The translations under genes and the position numbers were made by a program. Below, one piece after another: positions 1 through 64,000 of a stretch of 64,000 bases of DNA. How positions within the stretch are numbered: the stretch's first letter is position 1; the number at the start of each line of letters is the position of its first letter. The DNA is from Pseudohongiella sp. (GTDB lineage: Bacteria > Pseudomonadota > Gammaproteobacteria > Pseudomonadales > Pseudohongiellaceae). The notes under the pieces were generated by a model. It saw only the letters and a list, made by a program, of their open reading frames with translations, had not been told where the DNA came from and searched no databases. Where the stretch lies: NCBI GenBank assembly GCA_013204155.1, contig JABMOK010000186.1, positions 16,210-80,209 on the forward strand, read 5' to 3'.

Positions 1-948
1 ATCATTGAGCATGTAAGTAGGATTGTTAATCAGGCTCATATAATAAGAGCTGGCATACAGATTCAGCTGCCAATTACTCAGTTCGAAATTTGCGCTGAGA
101 GAATAGCGGGAAGATTCGCCTCCCAGATCGGGATCGATAAAGCCAAAGCGTGAGATCAGACCACTGTCAACCGCTCGCTGGGGAACTTGATTGGTTGAGG
201 TCCACTGTGAGTCATAGGCCGAGAAGGTGATGCGGCTGGGAATATTGGCGATGTCGCCAGTATATTTGAGCAAGCCATTGTATTTGCGAACATCCTGATC
301 CAGATCGAAATGGCCGTTAGTCTGTTGATGCTCGAAGGCGTAGAGCAGATCGCCAGGGCCAAGTGTGAAGGAGTCTGCGGTCACCAGCCGAATTTCATCT
401 TCCGAGCCTAAGGTGAGCTCGGTAAAGCCATTGGGCAGAACATCCCAGGTCTTCATGGAATTTGAGCCGGCCAGAGAAAAATCACCCGTGTCGGCGAAGT
501 AGGGACCCTTCTGAAAATCTACTCGTTCAATTATTTCCGGGATAATGAAATTGAGATCCATATAACCCTGCGCGTGGCCATGGGTGCGCCAGTTAACTGG
601 CATGCCATCGAAATAGGTAGAGAAATCGGAACCATGGTCGAGATTAATGCCGCGCAGAAAATATTGGTTGGCCTTGCCGGGGCCGCTATGCTGGGTGGCG
701 ATCATGCCGGGAACCACTTCCACCAGTTCGGCGACACGGGACATGGGGCGAGTCGAAAAATCACTATAGCCAACCACCCCCTGAGAGGCGGAATTTGCCG
801 TGCCAAGCAGTTGCAAGGAGCGGCCCCAGATGACGACCTCTTCGATTTCCTGCTTTGGTTCAGTTTGACTCTGGGCTAGCGCTGTTGGTGCGGACAGAGC
901 GCCGAGCAGCATAATGGCGGCAGTTACTAAAGCAGTTTGGTTTGGCAC
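1..948 (-). CDS. TonB-dependent receptor, N-terminal part (runs off window start; absent from ORF track because partial)
   Basis: Minus-strand open frame from GTG at 948 reads MPNQTALVTAAIMLLGALSAPTALAQSQTEPKQEIEEVVIWGRSLQ...VGYSDFSTRPMSRVAELVEVVPGMIATQHSGPGKANQYFLRGINLDHGSDFSTYFDGMPVN: signal peptide plus plug-domain motifs. Confidence 0.85.
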   Translation of the reverse strand, partial: MPNQTALVTAAIMLLGALSAPTALAQSQTEPKQEIEEVVIWGRSLQLLGTANSASQGVVGYSDFSTRPMSRVAELVEVVPGMIATQHSGPGKANQYFLRGINLDHGSDFSTYFDGMPVNWRTHGHAQGYMDLNFIIPEIIERVDFQKGPYFADTGDFSLAGSNSMKTWDVLPNGFTELTLGSEDEIRLVTADSFTLGPGDLLYAFEHQQTNGHFDLDQDVRKYNGLLKYTGDIANIPSRITFSAYDSQWTSTNQVPQRAVDSGLISRFGFIDPDLGGESSRYSLSANFELSNWQLNLYASSYYMSLINNPTYMLND

Positions 949-1043
949 AAATATCTCTTTTTTAAGTCAGCAGGGGATAAGCGACGAACTCTAGGGCATA
1001 GGGAGTTCAGAAATAAGTGAATGCAGGTTAATTAACGTTAAGG

Positions 1044-1114
1044 AAGGGGAAAAGCAAAGCCAAGGGGGAGCGCAATGCTAAGGGGAGCCCAACGCTAAGG
1101 GGAGCGCGAAGCCC
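1044..1114. repeat. Degenerate tandem repeat, ~17-18 bp x 4 (aaggggagcgcaacgct)
   Basis: Units 1044-1061, 1062-1079, 1080-1096, 1097-1114. Confidence 0.75.
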
Positions 1115-1151
1115 AGGGAAGTAGCAGAAGGGAAAGAGAATAGGCAGTGTC

Positions 1152-2333
1152 CTAAGCCATCGGCTGGCTTGCCAGTCGGGTCTCTTTGCTGGGCTGTGGA
1201 TGGTCTGGAATCAATTGCGATAGTAATAGTGAGCCAACCGCAATGGCGGCGCCCAGCAGAAACACGGCACTGTGATTAATCATCCAGAGCACGCCCAGCA
1301 GAGCCGGTAATATCACGGCAGCTATGTGGTTAATAGTGAAACTGATGCTGGAGGTAGCCGCGATGTCCGCCGGGTCGGCTATTTTGTGAAAATAGGTTTT
1401 GATGGCGATTGCCATGGCAAAGAATAGATGGTCCAGCAGATAAAGTCCGACAGCGATTGCAACCGTGTCTACAAAGGCATAACCGACAAAGATAAGAATG
1501 AGTCCCATGTATTCCAGGCTTAGTACCCGCCGCTCTCCAATGTAACTGATCAGGCGGCCGATCTTGGGTGCCAACCAGAAAGTCAGTGCCGCATTCACCA
1601 GGGTAAGCATGACCACATTTTCCACCGGGAAATCAAACTTCTCTACCAGCAAGAAACCGGCAAACACCACAAAAATTTGCCGTCTGGCGCCAGCAAAAAA
1701 AGTGAGCAGGTAGTAAAGCCAGTATCGCTTGCGCAGGAACAACTCTTTTCTCTGTACTACCTGGTCTTCAAAATGAGGAATAGCGGCCCAGCAAAATATT
1801 CCGATGGCTATGCTGATGCCGCCCGCCAGCATATAGATAAGCATGTAGTTGGCGGCAAAGAACATCAGGTAGATATACAGGGCGCCGAGTATGGTCAGAT
1901 TACACAAGGCACGGACACTAATCAGTTGCCCCAGTACGGCTGGCGCTTCGGCTTTACTCAGCCACTGCAAGCTCAGGGAATTGTGCAGAGTTTCCAGGTA
2001 GTGAAAGCCGATGGACATGATTACGGTGCTGAAATACAACCACAGGGCCGTCGGATAGAAGGCGGTAATTGCCGTACCGATACCGAGGGTAAGCAGGGAA
2101 ACAATGGCGAAGGTTTGCTGGCGCACAAAGATCATCACCAGTATTGCGGTGAAAGCAAGGAAACCTGGCACTTCCCGCAGGCTTTGCAGGATACCGATTT
2201 CTTCGCCGTTGAAGGCGGCTTGTTCCACGGCAAAATTGTTCAACATGACCTGCCAGGTGGCGAAGGCAATGGTATTGCCTATTGCGAGCAGGAATAGCAG
2301 CGTTTTACGGTCATGTAATAACTTGTTTTGCAT
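1152..2333 (-). CDS. MFS-type transporter
   Basis: 393 aa, ~12 hydrophobic segments. Confidence 0.75.
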   Translation of the reverse strand: MQNKLLHDRKTLLFLLAIGNTIAFATWQVMLNNFAVEQAAFNGEEIGILQSLREVPGFLAFTAILVMIFVRQQTFAIVSLLTLGIGTAITAFYPTALWLYFSTVIMSIGFHYLETLHNSLSLQWLSKAEAPAVLGQLISVRALCNLTILGALYIYLMFFAANYMLIYMLAGGISIAIGIFCWAAIPHFEDQVVQRKELFLRKRYWLYYLLTFFAGARRQIFVVFAGFLLVEKFDFPVENVVMLTLVNAALTFWLAPKIGRLISYIGERRVLSLEYMGLILIFVGYAFVDTVAIAVGLYLLDHLFFAMAIAIKTYFHKIADPADIAATSSISFTINHIAAVILPALLGVLWMINHSAVFLLGAAIAVGSLLLSQLIPDHPQPSKETRLASQPMA

Positions 2334-2449
2334 TGATTCAGCTTTCGGATTGAGCGATCGATTCGAGCGCCAATTTTCAGGGTGGCCAGCAAGATGACTA
2401 ACAGACGGCTATAGCTTGAGAGCGGCGACAATTATATCATTAGCCGCTG

Positions 2450-3526
2450 ATGTCATCTCTTTCTATTTTTGCCGGCCCTACCGCCTTGCAGCGTATACAA
2501 GCCGATGGATTACGCGCGGATCAATTTAAGGTCATGCTGGGCGCGTCTGGCGGTCCGAAATGGTTTGTGCTTTTTGGCCTGGATCGCTATCTGTTTGGCG
2601 AGTTCTTCGCCCGGCGTGAGAGCCAACTTCTAACCCTTGGATCCTCTGCCGGTGCCTGGCGAATGTGTTGTCTCGCCACCTCGGACCCGGTGGCGGCCAT
2701 CGAGCGACTGGCGAGAAGCTATAGTGAAGAAAGATATTCTGACGCGCCGACGACAGGGGAGATCACCGGCAAGGCGCGTAATATGTTAGCTGATATGCTG
2801 GGTGAGAATGGCGCCGCCGAAATTGTCGGTAATGCGCATTTCAAGACTCATATCATCGCCGATCGCTGCAAGGGATTTGGCGCATCTTCCAGCAAGTCGC
2901 TGCAGACAATTTTTCTGGTAGCAAGCGCGCTGACGAATGGGATTAGCCGAAAGTCTTTGTCATGGTATTTCGAGCGCACAATTTTCACTACCATGGGGCA
3001 GTCATCGCCCTGGGCATGCAGTAAAGATTTAGACACTTGCTTAACAAGTCTAAGTGAAGAAAACATTTTTGAGGCGATGATTGCCAGTGGATCGATTCCC
3101 TTTGTATTGGACGGAGTGCGAGATATCCGCGGTGCCAAGCCTGGCTTATATTGGGACGGGGGTATAACAGACTATCATTTCGATTTTGATTTCCATGGCG
3201 GTGATGATCTGGTTTTGTATCCACATTTTTCCTCGAGGGTCATCCCGGGGTGGTTTGATAAACATGTTCCCTGGCGTAAGGTTAATGAGCGGAATTTTGA
3301 TAATGTGGTGTTACTGACACCTTCTCGAGAATTTGTCGCCAGTCTTCCCTATGGAAAAATTCCCGATCGTACGGATTTTGAAAAATTTGATTATGACACC
3401 CGACTTGCCTATTGGCGGGAGGTGCTGGATAAGAGTCAGGTTCTGGCGGATGAGTTTTCTGAATTGGTTGTAAGCGGGAAAGGAGTCAATAAAATAAAAC
3501 CTTTCATTGAGCGGGATTCGCGGTGA
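2450..3526 (+). CDS. Patatin-like phospholipase family protein
   Basis: GASGGPKW and GSSAGAWR (nucleophile elbow), later DGG motif (WDGGITD). Confidence 0.75.
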   Translation: MSSLSIFAGPTALQRIQADGLRADQFKVMLGASGGPKWFVLFGLDRYLFGEFFARRESQLLTLGSSAGAWRMCCLATSDPVAAIERLARSYSEERYSDAPTTGEITGKARNMLADMLGENGAAEIVGNAHFKTHIIADRCKGFGASSSKSLQTIFLVASALTNGISRKSLSWYFERTIFTTMGQSSPWACSKDLDTCLTSLSEENIFEAMIASGSIPFVLDGVRDIRGAKPGLYWDGGITDYHFDFDFHGGDDLVLYPHFSSRVIPGWFDKHVPWRKVNERNFDNVVLLTPSREFVASLPYGKIPDRTDFEKFDYDTRLAYWREVLDKSQVLADEFSELVVSGKGVNKIKPFIERDSR

Positions 3527-3563
3527 AGGATGAGGAAGAAGTAATGCAAAGTTGGCTAAACCC

Positions 3564-4046
3564 ATGATTAGAGCTGCAACAACGGCCGATGCCGAGGCGA
3601 TTGCTGCTATTTACAATTGGTATATTGAGAATTCCCATCATACTTTCGAGGAAGACGTCTTGTCGGTACAAGACATGGCTCTGCGCATCGAGACGGTCGG
3701 GCCTCTAAGTCCCTGGTTTGTTATGGAGCAGGATGGGGGCATTGTCGGTTACACCTATGCCGCTGCCTGGAAGCCCAGAGCCGCCTATAGATTCACCAGA
3801 GAAACCAGTGTTTACCTGCATCGAGAATATTTCGCTCAGGGCAGAGGCAGGAAACTCTATCAACATCTTATCGATGAATTGAGCAACACGCCGATACATG
3901 TACTGATTGCAGGCATTGCTCTGCCCAATGAGGGGAGTATCGCGCTGCATGAAAGTCTTGGATTTAACAAGATTGGACAATTCCATGAGGTTGGATTCAA
4001 ATATGAAAACTATATCGATGTCGGTTATTGGCAGTTAACACTATGA
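3564..4046 (+). CDS. GNAT family N-acetyltransferase (phosphinothricin acetyltransferase-like)
   Basis: MIRAATTADAEAIAAIYNWYIENSHHTFEEDV...; ORF track starts at 3552. Confidence 0.85.
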   Translation: MIRAATTADAEAIAAIYNWYIENSHHTFEEDVLSVQDMALRIETVGPLSPWFVMEQDGGIVGYTYAAAWKPRAAYRFTRETSVYLHREYFAQGRGRKLYQHLIDELSNTPIHVLIAGIALPNEGSIALHESLGFNKIGQFHEVGFKYENYIDVGYWQLTL

Positions 4047-4231
4047 GTGCAGTCAGAAAATTAGCCCGTAAGCAACGGCTCCTCCTATTGCTAACATTCT
4101 GTATGTTGCTGAATTCTTGTCTCGGCACAGTGGTAGGGACTGCCGTGGATGTCACTATTGAGGTCGTGAAAGTGCCATTCAAGGTGGCGGGCGCGGCGGT
4201 TGATTTAGTGATTCCAGATGATGAATGTTGA
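4043..4231 (+). CDS. Small lipoprotein (NF038104-like)
   Basis: Lipobox LLNSC followed by LGTVVGTAVDVTIEVVKVPFKVAGAAVDLV; overlaps the upstream stop (ATGA). Confidence 0.6.
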   Translation: MSAVRKLARKQRLLLLLTFCMLLNSCLGTVVGTAVDVTIEVVKVPFKVAGAAVDLVIPDDEC

Positions 4232-4262
4232 GCCCCGCTTTAACTGCAGAAAGGATTGATGA

Positions 4263-4685
4263 GTGGCAATTAAACCTGAAGACTACGACGTGCCATCACA
4301 CTACCGACACTGGGTAGGCGATAAGGCAGAAGATCATATCGGCCCTTTCTTTTTTACCATGGAGGGCGAGCGCCCACACACCGCGTTTCGCGCCGCCGCG
4401 CATCACTGCAATGGACATGACTCGGTGCACGGTGGTGTGCTGATGGCGTTTGCCGATTACACCCTTTGTCTCGGTGCCAACGGAGGCGAGAGTGAGAGCG
4501 TTGTCACAGTCAGCTGCAATAGTGAGTTTACCGCGCCAGCCTTCAAAGGAGCCTTGATTCATGGCCGAGGCGAAGTTGTTCGGCGCGGCGCTTCTATGGT
4601 GTTTGTACGCTGTGAGTTGATGGTTGAGGATTCAGTGGTATTGATGGCAAGTGCTGTTATCAAACGCATACGCAAACGAGAGTAA
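4263..4685 (+). CDS. PaaI/YdiI-type hotdog thioesterase
   Basis: HHCNGHDSVHGGVLMAFADYTL hotdog motif. Confidence 0.8.
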   Translation: MAIKPEDYDVPSHYRHWVGDKAEDHIGPFFFTMEGERPHTAFRAAAHHCNGHDSVHGGVLMAFADYTLCLGANGGESESVVTVSCNSEFTAPAFKGALIHGRGEVVRRGASMVFVRCELMVEDSVVLMASAVIKRIRKRE

Positions 4686-4693
4686 AGGCGGAT

Positions 4694-5344
4694 TTAGCCA
4701 ACACTCAAGTCGCGGATAAGTTCGTCTGGCGATTTAAACAGGAATGCTGGATTTTCTGCTCGTAGTTCCTGTTCGCTGCCATATCCCCAAAGTACCCCGG
4801 CTCCAGCAAGACCATTATTTCTGGCGGCGCTAAGATCAATTTCCCGATCACCTATCATCAGTGAATCCGTCTGGATGGTTTTTGATTGCAATAGCTCTGC
4901 TAGTTGATCTTGCTTGCGTACATTGTAATCGCCGCCACTGACGAATTGAAAAAATTCGATCAAGTTAAATTCTTCGAGAATTTTTACCGCATACTTACCA
5001 AACTTTGATGTGCAGACCCCCATGGGAATTTCTTGCTCGCGAAAGGATTCCAGCATCTCATAGATGCCGTCATAAACTGTATTCTCGGCATAGCCAAATT
5101 CGCTATAACGCTCACGATATGTTGCCATCAAACGTTTTATATAACTCTCATCATCGCTGCCGGATAATTCTTGTAAGGCAATCTCCAGAGGAGGTCCTAT
5201 GTAGGGTGTGATTTCATGTTCGGCTCTGGGTGGATGATCGAACATAGTAAGGGCATAGTTCATGCAGCGTACGATTCCTACTACCGGATCGGTGAGGGTG
5301 CCATCGAGGTCAAATATCAAACTGTGGTATTTCATTGCAGGCAT
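4694..5344 (-). CDS. HAD-family hydrolase (phosphoglycolate phosphatase-like)
   Basis: SLIFDLDGTLTDP...GVCTSKFGKYA...MIGDREIDLSAARNNG; real start near 5335/5344, not 5515. Confidence 0.85.
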   Translation of the reverse strand: MPAMKYHSLIFDLDGTLTDPVVGIVRCMNYALTMFDHPPRAEHEITPYIGPPLEIALQELSGSDDESYIKRLMATYRERYSEFGYAENTVYDGIYEMLESFREQEIPMGVCTSKFGKYAVKILEEFNLIEFFQFVSGGDYNVRKQDQLAELLQSKTIQTDSLMIGDREIDLSAARNNGLAGAGVLWGYGSEQELRAENPAFLFKSPDELIRDLSVG

Positions 5345-5345
5345 C

Positions 5346-6377
5346 TTAATCTTGTAATGAATAGACCTTTTCGGCGGTGCCATAGAACAAGGCATGCTTC
5401 TCAGTCTCGCTAAAGTCAGCCGCCATTTTCTTAAATGCATTCCAGAGTACAGGGTAATTAATCGACAGTCGATCAACGGGGAAATTACTTTCAAACATGC
5501 AGCGTTGTGGACCAAAACACTCTATCGTGTGCATATAATATTTCTGCTGAAGCTTAATAAGTTCATCCGACGTGGGAGGTCGGTCGGCTTCATGCCAGCC
5601 GAAACCATTGTCAGGCATGGCCAGCCCGCCGAGCTTGGCAACCACGTTCTCACACTTCGCAATCTCTCTGATTTCCTGTTTCCACTCCTGAAAGATCTCA
5701 TCTCGGCAGTTTTTGTAAATGCCGACGCCCAGGGGGGTGCCAAAATGGTCGAGTATCATCGTGCACTCAGGCACGGCTCTGGCCAGATCCAGAAAATCCA
5801 GGTTTTGATGGTGATAGTGCCAGGAATCATAGGTCAGGCCTTGCTCAGCGATAATGCGCAGACCTTGCCTGAAGGACTCCTTGCCATGCAGATAGGGCGG
5901 GGCAGAGCCAACGATGAGCAGGTCTTCCGGCCTCCTGTCTCTGGCGGCGGAATGGCGAATACCTCTGAGCAGGCCATCGCTATGCTGTCGGTGCTGATCC
6001 AGGGCTTCTAACAACAGTTCTTTAGATTCGCCAGCTAGGCAAAGATCGCTATGGGCCACGATGCCGGCAATAGTCGCTTGATTATTAGTGTCTTCGCGGC
6101 TTTGCCGGGCTAGCTCGGCCACATATTTGGTTTCACCTACAGACATCAAATGTTCTGGCGCTTCACGATCGTAGAAGGCCCGGCACTCGATAAAAACCGT
6201 TTTAACAATATTGTGACCGGAACCGGTGTCACCCCACAATTCGGGCATCAGATAATCCCGGTTAAATCGGCTCTTCCATAAGTGGTGGTGAGGGTCGATT
6301 ATGGGTCGGTCTGGTTCGAGTATTTCTTCCTCGACCTGCTGTAACCAAAGATCTGAACCGGGTGTTATGGCTGACAT
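5346..6377 (-). CDS. Amidohydrolase family protein (COG3618-like metal-dependent TIM-barrel hydrolase)
   Basis: DPHHHLW...GIVAHSDL...CMFESNFPVDR. Confidence 0.85.
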   Translation of the reverse strand: MSAITPGSDLWLQQVEEEILEPDRPIIDPHHHLWKSRFNRDYLMPELWGDTGSGHNIVKTVFIECRAFYDREAPEHLMSVGETKYVAELARQSREDTNNQATIAGIVAHSDLCLAGESKELLLEALDQHRQHSDGLLRGIRHSAARDRRPEDLLIVGSAPPYLHGKESFRQGLRIIAEQGLTYDSWHYHHQNLDFLDLARAVPECTMILDHFGTPLGVGIYKNCRDEIFQEWKQEIREIAKCENVVAKLGGLAMPDNGFGWHEADRPPTSDELIKLQQKYYMHTIECFGPQRCMFESNFPVDRLSINYPVLWNAFKKMAADFSETEKHALFYGTAEKVYSLQD

Positions 6378-6410
6378 TCAAGTTTCCTTTTCTGTTCTGC
6401 AGGCTCTGTT

Positions 6411-6501
6411 GTTGTCAATCAATGTTGTCAATCAATGTTGTCAATCAGAGTTGTTAATCAGGGTCGCTAACCAGGGTCGCTACTCAGAGTTGTTAGGCAA
6501 A
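6411..6501. repeat. Tandem repeat, 13 bp x 7 (gttgtcaatcaat)
   Basis: gttgtcaatcaat|gttgtcaatcaat|gttgtcaatcaga|gttgttaatcagg|gtcgctaaccagg|gtcgctactcaga|gttgttaggcaaa, upstream of the amidohydrolase start. Confidence 0.9.
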
Positions 6502-6738
6502 TTAGCATCTGCCTTACGCGATGTGAATAGCCAGACGGACTAACCGGCGAGAATCGATTCGTCGCCGAGTGTGGACTGGTTTAACTGCCGTTTCATAGTG
6601 TAGTATGCCCAGACTATGTGTTGAGGTTTTGATACAGGTCAGGGCAATTCCTGACTCCCTTTTTAGGGTCACCGCGATAAATAGGGTCGCAGCGATAAAA
6701 ATACTAATAAAGTGAGTAATAACTAGCGGGAGCTTCGC

Positions 6739-8280
6739 ATGGGATTGACGGCGTATGTAATTCTTGGGTATCTGGCTTTCTTTGCCGCTGCCGGTTTCTA
6801 TATTAGCAGCAGTAATCGCAGTTCGGCGGACTGGGCTATCGGTGGTGGTTCCCTTGGTGTTTTTATGCTGGCGTTTGGCGTTGCGGGTACACGTATCGGT
6901 GGCGCTGGAACCTACGGTGTGGCCGGCGATGTCATTAGCGGCGGCATCGGGAATCTCTGGTATGGGGTTAATTCCTTCGCGGCACTGGCGCTGGTAGGGA
7001 TGTTTTTCGCAATCCCTTATCGCCGTTTGCAGCTGTCGAGCGTGGGAGAGGTATTCGATCGTCGCTTTGCTTCGCGTCGTTGCCAATCACTCACCAGTCT
7101 CTGTGTGCAAGCTGAATATCTTGTAGTCAATATTATCGAGCCGTATGTTATTGCGACGATTATCACAGGCGTGACCGGTTGGCCATTCGGAGTAGGGATC
7201 ATCATCGGTGCCGTGGTCATTGTAGGGTTTACCGTTACCGGGGGTTTGAAGGGCACGGCGATAACCAATATCGTGCATTGTACGGTTATCATTGTCGGAC
7301 TGGCATTTGTCGGCTTCATTGCGATGCAAAATATAGGCGGCTGGAGTGAGGTCGTCGTTCAAGCCGATGCGATGTTGACCGCTGCGGGTAAAGATATTCC
7401 AAGCTGGTGGAGTTTTACCGGTATCGGCTGGGCTACCATCATCGCGCTGTTTATCTCGGCAACCATTCATACGCCGGCGGCGTCGGTGTATGCCAATTAC
7501 GCCAGCTCGGCGGCCAGACAGGAGTATTTGATCCCGGGTTTTGTTCTGGCGGGGGTCGTAGCGGCTCTTATGCCTCTGGTCGCCGGCTTCATCGGCATAT
7601 TAACCATGGCCAGTTACGGCTCTGAAAGCGGATTGTCCGGCTATTTAAATATCGCGCAATTGGCCATCGATTCGGGTCCTCTACTAGGCGGGATTGCCCT
7701 GGCGGCGGTTTTGGCGGCGGTTATTTCTTCCGGTGCTCCGATTCTGCTGGGCAGCGCAACCATGCTGGTGAATGACTGGATTCCTGCTTCCAAGGATTAT
7801 TCCAGTGACAAGAAACTACGTGCGTATAAAATTGTCACGATCATCTATGGTTCCAGTGCGGCTTTCTGCGCCTGGTATTTTAACTTTGGTTCGGTGCTGC
7901 AATTCCTGTTGTTAGGATTTGCCATGGTAGTGCCACCGGCTATCGCCATTACCTATGTTTTCTACTGGAAAAGGACCACCGAGCAAGCGGCTTTCTGGGG
8001 CATTCTTGCTGGATTTGCTGGCGGCTTGACCATGTGGATTTTAAACAGATCATTCGAGGGGGCCGCGAATGCGGACGTGGGTGGATTCGCGCAGTTCTGG
8101 TACGAAGTATGCCAGTCTCTTGGAGAATGGCGTGACCCGTCATTCCTTACTCTGTTGATTCCGGTAATCGTAATTCCGCTGGTCACCTTATTGGCGCCGG
8201 CCAAGCAGGTTGATCAGCAACAGTCAGACGAGTTTTATCGCAAGTTGGGAAGGATTCAGCGCAATCTTGATTGGGCTTAA
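6739..8280 (+). CDS. Sodium:solute symporter family protein
   Basis: 513 aa, multiple TM segments, ADWAIGGGSLGVFMLAFGVAGTRIGGAGTYGV typical of SSS family. Confidence 0.85.
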   Translation: MGLTAYVILGYLAFFAAAGFYISSSNRSSADWAIGGGSLGVFMLAFGVAGTRIGGAGTYGVAGDVISGGIGNLWYGVNSFAALALVGMFFAIPYRRLQLSSVGEVFDRRFASRRCQSLTSLCVQAEYLVVNIIEPYVIATIITGVTGWPFGVGIIIGAVVIVGFTVTGGLKGTAITNIVHCTVIIVGLAFVGFIAMQNIGGWSEVVVQADAMLTAAGKDIPSWWSFTGIGWATIIALFISATIHTPAASVYANYASSAARQEYLIPGFVLAGVVAALMPLVAGFIGILTMASYGSESGLSGYLNIAQLAIDSGPLLGGIALAAVLAAVISSGAPILLGSATMLVNDWIPASKDYSSDKKLRAYKIVTIIYGSSAAFCAWYFNFGSVLQFLLLGFAMVVPPAIAITYVFYWKRTTEQAAFWGILAGFAGGLTMWILNRSFEGAANADVGGFAQFWYEVCQSLGEWRDPSFLTLLIPVIVIPLVTLLAPAKQVDQQQSDEFYRKLGRIQRNLDWA

Positions 8281-8290
8281 AAATGGGTCG

Positions 8291-8966
8291 GAGTCTGAGA
8301 TATCCCATCTTCTAGATGAAATATTCTCGGCGCCTACCCTCTACCCTGTCTTTCTTGCGAGCACACGCGCGGCGATTTTTTCAGCGCTGCGGAACCACAT
8401 TCCTGCAGAAGGATCTTCGAAGCTGAGAAGATTCATGCTGCTTCTTAGGAAGGAGACTACGGACAGTGGGTTCTCCTCCGGCTCAAGGATTCCTCCAGCG
8501 ACATCTCGGAATCCGAATAGAAATACGCTTTTACTTACCGCCAGAGATTCAGTCTAACGTGTTCTGTCCTCGCTTGACCTGAAAAAATAGCCACGCTAAA
8601 ACGTGCTCTGATTGCAAGTAAGACAGGGTAGAGGGCAGGCGCCTTACTTCAGTAATGGCATCAGGATTGCAGATTCAAGAGCGAGAACTACGCATAGATA
8701 AGAGTGGTTTGTGCTTTTGGGCTTATAGAAATGCAAAGACCAGCCGTGTTCACTTGATTGAGCGGAGTCGAGTCTGTGAGTCCCTTTGCGCACAATCAGG
8801 CCATGTTTCTATTCTTCCATTTAGCCAGATTAAGCGAGGACTGTCCGAGCCTTAGGCGAGTTCCGCAGCGCTGGCTAAATGGAAGAATAGATGGCCGTGC
8901 GCAAAGGGACTCACAGACTTGGCTTCGCGTGCAGGCCACATAAAACCCGAATAAAATCTAACCCGA
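8291..8966. mobile_element. Fold-back repeat element A (composite; shares ends and stems with 48092..48500 in inverse orientation)
   Basis: gagtctgagatatccc...gaaatattctcggcgcct and ...gcaggccacataaaaccc.aataaaatctaac.cgaac match the reverse complement of 48119-48507; hairpin arms 8769-8828 / 8871-8920. Confidence 0.75.
8329..8643. mobile_element. Nested fold-back element with ~30 bp terminal inverted repeats inside element A
   Basis: GGCGCCTACCCTCTACCCTGTCTTTCTTGC (8329-8358) versus reverse complement of 8614-8643 GGCGCCTGCCCTCTACCCTGTCTTACTTGC (28/30); GGCGCC at both ends, single at the corresponding site of element B. Confidence 0.75.
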
Positions 8967-8993
8967 ACTCTAACTCTAACCCCTGTTATTTTT

Positions 8994-10577
8994 CTAGCGT
9001 TGCAACTCGCCGTTGGCCTGGATTAAGAACGGGCCGGGTGTCTCATAACTCTTTTCGAGTAAGCTGCAAAGTTCTTCCGCCGTATCAGCTGTGGCGCCGG
9101 GAACGCCAAAACTCTTCGCCATGTCTACCCAGTTAATCTCAGGATTACCAATATCAAACAGGCTGGCAGCGATTTCGCCTACGTCTGTTACGCCGAGCCG
9201 TGCATATTCAACATTCAGAATATTGTAAGAGCGATTGGCAAAGATAACCGTTGTGATATTGAGTCCTTCCCGGGCCTGAGTCCAGAAGCTCTGGTTGGTA
9301 TAGGCGGCTCCACCATCACCGAGCATAGCCAGCACCGGCCTGTCCGGGCAGGCGAGCGCGGCGCCGGTTGCGCAGGGTCCGCCCTGCCCGATGGCGCCGC
9401 CAGTAAGGCTTAGCCAGGAGTTCGTCGCCGAATTCTGGCAGTAAGGATGAGCGGCATTGCCGCCACCGGAGTCTGTCGCTACGATTACGTTATCGGGCAT
9501 GGTTGCCGCAACCGATTGAATGATGGATCGGGTGTCTAATTCGCCATGGGGTTTTCCAATCTCGACTTTTTCGAATTGGGTAATGGCTGCATTTTCCGCG
9601 CCCAGTCTCTCGGCAAGCCTTGCCAGAGCATCGATGGCGTCTTCTTCGATATAGCTCAGTCTGCTTACCTTGCAGCCTTGCGGAATCAATTGTCCAGGGA
9701 CACCTTGATAGGCAAAGAAGCTGGCCGGGACTTGACCGCCTACGATAATGAGATTTTCGATACCTTCCAGAGTTTTCAAAACTTGCTCAGGAAAATAGGG
9801 CAATCTTTCGACAGCGACGCAGCCCGGACCTCCATCCACTCTGCCGGGAAAAGTGCCAGTCATTAGCCGGCAACCGGTTTTGCTGGCAATCTTGCTGGCG
9901 TAAGCCAGTGCAGCCGGCTCGGTGGCATGATGCTCCAATAACAGCATGTTGTTGCCGCCTTTCTGCAGTAAGGGAGCAATCCTCTGTATTACCTGCTCGT
10001 CGATCTTGCATCGTGTTGGGATGGGATTTGGTGCTGCCGGACCTGAACTGTTACCCCAGGCGGCGTCGGCACCCATAATCAAGGTAGCTATCTGGCCAGT
10101 TGAGCCTGGGCTTTGTCGTAAACTTGCGGTGTAGGCATCGGCGCCATCTTGCGCCAGGGTAGCATTAGTGCTGCTGGATTTAATCCAGCAGGAAAAATTC
10201 CGTGCCAGAGTCTCTATATCTGATGTTAAGGGGGCATCGAAACCGAGGTGAAAATTGGGATGATTGCCAACAATATTAATCATTGGCGAATTCGCACGAC
10301 GAGCGTTGTGTAAATTCGCAATGCCGTTCGCCAGGCCGGGGCCCAGATGAAGCAAGGTGGCAGCCGGCTTGCCAGTCATTCTGGCATAGCCATCGGCAGC
10401 GCCGGTGCAAACACCTTCAAACAGTGCCAGTACTGATTTAATACGTGGAACACTATCGAGCGCTTGTACCAGATGCATTTCCGAAGTGCCAGGATTGGCG
10501 AAGCACAGTTCAACTCCACAATCCGCCAGAGTCTCGATTAATGCCGTTGCACCATTCATGTTATTGTTCTCCTTCAC
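8994..10577 (-). CDS. Thiamine-pyrophosphate-dependent enzyme (acetolactate synthase large subunit/benzoylformate decarboxylase-like)
   Basis: ELCFANPGTSEMHLVQAL...GDGGAAYTNQSFWTQAREGLNITTVIFANRSYNIL TPP-binding motif. Confidence 0.85.
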   Translation of the reverse strand: MKENNNMNGATALIETLADCGVELCFANPGTSEMHLVQALDSVPRIKSVLALFEGVCTGAADGYARMTGKPAATLLHLGPGLANGIANLHNARRANSPMINIVGNHPNFHLGFDAPLTSDIETLARNFSCWIKSSSTNATLAQDGADAYTASLRQSPGSTGQIATLIMGADAAWGNSSGPAAPNPIPTRCKIDEQVIQRIAPLLQKGGNNMLLLEHHATEPAALAYASKIASKTGCRLMTGTFPGRVDGGPGCVAVERLPYFPEQVLKTLEGIENLIIVGGQVPASFFAYQGVPGQLIPQGCKVSRLSYIEEDAIDALARLAERLGAENAAITQFEKVEIGKPHGELDTRSIIQSVAATMPDNVIVATDSGGGNAAHPYCQNSATNSWLSLTGGAIGQGGPCATGAALACPDRPVLAMLGDGGAAYTNQSFWTQAREGLNITTVIFANRSYNILNVEYARLGVTDVGEIAASLFDIGNPEINWVDMAKSFGVPGATADTAEELCSLLEKSYETPGPFLIQANGELQR

Positions 10578-10614
10578 CTTGCTAGGTAAATCAATGCCAG
10601 TTATCGCTTGTCGG

Positions 10615-10662
10615 TTATGTTATCGAATACTTATGTTGTCGAATGTTTATGCTGTTGAAACG
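10615..10662. repeat. Tandem repeat, 16 bp x 3 (ttatgttgtcgaatgt)
   Basis: ttatgttatcgaatac|ttatgttgtcgaatgt|ttatgctgttgaaacg upstream of the TPP-enzyme start. Confidence 0.75.
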
Positions 10663-10721
10663 CCGGTTATCATAGCATTTAAATGTTTAAAGGCCGTTAA
10701 ACGCAATCATCAAATTCATCG

Positions 10722-11705
10722 CTAAGTTTCCTCGAGATCAAGCGAGATCATATGAGACTCGGCGTAACGGTCACCAAGTACGTTATCACGGCTAAATATT
10801 TCTCCTGCCCGTTGTAAGTCTTCATCGCTGATAGACAATTCTGCCGCCGCGGCGTTCTCCTCCACATAACTAACATGCTTGGTGCCTGGAATAGGGACAA
10901 AGTTTGAGTCCTGAGCCAACACCCAGGCCAACGCCAATTGTGCTGGCGTGCACTCATTGTCCCTGGCGATTTCCTCGAATTGCTGTAGCAGGCCCAGATT
11001 GTGTTGAAAATTATCGCCGATAAATCGAGGCATAGTCTGTCGCATATCATCCGCGCCCAGCGCGGACATATCCGTGACCGCTCCGGTTAGAAAGGCACGC
11101 CCCAGCGGGCTGAATGGCACGAAGCCAATACCGAGCTCTGCACAGCAATCGAATACTTTGTCTTGTGGTTCCCGCGTCCAGAGAGAATATTCAGATTGGA
11201 CGGCGCAAATTGGGTGTTCCCTGTGGGCTCTTCGAATTGTGCTTGAGGAGCATTCCGACAAACCGATGTAACGAATTTTTCCGGATTTAACAAAATCGGC
11301 CAATGCGCCAACACTGTCTTCAATAGGCACATTGAAATCACGACGATGCAGATAGTAGAGATCGATAACGTCGGTATTAAGCCGGCGTAAGCTTTCCTCG
11401 CAGGTTTTCTTGATATTTTCTGGCGAGCAATCCACCACTCTCGCGCCGTCCTTGTTGACGATGCCGCATTTACTGGCGAGGATGAATTCATTTCGTCTTG
11501 TTGGTAAAACCTCCCCAATAAGCGTTTCGTTATGACCCATGCCGTACAGGCTGGCGGTATCCAGGAAGGTATAGCCGATATCGAGAGCGCGATGCAGGGT
11601 ACGTTCTGACTCCTGTCGGTTGGCTTCACCATAGGACTGAGACATGCTCATGCAGCCCAGCCCCAGCGCCGAAACCCTTAGTTCACCCAGCTGACGTTGT
11701 TTCAT
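10722..11705 (-). CDS. Aldo/keto reductase
   Basis: LGLGCMSMSQSYG...DTASLYGMGHNE...DLYYLHRRD. Confidence 0.9.
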   Translation of the reverse strand: MKQRQLGELRVSALGLGCMSMSQSYGEANRQESERTLHRALDIGYTFLDTASLYGMGHNETLIGEVLPTRRNEFILASKCGIVNKDGARVVDCSPENIKKTCEESLRRLNTDVIDLYYLHRRDFNVPIEDSVGALADFVKSGKIRYIGLSECSSSTIRRAHREHPICAVQSEYSLWTREPQDKVFDCCAELGIGFVPFSPLGRAFLTGAVTDMSALGADDMRQTMPRFIGDNFQHNLGLLQQFEEIARDNECTPAQLALAWVLAQDSNFVPIPGTKHVSYVEENAAAAELSISDEDLQRAGEIFSRDNVLGDRYAESHMISLDLEET

Positions 11706-12006
11706 GCTAATTCTCTTGTAGGCATTGCTTGGTGGCCCGCTTCACAATCAATAGTGCTTCGCAAGCACTGCTTGAGCCCGGAGCCGCGCCTGATCTTAGC
11801 ATGAAAGCGTTATTGCGCCGAAGCGGGGGAATGTGCTCGCCTGTTTCGGCTGCCAAATCTTCATCATCCTGTGCATTCACGCGTTCGTTCAGATTCCATT
11901 CAGGCAACAGTGGTTAATCTCTGTTCCATCGCGGAAACGCTATAGCAGCAGGCAAACCTCGCAACACCCGTTTTACTCTCGCCCATTGCTTCAGCCCAAT
12001 TACCGC

Positions 12007-12050
12007 AAATCCTCACTTCGATCATGGCGGTTAGAGAGTGGGGATTTTTT
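12007..12050 (+). terminator. Rho-independent-like hairpin in a ~750 bp gene-poor gap
   Basis: 11 bp stem AAATCCTCACT/AGTGGGGATTT (one G-U pair), 19 nt loop, followed by T-run. Confidence 0.5.
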
Positions 12051-12471
12051 ATGCCTGACGATTAGGTATTTCAGCAAAATTCGACAGATTATTCAGCCTG
12101 GGCTGTTTCCGGACATTACTGAGCTGGTGGAGACGAAAGCGGTGAAGGGTGGCGAGCTGCGGGATGCAGGTAGAACATTTGCTCCATGCAATTTCTGTAT
12201 TCCCGCCATCCATGGCGCTCAGCTGCCGAGGCCGGGCCTACAGGAGTTTCATCCATTGGCTTCTGATTAAGGCGGCTTGCTTGCAGGCTTCCGCTGGCTG
12301 AATGGCCTTTGCTCACGGGTTCTCTATCGCATAGTTATGCTTCCTCCTCCCTCGTCAGAGATGTCAGTATCGAAATTTCAATTGAGAAAAAGTTCTGATC
12401 GTGGGTAAATATTTGTTAGGATTACGGAATAATTTTCTTAATAAGAATAAATCAAAGCTATTCAGGGAATC

Positions 12472-13857
12472 ATGATTTTTACCAACTTTAGGTTTTCCAA
12501 CTTGCCAGGTCGAAGTGGGGCAGTCCTTCGTTATTTGTTGTTGGTGATAATGAGCTTTCTGCTGCTCTCCCCACGCCTGGTGGCATTGGAATCTATCGGT
12601 TCCCCGGATCAGTATCCGCTACCTGCCGATATGAGTGGCGTGCATTTCTATCTGATCACCATCGATGTCGGCGATAAGGTGTGGGATAACTTTGGTCATA
12701 CCGCGCTGCGCGTTTTTGATGAGGGCAGCAATACGGATGTGATTTTTAACTGGGGAGGATTTGAACTAAGCGGAGGGGTGGTTTCTTTTTCCTACAATTT
12801 TTTCAAAGGAATAATGGACTATCGCCTCGCTACCAATACCCCCAGTCAGGAATTCGCTACGTATCGCTCCCAGCAGCGAACACTATGGCAGGATCAGATA
12901 AATCTCACAAATCCACAAAAAGAAATATTGTATCGCCGGCTGTTATGGAATCTGGAGCCAGCAAATATTTTTTACCCCTATCACTACTTCTTTGACAACT
13001 GCACCACGCGCGTTCGCGATTATCTCGATGAAGCCCTCTCAGGAAGAATAGCCGCATCGAATACAGGCGTTACCGAAAACACTTTCCGGGATCAAGTTCA
13101 AGAACATTATGAATCCGTGTCCGCGGTGGCTTTTTCTCTCGATATTCTAATGAATAGCAATATTGATCGGCCGATCAGCGAATGGGAAGAAATGTTTCTG
13201 CCATTAAGCTTGCGAGATAGACTCTTGCAAATCGAATCTGATGTTGCAGAGAATGGTGAGCGACAGATGCTGTTGTCAGATTCACAGCTAATAATGGAAT
13301 TTCCTCCACCGGCAATCGAGACAGACGCTTATCAGGTAGCTTCGATTTCCTTGTTAGTGCCGGTTTTGTTTTTATTCTTGATGCTGAAGACAATCCCCAT
13401 GTCCTATTTTGCTACGCATTCTCGATTAGGGCTTAAAGTAGCGGGGTTAAATTTTCGGCTGATGGGTTTTCTTGGTTTGATAACAGCCTTGTTTAGCGGT
13501 ATTTATGGCTTGCTGATGTTGGGGAGTTGGTTCGTATCTGATCATCTGGATCTGCATCATAATGTCAACCTGTTGCTATTCTGGCCAACTGATTTGCTGG
13601 GTATTCTGCTGGCTTTGCGTTGGTTAATTTTTTGTAAACCCTGGCCAATGACACATAATAGTACGCCTTTTATTAACTACTATTTAATGGCGCATGTGAT
13701 TGGCATGTTCGCCTATGTCGGGATTACCTTCATGGAGCTAGCAGAGCAATTTACTCTGGGTATTGCTTTGTATGTTGTGCCGGGGTTTTTCTTGTTCACA
13801 ATACTCATATGGCTGGTAGGGTTTGAGCCGGCGAAACCAAGAATTGTGTTTTTCTGA
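12472..13857 (+). CDS. DUF4105-domain membrane protein
   Basis: SGVHFYLITIDVGDKVWDNFGHTALRVFD...YHYFFDNCTTRVRDYLDEAL plus C-terminal TM helices. Confidence 0.8.
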   Translation: MIFTNFRFSNLPGRSGAVLRYLLLVIMSFLLLSPRLVALESIGSPDQYPLPADMSGVHFYLITIDVGDKVWDNFGHTALRVFDEGSNTDVIFNWGGFELSGGVVSFSYNFFKGIMDYRLATNTPSQEFATYRSQQRTLWQDQINLTNPQKEILYRRLLWNLEPANIFYPYHYFFDNCTTRVRDYLDEALSGRIAASNTGVTENTFRDQVQEHYESVSAVAFSLDILMNSNIDRPISEWEEMFLPLSLRDRLLQIESDVAENGERQMLLSDSQLIMEFPPPAIETDAYQVASISLLVPVLFLFLMLKTIPMSYFATHSRLGLKVAGLNFRLMGFLGLITALFSGIYGLLMLGSWFVSDHLDLHHNVNLLLFWPTDLLGILLALRWLIFCKPWPMTHNSTPFINYYLMAHVIGMFAYVGITFMELAEQFTLGIALYVVPGFFLFTILIWLVGFEPAKPRIVFF

Positions 13858-14035
13858 ATCTGCCGCGCGGCTCAAACTTTGTCGCAGTGCAGCCCCGAAG
13901 AAGCCAGAGCCATCGGGAGGGAACGAGGTAATCCTTTTGTCTCTGTTGGCATAATTGCCTTGCAGGGGATAGAAGTGGAACTTCGACAGGCCTTGTGCCC
14001 GCTTGGGTAATCGGGGATTAAAACTGGCGCAAAAA

Positions 14036-14064
14036 AAAAGGCCGAATCAAAAATTCGGCCTAAC
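14036..14064 (-). terminator. Rho-independent terminator of the pal-like gene
   Basis: AGGCCGAATcaaaaATTCGGCCT hairpin with 9 A's on + strand (U-run for minus-strand transcript). Confidence 0.8.
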
Positions 14065-14081
14065 TTCCAAACTGCTTTAAT

Positions 14082-14145
14082 TCTTACTGCGATCGATTTT
14101 TACTACAATTGATTTTTACTACAATTGATTCTTACTACAATCAAT
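14082..14145. repeat. Tandem repeat, 16 bp x 4 (ttttactacaattgat)
   Basis: tcttactgcgatcgat|ttttactacaattgat|ttttactacaattgat|tcttactacaatcaat, between pal stop and its terminator. Confidence 0.9.
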
Positions 14146-14153
14146 TGGGCGCG

Positions 14154-14693
14154 TTAAGGGCTTACGATCTGAACGCGGCGATTTGCCTGGTAGGCCGCTT
14201 CGCTCTGGCCACGCTCGGCGGGTCGTTCTTCGCCGTAGCTGACTGTTTCTATTTGTCTGCGGGCAACGCCATTTACGATTAGATAATTTTCGATGCCTTC
14301 GGCGCGACGCTCACCCAATGCCAGATTATATTCGCGAGTGCCGCGTTCGTCGGCATGACCCTCGAGTCGAATACGCTTGCTGGGATTGGCGGCCAGATCT
14401 TTGGCGTGAACAGTCAGGACGTCGCGATCTGCTGGTCGAAATTCAGATACATCAAAATCGAAATAGAATACGGTGGTGCTCAGGGCGGCCTGGGTCATTC
14501 TCTCTTCAGCCGCGGCAGCGCGCGCCGCCGCTTCAGCGGCCAACTCTTGAGTGCGACGCGTTGTGGCATCTATACCGGATTCGGCCGCAGCGGAGGGTAC
14601 TGCTTCGGCTTCCTCGCTGGTGGAGCTACAGGCGACAACACTAACTAGGGTAAAAATAAGTAAGGCCAATTTGGTGGATTGAATGATTTTCAT
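14154..14693 (-). CDS. pal: OmpA-family peptidoglycan-associated lipoprotein
   Basis: Lipobox VSVVACSS; RIRLEGHADERGTREYNLALGERRAEGIENYLIVNGV; likely start 14693 (MKIIQSTK). Confidence 0.8.
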   Translation of the reverse strand: MKIIQSTKLALLIFTLVSVVACSSTSEEAEAVPSAAAESGIDATTRRTQELAAEAAARAAAAEERMTQAALSTTVFYFDFDVSEFRPADRDVLTVHAKDLAANPSKRIRLEGHADERGTREYNLALGERRAEGIENYLIVNGVARRQIETVSYGEERPAERGQSEAAYQANRRVQIVSP

Positions 14694-15048
14694 GATAGCT
14701 CCTGGGAACTTGTTTGTTGCGAAAATTGTTTGAAAATACAGTATGTTAAAAAGTTTGCGAAGCATACCGTATTTATCGGGGCAAATCTATCGAGTGGGCA
14801 ACAATTGCTGCATCGATTAGTGTTTTATTTAACTGAATAGTCCACTTAATTGAGCTATATCAATTCACCTCGGCCGGGAGCATCCGCCGAACAGTCGCTC
14901 GATTTTTGCTTATCAATACCCCTTATTAGTGATAGTCTTTGCAAGCCTTTTAATTCAGTGTAAAACCTTTCCTGCCAGACAACATCAGGTGTACAGGGTC
15001 GGAACAGCAATACCGCCGGTAACAAATTCGGCTTTGAGGAGATTCCCA

Positions 15049-16248
15049 GTGAACGCAGATTTTACTGCCGAAGAACAGACTTTTCAGGACCAAGTAAGAA
15101 CATTCCTGCAAAATGACTTTCCTGCCGAATTGCGCAAGAAGGTGGATGCGGGCATCCGCTTAAGCAAGGAAGAATTGGTGCGCTGGCAGAAAATTCTCTA
15201 CAAAAAGGGTTGGGCTGCGCCAAACTGGCCGGTTGAATACGGTGGCACCGGCTGGAGTCCGACGCAGAAATACATATTTGCCACCGAGATGGGATTAATC
15301 GGCGCACCAGAACCGGTGCCGTTTGGTATGAAGATGGTCGCGCCGGTAATCATGGCTTACGGTTCGGATGAACAAAAACAGCGATTTCTTCCGGATATTA
15401 TTCAGAGTAATGTCTGGTGGTGTCAGGGTTATTCTGAACCCAACGCCGGTTCTGATCTTGCCTAACTCAAGACCTCGGCGGTCAGAGACGGTGATGAGTA
15501 CGTGGTTAATGGCAGTAAAACCTGGAATACCTACGGACAATATGCCGATTGGATCTTCTGCCTGGTGCGCACTGATAACAGTGTCAAAAAGCAGGAAGGT
15601 ATCAGCTTTCTGCTAATCGATATGAAATCGCCAGGTATAACACTGAAGCCGATAGTGCTTCTCGATGGCCACGCGGAAGTCAATGAAGTGTTTTTCGATG
15701 ATGTGCGAGTGCCGGTAAACAACCTTATTGGAGAGGAAAACAAAGGATGGACCTACGCCAAGGTGCTGCTTACCCATGAGCGTACAAATATATCGGGTGT
15801 GCCCAGAGGCAAGCGTCGCCTGGCGGCGTTGAAGAAAACCGCCGGCGAAACGGCAGATGGTTTTGGCAGTAATATGATGGAAAACGCCATGTTCAGGCAT
15901 AAGCTGGCTGAAATTGAAATTGAATTACAGGCGCTTGAATATTCTGAACTGCGCACCTTGGCGGCGTTGAGTGTTGGCAAGGCGCCGGGACCAGAATCCT
16001 CTATCTTGAAAATTGTCGGTACAGAACTGGCGCAAAAAATGGATGAGTTATTCGTTGAGCTTGCTGGTTACAATTGTCTGCCCTTCGTGCCGGAACAATT
16101 CGAGGACGGCTTTCAAGGGGAGCCAATAGGCCCCGGTAACTCTGCGGCGGCCGCTCTGACATATTTTAATAATCGTAAGCTTTCCATATTTGGTGGTTCT
16201 AACGAGATTCAACGCAATATTATAAGCAAAGCGGTCTTGGGCTTATAA
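15049..16248 (+). pseudogene. Acyl-CoA dehydrogenase interrupted by in-frame TAA at 15463-15465
   Basis: GTG start NADFTAEEQTF...[48 protein letters not shown]...; both halves in the same frame; paralogue at 40130 reads GSDLASLGT. Confidence 0.85.
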
Positions 16249-16321
16249 ATCGGCGCTGTAAATCAGCCCCCGGGCATTCCTGAAAACGACAAGCGTTACA
16301 ATTATATCAAGAGGTTTAACA

Positions 16322-17455
16322 GTGGATTTTTCTCATACAGAAGAACAGCAAATGCTACAGGAAAGTGTGCAAAAGTTTGTTCAAAAAAGTTATGACTTTG
16401 ACACTCGCAATCAAATTATCGCTAGTGAAAAAGGCTACAGCGAAGAAAACTGGCAGTTATTTGCCGAATTAGGCTGGCTGACAGTGCCATTCGATGAAGA
16501 AGACGGTGGATTCGGTGGTTCGGTGGTCGATTTGATTGTGATGATGGAAGAATTCGGTAAAGCCATGCTGGTTGAGCCATTTACGCCAACTACGGTTATC
16601 GGCGGCGGATTGATCAGCGCACTGGGTAGTGCAGAACAAAAAGCAGAGTTGTTGCCAAAGATCATGGAAGGGACGTTGCAGCTGGCCTGTGCTTACGCCG
16701 AAGCCGGCAGTCGTTATAATCTGGCGAGTACAAAAACAAGCGCCGAGCTCAAGGGTGATTCGGTAACCCTGAATGGAAGCAAGATTGCCGTGCTTAATGG
16801 ATCCAACGCGCAGAAAATTCTTGTCGTCGCGCGTGAATCAGGCGCCGAAACGGCGCGCGAGGGTGTTTCAGTTTTCATCGTGGATACAGAGGCGGCCGGG
16901 GTATCCATTCGAGCCTATACCAATGTCGATGGCAAGAAAGCGGCTGAAATTAGTCTGCAGGATGTTACCGTTGCGGCAAGTGCCAGATTGGGTGCTGCAG
17001 GCGCCGCCCTGACGGCACTGGAAGCTGTCATCGATCGGGCTACGGTATGCGCATCGGCGGAAGCCGTGGGGGCCATGGAATCCTTGCTACAAAAGACAGT
17101 GGAATACAGCAAAATCCGTAAGCAATTTGGAACTGCCATTGGCACATTTCAGGCGCTACAACATCGAATGGCTGATATGTTCATCGAATGCCAATTGGCT
17201 CGATCTATTGTTATCAGGGCAGCGATGAAACTCGACAGTGCTGAAGAGGCTGTGGAGAAAGCGAAGGCTGTATCGGCGGCCAAGAGTCGGGTAGGCAAAG
17301 CGATTCGAAAAGTCGGTCAGGAGGCAATTCAGATTCATGGCGGTATTGGGATGACAGAGGAGTTGGATGTCGGACATCTATTCAAGCGCATTACCGCCCT
17401 GGATCTTATGTTTGGCAATGGCGACTATCATACTGAACGTTTTGCTGCCCTTTAG
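16322..17455 (+). CDS. Acyl-CoA dehydrogenase
   Basis: MDFSHTEEQQMLQ...YSKIRKQFGTAIGTFQALQHRMADM...QIHGGIGMTEELDVGHLFKR. Confidence 0.9.
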   Translation: MDFSHTEEQQMLQESVQKFVQKSYDFDTRNQIIASEKGYSEENWQLFAELGWLTVPFDEEDGGFGGSVVDLIVMMEEFGKAMLVEPFTPTTVIGGGLISALGSAEQKAELLPKIMEGTLQLACAYAEAGSRYNLASTKTSAELKGDSVTLNGSKIAVLNGSNAQKILVVARESGAETAREGVSVFIVDTEAAGVSIRAYTNVDGKKAAEISLQDVTVAASARLGAAGAALTALEAVIDRATVCASAEAVGAMESLLQKTVEYSKIRKQFGTAIGTFQALQHRMADMFIECQLARSIVIRAAMKLDSAEEAVEKAKAVSAAKSRVGKAIRKVGQEAIQIHGGIGMTEELDVGHLFKRITALDLMFGNGDYHTERFAAL

Positions 17456-17535
17456 GTCATGGAATTGATCTGCGCTATCGATTCTGGATTCCAGCTTGTT
17501 AGTGGTTCAATGCTAAAAACTCGCGGCTCAATTCT

Positions 17536-18246
17536 ATGAGTGAACTGATATTCATTCGTCATGGGCAAGCCTCATTCGGCGAAGCATCCTATGATAAGCT
17601 GAGCGAGAAAGGTGTCGAGCAGGTTCGGATTCTGGCTCAGCACTGGCAGGAAACTGGCGAGCGATTTGACTGTATATACAGTGGAAATCTATTGCGCCAG
17701 AAAGAAACGGCCAGGGAATTACTCTGTCTGGTAAAAGATAGCCCTCAGCAAGTCACCGAAAATGCATCTTTCAACGAATACAACGCCGAACCACTGATGC
17801 GGATATACTTGCGCGATCATGGTGCGCGAGAAGGATTAGATCCCGTCGATAGAAAGCATTGGAAGGATGAAAAAAAATTCCAGCAAATTATTGAAGCGGC
17901 CACAATGAAATGGATTCGTGGTGAATTAGAGCCGCAAGCACAGGATGAAGGTTTCGAGAGTTGGGCTGACTTCCAGTGTAGAGTGCATTTGGCAATTGAT
18001 GAAATCATGGCAAGGCACAGTAGCAACGCCAAGGTGCTTATTTCTACTTCGGGCGGTGTCGTTGCCACGGCAATGCAAAGAGTATTACAATTTCCGGACG
18101 AACAGGTGATTCGTACAAATTGGATGGTGCACAATAGTTCTGTAACGCGAGTAAAATACGGCCAAGGCAAGCTTTCACTCACCCTGTTTAATAATTTAGC
18201 GCATCTGGAGCGACCGGGTTTGCAGCATATGATCACTTTTCGATGA
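17536..18246 (+). CDS. Histidine phosphatase family protein
   Basis: LIFIRHGQASFGEASYDKLSEKG RHG motif. Confidence 0.9.
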   Translation: MSELIFIRHGQASFGEASYDKLSEKGVEQVRILAQHWQETGERFDCIYSGNLLRQKETARELLCLVKDSPQQVTENASFNEYNAEPLMRIYLRDHGAREGLDPVDRKHWKDEKKFQQIIEAATMKWIRGELEPQAQDEGFESWADFQCRVHLAIDEIMARHSSNAKVLISTSGGVVATAMQRVLQFPDEQVIRTNWMVHNSSVTRVKYGQGKLSLTLFNNLAHLERPGLQHMITFR

Positions 18247-18268
18247 GGCGTCCCTGCGGGAATCAGTT

Positions 18269-19348
18269 TTGAATAACAATAATTTAGTGGATAAAGCGGG
18301 AACTGTCAGGGAAGGAGAAGAACTCGACCTCGATCATTTAAAGCAATACCTGCGATCCGTCCTGGCCTGTAACACCGATAATTTGCTGGTCAAGCAATTC
18401 CCTGGCGGGCATTCTAATCTGACTTATCTGTTAAGCAGCGGAAACGAGCAATGGGTTTTACGCCGCCCACCTTATGGCAGTACGGTTAAATCTGCTCATG
18501 ATATGTCGCGAGAATTTAAGATTCTCTCCGCGCTTAAAAATGTTTTCTCCTACGGGCCTGTGCCGATTCATTTTTGTGATGATCATTCTGTCATTGGTTG
18601 TGATTTCTATTTGATGACTTACATCGAAGGACTGATCATTCGACGGGAATATCCGCAGGATTTAAATTTGTCGCCCGATCAGATTCGACAACAGCTGTTT
18701 AATTTCTTTGATGTATTAAGTGAGCTTCATTCGGTGGATCTGTTTGCCGCCGGACTGGACACTTTTGGTAAGCCGGTAGGCTATGTGCAGCGTCAGGTTG
18801 ATGGCTGGAGTCGACGTTGGGCCGATGCGGTGACTCCGGATACGGTAAATTGTGATAGTACGATTAAATGGTTATATGACAATATGCCGGCAGAAAGTGG
18901 CAAAGCCAGCGTTATTCACAATGACTATAAAATGGACAATGTAATTTTCTCTGTCGAGAATCCCTTGCAGGTGATTGGTGTGCTGGATTGGGAGATGTCG
19001 ACAGTCGGAGATCCATTAATGGATTTGGGCTGTACCTTAGGCTATTGGACCCAGATATCCGATCCGGATTTCTTTCGTGAGTCCCGCACCATGCCCAGTG
19101 ATGTAGAAGGGGCACCAACTCGCGCTGAGATTGTGGCGCGCTTCCAACAACAAACCGGTTTGGCGGTAGATAATTTTCCCTTCTATTTCTGCTTCGGCTT
19201 GTTTCGCCTGGCGGTAATCGGTCAGCAGATTTACTACCGTTATTACAATGGTCTAACCAAGGATCAGCGTTTCGCCGGCTTTGTAAAGAAAACCCATGTA
19301 CTGCAGCAAATGTGTGAGCTCATTATGAGCGGTAAGATTGAAAGTTAG
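18269..19348 (+). CDS. Phosphotransferase (APH) family protein, ACAD-associated type
   Basis: VKQFPGGHSNLTYLL...VIHNDYKMDNVIF...GVLDWEMSTVGDPLMDLG. Confidence 0.9.
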   Translation: MNNNNLVDKAGTVREGEELDLDHLKQYLRSVLACNTDNLLVKQFPGGHSNLTYLLSSGNEQWVLRRPPYGSTVKSAHDMSREFKILSALKNVFSYGPVPIHFCDDHSVIGCDFYLMTYIEGLIIRREYPQDLNLSPDQIRQQLFNFFDVLSELHSVDLFAAGLDTFGKPVGYVQRQVDGWSRRWADAVTPDTVNCDSTIKWLYDNMPAESGKASVIHNDYKMDNVIFSVENPLQVIGVLDWEMSTVGDPLMDLGCTLGYWTQISDPDFFRESRTMPSDVEGAPTRAEIVARFQQQTGLAVDNFPFYFCFGLFRLAVIGQQIYYRYYNGLTKDQRFAGFVKKTHVLQQMCELIMSGKIES

Positions 19349-19498
19349 GGCGGGTTTTCTGAGAAAGAGTTCTGTTCTATCGAGTAGCTATGCCCCATTA
19401 TTTGATCATTGCTTCGCAATGATACTCAATGGTTCATACTGAGTTCTGTCCCGAAATGATGAGTCTGCAACAAACACGGAAATCCCGAGGAGTATTTT

Positions 19499-20290
19499 AT
19501 GTCATTCAGTATTAGCGAATTATTTTCGGTCGCGGGAAAGACGGCTATCGTCACTGGTGGCTCCAGGGGCATAGGTAAGATGATTGCCCAGGGCTATGTT
19601 GAAAATGGCGTGAAGACCTATATCACGGCCCGCAAGGCAGAAGCCTGCGCAGCGACGGCGGCAGAACTGTCTGCAAAGGGCACTTGTATCGCGCTGCCTG
19701 CCGACCTCTCCAGCGACGAGGGGCGCAGGGCGTTCGTCGATCAAATAAAGCAGCGAGAAAGCAAGATCGATATTCTGGTTAATAATGCGGGTGCCGCTTG
19801 GGGCGCGTCATTTGAGGAATATCCTGATGAGGGTTATGACAAGGTGATGGATATCAATGTGCGGGCTATTTTCATGTTGACGCGCGATCTAATGCCTTTG
19901 CTAACGGCGGGCGCTACAATGGAAAATCCCAGTCGGGTGATCAATATAGGTTCCATCGACGGCTTGCGTGTTTCCACTAGCGATAATTTTGCTTACGGGG
20001 CCAGCAAGGCGGCAGTGCATTTTCTTACCAAAAACCTCGCGCTGCGTTTGGCGCCGAAGGGTTTGACGGTAAATGCGATTGCGCCTGGCGCTTTCGAGAG
20101 CAAGATGATGGCGGCGACATTAGACAAATTTCAGGACAAGATCGAGCGGGAAAATCCTCTGGGCAGAATTGGTTGTGCTGAGGACATGGCGGGTCTCGCC
20201 TTATATCTGGCCTCGAATGCGAGCAAATATATGACCGGCCAGGTAATCGCCCTCGATGGGGGTCGTCATCTTGGCGCACGGGTAGACTAA
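19499..20290 (+). CDS. SDR family oxidoreductase
   Basis: AIVTGGSRGIGKMIA...NNAGAAWG...YGASKAAV. Confidence 0.92.
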   Translation: MSFSISELFSVAGKTAIVTGGSRGIGKMIAQGYVENGVKTYITARKAEACAATAAELSAKGTCIALPADLSSDEGRRAFVDQIKQRESKIDILVNNAGAAWGASFEEYPDEGYDKVMDINVRAIFMLTRDLMPLLTAGATMENPSRVINIGSIDGLRVSTSDNFAYGASKAAVHFLTKNLALRLAPKGLTVNAIAPGAFESKMMAATLDKFQDKIERENPLGRIGCAEDMAGLALYLASNASKYMTGQVIALDGGRHLGARVD

Positions 20291-20414
20291 TACCCCTGTT
20301 GAGCGCTTAATCCACGGCGATAATCTGTCCCACTGTCGCCAAAACCTTTCAATTTCGCGCTCTTCGGTGGTACTTTTAGTGTTCTAAAAATAAAACACCC
20401 TTGAAGAGGAATCA

Positions 20415-21071
20415 GTGAATACACACAAGCTGCCTAAATCCACTATTATCTGCGTCGCCTTTGTAAGTGGTTTCTGCATAATGACCATAGAGATGCTCGG
20501 CGCTCGTATTATGGCGCCTTATTTTGGTGGCAGTCTTTCTGTGTGGGGCAGCATCATCACTGTCTTTATGCTGGCACTGTCGCTCGGCTACCTAATAGGT
20601 GGCAGGCTTTCCACGCGCAATCCAAACCCGGTAACTTTTGCCATGTTCTTTATTGGTGCTGCTGTTTTTTCCCTGCCCATTATCCTGTTTGCCGATTCCA
20701 TCATGAAGCCCATTTTCATGGCTATTGAGGATCCCCGTTATGGGTCTTTGTTGGCCTCGCTCTTCATCTACTTGATACCTACCAGTATTCTAGGAATGAT
20801 TTCACCCTATTCGATACGGTTGTTAGTGGACAGATCTGAGCACAGTGGGCATATGGCGGGTTTGCTGTTCTTCATATCAACACTTGGCAGTGCTGCAGGA
20901 ACCTTGGGCACCAGCTTCTATTTTGTACTCTGGTTTGAAGTGAATCAGATTCTCTGGGGATCGATTGTCGCCTTGATTTCAGCGGGCTGTTTTATATTGC
21001 TGCTTAACTATTTGTTTAACCGAGATGGAGTCATTACTCCCCAGGCTCAGCGCTATGAAAAGCAAATTTAA
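20415..21071 (+). CDS. Membrane (MFS-like) half of a spermidine-synthase-type protein
   Basis: VSGFCIMTIEMLGARIMAPYFGGSLSVWGSIITVFMLALSLGYLIGGRLS as in fused MFS/spermidine synthases; ends before the catalytic domain. Confidence 0.75.
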   Translation: MNTHKLPKSTIICVAFVSGFCIMTIEMLGARIMAPYFGGSLSVWGSIITVFMLALSLGYLIGGRLSTRNPNPVTFAMFFIGAAVFSLPIILFADSIMKPIFMAIEDPRYGSLLASLFIYLIPTSILGMISPYSIRLLVDRSEHSGHMAGLLFFISTLGSAAGTLGTSFYFVLWFEVNQILWGSIVALISAGCFILLLNYLFNRDGVITPQAQRYEKQI

Positions 21072-21975
21072 TTTTTTACAATTTTTGACCCGGCAGGAGG
21101 TAAAAATTCTGCCCTTATTGCTTGCGTTCATGTGTTTGCCGGCAGTAGCCGAGACCATCCACGAAGAAAAATCCTTGTATCGGGATATTGTCGTTGATCA
21201 GACTGACGGTCGGCGCTGTCTAATATTTAATGTATTTCGTGGCGACCGAAATCAATCCTGTGTGGATGTGGATGATCGCGAGATGTTGGTATTCACCTAT
21301 ACTCGCATGAGTTTTGCGGGTTTATTGTTAATGCCTGAACCAAAAAAAATTCTGATCGCCGGCCTGGGTGGAGGCACAATTCCAACTACTTTCCATGATT
21401 TATTTCCCGATGCCGAGATCGATATTGTTGAAATCGATCAAGCAGTTGTCAATGTTGCGAAAGATTATTTTTTCTTCGAAGAAAATGAAAACATGAAGGT
21501 AAGTGTTAATGATGCCAGAGTTTTTATCAAACGCGCGGGTATCAGCGGGAAAAAATACGATTACATCATTCTCGATGCCTTCGGCGGAGACTATATTCCG
21601 GAACATTTGTTAACGCTGGAATTTCTGCAAGAAGTCAAACAAATCATGTCGCCAGAGGCGGTACTTGTCGCCAATACGTTTTCTACCAGTAAATTTTACG
21701 ATCATGAGTCGGTGACCTATCAGCGAGCATTCAATGAATTTTTCAACTTCAAATTGCCGACCTCCGGGAATCGAATTATTCTTGCTCAATTGCACCCGCT
21801 TCCACCGCGGGGTGTGCTGATTACCGAGGCACAGCGTATAGTAGAAAATCTGAAGAAGTACGGTGTCCCATTGCTTGAATATCCCAATCGGCTTTCGACG
21901 CGTGTGGATTGGGATATGAGTAGACGCGCCTTAACCGATCAATATGCTCCGGCGAATTTGTTGAAAGAGAACTAG
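21055..21975 (+). CDS. Spermidine synthase-like (soluble methyltransferase-fold) protein
   Basis: ILIAGLGGGTIPTTFHDLFPDAEIDIVEIDQAVVNVAKDYF...YDYIILDAFGGDYIPEHLLT; ORF track start 21025. Confidence 0.8.
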   Translation: MKSKFNFLQFLTRQEVKILPLLLAFMCLPAVAETIHEEKSLYRDIVVDQTDGRRCLIFNVFRGDRNQSCVDVDDREMLVFTYTRMSFAGLLLMPEPKKILIAGLGGGTIPTTFHDLFPDAEIDIVEIDQAVVNVAKDYFFFEENENMKVSVNDARVFIKRAGISGKKYDYIILDAFGGDYIPEHLLTLEFLQEVKQIMSPEAVLVANTFSTSKFYDHESVTYQRAFNEFFNFKLPTSGNRIILAQLHPLPPRGVLITEAQRIVENLKKYGVPLLEYPNRLSTRVDWDMSRRALTDQYAPANLLKEN

Positions 21976-22015
21976 CGGGGTGTCCTGCATAGTTAAGTAG
22001 CCCTCGGCTCTTACA

Positions 22016-22080
22016 CTAATTCCTGCGTCCTACTAATTCCTGCACCCTACTAATTCCTGCGCCCTACTAATTCCTGCGCC

Positions 22081-22083
<3 letters not shown>
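22016..22083. repeat. Tandem repeat, 17 bp x 4 (ctaattcctgcgcccta), contains the stop codon of the next gene
   Basis: Four near-perfect units; the TAG of 22081..24114 lies in the last one. Confidence 0.92.
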
Positions 22084-24935
<2,852 letters not shown>

Positions 24936-25156
24936 GTAATGCTCCTCCGAGCGTGGAATACGGGTCAAAAGGTCTTTAACGTAGAATCGAGGCGAAATTG
25001 TGCCATCAATCGTGGCTCTACACAATTTGTGATTTCTGACTTTATGGTTTATTTTGTTGACTGGCTAGCTAACATGAGCGAGTTTGCCGAGGTGTGACCG
25101 TAGTTAGCGGCTTCCAGGCCGATTTTGGGTCTTCGAATTTCCGAACTCCCGGACTA

Positions 25157-25170
25157 TTGATATAGATTAA
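25157..25170 (+). promoter_or_regulatory. FNR/Anr box with well-spaced -10
   Basis: TTGATatagATTAA (one mismatch from TTGATnnnnATCAA); TACAAT at 25193-25198 fits a class II FNR promoter. Confidence 0.7.
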
Positions 25171-25237
25171 GTTAAGATTTTTCCCGGAAATCTACAATTA
25201 CAGAAACTTTTAAGCAAACCCAGAGGCATTTAGAGTC

Positions 25238-26146
25238 ATGTTAGAACTAAGCAGGATACTGGTGATAATAGAGCCGGGAGCCGATTCTCAGCCGGCCCTC
25301 GATAAGGCTGTGCAGTTGGCCAAGTACGCCGAGTCTGAGCTGGAATTGATAATTTCCGACTTCAACGCCTATCTGGAGGATGGTTATTACTTCGACCCGG
25401 TACAAGCGCAGAAAATGCGCTATGAGCATGGCGAGCAGCATATCAAGGAGTTGGAAGCGATGGCGGCTCCATTGCGGGAGCAAGGACTTGAGGTGACCGT
25501 GAGCACCGCCTGGGGTAATCCTCCCTATGAAGAAATCGTTACTCGCGTGAAGGATAGCAAGCCTTCTCTGGTCATTAAAAGCACTCAACACCATAACAAA
25601 CTGGCCAGAATGGCATTAGCTAACGAGGATTGGGAATTGGTACGCTACTGTCCGGCACCTTTGTTGCTGGTGAAGAGTCAGCACTGGTCAACCAAGCCGA
25701 TATTTCTTGCCGCCGTTGACCCGGATCATGTGAATGACAAGCCGGCGGCGCTGGATAATAAGATCATTGCCAGTGCGGCTGCCATGGCCTCCATTTCCAC
25801 AGGTGAGGTGCATCTGTTTCACTCAGCCTGGATGCCACCGCTGGCCGGCGTCTACAAACTTCTCGCAGATGCCGAGCAGGAAGATCGCAAGTTAAACGAT
25901 TTAGCCAAGCTTAATCAAATTAGTGAAAACGCCTGTCACTGGAGCGACAAGGACATCGTGCATGCCCTGCCTGCAACAGCAGAGGCGTTGAATGCCAGCG
26001 TGGTAGTAATCGGAGCGGTATCACGCTCGAGACTCGACCGGGTGTTAATCGGGAATACGGCCGAGAAGGTTCTGGATCGACTGGAATGTGATGTGCTGGT
26101 GATCAAGCCAGACGGGGCCCCTGTTATGAATACGGTTTTGCTGTAG
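25238..26146 (+). CDS. Tandem-domain universal stress protein (UspE-like)
   Basis: Two Usp domains; VVIGAVSRSRLDRVLIGNTAEKVLDRLECDVLVIKP. Confidence 0.9.
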   Translation: MLELSRILVIIEPGADSQPALDKAVQLAKYAESELELIISDFNAYLEDGYYFDPVQAQKMRYEHGEQHIKELEAMAAPLREQGLEVTVSTAWGNPPYEEIVTRVKDSKPSLVIKSTQHHNKLARMALANEDWELVRYCPAPLLLVKSQHWSTKPIFLAAVDPDHVNDKPAALDNKIIASAAAMASISTGEVHLFHSAWMPPLAGVYKLLADAEQEDRKLNDLAKLNQISENACHWSDKDIVHALPATAEALNASVVVIGAVSRSRLDRVLIGNTAEKVLDRLECDVLVIKPDGAPVMNTVLL

Positions 26147-26222
26147 CCAATATTAGCTCGCTCAAACAGTTGCTCTCTCAAACAGGTGAAAGAGCAACTG
26201 ATGGCGGGTCTATTTCAGCTTG

Positions 26223-26477
26223 TTAGATCAGCTTATTATAAACAGTGGCAATCAGCGCTCCGCTTAGGCCGGCGATAATTGACCAGGCGAAAAGCCCGGT
26301 AACAACGCCTGCGGAAGTCATATGCCAGTCCATGGTTGAAAAATCGCCGTGAACCATATGACCGCTCATTCCCATCATTAACGATGGCTGGATCCAAACC
26401 AATACGCTGCACAGCAACCAAATCAGCGCAAAACCAATAGCCGTTGCGGTTCCAAATTTGATGGCATTCAATTTCAT
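26223..26477 (-). CDS. Small membrane protein (DUF5676-like)
   Basis: 84 aa, two TM helices, MKLNAIKFGTATAIGFALIWLLCSVLVW. Confidence 0.6.
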   Translation of the reverse strand: MKLNAIKFGTATAIGFALIWLLCSVLVWIQPSLMMGMSGHMVHGDFSTMDWHMTSAGVVTGLFAWSIIAGLSGALIATVYNKLI

Positions 26478-26557
26478 TTCAGCACCTGCCTGTATTTTGA
26501 TTAGCTTGAGTGAAAACTGCTCACCGAGTTCAGGCGAGCAATCGGTGAATATTCGCC

Positions 26558-26992
26558 TTAATCTGATCCCACATGTACCGTCAATACATCGCAGGTAGCG
26601 CCATGTAAAACTTTAATGGCGGTAGAACCGAGCAATATTTTCCATCCTGAATGTCCGTGACTACCCATTACAATCGCGTCGGCAGCAATTTCGCTGGCCA
26701 TGCTACGAATTTCCGACGCCGGGGCGCCCAGCAGAGTGTGCACCCGGTCGCTGCTTATTCCCATATCTTTACCAATCTTTTCCAGACGTTGTTCTGCCAT
26801 ATTAATGGCTTCCTGCTGGAGTTCATTAATATTTACGGCGTAAATATCCATGCTATAGGCGGCAGCTACTGGTTCCACAACATGCACGAGGGTTAATTTG
26901 CCGGCATCATTGCCCGCCATTCGAACCGCTGTATCGATAATTTTCTGTGCATCCTTGGAAAGATCGACCGCTACAAGAATCTTGTTGTACAT
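26558..26992 (-). CDS. Universal stress protein, single domain
   Basis: MYNKILVAVDLSKDAQKII...IVMGSHGHSGWKILLGSTAIKVLHGATCDVLTV. Confidence 0.92.
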   Translation of the reverse strand: MYNKILVAVDLSKDAQKIIDTAVRMAGNDAGKLTLVHVVEPVAAAYSMDIYAVNINELQQEAINMAEQRLEKIGKDMGISSDRVHTLLGAPASEIRSMASEIAADAIVMGSHGHSGWKILLGSTAIKVLHGATCDVLTVHVGSD

Positions 26993-27096
26993 GGTGTGCG
27001 CCTCTGTTGTTGATTGTTGGTTAGTCGATGATCAAGAGCCAGTCTGGAATTGACCAAACCCTGCATTCATTGGAACTGGTATCTTAGATTGAGCGC

Positions 27097-27110
27097 TTGA
27101 CCTAAATCAA
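27097..27110 (-). promoter_or_regulatory. FNR/Anr box upstream of usp (26992)
   Basis: TTGACctaaATCAA, 105 bp upstream of the usp start. Confidence 0.65.
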
Positions 27111-27134
27111 GGGCGCGCCGGGTTTTCGGGCAAC

Positions 27135-27199
27135 TTTAATGATCATATTTAATGATCATATTTAATGATTATATTTAATGATTATATTTAATGATTATA
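27135..27199. repeat. Tandem repeat, 13 bp x 5 (tttaatgattata), contains the stop codon of cls
   Basis: tttaatgatcata x2, tttaatgattata x3; TAA of 27195..28598 falls in the last unit. Confidence 0.92.
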
Positions 27200-28598
27200 G
27201 ATACGGGGTCAATAACCAGGCTAAAGCATCCCGAACTCTCACCCACGCTGGTCTGGAGAGCAATTTATTTTCATCGACTTGCACCGAAGTGCGAAGTCTT
27301 GTCGCGAAATAATTGGAAATAGCCTGATTAAATTCCTCGCTAAATATTTCTACTCCGAGCTCGAAGTTTAATCGCAGGCTGCGCGGATCAAGATTCGCAG
27401 AGCCTACCAGGGCATAGTTGTTGTCGATAACAATCGCCTTGGTGTGAATGAAGGGCGCAGGTAGCGAGTAAATACGGAGCCCCTTGGTGAGGAGGTAGTG
27501 AAGATTGTGCTGCGCTGCCCAGTGAGCCAGATAAATATTGGTTCGCTCAGGAAGCAATATTCTTACATCGACGCCCCTGAGCCTCGCGCCTATCAGAGCG
27601 CCAATCAAGTCAAGGCCCGGCAAGAAGTAAGGGGTCATTATCCAGATACGTGTTTTTGCCGATGAAAGGACCCCTACCAATAATTCGTTGAGCTTATCTA
27701 AATCTTCATTCGGACCATCGAGGATAAGGCGAGCCCATACTCGAGACTCGGTTTTATTGGTGTTGCTAGGGGTGAAGGAAGATTTTTCAGTGACGCCTGA
27801 ACAATAATTCCAGTCCTTTAAAAATGCGCGTTCAAAATCATCGACGATTTTTCCTGTCAAACGAAAATGTAAATCCATGGTTGGAATTGGGTTTTCGGCC
27901 TGTTCAAGCAGATGCCGATCGGCGATATTTTGTCCGCCGGTGAATGCACTATTCCCGTCCACCAATAAGATCTTGCGATGATTCCGCATATTGGTGTTCA
28001 GCGCCGGGGGAATCAGTTTAATTGGATTGAAAAGCTTAAAGTTGAGCTTGTTCTTACCCAACTTCTTGCCGATACGGGGAGGATAAGCGATCTCACCCAA
28101 GCCATCGATAATTATTCGCACATCAACGCCCCGCTCCTGCGCTCTGCGAAGTGCCTTAACAAATTGATCGCCAGTATTATCGTTCTGAAACAAATAGGTC
28201 GACAGGTATACCCGCTTACTGGCTTGGTCAATGTCTTTTAACATGGCCGGGTAGAGTGCTTCGCCATTTTCCAGAAGCTGAATGTCGGAGCAGGAGCGCA
28301 GTCCCAGGCCTGTCAACGTTTCGCCCACCAATGACAGCGGTCGGAAGTGAGTGCCGATGGGCTCGTCAATAGTCGGAGAATCGTCTGCCTGGGTCTTTGC
28401 CAGGTATGAACGCTGCGCTCTGGCGGCGACCCGGTTTATTCCAAATAACAAGTAGATAAGGGGGCCGAGTAAAGGCAGTATCAGGCAGAAAATGACCCAG
28501 GCCAGAGCGGAGTTTGAGTCTCGCTTGTGCAGAAGAGCATGCTGGGCGGCGGCAAGAGAAATTACGCCAAGAATAAGGCTAATGGTCAATGCGAACAT
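27195..28598 (-). CDS. cls: Cardiolipin synthase
   Basis: Two HKD motifs: NHRKILLVDGNSAFTGGQNIAD and HTKAIVIDNNYALVGSANLDPRS. Confidence 0.9.
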   Translation of the reverse strand: MFALTISLILGVISLAAAQHALLHKRDSNSALAWVIFCLILPLLGPLIYLLFGINRVAARAQRSYLAKTQADDSPTIDEPIGTHFRPLSLVGETLTGLGLRSCSDIQLLENGEALYPAMLKDIDQASKRVYLSTYLFQNDNTGDQFVKALRRAQERGVDVRIIIDGLGEIAYPPRIGKKLGKNKLNFKLFNPIKLIPPALNTNMRNHRKILLVDGNSAFTGGQNIADRHLLEQAENPIPTMDLHFRLTGKIVDDFERAFLKDWNYCSGVTEKSSFTPSNTNKTESRVWARLILDGPNEDLDKLNELLVGVLSSAKTRIWIMTPYFLPGLDLIGALIGARLRGVDVRILLPERTNIYLAHWAAQHNLHYLLTKGLRIYSLPAPFIHTKAIVIDNNYALVGSANLDPRSLRLNFELGVEIFSEEFNQAISNYFATRLRTSVQVDENKLLSRPAWVRVRDALAWLLTPYL

Positions 28599-28650
28599 GA
28601 TGCTTCCTGTGTGCTCTTGCTAGTCGCTATTTGATGGCCTGCCGATCGAG

Positions 28651-29400
28651 CTATTGAGCGATCTGCTGTTTAAGTTGCAATTCTGCTACGATGGCGCAGT
28701 GATCCGAGATAGACCGCCAGCTAGAATGATCCATTATTTCTACATGGTTTACATTAAAGCCCCGCAGATAGATTCTGTCCATCGTCAGGCAAGGCAGAAA
28801 CGCGGGAAAGGTTTTTGCCAACTTGTTTTGATATTGCATACTAGCCTCTTCGAGTCCCGTCTCCTGTATCAGCTGCGCGTGTGAAGTCCCGCGCCAGTCA
28901 TTAAAATCGCCCGCGAGTATGAGAGGGGCCGAGTCAGGAATATCGCTGTTGATGTGGCTTATCAGCTGCACGATCTGTTGTTTACGTTCTTTTTCGAATA
29001 AGCCGAAGTGTACACAGAGTAGATGAACATTGTTTTCCAGAACTCCATGCAGTATTCCGCGCTGAGAAAAGCTTAAGGTTGACACATCCAGATTATTCCA
29101 GGAGGCGAAGGGCAGTTCACTCAAAATAGCATTGCCATGGTGGCCATGCTGATAGATTGCATTCTTCCCATAGGCGAAGTGGTCCCATACAGAATCGGCC
29201 AGGTATTCAAACTGGTTTTTATCTGGCCAATCGGAGATAGACTCTCGATGGATTTCATTTTCTCCGGTAACTTCTTGTAAGAACACAATATTACTGCCGG
29301 TTTCGCGCAGGCGGTGGCGGATTCTTTCCAGAGTAAAACGGCGATTGCCCGCGGAAAAGCCTTTGTGAATATTCAGGGTCAGGACTTTAAAATTGTTCAT
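28651..29400 (-). CDS. Endonuclease/exonuclease/phosphatase family protein
   Basis: KVLTLNIHKG...VFLQEVTGE...LAGDFNDWR...SDHCAIVAEL. Confidence 0.88.
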   Translation of the reverse strand: MNNFKVLTLNIHKGFSAGNRRFTLERIRHRLRETGSNIVFLQEVTGENEIHRESISDWPDKNQFEYLADSVWDHFAYGKNAIYQHGHHGNAILSELPFASWNNLDVSTLSFSQRGILHGVLENNVHLLCVHFGLFEKERKQQIVQLISHINSDIPDSAPLILAGDFNDWRGTSHAQLIQETGLEEASMQYQNKLAKTFPAFLPCLTMDRIYLRGFNVNHVEIMDHSSWRSISDHCAIVAELQLKQQIAQ

Positions 29401-29497
29401 ATTGTTGCGAGTCTGCGAGTCTCTGTTATGCTGTTTAACTAATTTCAGGCTATGATTTCCCTGTGGGCAGGCTCAGGTTCAGCCTGCGGATGAAGCA

Positions 29498-29511
29498 TTG
29501 ACCTGAGTCAA
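29498..29511 (+). promoter_or_regulatory. FNR/Anr box between EEP (minus) and dksA-like (plus)
   Basis: Perfect palindrome TTGACctgaGTCAA. Confidence 0.65.
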
Positions 29512-29590
29512 GATGCCGCAATTTCCGTCAATGTACATTCATCCATATCAACAAAGCTAGAATTCAATGAGATGTTCCGCGAGGCTTAAT

Positions 29591-29926
29591 ATGAACCTGG
29601 AAAACATTATAGAAGAATTAAATACCCGCAAGACAGAGCTGGAGTCTCGGCTTGAGCGGACTCATAAGCATATCTATCAGAAAGACGGGCCGGTTAGTGC
29701 GAATTTCAATGAGCAGGTGAAGGAGACAGAAAATGATAGCCTGGTAATGGCGCTCGATGCTGAGGGCGCCGCAGAGCTCGCTCAGGTACGCAATGCCTTG
29801 CAGCGTATCAGTGACGGGGTCTACCAAAACTGTGCCCATTGTGGTGAATCGATTAGTGGAGACAGGCTTGAGGCTATTCCCTATACAGACAGCTGTATAC
29901 GCTGTGCCAGCCAGAGTAATCCCTGA
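29591..29926 (+). CDS. TraR/DksA-family zinc finger protein
   Basis: VYQNCAHCGESISGDRLEAIPYTDSCIRCA. Confidence 0.88.
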   Translation: MNLENIIEELNTRKTELESRLERTHKHIYQKDGPVSANFNEQVKETENDSLVMALDAEGAAELAQVRNALQRISDGVYQNCAHCGESISGDRLEAIPYTDSCIRCASQSNP

Positions 29927-30035
29927 TCTCTGAATCCCCAGGCAGTAATTCTGTGGTTTGTTATATTGATACCGCCGCTATGCCTTGCCATAATGCACCC
30001 TGGTAAACATTCAGATGGAAGAAGGAACAGCGCGA

Positions 30036-30941
30036 ATGAAGAAAATCGAACGAATCATGGTGGTAATTGACGCAAATGAAGATTTTTCATCTGCGCCGGA
30101 TGGGCTGCCCGTTGAGTTGAGAAAAGCGTTGCGATTTGTGCAGGATAAGCAAGCGGCTGAGATCAAATTAGTCAGTGTGGGCTATGAGAAATACCTCGGC
30201 AGCAGTTTCCATATGATCGCGGTTGACTATGCCGCACTGCAAAAGGAATATTGCGACCGTTTGTCGGCCAGTATGCAGAATTTGGTAGATCAGCTTGCAG
30301 GGCAGGGTTATAACATTAGCAGCGCAGTACGTTGGGCGCACCCACGATATGAAGCTATCGTCAAGGAAGCTGAGGATTTCAAAGCCGACTTATTGATTCA
30401 GCATTGTCGTGCCTACGGCAAGATTGAACATCACCATCTCACTAACGATAGTTGGCAACTGGTTCGTCACTGCCCACTCCCGCTGCTTCTGGTTAAAGAT
30501 AAGGAATGGGGAGATCCTGTGGTGATGATGGCGGCGGTTGACCCATTGCATAGTCATAGTAAGCCGATGCAGTTGGACCGTCAGATTATTGATGCCTCAT
30601 CTTCCATTAGTGGGCAACTGGCCGGCACTTTCCACATTGTGCATGCTTATGCCGAATCGGCCAGGCCATTCGCCCCTGCTGGAACGATTAAAGCAGAGCA
30701 CAGTGCCGCATTTAGCGAGCTCGTCGGCGGGTATAACTTCGATGAGGCGAATCTGCATTTGATTGACGAAACGCCCGTCTATGCCCTGCAGCACTATAGC
30801 GAGAAATTGAATTCAGATATTGTGGTGATGGGAGCAGTTTCCAGATCAAGATTTTCTGAAGCATTGATCGGTAGCACGGCAGAGGAAGTCTTGGATTATG
30901 TCAAGACTGACTTGTTGATTGTGAAACCATCAGCTGAATAG
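30036..30941 (+). CDS. Universal stress protein, tandem domain
   Basis: VVMGAVSRSRFSEALIGSTAEEVLDYVKTDLLIVKP. Confidence 0.9.
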   Translation: MKKIERIMVVIDANEDFSSAPDGLPVELRKALRFVQDKQAAEIKLVSVGYEKYLGSSFHMIAVDYAALQKEYCDRLSASMQNLVDQLAGQGYNISSAVRWAHPRYEAIVKEAEDFKADLLIQHCRAYGKIEHHHLTNDSWQLVRHCPLPLLLVKDKEWGDPVVMMAAVDPLHSHSKPMQLDRQIIDASSSISGQLAGTFHIVHAYAESARPFAPAGTIKAEHSAAFSELVGGYNFDEANLHLIDETPVYALQHYSEKLNSDIVVMGAVSRSRFSEALIGSTAEEVLDYVKTDLLIVKPSAE

Positions 30942-31083
30942 TTTAAGACTCGCAAGCGAAAGACAGGGCTCATCCTTAATGGAGGGTTCTGTCTTTTTGC
31001 GTTCCGGGCCTGTAGTCGATGTTTGTTGTAGGCTGCCTCGTTGTTTTTCTTTGCTTAAAAATCCTTTCTTCTCTAAAAATATT

Positions 31084-31899
31084 TTATTTCATATGCAGTA
31101 AATTGCCACAGAACTTGCAATGGCGCGCATCTAAATCGTGACTCGTGGCCTGACAACTTACACACTCCCGGGAATCATCGGTCGGTTTTTGCGTTTGCCG
31201 CTGCACCTGCTGCATGAGTTCGGCGCCGATAATCCCGGTGGGGACGGCAATAAACGCATAACCGGAAATCATAGCGAGGGCGGCAATGAATTGGCCCAGT
31301 GGAGTCTGTGGGGAGATGTCACCGTAGCCGACGGTGGTGATGGTTACAATGGCCCAATAGATAGATTGTGGAATATTGTTAAAGCCATTTTCCGGCCCCT
31401 CGATGATAAACATCAGAGCGCCGAAAATGATGATTATAGTTAAAATTGAAAACAGGAAGACGAGTATTTTTCGCCGGGCTTGCATAAGCGCCGCGTAAAG
31501 CATGTTGGCCTCGCCCAAATAGCGTAGTAATTTGAGAACTCGAAAGATGCGAAGCACGCGCATGACCCGGATTACAATCAAATACACCGCTGAAGGGAAC
31601 AGGAAGGCAATATAGGTCGGCAGGATTGAGGCCAGGTCAATAATGCCGTAGAAGCTGAAGATATAAGCGCGTTTGTTCGGCGTACTGTACAGTCTCAGTG
31701 CGTACTCAATGGTAAACAGAATGGTAAACAACCATTCCAGTCTGAATAGGAAGGCGCCATATTGTGCGTGGTAAGCAGCGACGGAATCAAACAGGACTGC
31801 CGTCACACTGGAAACAATCATCACCATCAAGATGATATCAAACAATTTTCCCGCGCGAGATTCATAGCCGAAGATCACATCGTAAATAATTTTTCGCAT
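31084..31899 (-). CDS. Voltage-gated-type potassium/ion channel with C-terminal zinc ribbon
   Basis: VIRVMRVLRIFRVLKLLRYL (S4), TITTVGYGDISPQT selectivity filter, CVSCQATSHDLDARHCKFCG. Confidence 0.88.
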   Translation of the reverse strand: MRKIIYDVIFGYESRAGKLFDIILMVMIVSSVTAVLFDSVAAYHAQYGAFLFRLEWLFTILFTIEYALRLYSTPNKRAYIFSFYGIIDLASILPTYIAFLFPSAVYLIVIRVMRVLRIFRVLKLLRYLGEANMLYAALMQARRKILVFLFSILTIIIIFGALMFIIEGPENGFNNIPQSIYWAIVTITTVGYGDISPQTPLGQFIAALAMISGYAFIAVPTGIIGAELMQQVQRQTQKPTDDSRECVSCQATSHDLDARHCKFCGNLLHMK

Positions 31900-32090
31900 A
31901 TTAAACGGCTTTTCCCATTAGTTATTCGTTGAAAGCTTTCTGCCTCCTGGTCTTTATCGCCGTGCCCGGGGTTTTCTCCAGAACTAATGGGGCAGTAGCG
32001 GAAGTCACGGCGGGCATCACGCCGATTATTGTCAAGAGAAATACGAGTCCTGCGTGGCAGCAATTGTCCGGCTGAACCTTGCGAGGTCTG

Positions 32091-33005
32091 CTATTTTTTA
32101 GCCGGTTTGATTACCAATACATCGCAGGGGCAGTCTTCGAGAATTTTCTCCGCGGTGTTTCCGACGATGGCACGCTCCAGTACATTTCTTGAGAGGGCGC
32201 CTATTACCAGTATATTTGCCTTGACGGATTTTAGATAATTGACCAGGTGAGGAACAATCTCGCCGTAACTAAGCTCTATATTGTCTTCGGCAATATTATG
32301 ATCCTGCAACAGCTGTTTGATTTTTACTTCATGCTTATGCCGCATTTTTTCCAGACCGATAGTAGATTCGGAGCCTAAAGGAAACATGGTGCTGACAAAG
32401 GGGAAATAAGAATGGAATACATAGGGTGACTGCTGGAGTATGTCAGCGAATAGCTCGGTATGCTCGAGTAAGGAATGATCCAGGTGTGTCTGAACAGCTT
32501 TTCGGTGAAAGGGGTCAACTGCCGTTACTACGGCACCCTCGTCTTGCCACCCATTGGGCTTGACCAATAACAGGTCGGCGGGACATTTCCTGATTAAACG
32601 CCAGTCGGTGTTGGTAACCAGAGATCTCTCTATTACATTGTGCGTGTGTGTGCTCTTCATAACCAGATCGGGTTTGAGCGCCTTGGTCTGCTTTATGATG
32701 GCTTCGGCAAGGTGGTGGTGCTCGGCGAACACCGAATTCACCTCAATCTCTTCCTTGCCAAATTCATCGCTCAGATCCGCCAACAGCTTCTTGTAATGTT
32801 GCTCGAACAGCTGGCGTTGTTGCTCGAAGAAATCACCATCCATTCCCTCATAGACGTAAGAATGGTCGGTCAGCGAGTTCTCATTGTTGATAAAAAGCGT
32901 AATCCTGGCCTTGCATGCCTTAGCCACCAGCTTTGCCCGGTCTACGACGAAATCTCGATCCACGGTAGGATCTATCACCACTAATATGTTCTCGATAGTC
33001 TGCAT
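32091..33005 (-). CDS. Universal stress protein, tandem domain
   Basis: LVIGALSRNVLERAIVGNTAEKILEDCPCDVLVIKP. Confidence 0.9.
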   Translation of the reverse strand: MQTIENILVVIDPTVDRDFVVDRAKLVAKACKARITLFINNENSLTDHSYVYEGMDGDFFEQQRQLFEQHYKKLLADLSDEFGKEEIEVNSVFAEHHHLAEAIIKQTKALKPDLVMKSTHTHNVIERSLVTNTDWRLIRKCPADLLLVKPNGWQDEGAVVTAVDPFHRKAVQTHLDHSLLEHTELFADILQQSPYVFHSYFPFVSTMFPLGSESTIGLEKMRHKHEVKIKQLLQDHNIAEDNIELSYGEIVPHLVNYLKSVKANILVIGALSRNVLERAIVGNTAEKILEDCPCDVLVIKPAKK

Positions 33006-33124
33006 AATTTCCTGTTCTTGAGCCTTAGTTCCCTAAAGTGGTGGCAGTCATGATAATCATCTAAGGGCGAAGAAACCACTACAAGTCAACAAATCCTATT
33101 GTTAGAGTTTTGCTCACAGGCTTA

Positions 33125-33138
33125 TTGATCCAAATCAA
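33125..33138 (-). promoter_or_regulatory. Consensus FNR/Anr box between usp (minus) and cytochrome-like lipoprotein (plus)
   Basis: TTGATccaaATCAA, exact match to TTGATnnnnATCAA. Confidence 0.75.
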
Positions 33139-33356
33139 CGAGTCGAATCTGTCCTTTTCCATACTGGTGGAGGAGTATTCCCCTTCAAGGCTATTCCCCG
33201 TCAATCAATACGAAACTCGAAACCAGCCGCGTAATCAATTAAGATACGGGTCGTCGAACAGGAAAGGGTAGTATAAAGACTGGTCTTGGTAGAGGCGCTA
33301 ATTGAGAAGCGGGAAAGGGGAAGAAAAGGCGCATGGAAAAGCAAAGGGGGACGTGT

Positions 33357-33848
33357 ATGAAATTGATTTCAGGATTTATCACAATAGCACTGTTATCGAC
33401 ATGTTCAGGCCCGCGGGAGGGTGCCGGTAGCTCTTCATCGCCACGGGTGAACATCCCGTTTACTCCGGATATTAGTATCAACGAAGTCATGGTTGCGCAA
33501 ATTGATCATGCCGCTCACTTTATTTGGAATGCTGCGAATCCTGCTAATGCGGCATCGGCGATTGATTGGCAGGAAGTCGAGCACCACGCGATTCAGTTAA
33601 TCGCCAGTCGAAGCGCAATCAGCATGGGTGGTACCGGAGTCAATGATGCTATGTGGATCGCTCAGACGTCCTGGCGTGAATATGTCAACATGCTGAACAA
33701 CGCCAGTTTGCTGGCGTTGGAAAGCGCCCGCCAGCAGGACGTGGCGCAATTGTCCCGGGCCGGTGATCTGCTTGTCGAGTCTTGTGAATTATGCCACCGG
33801 CAATACAAGCCAGCGATACCCACCGAAGGCTTTACTCACCCGCACTAA
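33357..33848 (+). CDS. Lipoprotein with C-terminal CxxCH haem-binding motif (cytochrome c'-like)
   Basis: Lipobox ALLSTCSG; LLVESCELCHRQYKP. Confidence 0.7.
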   Translation: MKLISGFITIALLSTCSGPREGAGSSSSPRVNIPFTPDISINEVMVAQIDHAAHFIWNAANPANAASAIDWQEVEHHAIQLIASRSAISMGGTGVNDAMWIAQTSWREYVNMLNNASLLALESARQQDVAQLSRAGDLLVESCELCHRQYKPAIPTEGFTHPH

Positions 33849-33851
33849 TGC

Positions 33852-35000
33852 TCAGCTGGCATTTTTAATCATATTGCGCGCGATGATGAGTTGCTGAATC
33901 TGGCTGGTGCCTTCGTATAAACGGAACAAGCGCACATCGCGATAGAATCGTTCCACAGCATACTCGGACATATAACCGGCGCCGCCATGTATTTGTACTG
34001 CTCGGTCCGCTACCCGACCCACCATCTCGGTGGCAAATAATTTGCAGGCCGACGATTCGGTGCTGACATTTTCACCGTTATCCCGTTTGCGGGCGGTCTC
34101 CTCGGTCATGCATTTAGCGGCATAGGTCTCTGTTTGAGAATCGGCCAACATGGCCTGAATTAATTGTTGCTCGGCGAGCGGCTTGCCGAATTGTTTACGC
34201 TGCATCGCATATTCCAGGGCATCATCTATCAGACGCTGCGCAACACCCACACTGAGACCTGAAATATGCAGTCGGCCTCGATCCAGCACTTTCATGGCGG
34301 TAATAAAACCCTCGCCTTCTTCACCGATGATATTTTCAGCCGGAACCGGACAGTCTTCGAATATCACATCGCAAGTCAGTGAGCCTGATTGTCCCATCTT
34401 CTTATCTATTGCTCCCAGGCTGATCCCCGGTGAGCTTTTCTCGACGATAAAAGATGAGATGCCGCGAGCACCTTTAATGTCCGGGTTGGTTCTGGCCATG
34501 ACATTGAAGGTATCTGCCACGGGGGCATTGGTAATAAAGCGTTTTGTACCATTGAGAATGTAATGATCGCCTTCACGCCTGGCGCTGGTCTTTAGCGCGG
34601 CGGCATCGGAGCCTGCTTCCGGTTCCGTCAGACAGAAACAGCTAATCCATTCGCCGGTGGCATATTTAGGCAGGTACTTCTGTTTTTGCTGTTCGCTGCC
34701 GCTAAAAATAATGGCGGCAGAACCAATGCCATTGTTGGTGCCGATGATCGACCGGAATGCAGGGGATGTACGTCCCAGCGCGATAGCCACCTGAATCTCT
34801 TCTTCCATGGTAAGACCGAGACCGCCATACTGTTCAGGAATAGTCAGGCCAAACAGGCCCAGCGCCTTCATCTCTGCCAGGATATCGTCCGGGAGTTTGG
34901 CTTCCTCCGCCAGTTGCTTCTCTGCCGGGATGAGTCTTTCCCGCACGAAGCGTTCAATTATGTCGACAAGTTGTGTGAGAGTTTCCTGATCGCGAATCAT
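33852..35000 (-). CDS. Acyl-CoA dehydrogenase
   Basis: CFCLTEPEAGSDAAALKTSARR...RKQFGKPLAEQQLIQAMLADSQT...QIHGGAGYMSEYAVERFYRDVR. Confidence 0.92.
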   Translation of the reverse strand: MIRDQETLTQLVDIIERFVRERLIPAEKQLAEEAKLPDDILAEMKALGLFGLTIPEQYGGLGLTMEEEIQVAIALGRTSPAFRSIIGTNNGIGSAAIIFSGSEQQKQKYLPKYATGEWISCFCLTEPEAGSDAAALKTSARREGDHYILNGTKRFITNAPVADTFNVMARTNPDIKGARGISSFIVEKSSPGISLGAIDKKMGQSGSLTCDVIFEDCPVPAENIIGEEGEGFITAMKVLDRGRLHISGLSVGVAQRLIDDALEYAMQRKQFGKPLAEQQLIQAMLADSQTETYAAKCMTEETARKRDNGENVSTESSACKLFATEMVGRVADRAVQIHGGAGYMSEYAVERFYRDVRLFRLYEGTSQIQQLIIARNMIKNAS

Positions 35001-35324
35001 TGCCTGGCTGCCTGCTTCCGTGTCTGTGAAAATGAGCGACTAAACTAGCATAAGGCAGGATTTTATGCGACTGCACGCACCGGATTCGCTGGTTTGAGGT
35101 TCAATTCCACCGCTCAATTCCCTATGCTAGAATGGCCAACCTTGTTTCACGGCAGCGCCGTTGAAGACGGGGAAAGCTATTGGCTCCAGGGGGAATCCAG
35201 TAGCGTCTGTTGCTAACACCATAGCGCGAGGGGCAGTCATAAGGGCTGGTGCCCGGTTTTTGCTATCACTCCTCCAAAATTATTTGCCAGTTAATAAGTT
35301 TAGCCATCACTTAGAGAGTAAACC

Positions 35325-36545
35325 ATGTCTGATAACACACTCACCGATGCCTTTATCTACGATGGTGGACGCACCGCCTTTGGTCGCCATGGGGGAGCAC
35401 TGTCTCCAGTCCGCCCGGATGATCTATTGGCCCATGTTATTAAAACCGTAGTCGAGCGAAATCCATTTGTGGCCCAGGATTATGAAGATGTCATCATAGG
35501 TAATACCAATGGTGCCGGCGAAGATTGTCGTAATGTTGCAAGATTTGCGCTGCTGCGTGCTGGCATGCCTACTTCGGTGGCCGGTTTAACGGTCAATCGT
35601 CTCTGCGGATCTGGCTTGGCCGCCACTCTGGATGCGGCTCGGGCGGTGAGAGTTGGAGAGGGGGATTTATTTGTAGCCGGTGGCGTCGAATCAATGAGCC
35701 GCGCGCCTTTAATATTATCCAAGGCGCAATCGGCTTTTGATCGTGGCCAGCAAATAGCAGACAGCACTCTGGGGGCACGTTTTACCAATCCCGCCTATGC
35801 GGCCGCCTATGGCAATGACACGATGCCGCAGACGGCAGACAATATTGCCAGCGAGCTGGGTATTTCCCGAGCCGATAGCGATGGGTTCGCGGCGGCTTCT
35901 CAAGCCAGGTACGAAGCGGCCAGAGGTGACGGTTTCTTCAAAGATGAAATTATTCCCATCGAAGTGCCCCAGGGCCGCAAGAAACCCGCGCTGGTGGTTG
36001 ATGCCGACGAGCATCCACGACCATCATCCAATCTTCAGGCCTTAAGCGGATTGCGCGCCCTGTTCGAAGACGGCGTGGTAACCGCGGGCAATGCCTCCGG
36101 TATTAACGATGGCGCCGCCGCCTTGATTGTCGGCAATGCCGCTATCGGTGAAAAATTTGGGCTGCAGCCAAGAGTGAGAATTATTGCCGGCGCCGTCGCT
36201 GGCGTTGAGCCAAGAGTGATGGGTCTGGGTCCGGTGTTTGCTATACGTAAAGCGCTGGCTCGGGCCAATTTGCAATTGTCGGATATGGATATCATCGAGA
36301 TCAATGAAGCCTTCGCCTCACAGGTGTTGGGTTGCCTTAAGATGCTGGAAGTGGATTTCACTGATTCCCGGGTTAATCCCAATGGGGGTGCTATCGCGCT
36401 AGGTCATCCGCTGGGGGCTTCCGGGGCAAGAATCGCCGTTACTGCCATGCGTCAGCTGGAAAGAACCGGCGGCAGATATGCGGCGATCAGTCTTTGCATC
36501 GGTATCGGACAAGGGGTGGCGGCAATATTGGAACGGGTTGAATAA
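35325..36545 (+). CDS. Thiolase (acetyl-CoA C-acyltransferase)
   Basis: VNRLCGSGLAATLDAARA...GGVESMSRAP...NPNGGAIALGHPLGASGARI. Confidence 0.92.
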   Translation: MSDNTLTDAFIYDGGRTAFGRHGGALSPVRPDDLLAHVIKTVVERNPFVAQDYEDVIIGNTNGAGEDCRNVARFALLRAGMPTSVAGLTVNRLCGSGLAATLDAARAVRVGEGDLFVAGGVESMSRAPLILSKAQSAFDRGQQIADSTLGARFTNPAYAAAYGNDTMPQTADNIASELGISRADSDGFAAASQARYEAARGDGFFKDEIIPIEVPQGRKKPALVVDADEHPRPSSNLQALSGLRALFEDGVVTAGNASGINDGAAALIVGNAAIGEKFGLQPRVRIIAGAVAGVEPRVMGLGPVFAIRKALARANLQLSDMDIIEINEAFASQVLGCLKMLEVDFTDSRVNPNGGAIALGHPLGASGARIAVTAMRQLERTGGRYAAISLCIGIGQGVAAILERVE

Positions 36546-36633
36546 ATCAGATTAAGCCAAGGCCCTGAAACAGGATTCAAATGAGTCACACTGGCGATCA
36601 AGTCAGCCATACAAAGAATTAAAAGGAATCAAT

Positions 36634-38742
36634 ATGTCGAATGTAGTGAGCTACGAATTAATTGAAAACATTGCCGTGATCAGCGTCAATAGCCCACCCG
36701 TCAATGCCTTGTCTCAGGCGGTACGGGAAGGGATATTGAATGCGGTTACCACGGCACAGACGGATGCTTCTGAAGCCATTGTGCTGCGCTGTGAGGGGAG
36801 CACCTTTATCGCCGGTGCGGATATCACAGAGTTTGGCAAACCACCGATGGAACCTGGCTTGCCGGTGGTGCTTGACGCCATCGAAAATTCCAGCAAACCG
36901 GTTATCGCGGCCATCCATGGCACGGCGCTCGGCGGTGGGTTCGAGGTATCACTTGCCTGTCATTACCGCTGTGGGATTGCTTCGGCGAAGGTGGGCTTGC
37001 CTGAAGTGAAGCTGGGCCTGTTGCCAGGCGCCGGTGGCACACAGCGGGTTCCTCGCCTGGCAGGTGTTAAGGCGGCGCTGGAGATGATTACCACAGGGAA
37101 TCCGGTCGCGGCAGGCAAGGCCCACGAGATGGGCCTGATAGATGAGCTTATTCAAGGTGACGATTTAAAGGCCGGCGCGATTCACTACGCGAAACAGCTG
37201 CTGGAGTCCGGCGCGCCACTTAAACGAGTTCGTGACATCACTATCGATCCGGCGACGGTCGAGCCAGGATTTTTTGCGGCCGCACGGAAGAAACTTGCCT
37301 TGCGCGCCCGTGGTCAGATTGCACCCGACAAGATTGTTTCCTGTATCGAAGCCGCCGTTAATCTGCCAATGGATCAGGGTCTGGAAAGAGAGAGGGAACT
37401 GTTTCGTGAATTAGTGACCTCGCCAGAGTCGGCGGCAATGCGGCATATCTTTTTTGCCGAGCGCCAGGCCGCGAAGATCAAGGATTTACCCAAAGATACT
37501 CCCGTACGGGATATCAAGAAGGTCGCAATTATTGGTGGCGGCACCATGGGCGGGGGCATAGCCATGTGTTTCGCCAATGTGGGTATCCCGGTTTTGATGC
37601 TGGAGATTAATGACGAAGCCTTGCAGCGCGGCATGAACATTATCAACAAGAATTACAAGATCACGGTGCAGAAAGGCAAACTGGATCCCAACAAAATGCA
37701 GGATCTTCTCGATCTGATCACAGGAACAACCAATTACGCTGATCTTGGCGATGTTGATCTGGTGATAGAAGCCGTGTTTGAAAACCTTGAACTAAAGAAA
37801 GAAATTTTCGCCAAGCTCGATGGTGTCTGTAAGCAGGGTGCGATTCTGGCAAGCAACACCTCCTATCAGGACATTAATGCCATAGCCGAAGCCACCAGTA
37901 GACCCGAAGACGTTCTGGGTATGCACTTTTTTAGTCCGGCCAATGTAATGAAGTTGCTGGAAGTGGTTCGCGGTGAGAAGACGGCGGACGATGTGCTAGC
38001 CACCTCAATGCAGATCGGCAAGAAGATTGGCAAAGTCTGCGCGTTATCGAGGGTCTGTTATGGCTTCATCGGTAATCGTATGTTGGGTGGCTATGGCCGC
38101 GAAGCGCAGATGCTACTCATGGACGGCTGTACGCCGGCGCAGGTCGACTCGGCGCTGGAAAAATTTGGCATGGCGATGGGACCCTTGGCTATGGGCGATC
38201 TTGCCGGACTCGATGTGGGTTATAAGGCCCGTCAGGCGAGAACAGATCTGCCGGACGATGCAAAACTGTATCGCGTGGGTACGCTACTGGTTGAGATGGG
38301 CCGACATGGACAGAAAACCGGTTCCGGTTTTTACAAGTATGATGCAGAGACGCGCAAGCGCATGTCCGACCCGGAAGTAGAGGCCATGATCAAAGCGGAG
38401 GCAGCAAAGATTGGGGTCGAACAACGGGATATTTCCGAGCAAGAAATTATACAGCGCTGCCTTTATCCGTTGATAAACGAAGGGGCGCTTATTCTCGAAG
38501 AAGGCATTGCACAGCGACCCGGCGATATCGATGTGGTGTATGTATTCGGCTATGCTTTTCCCGCCGCGAAGGGTGGGCCAATGCACTACGCCGATCATAT
38601 TGGGTTAAAAAATGTTTATGACAAGATCTGTGAATTTCGTGATCGCGACGGTGGCGAGCAATATTGGAAGCCTGCGCCGTTACTCGAAAAGCTGGCAAGG
38701 GAAGGCAAGACCTTCGCCGAATGGGGCGCGGAACAGGGTTAG
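36634..38742 (+). CDS. 3-hydroxyacyl-CoA dehydrogenase/enoyl-CoA hydratase fusion (FadJ/FadB-like)
   Basis: Crotonase N-term (AGADITEFGK...GTALGGGFE) plus HCDH (VAIIGGGTMGGGIAMCF...GMHFFSPANVMKLLEVVRG). Confidence 0.92.
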   Translation: MSNVVSYELIENIAVISVNSPPVNALSQAVREGILNAVTTAQTDASEAIVLRCEGSTFIAGADITEFGKPPMEPGLPVVLDAIENSSKPVIAAIHGTALGGGFEVSLACHYRCGIASAKVGLPEVKLGLLPGAGGTQRVPRLAGVKAALEMITTGNPVAAGKAHEMGLIDELIQGDDLKAGAIHYAKQLLESGAPLKRVRDITIDPATVEPGFFAAARKKLALRARGQIAPDKIVSCIEAAVNLPMDQGLERERELFRELVTSPESAAMRHIFFAERQAAKIKDLPKDTPVRDIKKVAIIGGGTMGGGIAMCFANVGIPVLMLEINDEALQRGMNIINKNYKITVQKGKLDPNKMQDLLDLITGTTNYADLGDVDLVIEAVFENLELKKEIFAKLDGVCKQGAILASNTSYQDINAIAEATSRPEDVLGMHFFSPANVMKLLEVVRGEKTADDVLATSMQIGKKIGKVCALSRVCYGFIGNRMLGGYGREAQMLLMDGCTPAQVDSALEKFGMAMGPLAMGDLAGLDVGYKARQARTDLPDDAKLYRVGTLLVEMGRHGQKTGSGFYKYDAETRKRMSDPEVEAMIKAEAAKIGVEQRDISEQEIIQRCLYPLINEGALILEEGIAQRPGDIDVVYVFGYAFPAAKGGPMHYADHIGLKNVYDKICEFRDRDGGEQYWKPAPLLEKLAREGKTFAEWGAEQG

Positions 38743-38755
38743 ATTGCCTCAATTT

Positions 38756-38839
38756 ACTCGCAGGTAACTACTCGCAAGTAATCAGTCGCAAGCAATCAGT
38801 CGCAAGTAATCAGTCGCAAGTACGTAGTCGCAAGTGAAG
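38756..38839. repeat. Tandem repeat, 14 bp x 6 (agtcgcaagtaatc)
   Basis: Units 38756-38769 ... 38826-38839. Confidence 0.92.
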
Positions 38840-38924
38840 GCGCCGAGAATAGTCTTGAACTCAATCCCGGCGCCGTTGACTATTCAACTAGCAGAATACT
38901 TTAGCTGTTTATACAAGAGAGTTA

Positions 38925-39977
38925 ATGATGATTTCATACCAAACTACAACACCCGGAGCGCCGCTGTTACGCGTCGAGTCTCCGACACCGGAACCGACCG
39001 GCACTGAAGTACTTCTGAAGACCGTGTCCTGTGGCGTATGCCATTCTGATATTCATATGCATGACGGTGTTTTTAATCTTGGCAATGGCAAGCAGCTGGA
39101 AGTGCACAGCGAAGGCATGGTGCTTGGGCATGAAATATTTGGCGAAGTTGTCGCGCTTGGCCCGGATGCTGAAAACGTGAAGATAGGCGATCGCCGGGTG
39201 GTGTATCCCTGGATAGGCTGTGGTAATTGTGCGGCCTGTAATCGTGGCGAAGAACAGTTGTGCACCCCAGGAAGAGCGCTAGGCATTGTAGTGCATGGGG
39301 GGTTTTCTGATCATGTCATGATTCCTCACAGCCGTTATTTGTTTGATGGAGGGGATATAGCGGATTCCCTGGCGGCGACCTATGCCTGTTCAGGACTGAC
39401 AGCCTACAGCGCTTTGAAAAAACTCGGCGAACTACATGCGGATGATGAGGTAGTCATTATCGGAGCCGGTGGTGTTGGCATGATGGCTATTCAGATTGCC
39501 CTGTCGGCGATGAATATTGACCCGATCGTTGTCGATATAGACGAAGCAAAATTGCAGGCCGCCAGAGAGCTTGGCGTTACTCGAACCTTTAATTCATCGG
39601 ATCCGCAAACGGCAAGGGAAATTCGCAAGGTAAGCGGTGGTGCCTATGGGGTGCTGGATTTCGTTGGTGCCGAAGCGACCGTTAACTATGGGCTGGGCTG
39701 TTTACGCAAAGGCGGCATGTTGGTAATTATTGGCCTGTATGGCGGCGCATTAAATATTCCAATTCCCTTCATTCCGATGAATGCACGTATTATCCAGGGT
39801 AGCTATGTGGGTACGCCAGAGGATATGGGTGAGTTAATGGCGTTGGTACGAGCCGGCAAGGTCGCGCCCATTGAGATTCATGAAAGGCCGATGTCGGAAG
39901 CCAATCAAGCGCTGGTAGATTTAAAGGCGGGCAAGGTTCAGGGACGGCAAGTACTGATGAATGACGAGTACTTGTAG
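38925..39977 (+). CDS. Zinc-dependent alcohol dehydrogenase family protein
   Basis: CGVCHSDIHMHDG...GHEIFGEV...GCGNCAACNRGEEQLC. Confidence 0.92.
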   Translation: MMISYQTTTPGAPLLRVESPTPEPTGTEVLLKTVSCGVCHSDIHMHDGVFNLGNGKQLEVHSEGMVLGHEIFGEVVALGPDAENVKIGDRRVVYPWIGCGNCAACNRGEEQLCTPGRALGIVVHGGFSDHVMIPHSRYLFDGGDIADSLAATYACSGLTAYSALKKLGELHADDEVVIIGAGGVGMMAIQIALSAMNIDPIVVDIDEAKLQAARELGVTRTFNSSDPQTAREIRKVSGGAYGVLDFVGAEATVNYGLGCLRKGGMLVIIGLYGGALNIPIPFIPMNARIIQGSYVGTPEDMGELMALVRAGKVAPIEIHERPMSEANQALVDLKAGKVQGRQVLMNDEYL

Positions 39978-40020
39978 GTCAGATACCCATGGTTAGTAAT
40001 TGCGGGCTGGCAGCCAAGTG

Positions 40021-40111
40021 CCAGAACTACTCGCCAGAACTACTCACCAGAACTACACGCCAGAACTACTCACCAGAACTACACGCCAGAACTACACGCC
40101 AGAACTACACC
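40021..40111. repeat. Tandem repeat, 13 bp x 7 (ccagaactacacg)
   Basis: Seven contiguous units differing only in the last three bases; ends ~19 bp before the next start codon. Confidence 0.95.
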
Positions 40112-40129
40112 GAATAGAGGAGTCCCGAT

Positions 40130-41359
40130 TTGTCGGCAGTAAGCGAATTTCAAGCAAGCACTCGAGCATGGCTGGAGCAAAATTGTCCGGCGTCCATGCG
40201 CACACCCATGGTGCAGGAAGAAATTGTCTGGGGTGGACGCAATGCGACTTTTGCCAATCCGGACAGTAAGCTGTGGTTGCAACGCATGGCAGAAAAAGGC
40301 TGGACCTGTCCAGGCTGGCCGGCGGAATATGGCGGCGGTGGGCTGGATAAAGAACAGACCATCATTCTCAGTCAGGAACTGGCGCGCATTAATGCCCGAC
40401 CGGCACTCACCAGCTTTGGTATTAGCATGTTGGGCCCGGTGCTATTGGAATACGCCAGTCACCAACAGAAGATGGCATTTATCCCTCAGATTGTTCGCGG
40501 CGAAATTCGTTGGTGTCAGGGCTATTCCGAACCTGGCGCGGGATCAGATCTGGCGAGCCTTGGTACCCGGGCGGAGTTGCAGGGGGATTATTATCTGATC
40601 AACGGCTCCAAAGTCTGGACCTCCTATGCCGACAAGGCGGACTGGATTTTCTGTCTGGTGCGCACCGACACCGAAGTACCCAAACATTCAGGCATCAGTT
40701 TTATCTTGTTCGATATGGCGAGTGAAGGGGTCTCAACCCGGCCTATTCAATTGATTAGTGGCTCATCACCCTTCTGTGAAACCTTCTTCGATGATGTGAA
40801 AGTTCCCGCTGGCAATTTGGTAGGCCGCCTGAATGAAGGCTGGACCATCGCCAAGCGCTTGCTGCAGCATGAGCGCACCATGATTTCCAGTTTTGGCCTG
40901 GCCAGTGGTCAGTCCGATCGCGGCGGCACCACTTCGACGGTGGCGAGTATCGAGGGTGCGGCCATGCACTATCGTGGTGATACGGATAAATTGTCAGATC
41001 CGGTGCTGCGTGACCAGATCGCACAATTCAAAATCGACAGCGAAGCTTTTGCCTATACCTCGCAGCGCTCGGTTGAAGAATCGAAACAGGGACAGGGGCC
41101 AAATGCCACCTCTTCGATGTTGAAAAATTATGGTTGCGAGCTTAACAAGCGACGTTATGAGTTATTGCTACGGGCCATCGGCAGCCAGGGTCTTGGTTGG
41201 GAAGGCGAAGGTTTTAATCCTGAAGAGTTGCAAGTGACGCGTGAGTGGCTACGCTCCAAGGCCAATTCGATCGAGGGCGGTACCTCGGAAGTTCAGCTCA
41301 ATATCATCGCCAAGCGTGTTCTGGGTTTGCCAGACATTTTGAGTATGAGCAAGCGATAG
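40130..41359 (+). CDS. Acyl-CoA dehydrogenase (TTG start)
   Basis: GYSEPGAGSDLASLGTRAELQGDYYLINGSKVWTSYADKADWIFCLVRT; intact paralogue of 15049..16248. Confidence 0.9.
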   Translation: MSAVSEFQASTRAWLEQNCPASMRTPMVQEEIVWGGRNATFANPDSKLWLQRMAEKGWTCPGWPAEYGGGGLDKEQTIILSQELARINARPALTSFGISMLGPVLLEYASHQQKMAFIPQIVRGEIRWCQGYSEPGAGSDLASLGTRAELQGDYYLINGSKVWTSYADKADWIFCLVRTDTEVPKHSGISFILFDMASEGVSTRPIQLISGSSPFCETFFDDVKVPAGNLVGRLNEGWTIAKRLLQHERTMISSFGLASGQSDRGGTTSTVASIEGAAMHYRGDTDKLSDPVLRDQIAQFKIDSEAFAYTSQRSVEESKQGQGPNATSSMLKNYGCELNKRRYELLLRAIGSQGLGWEGEGFNPEELQVTREWLRSKANSIEGGTSEVQLNIIAKRVLGLPDILSMSKR

Positions 41360-41398
41360 TCGCGCTAACAGAATGCGTAAGAGGCAAACGAAAACACA

Positions 41399-42547
41399 AT
41401 GGCTTTAACACTTAACCAAGATCAGCAATTATTGAAAGATTCGGCGCAGAGTTTCTGCCAACACAATGCGCCTGTTTCGATGTTACGAAAATTGAGAGAC
41501 AGCAAAGATAGTGACGGCTTTGATCGGCAGCTATGGCAGCAGATGATCGAACTGGGCTGGGCAGGAATGGCGATTCCCGAGGCCTACGGCGGATTCGATT
41601 TTGGTTATGGCGGTCTCGGTGTAGTGCTCGAGGAGACTGGCCGCACGCTGGTAAGCTCGCCACTGATCTCGACTGTGCTGGTGGCGGCGACGGTAATCAA
41701 TGAATTGGGTAGCGAGCAACAAAAACAGGACTTGCTGCCTAAAATTGTAGCCGGAGAATTACTCATAGCCCTGGCGCTGGACGAACAAACCAGTCATGCG
41801 CCAAAGCGTATTGCTACCACGGCGAGTAAGTCCGGCACAGATTATATACTTAATGGCCGCAAGACCTTCGTGCTCGATGGGCATGTTGCACAGCAGCTTA
41901 TCGTGGTGGCACGCACTTCCGGCGAGACAGACAGCGAAGCAGGTATTAGCCTGTTTCTGCTGGACAGCAATGCCGAGGGGGTGAACTGTCAGCGCAGCTG
42001 GATGGTAGATAGCCGTAACTCGGCGCAGCTGGAATTCGTCAATGTTAAGCTTGGCGCGAATGCCCTGCTGGGCGAACTGGATAAGGGCTTCGACGGGCTG
42101 GATCGGGCGCTGGACGTGGCTCGCATTGGCATTGCCGCGGAAATGCTGGGCAGCATACAGACGGTGTTCGAGAGTATTCTGCAATACCTCAAACAGCGAG
42201 AACAGTTTGGTGTGTTGATCGGCTCCTTTCAGGGCCTGCAACACCGCGCTGCCGAGATGTACAGCGAGATTGAGCTGTGCAAGTCTGCGGTGCGCGCGGC
42301 ACTGGCTGGACTGGACGATCCGCAGAAGAGCCGGATTGAAATCGCTGTGCTTGCCAGCGTTGCCAAGGCTAAATTATCTGAAGTGTTTTTTCTGGTGAGT
42401 AATGAAGGAATTCAGATGCACGGCGGCATCGGCATGACCGATGAATTTGATATCGGATTTTTTATCAAGCGCGCAAGAGTGGCTCAGCAGTATCTGGGCG
42501 ATGCGGTATTTCACCGTGATCGCTATGCCACACTGAATAATTTTTAA
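41399..42547 (+). CDS. Acyl-CoA dehydrogenase
   Basis: LKQREQFGVLIGSFQGLQHRAAEMYSEIEL...QMHGGIGMTDEFDIGFFIKRARV. Confidence 0.9.
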   Translation: MALTLNQDQQLLKDSAQSFCQHNAPVSMLRKLRDSKDSDGFDRQLWQQMIELGWAGMAIPEAYGGFDFGYGGLGVVLEETGRTLVSSPLISTVLVAATVINELGSEQQKQDLLPKIVAGELLIALALDEQTSHAPKRIATTASKSGTDYILNGRKTFVLDGHVAQQLIVVARTSGETDSEAGISLFLLDSNAEGVNCQRSWMVDSRNSAQLEFVNVKLGANALLGELDKGFDGLDRALDVARIGIAAEMLGSIQTVFESILQYLKQREQFGVLIGSFQGLQHRAAEMYSEIELCKSAVRAALAGLDDPQKSRIEIAVLASVAKAKLSEVFFLVSNEGIQMHGGIGMTDEFDIGFFIKRARVAQQYLGDAVFHRDRYATLNNF

Positions 42548-42631
42548 CAGCTATTTTTAAGATCTGTTTTTTTAAAACGTGTAGTGTTCAATGCTATCCC
42601 ATTTAAACGCCCAGGCTAGTGAGACCAAGTC

Positions 42632-43318
42632 ATGCCATTGCTCGTAATCGGAGTTGTTCTGGCAGTTCTGATTTATATTCCCAGCTACTGGGTGCGACGG
42701 GTCATGTCCAAATATAGCCGGGAAATGCCCGAACTGCCGGGTACCGGCGCCGAACTCGCCCGACATCTGATCAAGCGCTACAAACTAGATGGCATCAAGG
42801 TAGAAGAGACGGATCCCCAGCGTGATCATTTCGATCCGCTTGCCCAGGCGGTTCGACTTAGCCCCGACAATTATCACGGCAAGTCGCTCACCGCGGTTGC
42901 GGTAGCCGCCCATGAAGTAGGCCATGCCATTCAGTTTCACCGCAAAGAGAAAGTTTTTGAATTGCGTCAGCGCTTTTTGCCGCGTGCGGCTGCTCTGAAT
43001 AAAACCGGCGTGGCAATCATGTTTGCTTTTCCGCTTATCGCCGTCGTGTTGCGATCACCGTTTGCCGTGGCAATGGTGATTGGCCTGAGTCTCTTGTTAC
43101 AGCTGGCCGGCGCGTTAGCTTATTTGATAATTCTCCCGGAAGAATGGGATGCAAGTTTCAATAAGGCCTTGCCGGTATTGCTGGAAGGAGAATACGTCGA
43201 GCCAGAGCAGCTTCCGGCGATACGAAAAATTCTAAAAGCCGCCGCCCTGACTTATTTCGCGGCGGCACTGGCCAATGTTCTTAATGTGGGCCGTTGGTTT
43301 ATGCTATTAAGACGTTAG
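42632..43318 (+). CDS. Zinc metallopeptidase (YugP-like, HEVGH)
   Basis: VAVAAHEVGHAIQF; membrane segments. Confidence 0.85.
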   Translation: MPLLVIGVVLAVLIYIPSYWVRRVMSKYSREMPELPGTGAELARHLIKRYKLDGIKVEETDPQRDHFDPLAQAVRLSPDNYHGKSLTAVAVAAHEVGHAIQFHRKEKVFELRQRFLPRAAALNKTGVAIMFAFPLIAVVLRSPFAVAMVIGLSLLLQLAGALAYLIILPEEWDASFNKALPVLLEGEYVEPEQLPAIRKILKAAALTYFAAALANVLNVGRWFMLLRR

Positions 43319-43358
43319 GCCGAACAGAACCCTCTATTGCTTGCTAAAGGTTATCCGT

Positions 43359-43730
43359 ATGGATGAGTCACTGAATGTTTTTGATGAATTATTAGTTCCC
43401 TGTGGCGCCGACCCGGCGCCAGGCTTTTATCGCGACGGCTGCTGCAATACCAGCGCTGAAGATATTGGTTGCCATACCGTGTGCGTGCAAATCAGCGAAG
43501 CCTTTCTTCAATACTCTCGCTTTCGTGGTAATGATCTCTCCACGCCCCTGCCCGACTTCAGATTTCCCGGGTTAAACCCCGGTGATACCTGGTGTTTGTG
43601 TGCTTCGCGCTGGCTGCAGGCCTATGAGCAGAACATGGCGCCGAAGGTTTATCTGATGCGAACCCATAAGAAGGCACTGGAGATCGTGGCCCTGGACAAA
43701 TTGAAAGAATATGCGCTTGATCTTAATTAG
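43359..43730 (+). CDS. DUF2237 family protein
   Basis: GFYRDGCCNTSAEDIGCHTVCVQ...FPGLNPGDTWCLCASRWLQA. Confidence 0.8.
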   Translation: MDESLNVFDELLVPCGADPAPGFYRDGCCNTSAEDIGCHTVCVQISEAFLQYSRFRGNDLSTPLPDFRFPGLNPGDTWCLCASRWLQAYEQNMAPKVYLMRTHKKALEIVALDKLKEYALDLN

Positions 43731-43880
43731 CGGCAGAGTGAGCCGGTTTAATCAAGTAGATCGGGAGCAAGATTGTTGTCCGCAAGCGGTTTTAATACGG
43801 GAGGTTTGGGGCTAGACTGATAAGCCGAAACATTGGAACTGCGCAAACACAGTTTGCCAATTCCGGGGGCACGGATAGTT

Positions 43881-44195
43881 ATGAAAAAAGTATATTCACA
43901 TGAGAATTTAGCACTTTTGCATACCGCAAAAGGCTTGCTGGAAATCAATGGAATTAGTTGTTTTGTAAAGAATGAGTACCATGCATCAGGTGGGCATGTT
44001 GGCTTTGGGAGTATACCAATTGAGCTATGGGTCCAGGATGATGCGGACGCAGAAACAGCTGTTTCCCTGCTAGAGCGAGAGCTGAGTAACTCTAGTGACA
44101 GGCCAATGTGGACTTGCAGCAAATGTAACGAAGAAAACGACGGTTCGTTTGAAACATGCTGGAATTGCCAGAGGGAAAATACGGACACAGAGTAG
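43881..44195 (+). CDS. DUF2007-type protein with C-terminal zinc ribbon
   Basis: MKKVYSHENLALLHTAKGLLEINGISCFVKNEY...WTCSKCNEENDGSFETCWNCQ. Confidence 0.7.
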   Translation: MKKVYSHENLALLHTAKGLLEINGISCFVKNEYHASGGHVGFGSIPIELWVQDDADAETAVSLLERELSNSSDRPMWTCSKCNEENDGSFETCWNCQRENTDTE

Positions 44196-44303
44196 TCAAC
44201 TCGACAAGCACGCACTAAAGCGTGCGTAATGGCTGGTCCTGTCTGACACAATTTTTTCGGCTTTAGCAACAGCGCTAGCTGTGTATTACGAGGAGTAAGT
44301 AGT

Positions 44304-44576
44304 TTGGATTGGAAAATATTTTTGGCGATCTTTGCAACGGTTTTCATTGCTGAGTTGGGGGACAAAACCCAGCTGGCTACTATGCTATTCGCGGCAGATA
44401 AAGAGGTTGGTAAATTTACCGTTTTTGTTGCCGCCTCGGCTGCACTTGTTGTGGCTTCTGCTATCGGCGTGTTGGCTGGCAGCATGTTATCCGAATATAT
44501 AAACGAGAAAACGCTTCATTATCTGGCGGGCGTCGGGTTTATCGCGATAGGCTCTTACACTTTATATACGGCTTGA
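44304..44576 (+). CDS. TMEM165/GDT1 (UPF0016) family, single-repeat
   Basis: FLAIFATVFIAELGDKTQLATMLFAA (E-x-G-D-K/R signature), 90 aa. Confidence 0.85.
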   Translation: MDWKIFLAIFATVFIAELGDKTQLATMLFAADKEVGKFTVFVAASAALVVASAIGVLAGSMLSEYINEKTLHYLAGVGFIAIGSYTLYTA

Positions 44577-44669
44577 TGTTATGCTCGGCGATGAGTTAAT
44601 CCAAGAAATGAGTTGCCGTAAACACTAAATCAGAACTTAATAGTTCAAAGTAACAAGGAGGACTAAAGG

Positions 44670-45377
44670 ATGAATTTAACTAAAACTCAATTTTCTTCAC
44701 GCGGCGTGCTGGTACTGAGCCTATGCCTGTTGGCATCCTTTGCCAACGCGCAGCGAGATCTCGATCCAGGCCGTTTCGAGCAAACCATTCTGGCATTCGA
44801 GGAGCAAGACAAAGTCTCGCCACCTGCACAAGGTGCGATTCTTCTAACCGGGAGTTCCAGTATCGCGCGTTGGAACGATCAGGCGGTAGCGGCGCTAGCG
44901 CCACTGTCGGTAATACCAAGAGGCTTCGGCGGCAGCGTCATGGGCGATTTGCTGCACTATCTTGATCGTGTGGCCCTGGTCTACAAGCCTCGTGCAATTC
45001 TTGTCTATGAGGGCGATAACGATACCGCGTTTCATATTCCGGAAGACAACATAGTTGGTCAGTTTGAACAGATCGTCGCCAAAGTTCACGCGGCCCTACC
45101 CGAGACCCGAATCTACGTGCTGTCGGTTAAGCCCAGTGTCTCGCGTCTCGATGTCTGGCCTGTGGCGCAACGGGTTAGCGCGCGTCTGCAGGCTATTGCC
45201 GAGTCAGATTCTTTGGTGCATTACATCGACGTCGCCACGCCATTCATGCAGGCCGATGGCACGGTGATGACCGATATATTCGTGGCCGACAATCTGCACC
45301 TTAACGATAAGGGCAATGTAATCTGGGGAGCGGCAATCAAGGCGGGCTTGATGAAGGTCGAAGGACAATTCGAATAG
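44670..45377 (+). CDS. SGNH/GDSL hydrolase family protein
   Basis: ILLTGSSSIARWND...IPRGFGGSVMGDLLHY...DNLHLNDKG. Confidence 0.82.
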   Translation: MNLTKTQFSSRGVLVLSLCLLASFANAQRDLDPGRFEQTILAFEEQDKVSPPAQGAILLTGSSSIARWNDQAVAALAPLSVIPRGFGGSVMGDLLHYLDRVALVYKPRAILVYEGDNDTAFHIPEDNIVGQFEQIVAKVHAALPETRIYVLSVKPSVSRLDVWPVAQRVSARLQAIAESDSLVHYIDVATPFMQADGTVMTDIFVADNLHLNDKGNVIWGAAIKAGLMKVEGQFE

Positions 45378-45392
45378 AGCTTGGTAATTAAC

Positions 45393-45932
45393 ATGAGAAT
45401 ACTCGATCTGATCAAGGCGCTTGTTGAATTGGGTATTCCCATGGTGGTCCTGAGCTGGTTCATTTTTTCCTGGCTGTACGGCGCCGGAGAAATTGATCGC
45501 GAGGCAGGCCGCAAAGCCATTTCCGCCCGAGTAAAGAAATTGAAGAAGTCGTTCGAGAAGAAAGAAGAAAAAAATACCAATTATGTCTACGACAAGTGGA
45601 TGTGGTTCGGAAGTGGTTTTTACGGCCTGGCCGGGCTCTGGACTTTTGCAGTAGTCGAGATATCAGATCTGTTTGGCTTTGTATTTAATTTCCCTGGCCT
45701 GACGGCAATGTTTGAAGATGGCTTCATCAGTTTTGTCGTTGCACTGTTATTGAACCAGGTTACAAATATAGTCACTGCCTTTGTCTGGTTTGGTTACTGG
45801 TCCGCGGATTCTGTCATCGTCTGGGTGCTGGTTGCTTATATCGGTTACTGGGCAGGGGTCGAAATGGCAAGACGCGGGATGGTGTTGCCAATTGATCAAT
45901 GGCTGAAAAAACTGTCGATTAAAAAGTCCTGA
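45393..45932 (+). CDS. Hypothetical membrane protein
   Basis: Open frame with several hydrophobic segments. Confidence 0.6.
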   Translation: MRILDLIKALVELGIPMVVLSWFIFSWLYGAGEIDREAGRKAISARVKKLKKSFEKKEEKNTNYVYDKWMWFGSGFYGLAGLWTFAVVEISDLFGFVFNFPGLTAMFEDGFISFVVALLLNQVTNIVTAFVWFGYWSADSVIVWVLVAYIGYWAGVEMARRGMVLPIDQWLKKLSIKKS

Positions 45933-46081
45933 AGCCGCCATCGCTGGCCAGTGCACATCTATTTTCTTTGCTGTGTTGGAGATCACTTTGGGCTGTCAGG
46001 CTGAGGGACGCAAGTGAAGCAATACCTGCGCCCCTCTGAAAAATGAATTGGCGGGGTTTTATTTAAGTACTTAGGCGGTGA

Positions 46082-46882
46082 CTAAAATTCGTCATAGCCT
46101 TGAGTGAGTTCGATGTAAGTTCCTGCAGGATCAGTAATATAAGCGATCTTCAATCCGATGGAAGGAATGTCCCTAAACGGCACGTCAAACACTATTCCCT
46201 TTGCTTCCAACTGCTTGCAGAAGGCTTCCAGGTCATCAAACTCAAATCCAATATGATCCAGCGATGCCCCTTTTGTTGGTAATCTCGGCGTGTTGGAATT
46301 GCCGAAACTGATATTCATGCCGGGCGCATTGGTGGTGGTCGCGATGCTGCCGCGCGGTTTGACTTCCAAAGAAAAAATATCGGTATACCAGGCCAGCAGT
46401 TCCTCTGCATCGGGCAGGATGAAGTGAATATGATAGCCAGTGATCTCTTCCGACAGTCCCTGGTCTTCCTGCATTTCTACATACACGTCGTCGGGAAGCA
46501 TGATGTAGGCGTTGGTTTGACCCTCGGCGCCGATAAATATTCTACCGACTTCCAGTCCTGCGGCACGCCACTTCGCCAGAAAGGCATCCATGTTGCGCAC
46601 CTTGAAGCCAAAATGATCCATCACTGTGGCTTGTGTGCCCATAGTCGGCGCTTTGGCGGTCAATGCCACCAGCATATTAGGAAGGCGAACAGCGGTTAGC
46701 GGGCCTTTTTCCACGACCACACCGTTAAAATGCTCAACCCAAATCTGCTTGTGTAATTCGATATCAGATACATTCAGGTGCACGTGTCCATAGGTGAGAC
46801 CGGCTGGATTGGGTGAGGCGAGTTGGGCGCTGGCAAGGCTTGAAAGCAGTGCGAGGCATAGCAGACTGGATAAAAATTTCAT
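46082..46882 (-). CDS. VOC (glyoxalase) superfamily protein with signal peptide
   Basis: YGHVHLNVSDIELHKQIWVEHF... LDHIGFEFDDLEAFCKQLEAKGI. Confidence 0.82.
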   Translation of the reverse strand: MKFLSSLLCLALLSSLASAQLASPNPAGLTYGHVHLNVSDIELHKQIWVEHFNGVVVEKGPLTAVRLPNMLVALTAKAPTMGTQATVMDHFGFKVRNMDAFLAKWRAAGLEVGRIFIGAEGQTNAYIMLPDDVYVEMQEDQGLSEEITGYHIHFILPDAEELLAWYTDIFSLEVKPRGSIATTTNAPGMNISFGNSNTPRLPTKGASLDHIGFEFDDLEAFCKQLEAKGIVFDVPFRDIPSIGLKIAYITDPAGTYIELTQGYDEF

Positions 46883-47001
46883 GGTTGAGTTTCCTGTGTT
46901 GTTCTTAGCCTAATGTTATCAGCCTAAGAATAATGGCTTGTTCGATGTGAGTCCATTGATTCACGCTTTGCCGGTAAACTTTCCCTGTGATCATTGCGCG
47001 G

Positions 47002-47991
47002 CTACCACACCTTCGCCAGTAGCTCATAAGAGCGCCGTCTCGCCTCGGGGTCATGGGTAATGGTAACTAACATGAGTTCATCGACCTGAAATTGTTCGGC
47101 AAGAGCCAGCAATTTTTCCTTCACCTGCTGTGCTGTGCCCACGGCTCTTTTATCCCTGTTTTCTTCGATCACGCGTAATTCTCCCTCGGAGTAGGGAAAT
47201 TCAGTGGCTTCTTCGACGGAGGGAAAAGGACCCGGGTTACCCCGTAGCAAGCGAATATACCAGAGGTCACGGCTGCGGGATAAGTTTAGCGCCTGCTCTT
47301 CAGTTTCAGCGGCGATGCAGAAGATTGCCAATGCGCTGTGGGGAGCTTGCAAATTAGGGCCGGGCTGAAATCGATCGCGGTAGAGTTGGAAAATATCGGA
47401 TCGAATTTTTGGATTAATAAAATAGGCGAAGTTGTAGGGTAAGCCCATAAGCGCGGCCAGCTGCGCGCTGTCTTCACTGGAGCCTAACATCCAAAGCTCG
47501 GGAGGAATATCAACCCTGGGAAAGGCGCGGGCGTTTTCCATGCCTTGGGTTCGTGGATCCGTATCGTTTAGCAGCGCCTGAAGATCCGCGACCATATTTG
47601 GAAAGTGTTCCGGTCCAACCCGGGATCCGTAGCGTATGGCTGCCGCGGTAAACGGATCGGTACCCGGTGCTCTTCCCACACCGAGATCGACTCTGCCCGG
47701 ATACAGTGTCTGCAACAGCTTGAAATTCTCCGCCACTTTGTAAGGGCTGTAATGCGGCAGCATCACGCCGCCGGAGCCGATGCGAATATTTTTGGTTTCC
47801 GCGCCCAATCTGCCTAATAGAACTTCCGGAGAACAACCCGCCAGAGCATCGGATGCATGATGTTCTGCAACCCAATACCGATAGTAGGCCAATTCATCGC
47901 ATAATCGTGCAAGCTGTATGGTTTCCTGCAATGCTTCGAAGGGATTGCTACCACTGCGTACGGGAGACTGATCCAGCACCGAGAGTTTAAT
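47002..47991 (-). CDS. LLM class flavin-dependent oxidoreductase
   Basis: SVLDQSPVRSG...YWVAEHHASDALAGCSPEVL...IGSGGVMLPHYSPYKVAENF; see finding about start codon. Confidence 0.88.
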   Translation of the reverse strand: MKLSVLDQSPVRSGSNPFEALQETIQLARLCDELAYYRYWVAEHHASDALAGCSPEVLLGRLGAETKNIRIGSGGVMLPHYSPYKVAENFKLLQTLYPGRVDLGVGRAPGTDPFTAAAIRYGSRVGPEHFPNMVADLQALLNDTDPRTQGMENARAFPRVDIPPELWMLGSSEDSAQLAALMGLPYNFAYFINPKIRSDIFQLYRDRFQPGPNLQAPHSALAIFCIAAETEEQALNLSRSRDLWYIRLLRGNPGPFPSVEEATEFPYSEGELRVIEENRDKRAVGTAQQVKEKLLALAEQFQVDELMLVTITHDPEARRRSYELLAKVW

Positions 47992-48091
47992 TTTGTTGCT
48001 TCGTTTATTGATTTTTATGTACTCGAAGGATTATCGGAAGAGCTCAGAGTATAAACTATTTCTTCTGATCAATAGTTTTTACTCTGACCCC

Positions 48092-48500
48092 GAGGTATCC
48101 CCACAAAATTCCAATGGTTCGCGTTAGATTTTATTAGGGTTTTATGTGGCCTGCACGCGAAGCCGAGTCGGTGAGTCTTTTTGCGCACGGCCATCTATCC
48201 TTCAATTTAACCAGCGCTGCGGAACTACATTCCTCCAGAAAGATCTTCGAAGCTGAGAAGATTCATGTTGCTTTTTAGGAAAGAGACTACGGACAGTTGG
48301 TTCTCCTTCGGCTCAGACAGTCCTCGCTTAATCTGGCTAAATTGAAGGATAGAAACATGGCCTGATTGTGCGCAAAGAGACTCACCGACTCGACTCCACT
48401 CAATTAAGTGAACACGGCTGGTCTTTTTATTTCTATAAGTGTTCCCATTTTCAATCCGCAATTCAGGCGCCGAGAAAATATTATTTCGTGGGGATATCTC
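48092..48500. mobile_element. Fold-back repeat element B with short imperfect terminal inverted repeats
   Basis: Ends gaggtatccccacaaaat (48092-48109) and reverse complement of 48483-48500 gagatatccccacgaaat; internal ~50 bp stem 48164-48214 / 48333-48392 enclosing the loop cassette. Confidence 0.8.
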
Positions 48501-48612
48501 AGACTCGGATCCTTTCTCACTGGCCCTTATCAATGCCTAGTCTATGATGGCCTGATAGATGCCGCTACGAAGTTTCGCATAGTCATCCAGGCCAGTGACC
48601 GGGATAAAGCGG

Positions 48613-48641
48613 TTGACATAAATTGGAGCCTGGCGCATCAT
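48613..48641 (+). promoter_or_regulatory. Candidate trp promoter
   Basis: TTGACA (48613-48618), 17 nt spacer, CATCAT (48636-48641), just upstream of trpL. Confidence 0.4.
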
Positions 48642-48650
48642 GCCGCCCCT

Positions 48651-48713
48651 ATGAATACACGATTTTACTTTTGGTGGCTAGCTAACGCGGGTTGCCAGGA
48701 GAAACAGTTCTAG
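48651..48713 (+). CDS. trpL: trp leader peptide
   Basis: ATG frame MNTRFYFWWLANAGCQEKQF* with adjacent Trp codons, directly upstream of trpE(G). Confidence 0.75.
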   Translation: MNTRFYFWWLANAGCQEKQF

Positions 48714-48724
48714 TTTTCTTCTTT

Positions 48725-48747
48725 GGCCGCCCAGGGTTGTGGCGGTC
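48725..48747 (+). terminator. Attenuator terminator-like stem
   Basis: GGCCGCC / GGCGGTC 7 bp stem, 9 nt loop, followed by TATTGTT. Confidence 0.55.
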
Positions 48748-48816
48748 TATTGTTCCAAAAAAAATCTTTCATCGCCATAACACTAGCCGGTCATACGGGT
48801 TACGAGGTTATAGGCA

Positions 48817-51027
48817 ATGCAGACAAATACTCAAATTCAATATAAGTGTGCCAGTGGTGTTCAGGTGCGGCGTTCTGCTGTGCAACTGGATTACCAGACT
48901 GCCGTGGATCAGCTTGCGGCTTCATTGGATCACTCTCCAGGGGTTTTGCTGGCTTCCAGCTTCGAATTTCCCGGCAGATACACGCGCTGGGACATTGGTT
49001 TCGTTAATCCACCGCTGCAATTTATTGGTCGCGGCAATAGCCTCGAGATTAAGGCCTTAAATATTCGCGGCGAAATTTTGCTGCCGGAAATTTATCGCGC
49101 GTTACAGGACTGTAAAGCAATCGAACAACTCGATGGTGCGCCGCAAAGCATAAGCTTGTCGCTGGTAACAAAAAGTGAAGAATTCAGCGAAGAGTTGCGC
49201 AGTCGAAAGGCGAGCTTGTTTTCCGTTTTGCGCGAGGTCATCGCCTGCTTTGCCAGTGCAAGTGATCCTTACCTTGGATTATATGGCGCGTTTGGCTATG
49301 ACCTTACTTTTCAGTTTGAAGATGTTATTCGTTACCAGACACGAAATGCCGAGGATAGAGATTTGGTGCTGTATCTGCCAGATCAAATTATTGTCGCCGA
49401 TCATCGTGTCGGAAAAACGATTTGCTATAACTATGAATTTGTCTGTCGCGGATGGGATGCTGAAAAATTTACTGAAACAACCGGTGGGTTTCGCCGCAGT
49501 GGGGTAAAAAGCCCCTACGTCCCGGCGCTTCATACTGCGCAGGATTGCGATCATAAAGCGGGTGAATTTGTTGAGCGGGTAGAACAGGCCCTGGAGTATT
49601 TTCGCCGCGGAGATTTGTTCGAAGTAGTTCCCGGACAAACGTTTTATGAACCCTGCAAGGATAGTCCTGCTACGGTGTTTCAACGACTAAAGGAAAACAA
49701 TCCCTCACCCTACGGGGCGTTGATGAATCTCGGGGAACAGGAATATCTGGTGGCCGCATCACCAGAAATGTTTGTGCGCGTCGATGGCAGGCAGATAGAA
49801 ACCTGTCCGATTTCCGGCACCATTAAAAGAGGTGACGATGCCATCGGTGACGCAACGCAGATTAAGACCTTGTTGAATTCTGCCAAGGACGAGTCTGAAT
49901 TGTCGATGTGCACCGATGTCGATAGAAATGACAAGTCTCGCGTTTGTGAACCGGGCTCGGTAAGAGTCGTTGGGCGCAGACAGATCGAGATGTATTCGCG
50001 CTTGATTCATACGGTGGATCATGTAAAGGGGTACATGAAAGCAGAGTTCGATGCATTGGATGGATTTCTGGCCCATACCTGGGCTGTGACCGTGACCGGC
50101 GCGCCAAAACTTGCCGCAATGCAATTCATCGAACAGCAGGAGAAATCGCCCAGACACTGGTATGGCGGCGCTATAGGCCATATCGGATTCGATGGAAATT
50201 TAAACACCGGCTTAACCTTGCGTACTATTCGGGTTAAAGAGGGCGTAGCTCAGATCAGAGCAGGTGCTACCTTATTAATCGATTCCGATCCGGTAGAAGA
50301 AGAGAAAGAAACCCGACTAAAGGCATCGGCATTAATCGATGCGGTGCGCGGTCAGATTAAATCAGGGCAGGGTAAATCAGGGCAGGGTCAAGGCGCTGAA
50401 GTTTTTAGCTGTGAAGATGGCCTCGGTATCAAAGCCTTGATGGTAGATCATCAGGATTCCTTCGTTCACAATCTCGCCGCCTACTTCCGGCAGTGCTCAG
50501 TTGAACTCACTACTCTGCGACCAGAAGCGGCTCGCAAGTACCTGAAAGATCAGCGAGTCGATTTATTGATTCTGTCTCCTGGGCCATCGACGCCTGAGCA
50601 TTTTGCGATGAAGGCCACGATTGACATGGCGCTGGCACAAGGCATTCCGATTTTTGGAGTCTGTTTGGGCCTGCAGGGCATCGTTGAATATTTCGGTGGC
50701 GACTTGACCCAGCTGGGATATCCGATGCACGGTAAACAATCCCTGATTACTCACCAAGGAAGCGCGCTGTTTGCCGGGATTGCCAGTGAGTTCTCTGCCG
50801 GTAGATATCATTCGCTGATCGCTAAAACTGTACCCGCTTGCCTGCGGGTAACAGCAATAAGCGAAGACAATTCCGTAATGGCGATTGAGCATCAGAGTTT
50901 ACCCATTCAGGCGGTTCAATTTCATCCTGAATCAATCATGAGTCTGGAAAACCAGACTGGTCATCGGCTTATACAAAATGTAGTGGCGGGAGTTGCTAAA
51001 TTGAAATTGATGCAGGAGGCTGTTTAA
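48817..51027 (+). CDS. trpE(G): Fused anthranilate synthase component I/II
   Basis: TrpE motifs (SPEMFVRVDGRQIETCPISGTIKRG, DVDRNDKSRVCEPGSVRV, GGAIGHIGFDGN) joined to a class I amidotransferase (ILSPGPSTPEHF, IFGVCLGLQGIVEYFGG, QFHPESIMS). Confidence 0.93.
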   Translation: MQTNTQIQYKCASGVQVRRSAVQLDYQTAVDQLAASLDHSPGVLLASSFEFPGRYTRWDIGFVNPPLQFIGRGNSLEIKALNIRGEILLPEIYRALQDCKAIEQLDGAPQSISLSLVTKSEEFSEELRSRKASLFSVLREVIACFASASDPYLGLYGAFGYDLTFQFEDVIRYQTRNAEDRDLVLYLPDQIIVADHRVGKTICYNYEFVCRGWDAEKFTETTGGFRRSGVKSPYVPALHTAQDCDHKAGEFVERVEQALEYFRRGDLFEVVPGQTFYEPCKDSPATVFQRLKENNPSPYGALMNLGEQEYLVAASPEMFVRVDGRQIETCPISGTIKRGDDAIGDATQIKTLLNSAKDESELSMCTDVDRNDKSRVCEPGSVRVVGRRQIEMYSRLIHTVDHVKGYMKAEFDALDGFLAHTWAVTVTGAPKLAAMQFIEQQEKSPRHWYGGAIGHIGFDGNLNTGLTLRTIRVKEGVAQIRAGATLLIDSDPVEEEKETRLKASALIDAVRGQIKSGQGKSGQGQGAEVFSCEDGLGIKALMVDHQDSFVHNLAAYFRQCSVELTTLRPEAARKYLKDQRVDLLILSPGPSTPEHFAMKATIDMALAQGIPIFGVCLGLQGIVEYFGGDLTQLGYPMHGKQSLITHQGSALFAGIASEFSAGRYHSLIAKTVPACLRVTAISEDNSVMAIEHQSLPIQAVQFHPESIMSLENQTGHRLIQNVVAGVAKLKLMQEAV
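50358..50387. repeat. In-frame 15 bp x 2 duplication in the TrpE-TrpG linker
   Basis: taaatcagggcaggg twice, encoding KSGQG KSGQG. Confidence 0.8.
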
Positions 51028-51034
51028 CAGGGTC

Positions 51035-52027
51035 TCATGGCATTTCGTTTGTAAACCAGTTGGCTAATCGCAAGCCGGCGAGTTGAATGCGTCGTGTAGC
51101 GCTACTCTGCATCTGCTGCACATAGGCAGAATCCAGCGGGATACTATTTATGCGCCGGTCTTGAATTTGTGCCGCGGTAATTTCACGGCGTATAGCGCTC
51201 GAATAAACTTGCCTGTGCAGAATCTCCCGACTCTCGTTCAACCACAGCGACCAGTCAGATTTTGCGGGGCTAATAGTGGAACTACGATTCACCGACGGCG
51301 CTTGCAAAAATGCCTGTAGATGAAATGCCAGACCCTCGCCAGTGAGTGCTCGGTCCCAGCGGGCGTGTAGATTTCCGTCATCGGTGGCAATGCCATTGCC
51401 ACCCCGATCTCCCTGGGGAAACAGTTTTTCGGAATACAGCGAACCGGCATGCAAGGGTTGATGGATATCGGCCATCAAGTGCAGCACCCAGCACAGCGCG
51501 ACGGCCCTGATCGCAGGCGATGTTTCGCTATTGGCCAGCAGTCGCGTATTGAAGTCCAGCGCCGTCATCACATTGTGAATCTGGGCTGGACTGCGAATGG
51601 CGGCAGCAGGCTCGCCGTTGATGGCGGCAAAACTGTCGATGTCCAGATAGACATTGCCCTGGGTCTGGGCGGCATCGCGAAGCCAGGCGCCATCGATAAA
51701 GTGCCAGGGGGGTCGATTAAATTCTTCTCGTTCTTGAGCCGGTAAGCGGCGCGCCAAATCAGGCCAATAGGAAGCCTGTCCTAACAGCCATTGCAAACGT
51801 GTTGCATCGTCGGCCTGGGCGAGGGTAGACGGCATGGCATCGATGAAGTCTTGTTGAAAGCGAGGATGTTGCCGCAGGATATTTAAAAGTTGAGCTTTCT
51901 TTTCATCGCCAAGCAAACTCAGTGCAATTGAAGTCGCCAGCCGATGACCTACCGAATCCCAGGCCGATGCAGTTTGTGAGGCCGCAATCAGTATCAACAG
52001 CAGCAAACAACAACACAGTTTTTTCAT
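51035..52027 (-). CDS. S1/P1 nuclease family protein
   Basis: ASAWDSVGHRLATSIA...HLMADIHQPLHAG...RGGNGIATDDGNLHARWDRAL. Confidence 0.88.
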   Translation of the reverse strand: MKKLCCCLLLLILIAASQTASAWDSVGHRLATSIALSLLGDEKKAQLLNILRQHPRFQQDFIDAMPSTLAQADDATRLQWLLGQASYWPDLARRLPAQEREEFNRPPWHFIDGAWLRDAAQTQGNVYLDIDSFAAINGEPAAAIRSPAQIHNVMTALDFNTRLLANSETSPAIRAVALCWVLHLMADIHQPLHAGSLYSEKLFPQGDRGGNGIATDDGNLHARWDRALTGEGLAFHLQAFLQAPSVNRSSTISPAKSDWSLWLNESREILHRQVYSSAIRREITAAQIQDRRINSIPLDSAYVQQMQSSATRRIQLAGLRLANWFTNEMP

Positions 52028-52052
52028 GAATTTCTCATCAATGAAAGATCGC

Positions 52053-52111
52053 GAGCGAGTAGAGCGAGTAAAGAGTAGAGAGTAGAGAGTAGAGAGTAAA
52101 GAGTAAAGAAA
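52053..52111. repeat. Tandem repeat, ~7 bp (agagagt)
   Basis: aaagagt/agagagt units x ~6-8. Confidence 0.8.
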
Positions 52112-52152
52112 GTGTAGCAGCGAATAGACAGTTTACGCTCAGGCGGCTTGTT

Positions 52153-52848
52153 TCAGACTTCCAGCCACTCGGCACGCACTGCATCTTCCCCCATAAGGCT
52201 GTCAGCCGTGCCCTCATACACAATTTTGCCGTGACCCATGACATACAGGCGATGGGAGATCTTCAAGGCGATCGAGAGTTTTTGTTCGACTAACAAGATG
52301 GCAACGCCGCGCCTGGCGATCTCCTGCAACAGGTTTGCAACTTGTTCAACAATTTTTGGCGCCAGGCCTTCCGTAGGCTCGTCGATCATGATCATGTCCG
52401 GGTCGCCCATCAGGGTTCGGCACATGCACAACATCTGTTGTTCGCCGCCGCTAAGCACACCCCCCTCCACATCGGCCCTTTCGCCAAGATTGGGAAACAT
52501 TCTGAACATTTCATCGATAGTCCAGCGACCCTGTGTCTGGGTGGATTTCATTCCCAGGATCAAATTTTGTCGTACCGTGAGCGAAGGGAAGATGTCACGA
52601 TTTTCAGGAACATAACCCAGGCCCAGATGGGCGATTTCAAAACTCTCCTTGCCGGCTATTTCCAGGCCCTTAAATTTAATCGAGCCCTGGGGCGCAACTT
52701 CTCCCATAATCGTTTTCACGGTGGTCGATCGGCCAACACCATTACGACCTAGCAGGCTGACTATCTCACCTTTTTGCACGTTAAAATTGACGCCTTGCAA
52801 AATATGGCTCTTGCCATAGTAGGCATGTAGATTACTCACCTCAAGCAC
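52153..52848 (-). CDS. livF: Branched-chain amino-acid-type ABC transporter ATP-binding protein
   Basis: Walker A LLGRNGVGRSTTVK, signature LSGGEQQM. Confidence 0.88.
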   Translation of the reverse strand: MLEVSNLHAYYGKSHILQGVNFNVQKGEIVSLLGRNGVGRSTTVKTIMGEVAPQGSIKFKGLEIAGKESFEIAHLGLGYVPENRDIFPSLTVRQNLILGMKSTQTQGRWTIDEMFRMFPNLGERADVEGGVLSGGEQQMLCMCRTLMGDPDMIMIDEPTEGLAPKIVEQVANLLQEIARRGVAILLVEQKLSIALKISHRLYVMGHGKIVYEGTADSLMGEDAVRAEWLEV

Positions 52849-53593
52849 TGGTCACCACCTCCCCAAGATAGGCTTCCTGAACTTTCGGGTTGGCGCGTAT
52901 ATTTTCTGGCGTGTCGGTGGCGATTATTTCCCCGTACACCAGCACGGAAATTCTATCGGCAACATCAAACACAATACTCATATCATGTTCCACCATGATC
53001 AGGGTTTTGCCTTCGGTGATGCGTCGTATCAGTTCTACTGCGTTTTCAGCCTCGCTGTGGCTCATGCCGGCAACCGGTTCATCCAACATGACCAATTCGG
53101 CACCACTTGCAATTGCAATGCCCAACTCCAGCGCGCGTTGCTGTGCGTAGGCCAGTTCGCCAGAGGGAAACAAGGCCTTGTCTTTAAGTCCAATTTGCTC
53201 CAGTACATGCATGGTTTTTTCGTTAAGTTCAGTTTGCTTGCCGAGTAGATGCCAGAATGAATATCCATATCCATTGGACCATAGCAGGGCGCAACGCACA
53301 TTCTCGAAGACATTCAGGCGCGGGAAAATATTGGTTACCTGGAAACTGCGGGCTAAGCCTAATCGGGCTATTTCGTATGGGGGTTTGTTTTGTATTTCTG
53401 CGCCATTGAAGTTTATTGTGCCAGCTGTCACATTATAGCGACCGCTTATCAGATGAAATAGAGTCGATTTTCCGGCGCCATTGGGGCCGATGATCGCATG
53501 TTTCTCACCTTCTTTGATGTCTAGCGAAACGCCGCGAATAATTTCGCTTACACCGAAATTTTTGCGTACATCTTTGAGGGTGAGAATGCTCAT
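52841..53593 (-). CDS. livG: Branched-chain amino-acid-type ABC transporter ATP-binding protein
   Basis: IIGPNGAGKSTLFHLISGRY...LDEPVAGMSHSEAE. Confidence 0.88.
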   Translation of the reverse strand: MSILTLKDVRKNFGVSEIIRGVSLDIKEGEKHAIIGPNGAGKSTLFHLISGRYNVTAGTINFNGAEIQNKPPYEIARLGLARSFQVTNIFPRLNVFENVRCALLWSNGYGYSFWHLLGKQTELNEKTMHVLEQIGLKDKALFPSGELAYAQQRALELGIAIASGAELVMLDEPVAGMSHSEAENAVELIRRITEGKTLIMVEHDMSIVFDVADRISVLVYGEIIATDTPENIRANPKVQEAYLGEVVTSA

Positions 53594-54828
53594 GATTCAG
53601 TTTTCTCGCTAGCGGGAATTGCGTTAGCTGACTCCCAGGCGTCACGAAGCTGCGGCAAGGATCGGCGAGTGGCATAAAATGCTGCCACGGCAATAGTTAT
53701 AGCCACTATCCAGGTCAGTGCTGCATCTGTAGCGAGTTGCATACCGAAAAAGGAAAAACTCTGTTCCTCGGTCTGCATCATCTCAATCATTGCTACACAC
53801 GTCATGGAAAACAAGAAGGCGGGAATTCCGCTTATCAGATAGGGCAGGGCGAGCTGCTTCAGATTGCCTCTTAGCCAGGCAGTCTGATGCATCATGATGA
53901 AGCCAGCAAAGCCTCTTGGTAGAAACATCACCGTGAGGATAAACATAATGCCCAGATACAGCATCCACAGTTCTGAATAGTTGCTCAGCAGTGAATTCAT
54001 CAGGGTGAGAATTACCGCGCCAATGATTGGGCCGATGAAATAACCCAGGCCGCCAATGTAGGCCATGAGCAGTACGCGGCCAGAGGTAATCGCATTCAGG
54101 TTTTCTTCTGTTATAAATTCATAATTGAGCGCGAAAAGCCCGCCAGCGATGCCGGCAAACAGGCCGGAGGCGCAGAAGGAAATAAATCGAACCCGGCGTG
54201 CGCTGTACCCAATAAACTCCGCGCGTTCTGGATTTTCGCGCACGGCATTCGCCATTCGCCCCGCTGGAGTTTGCGTAAACAGATACATAAATACAGTGGC
54301 AATGAACACCCATATTGCCGCCAAATAATAGATCTCCAGGTCCTGGGCGAAGTCGACGCCGAAAAATAGTGGGCCGAACGTGCGGTCGCCGCTTATACCC
54401 GCTTCGCCACCGAAGAAATCGGTGAAGATAAGTGATGTTGCGGCGATCAGTTCGCCAATACCTAAAGAGATCATGGCGAAAATAGTGCCTGCTTTGCGGG
54501 TAGAGAAGCTGCCTATAAAAATAGCCGCGAGCAAGCCTATGACACCACCGATGAGGGGAATGAAAAGGATCGAAAAATAGACTGTTTCAAACTCAATCAA
54601 TATCAGCGCGTGTACTGCCAGAAAGCCTCCCAAACCGAAATACACAGCATGCCCAAATGACAACATTCCGCCTTGTCCCAGCAACATGTTGTAACTGAGG
54701 GAAAAGACGATGGCGATCGCCATCTGATTGAAGATCGATATCGCCAGAATTGAATCGAAGAATTGTGGCAAGGCGAGCAGGACTATCAGGTAGCCAATCC
54801 AGACGGAGAGTTTTTTAATCATCCCCAT
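53590..54828 (-). CDS. livM: Branched-chain amino-acid-type ABC transporter permease
   Basis: YNMLLGQGGMLSFGHAVYFGLGGFLAVHAL...; start near 54828 (MGMIKKL). Confidence 0.88.
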   Translation of the reverse strand: MGMIKKLSVWIGYLIVLLALPQFFDSILAISIFNQMAIAIVFSLSYNMLLGQGGMLSFGHAVYFGLGGFLAVHALILIEFETVYFSILFIPLIGGVIGLLAAIFIGSFSTRKAGTIFAMISLGIGELIAATSLIFTDFFGGEAGISGDRTFGPLFFGVDFAQDLEIYYLAAIWVFIATVFMYLFTQTPAGRMANAVRENPERAEFIGYSARRVRFISFCASGLFAGIAGGLFALNYEFITEENLNAITSGRVLLMAYIGGLGYFIGPIIGAVILTLMNSLLSNYSELWMLYLGIMFILTVMFLPRGFAGFIMMHQTAWLRGNLKQLALPYLISGIPAFLFSMTCVAMIEMMQTEEQSFSFFGMQLATDAALTWIVAITIAVAAFYATRRSLPQLRDAWESANAIPASEKTES

Positions 54829-55778
54829 TATTCTTCTCGCTTGCCCAATAGTCCGGTGGGTCTGAAGATCAATACCAGAACCAATAAAAGGAATGGCAGT
54901 ATTGGTGCCACTTGGGGCAGTGTGAGGGTCCATAGATCATTAAGTGGATGACTGGATTCGAATGAAACACCGATGAGGTTGAGTAGCTCGGGCATGCCCA
55001 CGTCTGAGGCAATGGCATAGGATTGCAATAAACCAATCAGCAGCGAGGCGATAAAGGCTCCCGCTAATGAGCCCAGACCCCCGATGACCACGATTACAAA
55101 AACGATGCTGCCTAATACCGCGGCCATACCAGGAAAGGTAGTCAGCACGGGACCCGCAATGACCCCGGCCAATCCGGCAAGCGCCGTGCCGACGCCAAAT
55201 ACCCCCATGAAAATGAGCGGCACATTGTGCCCCAGATTCGCCACCGTGTTGGGGTGTGTTATCGCCGCCTGAATAATAATGCCGATGCGACTGCGGGTAA
55301 GCACACGGTACAGGCAGATGAAGATACCCAGGGATATGGCAATCATGAATCCTCGATAGGCTGAGAACTCCTGACCGAAGAGTGTGAACAGCGGAAAATC
55401 GAGAATATCGGGCGACTGATAATTTTTGGTGTCACGGCCCCAGATAAACTGGATGGCTTCCTCGACCAGGAAGGCTAGGCCGAACGTAAATACCAGTTCC
55501 GCGACGTGACCGGATTTATGCACACGGCGTAGGCCATAGCGTTCTACTAATGCACCAACGGAGCCAACAATGAGCGGGGCAAAAATCAGCCCAGCCCAAA
55601 ACCCCAGATACTGACTAATGGAAAAGGCAAAGTAGGCGCCGAGCATATAGAAGCTGGCATGAGCAAAGTTAAGCACACCCATCATGCTGAAGATCAGGGT
55701 CAGTCCGCTGGCCAGCATGAACAGTAGCAGGCCAGTTACCAGACCATTGAGGGTGGCGAATATGAGGACTTCTAACAT
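54828..55778 (-). CDS. livH: Branched-chain amino-acid-type ABC transporter permease
   Basis: LATLNGLVTGLLLFMLASGLTLIFSMMGVLNFAHASFYMLGAYF. Confidence 0.88.
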   Translation of the reverse strand: MLEVLIFATLNGLVTGLLLFMLASGLTLIFSMMGVLNFAHASFYMLGAYFAFSISQYLGFWAGLIFAPLIVGSVGALVERYGLRRVHKSGHVAELVFTFGLAFLVEEAIQFIWGRDTKNYQSPDILDFPLFTLFGQEFSAYRGFMIAISLGIFICLYRVLTRSRIGIIIQAAITHPNTVANLGHNVPLIFMGVFGVGTALAGLAGVIAGPVLTTFPGMAAVLGSIVFVIVVIGGLGSLAGAFIASLLIGLLQSYAIASDVGMPELLNLIGVSFESSHPLNDLWTLTLPQVAPILPFLLLVLVLIFRPTGLLGKREE

Positions 55779-55852
55779 GGTTGTTTTAGTAGTTCTGAAT
55801 TCTCAGTAGCGATGAGCTTAAGATCCCTGTTTTCGAGAGCGCCAGGCGCCGT

Positions 55853-57118
55853 TTAACGACGCGGTCGCTGCATCTGGCAACTGGACTCGACGATGGTTTC
55901 TTCGGCGGGCACATGGTATTCGCTGAGCAGGCCAAAACCGGAATTATCGGCGTCGAATTCAACCCCTTCGTCAGTATGCACAGAGACATGCAAGGACTGG
56001 AAAATTTGATGGTCGCTGCCGCGCATCCAGAGTTCTTCGCCACTCATGTTGGTGAAGCGCATATCTTCAAGCGCCAAGGCAATAGTATAGGGATCGGTAC
56101 TCTGAGTTTCTTCCATGGCAGTGACCATCATCTGCAGGGCGTTGACTATGCGTTGCTGGGTGACGTCGTTATTGGGGTTCTTTGCCTTAAAGGCGCGAAT
56201 AAAGTCTTTTCTGGTTTCAGTTGGAATGGGATTAGAGGATTCATTGTGCACCAGTCGGATCAGGTTTTTTCCGTCTTCACCCAAGGTGGCGGTGATTCCA
56301 TCGTAGGCCGCATAAAAAGTGTACACGGGTATTTCCAATCCGGAATCAATGATAGAGCGCGCCAGAGAAACCATGTCGGCGCCAAAGTTTCCGGTGATCA
56401 CGGCATCGGCACCGGATGAAACAATTTTTGTGACATAAGGCGTGAAGTCCTTAACCTGTCCGATCGGATGAAACTCGTTGCCGACGATTTCTATGTCTGG
56501 ACGTTTTTCATTTAACAAGCGAATCGATGTGTCTGCGACTACATGGCCAAAGGAATAATCCTGGCCGATGATATACATGCTCTTGATATCTTGATTTTGC
56601 GCAATATAGTCTGTTAGCACGTTTAGTTTCATCACCGCGTGAGCGTCGAATCGAAAATGCCAAAAGCTGCAATCCTCTTCGGTAAGAGCCGGGTCAACCG
56701 CCGAATAATTAATTTGTAGCACTTCCATTTCGGGATTGCGTCGATTATGTCGCGCAATCGTGGTGCTCAGGGTGTTGGCTACGGCCGAGCTATTGCCCTG
56801 GAAAATAATTTGCAGCCCGTCGCTAACCGCGCGTCTGAATTGCAATTGCGTGTCGGTCGGACTTTGCTTGTTATCCAGTGGAACGATCTCGATCATGCGG
56901 CCACCGAGTATTCCGCCCTTGGAGTTGTACAAATAATCGGCGGCGAATTGCAGGATTTTCAAACCGCTGGTGCCGATGGAGGCAAAGGTGCCGGAAAGAG
57001 GGTCCATAAAGGCGATGCGTACTGGTTCTTGCGCCTGGCTGGCAGTGCTCAGAGAGAGCAGGCTCACCAACAGTAAGCCATTCAATCTAAAGGAGAATAT
57101 TTTACTTTTCATGGGCAA
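55853..57118 (-). CDS. ABC transporter substrate-binding protein (branched-chain amino-acid/amide type)
   Basis: Signal peptide; VRIAFMDPLSGTFASIGTSGLKILQFAADYLYNSKGGILGGRMIEIVPLDN. Confidence 0.88.
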   Translation of the reverse strand: MPMKSKIFSFRLNGLLLVSLLSLSTASQAQEPVRIAFMDPLSGTFASIGTSGLKILQFAADYLYNSKGGILGGRMIEIVPLDNKQSPTDTQLQFRRAVSDGLQIIFQGNSSAVANTLSTTIARHNRRNPEMEVLQINYSAVDPALTEEDCSFWHFRFDAHAVMKLNVLTDYIAQNQDIKSMYIIGQDYSFGHVVADTSIRLLNEKRPDIEIVGNEFHPIGQVKDFTPYVTKIVSSGADAVITGNFGADMVSLARSIIDSGLEIPVYTFYAAYDGITATLGEDGKNLIRLVHNESSNPIPTETRKDFIRAFKAKNPNNDVTQQRIVNALQMMVTAMEETQSTDPYTIALALEDMRFTNMSGEELWMRGSDHQIFQSLHVSVHTDEGVEFDADNSGFGLLSEYHVPAEETIVESSCQMQRPRR

Positions 57119-57468
57119 TATCTTTGTTTTTTTATTAATAATCCGTACTCAGGCAGAGGGAACGGAGCGAAACTTGACAGTAACCTAGAGTCTCACCTGA
57201 ATCAAGAACCCGCCACCGCTTTGCGTCGAGACGATGAATATCCCTGATTGTTGCAGAACGAGGCGCTTTACCGTGGCAGAATTCAGGCCTCGGGGAATTG
57301 AATGAGAACCCGGATTTGTCGCTTAACGGCAACAGCCGCGCTGGGTTTGGGTTTTGTAGTGAGTGGGGTTGCAGCTAGACCCCGGTTCCCCGAGCACATT
57401 CTGGTGTGCGTCGGCGCGTGGCTGTGTTTAACTTACTTCGGGTGAATCACTCTCTTGTCTGGAATTCC

Positions 57469-57873
57469 ATGTTGAAAATAGTAGAGTCGGAAATTGAGTT
57501 CAGCGCTATCCGCGCCAGTGGTCCGGGTGGGCAGAATGTGAATAAAGTATCGACTGCCGTGCAGCTTCGATTTGATATTCATCGTTCAAGCTTGCCGCAA
57601 ACAACCAAAGACCGACTGATGAAATATTCTGATCGCCGGATTAACAAAGAAGGCGCCATTGTTATTAAAGCCCAACGTTTTCGAAGTCAGGACAAAAACA
57701 AACAAGATGCTATTGATCGATTGCATAAATTGGTAGCCGAGGGGTCGAAAGTAGAACAAAAACGAATCGCAACCAGACCGGGCAGAGCGGCAAAAGAGCG
57801 AAGGCTAAAAGAAAAGAAAAGATTGGGTGACAAGAAGGTCCGCCGAGGCAATATCGGCTCACTGGATCAGTAA
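57469..57873 (+). CDS. arfB: Alternative ribosome-rescue factor ArfB
   Basis: SGPGGQNVNKVSTAVQLRFDI GGQ motif, basic C-terminal tail. Confidence 0.9.
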   Translation: MLKIVESEIEFSAIRASGPGGQNVNKVSTAVQLRFDIHRSSLPQTTKDRLMKYSDRRINKEGAIVIKAQRFRSQDKNKQDAIDRLHKLVAEGSKVEQKRIATRPGRAAKERRLKEKKRLGDKKVRRGNIGSLDQ

Positions 57874-57890
57874 GCTAAGAGGGATTCACT

Positions 57891-58274
57891 GTGGTGATCA
57901 AAAGCATTTCACATATCACCGTTTATGTTAGCGATCAGGACCAGGCTCTGCGTTGGTATCAGAATAATCTGGGCTTCGAGGTTTGTATGGACAACGATGT
58001 AATGCTTCCCGGTAAGCGTTGGTTAACCGTCTGCCCTGCCGGCAATCAGGCACTACAATTTGTATTAGTGTTGGCGAGTAACGAAGAAGAGCAAAGCCGA
58101 GTGGGCAATAATCTTATGACCGTGTTGGCGAGTAATGATTGTATCGGTGATATGGCTACCCTGGCTCGGCAAGAAGTTGAAATTGTCGGTCCACCGGAAG
58201 AAATGCCCTGGGGTATATCGGGTATTATTCGGGATTTATACGGCAATCCTTATAATTTGGTAGGCCCACGGTAG
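57891..58274 (+). CDS. VOC family protein
   Basis: SISHITVYVSDQDQALRWYQNNLGFEV...IIRDLYGNPYNLV. Confidence 0.88.
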   Translation: MVIKSISHITVYVSDQDQALRWYQNNLGFEVCMDNDVMLPGKRWLTVCPAGNQALQFVLVLASNEEEQSRVGNNLMTVLASNDCIGDMATLARQEVEIVGPPEEMPWGISGIIRDLYGNPYNLVGPR

Positions 58275-58440
58275 ATTGATTCACTTTTAATTAAAAACAA
58301 GCAAGCTGAAAGGCTGGTAGGGAGGTCTGTGAGTAGTCTCTGGGCCTGATAACAGCGAAGAAATGCAATATAGTAGCTGCTAGGAATTTAGTTCTATACA
58401 ATCATTTCGGAATAATAATAATCGTCAAAGGAATAAGCTA

Positions 58441-59472
58441 ATGAAAAAATCACTCGCGATATTTGGCCTGGTGCTGCTTGCCGGCAACTCGATCCAGGTT
58501 CTTGCTCAGACCATCAGCCCTGCAGCGGCGCAGTTGGCGCTCGAGGCGCGCACCCCACAGATCAATGTCATTGAGGAAATTCTACCGCTACGCATCCCGG
58601 GCCATACCCTGGGTGAGACCGAGGGCGTGGCGATGAATAAGGACGGCCATCTGTTCGTCTATTCGCGCACCGGCTTTAGCGGCTCCTCGCGCGGAGGCAA
58701 TGCAGCCAAGCTGTTTGAGTTCGACCAGAATTTTAATTATGTAAAGGAATGGATTCCCGATTCCTATGGCGAGTCGTTTGCCCATGTAGTGCGCGTCGAT
58801 CCGGAGCAAAATGTCTGGGTTGTGGACGAAGGCTCCAACACGGTAATCAAGGTGGACCCGACCGGCCTGATACAGATGGTTTTGGGTCGCAAGCCGGAAT
58901 CCCTCGACTGGTGGGAAGAGTTTGTTGAGCAGGGCGACACGGACACAGACCTGCATCCGGAGGGCAGAATGGGCACCTTTAACCGTCCGACGGACGTCGC
59001 CTGGGGCCCGGACGGCAGCATTTTTGTCAGCGACGGCTACAACAACTCGCGCGTGGTCAAGATCTCCAAGGACGGTGTCTGGGAGAAGACCTTCGGCACC
59101 TTTGGCGATGGCGACGGCCAGATGCGCACCCCGCACGGGATCGCGGCAGGCTATGGTCATGTCTATGTCGCGGACCGCGGCAATCGCCGTATTCAGGTGT
59201 TCGACTACGACCTGAACTTCGAGAGATACATCACCAATATCGGCGCGCCCTGGACCGTACAGGTGACGCCAAAATATATCTATAGCGGTGACGGTAATGG
59301 CAAGATATATCGTCTCGACCATGAAGGCAACCTGCTGGGTTGGGCCCAGACCAGTCTGGGACAGGGCCAGACCGGATGCCTGATTCACTCCCTCGAGGCC
59401 GTAAGTGATACCGTCCTCTACAAGGGCGCCTGCTCCTTGTGGAATGTTGAAAAATTCACCTTTCCTGAGTAA
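58441..59472 (+). CDS. NHL-repeat beta-propeller protein (peptidyl-hydroxyglycine lyase-like)
   Basis: Repeated NRPTDVAWGPDGSIFVSDGYNNSRVVK, TPHGIAAGYGHVYVADRGNRRIQVF. Confidence 0.82.
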   Translation: MKKSLAIFGLVLLAGNSIQVLAQTISPAAAQLALEARTPQINVIEEILPLRIPGHTLGETEGVAMNKDGHLFVYSRTGFSGSSRGGNAAKLFEFDQNFNYVKEWIPDSYGESFAHVVRVDPEQNVWVVDEGSNTVIKVDPTGLIQMVLGRKPESLDWWEEFVEQGDTDTDLHPEGRMGTFNRPTDVAWGPDGSIFVSDGYNNSRVVKISKDGVWEKTFGTFGDGDGQMRTPHGIAAGYGHVYVADRGNRRIQVFDYDLNFERYITNIGAPWTVQVTPKYIYSGDGNGKIYRLDHEGNLLGWAQTSLGQGQTGCLIHSLEAVSDTVLYKGACSLWNVEKFTFPE

Positions 59473-59522
59473 CCCCGAAGGGGTCAGATGCAGTCTGGCA
59501 TTTCAAGACAGTATCTGACTCC
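59471..59522. repeat. REP-like double hairpin
   Basis: ACCCCgaaGGGGT then GTCAGATgcagtct...aagacagtATCTGAC. Confidence 0.5.
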
Positions 59523-59611
59523 ATCTCAAAGTGAATGTCAGCTTCTGGTTGTGAGTTCAATTGGTCAGCGCAACACACTACTATTGTAAGTAAAAGGTGG
59601 AGTGCTGCATC

Positions 59612-59747
59612 ATGGTTTATCGAACCCGACTGAAATACACAGATTCAATGAAGTCCTTTATTTGGGACCGATACGGGCAAGCTGTTCGAGGAACTCAAGA
59701 GACGCAAGGTCTTTCGAGTGGCCGCGGTGTATGCTCTGGTGGCCTGA
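59612..59747 (+). pseudogene. Junction of IS30-family transposase N-terminal remnant and TPR/cyclase-type protein N-terminal remnant
   Basis: 59612: MVYRTRLKYTDSMKSFIWDRYGQ; other frame from 59670: DTGKLFEELKRRKVFRVAAVYALVA*. Confidence 0.55.
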
Positions 59748-59775
59748 GTGCTAATACAGAATAGGGATAATTGAG

Positions 59776-60381
59776 ATGATGCGTGCGTTGAAAATCGGTT
59801 TGCTGGTGGTCGTAGCCCTCGTTGTCATATCACTCCTGACACTGCGCGTAACCGGCCTAGAGCCCCAATACATCGATCCCCGTAGTGAAGCGTTTGCCGA
59901 GAACGGCCGGAGTTCCTCTCCGGGATTGTGGCTCACAGGGGAGGTCGTGCGTGAATCAGTGCCGAATTGGGACTGGGTCAACGACGTCAACGACCCGATC
60001 CGTGGAAACACGATAATGCTCGAGACTCGTACCTCGTATGGGATCCCCCACTCGGTCATGATTAACCTTACCGCCCGCGGCGACAAACTCTACATTGGTG
60101 GAAGCGAACAAGATTCCAGACTACAAAAGGAGTTCCCCGACTCAAAAGCGTGGTGGGCTAACATCGAACGCGATCCGCGCGTACGCATGAAAATCGACGG
60201 AAAGATCTACGAAATGACGGTAGCATTGATTGCCGATCGAGCCGAAGTTGCCCAATTAATTGGCAGGGACCCCGTTACGAAAGTAATGGCTGCAGACGGG
60301 AAGGAACAGATCACCGGGGTGAGGCACTACTGGCGCGTTTACCAGCGAAACATCCCAGAGTATGGGGACGGCTCGCATTGA
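59776..60381 (+). CDS. Nitroreductase/deazaflavin-reductase (PNPOx-like) family protein, single N-terminal TM
   Basis: ARGDKLYIGGSEQDSRLQKEFPDSKAWWANIERDPRVRMKIDGKIYEM. Confidence 0.55.
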   Translation: MMRALKIGLLVVVALVVISLLTLRVTGLEPQYIDPRSEAFAENGRSSSPGLWLTGEVVRESVPNWDWVNDVNDPIRGNTIMLETRTSYGIPHSVMINLTARGDKLYIGGSEQDSRLQKEFPDSKAWWANIERDPRVRMKIDGKIYEMTVALIADRAEVAQLIGRDPVTKVMAADGKEQITGVRHYWRVYQRNIPEYGDGSH

Positions 60382-60403
60382 GATCGAGTAAAGGATTAGA
60401 TAG

Positions 60404-60928
60404 ATGAAATATCGGGCTCTGGTCAGCATCACCTTATTATTCCTGCTCTTTAATCAGGGGGTGCAGGCGCAGGATTCGCTGGTCAGTGCTGAATCCAGTT
60501 TTAGGTACATTGCCACGACTCTGGATAAATTTCGTGCCACTGGCAGGCTGGTCAATAATCCCGGAATAGACGGCGCGGATCTGGAGCACTTTATTGCCTT
60601 GCTGGATGATTTCTATCAGCAGTTCAGTCAGGGTTTCAACAGCGACAGTGCCATGTGTCAGTTTTATAGAGATCCCGAGAATGGCAGGATGACAATAGAA
60701 CAGCGAGCGGAATTAAGTTTCAGTTATTTGCGGGAGATTGGCGCGCGGCTTGAGCGTTATATTTCTATCGATGAGGATTTTCAGCTTGCGCTGGAACAAC
60801 AATTTGGCAGTATCTTGTTGCGCAATATCACGGCAGCTAAAGCGACTGCAATCAGCAATCAACGGCTGCCATCATCGAATTTCGATGAGGCAGCGATGAT
60901 TAATTTTGCCGACACGATGTGTGACTAA
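60404..60928 (+). CDS. Hypothetical secreted protein
   Basis: Signal peptide MKYRALVSITLLFLLFNQGVQA. Confidence 0.6.
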   Translation: MKYRALVSITLLFLLFNQGVQAQDSLVSAESSFRYIATTLDKFRATGRLVNNPGIDGADLEHFIALLDDFYQQFSQGFNSDSAMCQFYRDPENGRMTIEQRAELSFSYLREIGARLERYISIDEDFQLALEQQFGSILLRNITAAKATAISNQRLPSSNFDEAAMINFADTMCD

Positions 60929-60931
60929 GCA

Positions 60932-62131
60932 CTAATAAACTTCAAATAATCCAGCCGCTCCCATACCGCCGCCCACACACATGGTACAGACAACGTATTT
61001 GGCACCGCGCCGCTTACCTTCGATCAATGCGTGTCCCACCATGCGCGCGCCACTCATGCCATAGGGGTGACCTATGGAGATAGCACCACCATTGACGTTA
61101 AGTAATTCATTGGGAATGCCCAGTGTGTCCCGACAATAGATTACTTGCACGGCAAAGGCTTCATTCAGTTCCCATAAGCCGATATCGTCCATTTTCAAAT
61201 TATTACGCGCCAGCAGTTTGGGTATGGCGAACACCGGACCGATTCCCATCTCATCCGGTTCCAGACCCGCGACCGCCATGCCACGGTAGGCGCCCAGAGG
61301 CTGCAAGCCTTTCTGCTCGGCGAGTTTGCTGTCCATGATGACCGAAGCCGAGGCGCCGTCGGAGAGTTGACTGGCATTGCCGGGGGTTATTACGCCGCCT
61401 TCGAATACAGGCTTTAGTCCCTGCAAGCCTTCCAGGGTAGTAGTCGGACGATTACCTTCATCCTTCTCCAGTAGCGTGTCATGAACACTTTGCTGTTTGC
61501 TTTCTTTGTCCATGAACAGCATCTTCGATGGCATAGCAACGATTTCATCATCGAATGCCCCGGCTTGCTGCGCCGCCGCCGTTCTCTGCTGGCTCTGAAA
61601 GCTATACTCATCCTGTAAATCTCTGGAGATGTTGTAACGCTTGGCGACTATTTCTGCGGTCTGTAACATCGACATATACGCGTGTTCGGATTTGGCGATG
61701 ACGCCGGGGTCCTGTGCGCGATAAGCATTGCGATGCTCATTTTGCACCAGGGAGATGGATTCCAGACCGCCACCTACAACGATAGGCATACCATCATGGA
61801 TTACTTGTTTGGCGGCGGTGGCGATTGCCATCATGCCCGAGGCGCATTGTCGGTCCATGCTCATGCCGCCGACGGAGCTTGGCAAGCCTGCCGCTACGCC
61901 AGCTGTGCGTCCAATATTCTGGCCCGATGAACCCTGCTGCATGGCGCAACCCATTATCACATCGTCTATTTCGCCCGGGTCGATGCCCGCACGCTTAACC
62001 GCTTCTGCGATAGCATGACCACCCAGGCTTGGTGCATCGGTGTCATTAAAGGCGCCGCGATAGGCCTTGCCTATCGGCGTTCTGGCGGTGGATACAATTA
62101 CTGCTTCTTTAGTCATTCCAATCTCCATCAT
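60932..62131 (-). CDS. Thiolase (acetyl-CoA C-acyltransferase)
   Basis: [18 protein letters not shown]...[47 protein letters not shown]. Confidence 0.92.
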
Positions 62132-62215
62132 TACAACAATTTAATTTTCTCAGGCCTGGCACTAGCGGGCTCGACAGTCTTACTCTGTCTGGGCTTTCTG
62201 CGTTTGATCGCAAAC

Positions 62216-62260
62216 CTGTTTTTCGAAAATCTATTTTTCGCAAATCTATTTTTCGCAAAT
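62216..62260. repeat. Tandem repeat, 15 bp x 3 (ctatttttcgcaaat), contains the stop codon of the selenoprotein gene
   Basis: ctgtttttcgaaaat|ctatttttcgcaaat|ctatttttcgcaaat. Confidence 0.9.
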
Positions 62261-62770
62261 CAATGCGAAAATAGCGTCGATCGAATCTCTGGCCAGTTCG
62301 ACCATCTCCGCATCCGTGCGATCCTGAATGGGATGGGGAACGAAGACACTTGCCGGTTTAATGCCGAGGGATTTTCCCTGCGCCGCCGCCGCTTCAACAA
62401 ATTCACAGGAAGCGATAAATCCCGAAGGGAGTCCTCTGCTTTCCAGGTTCATGATGTCATGCAAACTGCACGAGGTACATGAGCCTCAGTCGGCGAGGCC
62501 TTCAATGACAGCGTCACATTCCACGCCTATTTGCTGAGTAAGTGCCGCGGGTGCTGTTCGGGCGAACGTTGGCTTGGCGTAGCGCTTTACTATGGCGCCG
62601 GCTGCTTCTAAATGTTTCTGTACTTCGTCGAGCAGCTCTTTGCCGCGTGGCTTGGAGATATCGAGTAGTCCGATTGTTGCTCCTGCGAGAGTTGCGAGTC
62701 TGGGCAACAACTGGCGCTCAGAGGGTTGCAGTTCCGCAGTCGGGTCTAGCAGGCATGTTTGACTGGTCAT
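62246..62770 (-). CDS. UGSC-type selenoprotein; in-frame TGA (62486-62488) read as Sec
   Basis: MTSQTCLLDPTAELQPSERQ...GVECDAVIEGLAD-U-GSCTSCSLHDIMNLESRGLPSGFIASCEFVEAAAAQGKSLG...ALICEK*; the two track ORFs 62486..62770 and 62246..62464 are one frame. Confidence 0.88.
62458..62472 (-). promoter_or_regulatory. Candidate bacterial SECIS hairpin
   Basis: 13 nt after the UGA: CGUGCA-GUU-UGCAUG, 3 nt loop beginning with G, 19 nt from UGA to loop; extendable by AUGU/ACAU across a bulge. Confidence 0.6.
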
Positions 62771-62849
62771 GTTTTTCTCTCTTTTTTCTATCGATTGGCC
62801 GGTTTTAAATTTAAAGGGTTCAATTTCTGTTGGTGTTGGGTATTGATTC

Positions 62850-63006
62850 TATTCTATCGATTAATATTGTTTTGAATTCGACTGATTCAACTTCTATTTG
62901 TCTTTAGTATTGGTTCTGATTCTCTATTCTATCCATTAGTCTTGTGTTGAATTCGACTGATTCAACTTCTATTTGTCTTTCATTTTTGTTCTGTTCTATT
63001 CTATCT
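62850..63006. repeat. Long-unit tandem repeat, ~72-75 bp x 2 plus partial (tattctatc...gaattcgactgattcaacttctatttgtcttt)
   Basis: tattctatc(g/c)attag/at... at 62850 and 62925, partial tattctatct at 62997; gaattcgactgattcaacttctatttgtcttt is perfectly repeated. Confidence 0.9.
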
Positions 63007-64000
63007 TTTGTGAAACCAGTTGACTGCCTCGTTCCCCTGCGGCTACCCAGCCAGCAATAATTGCCGAGAACAAACCGGCGCTGCCGCCGGTGGTAACAAT
63101 GTGCAAACCATCGTCTCTAAATTTATTCAACAGCGTATCTTTGAATTGAATCGGCATGCCTTCGGAAATGCCATGCGCTCCGCGAACAACTTCGGCGCCG
63201 GGTATTGTTAATTCCTTATAGAGGGCTTCACGAAGATCGGATTTCGACCAACCGCCCAGACGAAATACGCGACGATGCTCCGGGCTAACGACTAAAATTG
63301 CATCCGCGAGGCCGTACCATTTTGTATTGACTATAGCTCGCAAACTATTCGCCATGGTTTTTGCTAAAGACTCTGGCGTACGAGACTGTTGATCGACAAT
63401 GGCTTGCAGACCATCTCCGGCGAACAGACTGATGACAGAGTCCTTGCGCTGATAGCCTCGATCCATTGCCAGACTGGGCCAGTCTTCATCGGATTCATCT
63501 TCGGCAAAGCAGAAAGTGAATTTGCCCGGGTTTCCCATGGTCGCCCGATCGATGCCCCCTGGTACCCCGCCGCCCACATTGCGTATCAATAGCTGCAACG
63601 CGCGACCGATGGTGGCATTGGCCCGATTGCCTTGTCCAAGCGCGTTAACGCCTGAGTTCATGCCAATCTGTTTGGCGATCGGTCCGCTGACGACCATTAC
63701 CGGCGATGAAAAATAGGTGGTACACAACAGGCCGTGCATGCAGAAGGGGTCTTGTAAGGCTGCCTCAACAGAGGCGATAACGACGGGGAAATATTCCGGC
63801 TTGCAGCCAGCCATTACCGCATTGATTGCCAGTTTTTCAATGCTACAGGGGACATTGTCGGGTGGAATATTGCCCAGCAGATCATCGGCATTTCGATCAG
63901 TGCCATTCAGCATCCTCATTACCCGCAGGGGAGTCGGCGGCACCACGGGCAGGCCATCACTCCAGCCACGATCGAAACAGGCCTCCATAATGTCTTCGGC
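62996..64000 (-). CDS. Conserved protein, probable partner of the UGSC selenoprotein (partial, likely runs off window end)
   Basis: MEACFDRGWSDGLPVVPPTPLRVMRML...AGCKPEYFPVVIASVEAAL...; frame stays open past 63988 to the window edge; same strand, immediately upstream of the selenoprotein. Confidence 0.7.
   Translation of the reverse strand, partial: AEDIMEACFDRGWSDGLPVVPPTPLRVMRMLNGTDRNADDLLGNIPPDNVPCSIEKLAINAVMAGCKPEYFPVVIASVEAALQDPFCMHGLLCTTYFSSPVMVVSGPIAKQIGMNSGVNALGQGNRANATIGRALQLLIRNVGGGVPGGIDRATMGNPGKFTFCFAEDESDEDWPSLAMDRGYQRKDSVISLFAGDGLQAIVDQQSRTPESLAKTMANSLRAIVNTKWYGLADAILVVSPEHRRVFRLGGWSKSDLREALYKELTIPGAEVVRGAHGISEGMPIQFKDTLLNKFRDDGLHIVTTGGSAGLFSAIIAGWVAAGERGSQLVSQKIE

Follow-up and report, generated by a model that had tools for sequence, protein, structure and literature searches.

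Among described systems, the closest to the element reported here are the REPINs and BIMEs (PMC3116915, PMC3733652), with which it shares an extragenic and multicopy distribution, an arrangement in inverted palindromic doublets and alternating arrays, bulged hairpins and a non-autonomous character. MITEs (PMC3733652), foldback elements and mobile insertion cassettes are likewise non-coding, with an inverted terminal motif, intergenic insertion and possible passenger genes. Integron attC sites and their cassettes also keep structure over sequence, mark one strand by unpaired bases and mobilise single genes, including defence genes. We analysed a window of 64,000 nucleotides from Pseudohongiella sp. 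(contig JABMOK010000186.1; positions count from its first letter), in which an initial annotation had noticed a hairpin present in two copies, A and B. Our preferred reading, to which we give a probability of roughly 0.6, is that these copies belong to a non-autonomous, mobile-looking extragenic element made of two outward-facing long hairpins that end in a common tip, module M, folded from one strand and moved in trans.

Copy A is an intergenic insert extending from about 8284 to about 8990 between two convergent genes, which by inspection we take to be a symporter-like gene on the left (sym, 6739-8280, + strand) and an acetolactate-synthase-like gene on the right (als, 8994-10577, - strand). 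It consists of two hairpins of one class in opposite orientation, H1 (8329-8643) and H2 (8762-8928), whose arms can be aligned with each other when both are read on the same strand; H1-type arms also align with the H2 arms in A1. In H2, on the + strand, the 5' arm (8762-8828) pairs with the 3' arm (8871-8928), and the two enclose an intact module M, AGCGAGGACTGTCCGAGCCTTAGGCGAGTTCCGCAGCG (8833-8870), the same module that is found across the order and across phyla. The pairing of about 50 nt claimed initially (8769-8828 with 8871-8920) thus held, with longer arms. The 5' arms of the H2 class carry two conserved one-sided bulges, AATCA and GTTT, the AATCA columns being 90-100% conserved in 21 hairpins. 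Folded as RNA, 8762-8930 reaches -121.1 kcal/mol (z = -17.2), and none of 200 dinucleotide shuffles was equally good. H1 is read on the - strand: its left side (8329-8384, the 3' arm) forms an inverted repeat with its right side (8579-8643, the 5' arm, with conserved bulges AATCA and TTTTA), and its tip (8385-8576), reversed in orientation relative to that of H2, is enlarged by an insert that splits the remnants of M, CGCTGCGGAAC ... GTCCTCGCTTG. Related inserts occur in copies B, C89 and C169, and analogous ones in another genome of the genus (G055). The left terminal motif of copy A, GGAGTCTGAGATATCCC (8290-8306, +), recurs in inverted form at the opposite end in several other copies and is also found at both ends of copy B and at the ends of copies in other genomes; comparison of copies likewise shows the right end region, CACATAAAACCCGAATAAAATCTAACCCGAAC (8937-8968, +), to be common to others. 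A short CTCTAACCC-like tandem tract adjoins copy A at 8960-8990, and another contig of the assembly ends in a longer one (G000:C110, L077).

Copy B (48156-48397) is the same hairpin as H2 of copy A, as had been claimed, and the changes at matching positions of the two arms are real, both for GTCTGT/ACAGAC versus GTCGGT/ACCGAC and for TTCTTCCATTT/AAATGGAAGAA versus TCCTTCAATTT/AAATTGAAGGA; to this we add one C.A mispair and a tip insert related to that in H1 of copy A. Read on the - strand, it comprises a 5' arm with the AATCA and GTTT bulges (48329-48397), a module M enlarged by the insert (48215-48328) and a 3' arm (48156-48214). A terminal motif lies on the H2 3' side (48084-48110, +) and the opposite one, GAGTCTGAGATATCCCC, at 48482-48506 (-). 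A separate hairpin, GCTCAGAGTATAAACTATT...AATAGTTTTTACTCTGACC (48042-48089), abuts copy B and has a GGGGTCAGAGTA end similar to the GGGGWSAS ends that TIRYT transposases are reported to have. The claim of a single hairpin in two copies has to be widened, as 8291-8966 holds two hairpins and the family numbers about 20 copies in the genome.

Covariation was assessed in 21 related hairpins over 54 base pairs, with a layout of a 22-pair outer helix, the unpaired AATCA, a 6-pair helix, a bulge starting with G, an 18-pair helix and M. The 5' arms of these hairpins diverge by 39% on average, paired cells amount to 98.3%, and the stem cells are Watson-Crick in 96.3% and G.U in 2.2% (non-Watson-Crick total, 3.7%). 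Two-sided changes affect 38 of the 54 base pairs, and the covariation score is 0.629 versus 0.170 after shuffling (0 of 500 shuffles reach the observed value), falling to 0.07-0.14 when the register is slid. The stems covary around fixed unpaired motifs, AATCA and module M being conserved while the stems diverge. Between copies A and C89, differences number 16/271 in the arms versus 91/410 in the rest of the element. The initial inference that the hairpin is maintained is supported, since in more copies the arm changes remain correlated. The same succession of bulge, about 6 pairs and bulge recurs on different stems in Litorivivens and, as judged by eye, in further gammaproteobacterial families, and the betaproteobacterial, Nitrospirota and Bacteroidota units retain M on a different lower structure.

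Module M, GCGAGGACTGTYYGAGC-n-GCGAGTTCCGCAGC, is an almost invariant tip of about 33 bases (33-41 nt); the stems that carry it stay complementary but have quite different sequences in Pseudomonadota, Nitrospirota, Bacteroidota, Campylobacterota and Bdellovibrionota. The strict pattern occurs in at least 119 stretches, for about 4e-6 chance matches expected by arithmetic in the scanned collection. Isolates that carry it include Azoarcus L1K30, Thauera 2A1, Sulfuricella T08, Litorivivens lipolytica and Barnesiella An22; the occurrences in Nitrospirota, Bdellovibrionota and Campylobacterota come from metagenome bins only, one Nitrospira bin having 29 tips. M is conserved across phyla on unrelated stems, and because the stems of one phylum are totally different from those of another, the identity of the tip is not explained by recent transfer alone. 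By inspection only, M might resemble a kink-turn, with GA opposite GA next to a bulge, and its apex is often GNA/GNNA-like, which is compatible with DNA as well as RNA loops. A second hairpin, hp2, lies outward of M in many lineages, and in the Gallionellales it is followed by a GC-rich hairpin with a T-rich tail. We observed hp2 without M in six places on plasmid pILYOP01 of Ilyobacter polytropus (Fusobacteriota; L336 3001-3049), and it is possible that hp2 is even more widely spread than M. One contig of a Thauera bin that has M also contains an apparently unrelated match to Rfam 5_ureB_sRNA (RF02514, 93.5 bits; L192 1934-2219).

The mismatches of the stems are informative as to the strand concerned. 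We considered isolated mismatches, with three matched pairs on each side, in 178 distinct hairpins forming 76 arm clusters. On the strand that reads M, 70 are G.T versus 9 A.C (29 clusters with G.T versus 5 with A.C, p = 4e-5), and M itself has an invariant G.U on this strand. As neutral decay, or a blind correction of double-stranded DNA, predicts about equal counts, the 70:9 asymmetry indicates that the fold of one strand is constrained, in support of the structural selection that the initial annotation had proposed. Covariation combined with one-strand tolerance of G.U meets the criterion of a structured RNA, and we infer, having no transcript data, that the constrained strand is most simply RNA, a folded single DNA strand being also possible. 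G.T is milder than A.C in DNA too, and single-stranded DNA is therefore not excluded. In hp2, mismatches are almost absent (G.T 2 versus A.C 0), too few to inform on strand constraint.

Templated correction from arm to arm, the other process initially proposed, also finds support. Among hairpins less than 22% apart, the two-sided swaps comprise 264 transversions and 204 transitions, with 100 one-sided changes that keep the pair; these counts are pooled over overlapping, non-independent hairpin pairs and are only descriptive. Stepwise compensation through G.U should favour transitions, so that transversions in such number suggest copying of one arm onto the other by template switching, a process that has been shown to give rise to RNA stems and to maintain them (PMC8794818). 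The hp2 stems differ between lineages and between copies, yet are almost perfect. We infer that near-perfect pairing results from selection and template switching together rather than from either alone. Exchange is also apparent at the tip, where the H1 of one element and the H2 of a second share partly palindromic inserts that are oriented alike relative to M (C193 and C218 of G055; H1 of copy A and copy B), and two chimeric hairpins (L092, L279) join an H2-type 5' arm to an H1-type 3' arm. These inserts and chimeras suggest that M acts as a recombination node, by homology or by template switching.

Neither the cross-phylum tip nor the outward paired layout and the gene cassettes had figured in the initial annotation. 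Pairs of M are oriented outward in 25 cases, in the same direction in 5 and inward in 1. In the iron-oxidising Gallionellales, the members of an outward pair are mostly 0.9-2.3 kb apart and have between them single accessory genes that differ from pair to pair, the inverted units of about 330 bp being conserved and the insides unique. In a Ferrigenium bin (L378), the cargo between outward M units is an AAA_21 ATPase with RloB, designated AbiLi/AbiLii by PADLOC, an AbiL-type (RloA/RloB-like) pair of phage-defence type. Further cargo in this order includes Mrr_N, DUF3800 and 8xMP, several genes without a family and one with a weak match to DUF2971, below cut-off. In Azoarcus, a dehydrogenase-like gene lies within one pair, and the units of two pairs are directed inward, hence not every pair is a cassette. 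At one locus (L143 780-2200, G261), three M hairpins alternate with degenerate reverse units between two genes, in a BIME-like manner.

Within the 3.48-Mb assembly there are about 20 full or partial copies or remnants, several of them at contig ends. Related copies were found in some genomes of the same genus (G055, with about 33 tips, G065, G071 and G072), and most members of the genus gave no match; copies A and B thus belong to a dispersed multicopy repeat, carried by certain species of the genus and undetected in others. In a draw of 400 genomes across the order, the strict tip pattern, which undercounts carriers, occurred in 18 of 394 genomes, from six families. The sym-als gene pair stays adjacent across the genus, and copy A occupies a gap that is short in relatives: 719 bp here, whereas among 13 measured relatives, all without M in the gap, 12 have 13-145 bp and the remaining one (G065) has 306 bp. 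One of the M-bearing species (G072) has M elements elsewhere, but a gap of 132 bp without M. In G055 the corresponding als gene also adjoins an M element, reversed relative to copy A, so the gap has probably been hit twice or the element inverted. A terminal motif, CTGAGATATCCCC, is found at both ends of some copies; in a comparison of ends by eye, no consistent target duplication could be defined and the exact ends remain unresolved. Movement of the element is accordingly an inference, drawn from its distribution and from one occupied versus short site, without a defined target duplication and without an enzyme found.

The search for such an enzyme was negative. Clustering of the open reading frames of 109 loci revealed no recurrent protein beside M, only spurious frames of the element and ordinary neighbours, and an adjacent transposase was rejected on this ground. 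Y1_Tnp was not detected in seven M-bearing genomes (G065, G282, G261, G145, G324, G115 and G090) and was present in genomes without matches to the M pattern, such as G011, G027, G054, G029 and G381. In the genus, seven Y1 loci scanned had no adjoining M or CTGAGATATC end, nor had an eighth (L274), scanned with a narrower motif set. A link to RAYT or TIRYT is thus unsupported, its presence not tracking M and the checked Y1 loci being without it. In G055, inverted repeats of ATGGGGTCAGAGTAAATATACAG flank one Y1 transposase, and there is a third copy close by (C77; L399 214-2258). That the family was unrecognised held: Rfam 15 gave no relevant match at the gathering threshold or at E<=1, and we rejected a known Rfam RNA family for want of a covariance-model match. 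The open-licence literature, searched by sequence string and by topic, contained nothing on the element, which is most likely undescribed, within the limits of that literature and of the databases searched. Queries with element A, a Gallionella unit and an f26-family unit, where tried, found no M in plasmids, a phage collection or E. coli; an origin in any of these was rejected, the Ilyobacter plasmid having only hp2.

Under our preferred reading, a fold would be required of the single strand on which M reads GCGAGGACTGT..., in the simplest case as RNA, although no transcript data are at hand; every transcript that leaves the element would then carry this fold at its outward end. M and the bulges may be bound by a host or mobile-element factor, and the stems, needing only to pair, would drift freely in sequence, their near-perfect pairing being kept by selection with the help of replication template switching that copies arm onto arm. 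An unidentified enzyme acting in trans would move or copy the pair, which would at times enclose a gene. The lack of a consistent orientation of neighbouring genes towards M weakens the case for a simple role as 3'-UTR or terminator.

Three other explanations deserve consideration, all of which we regard as unlikely. The element could be an oversized REPIN or BIME, moved as single-stranded DNA by an HUH/Y1 transposase (RAYT, TIRYT or IS200-like) to which folded, bulged hairpins serve as the recognition site, the strand constraint then reflecting recognition of single-stranded DNA. Its inverted doublets, extragenic position, bulged hairpins and mosaic alternating arrays are REP/BIME/REPIN traits (PMC3116915, PMC3733652, PMC8266576), and next to some copies there is a GGGGTCAG motif like those that have been reported at the ends of TIRYTs. 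Against this, Y1_Tnp is undetected in the seven M-bearing genomes and present where the pattern is missing, the eight Y1 loci of the genus adjoin no M, the GTAG/CGTC tag is unconserved and the stems far exceed the 20-40 bp of REPs. The element could also be a 3' element that resembles an intrinsic terminator or stabilises mRNA, with no dedicated mobility and a spread due to chance recombination. This would fit hp2 outward of M, the Gallionellales hairpin with its T-rich tail, and the location of copy A between convergent genes; however, M is codirectional with the neighbouring gene in 23 cases versus antidirectional in 32, without a downstream-codirectional preference, and multicopy bursts in single species, together with outward pairs around unrelated genes, look mobile.

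It might finally be argued that there is no selection and that template switching during replication alone keeps the arms identical, the palindrome perpetuating itself. Transversion swaps as common as transitions, the rarity of G.U intermediates, variable yet almost perfect hp2 stems, and the exchange at M seen in the tip inserts and chimeric hairpins all favour this process. It leaves unexplained, however, the strand asymmetry, the fixed unpaired AATCA, the lower divergence of the arms between A and C89 and the invariance of M across phyla, and it is at most a contributing process.

We therefore retain the reading of a strand-folded, mobile-looking element. A bolder version, in which these are chromosomal mobile cassettes spread across phyla, with hairpin ends recognised as RNA or single-stranded DNA through the near-invariant tip by an unidentified trans-acting enzyme, accessory or anti-phage cargo, and stems evolving by arm-to-arm copying, falls short, in our judgement, of being the probable account. 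The fixed tip, with stems rewritten in step, offers an unusually clear natural case in which to set stepwise compensation against template switching in RNA stems. Should the outward pairs be mobile ends, single accessory or anti-phage genes would have in them a carrier for which no integrase or transposase is visible, and the fixed tip is a direct bait for a protein that recognises M.

Compared with known systems, the pairs of M meet the criterion of inverted extragenic doublets that applies to REPs and REPINs. Other criteria are unmet: the hairpins measure 100-170 nt versus 20-40 bp for REPs, those of type 1 have 46 arm pairs and no GTAG/CGTC tag in the invariant columns (some betaproteobacterial units contain GTAG, where relatives have GCAT), and a cognate RAYT/TIRYT does not track the element. 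Unlike REPINs, it conserves the tip rather than the stem, is identical there across phyla and can enclose genes. Unlike in MITEs and foldback elements, each end is a covarying hairpin with fixed bulges and tip, and no cognate IS was found beside M. The Gallionellales cassettes have two outward units each, whereas integron cassettes have one attC each in a direct array served by an integron integrase, and no fixed tip of 33-41 nt is known from attC. The element is thus not a REP by definition, but behaves like a mobile element of the REPIN/BIME or foldback type under an RNA-like constraint.
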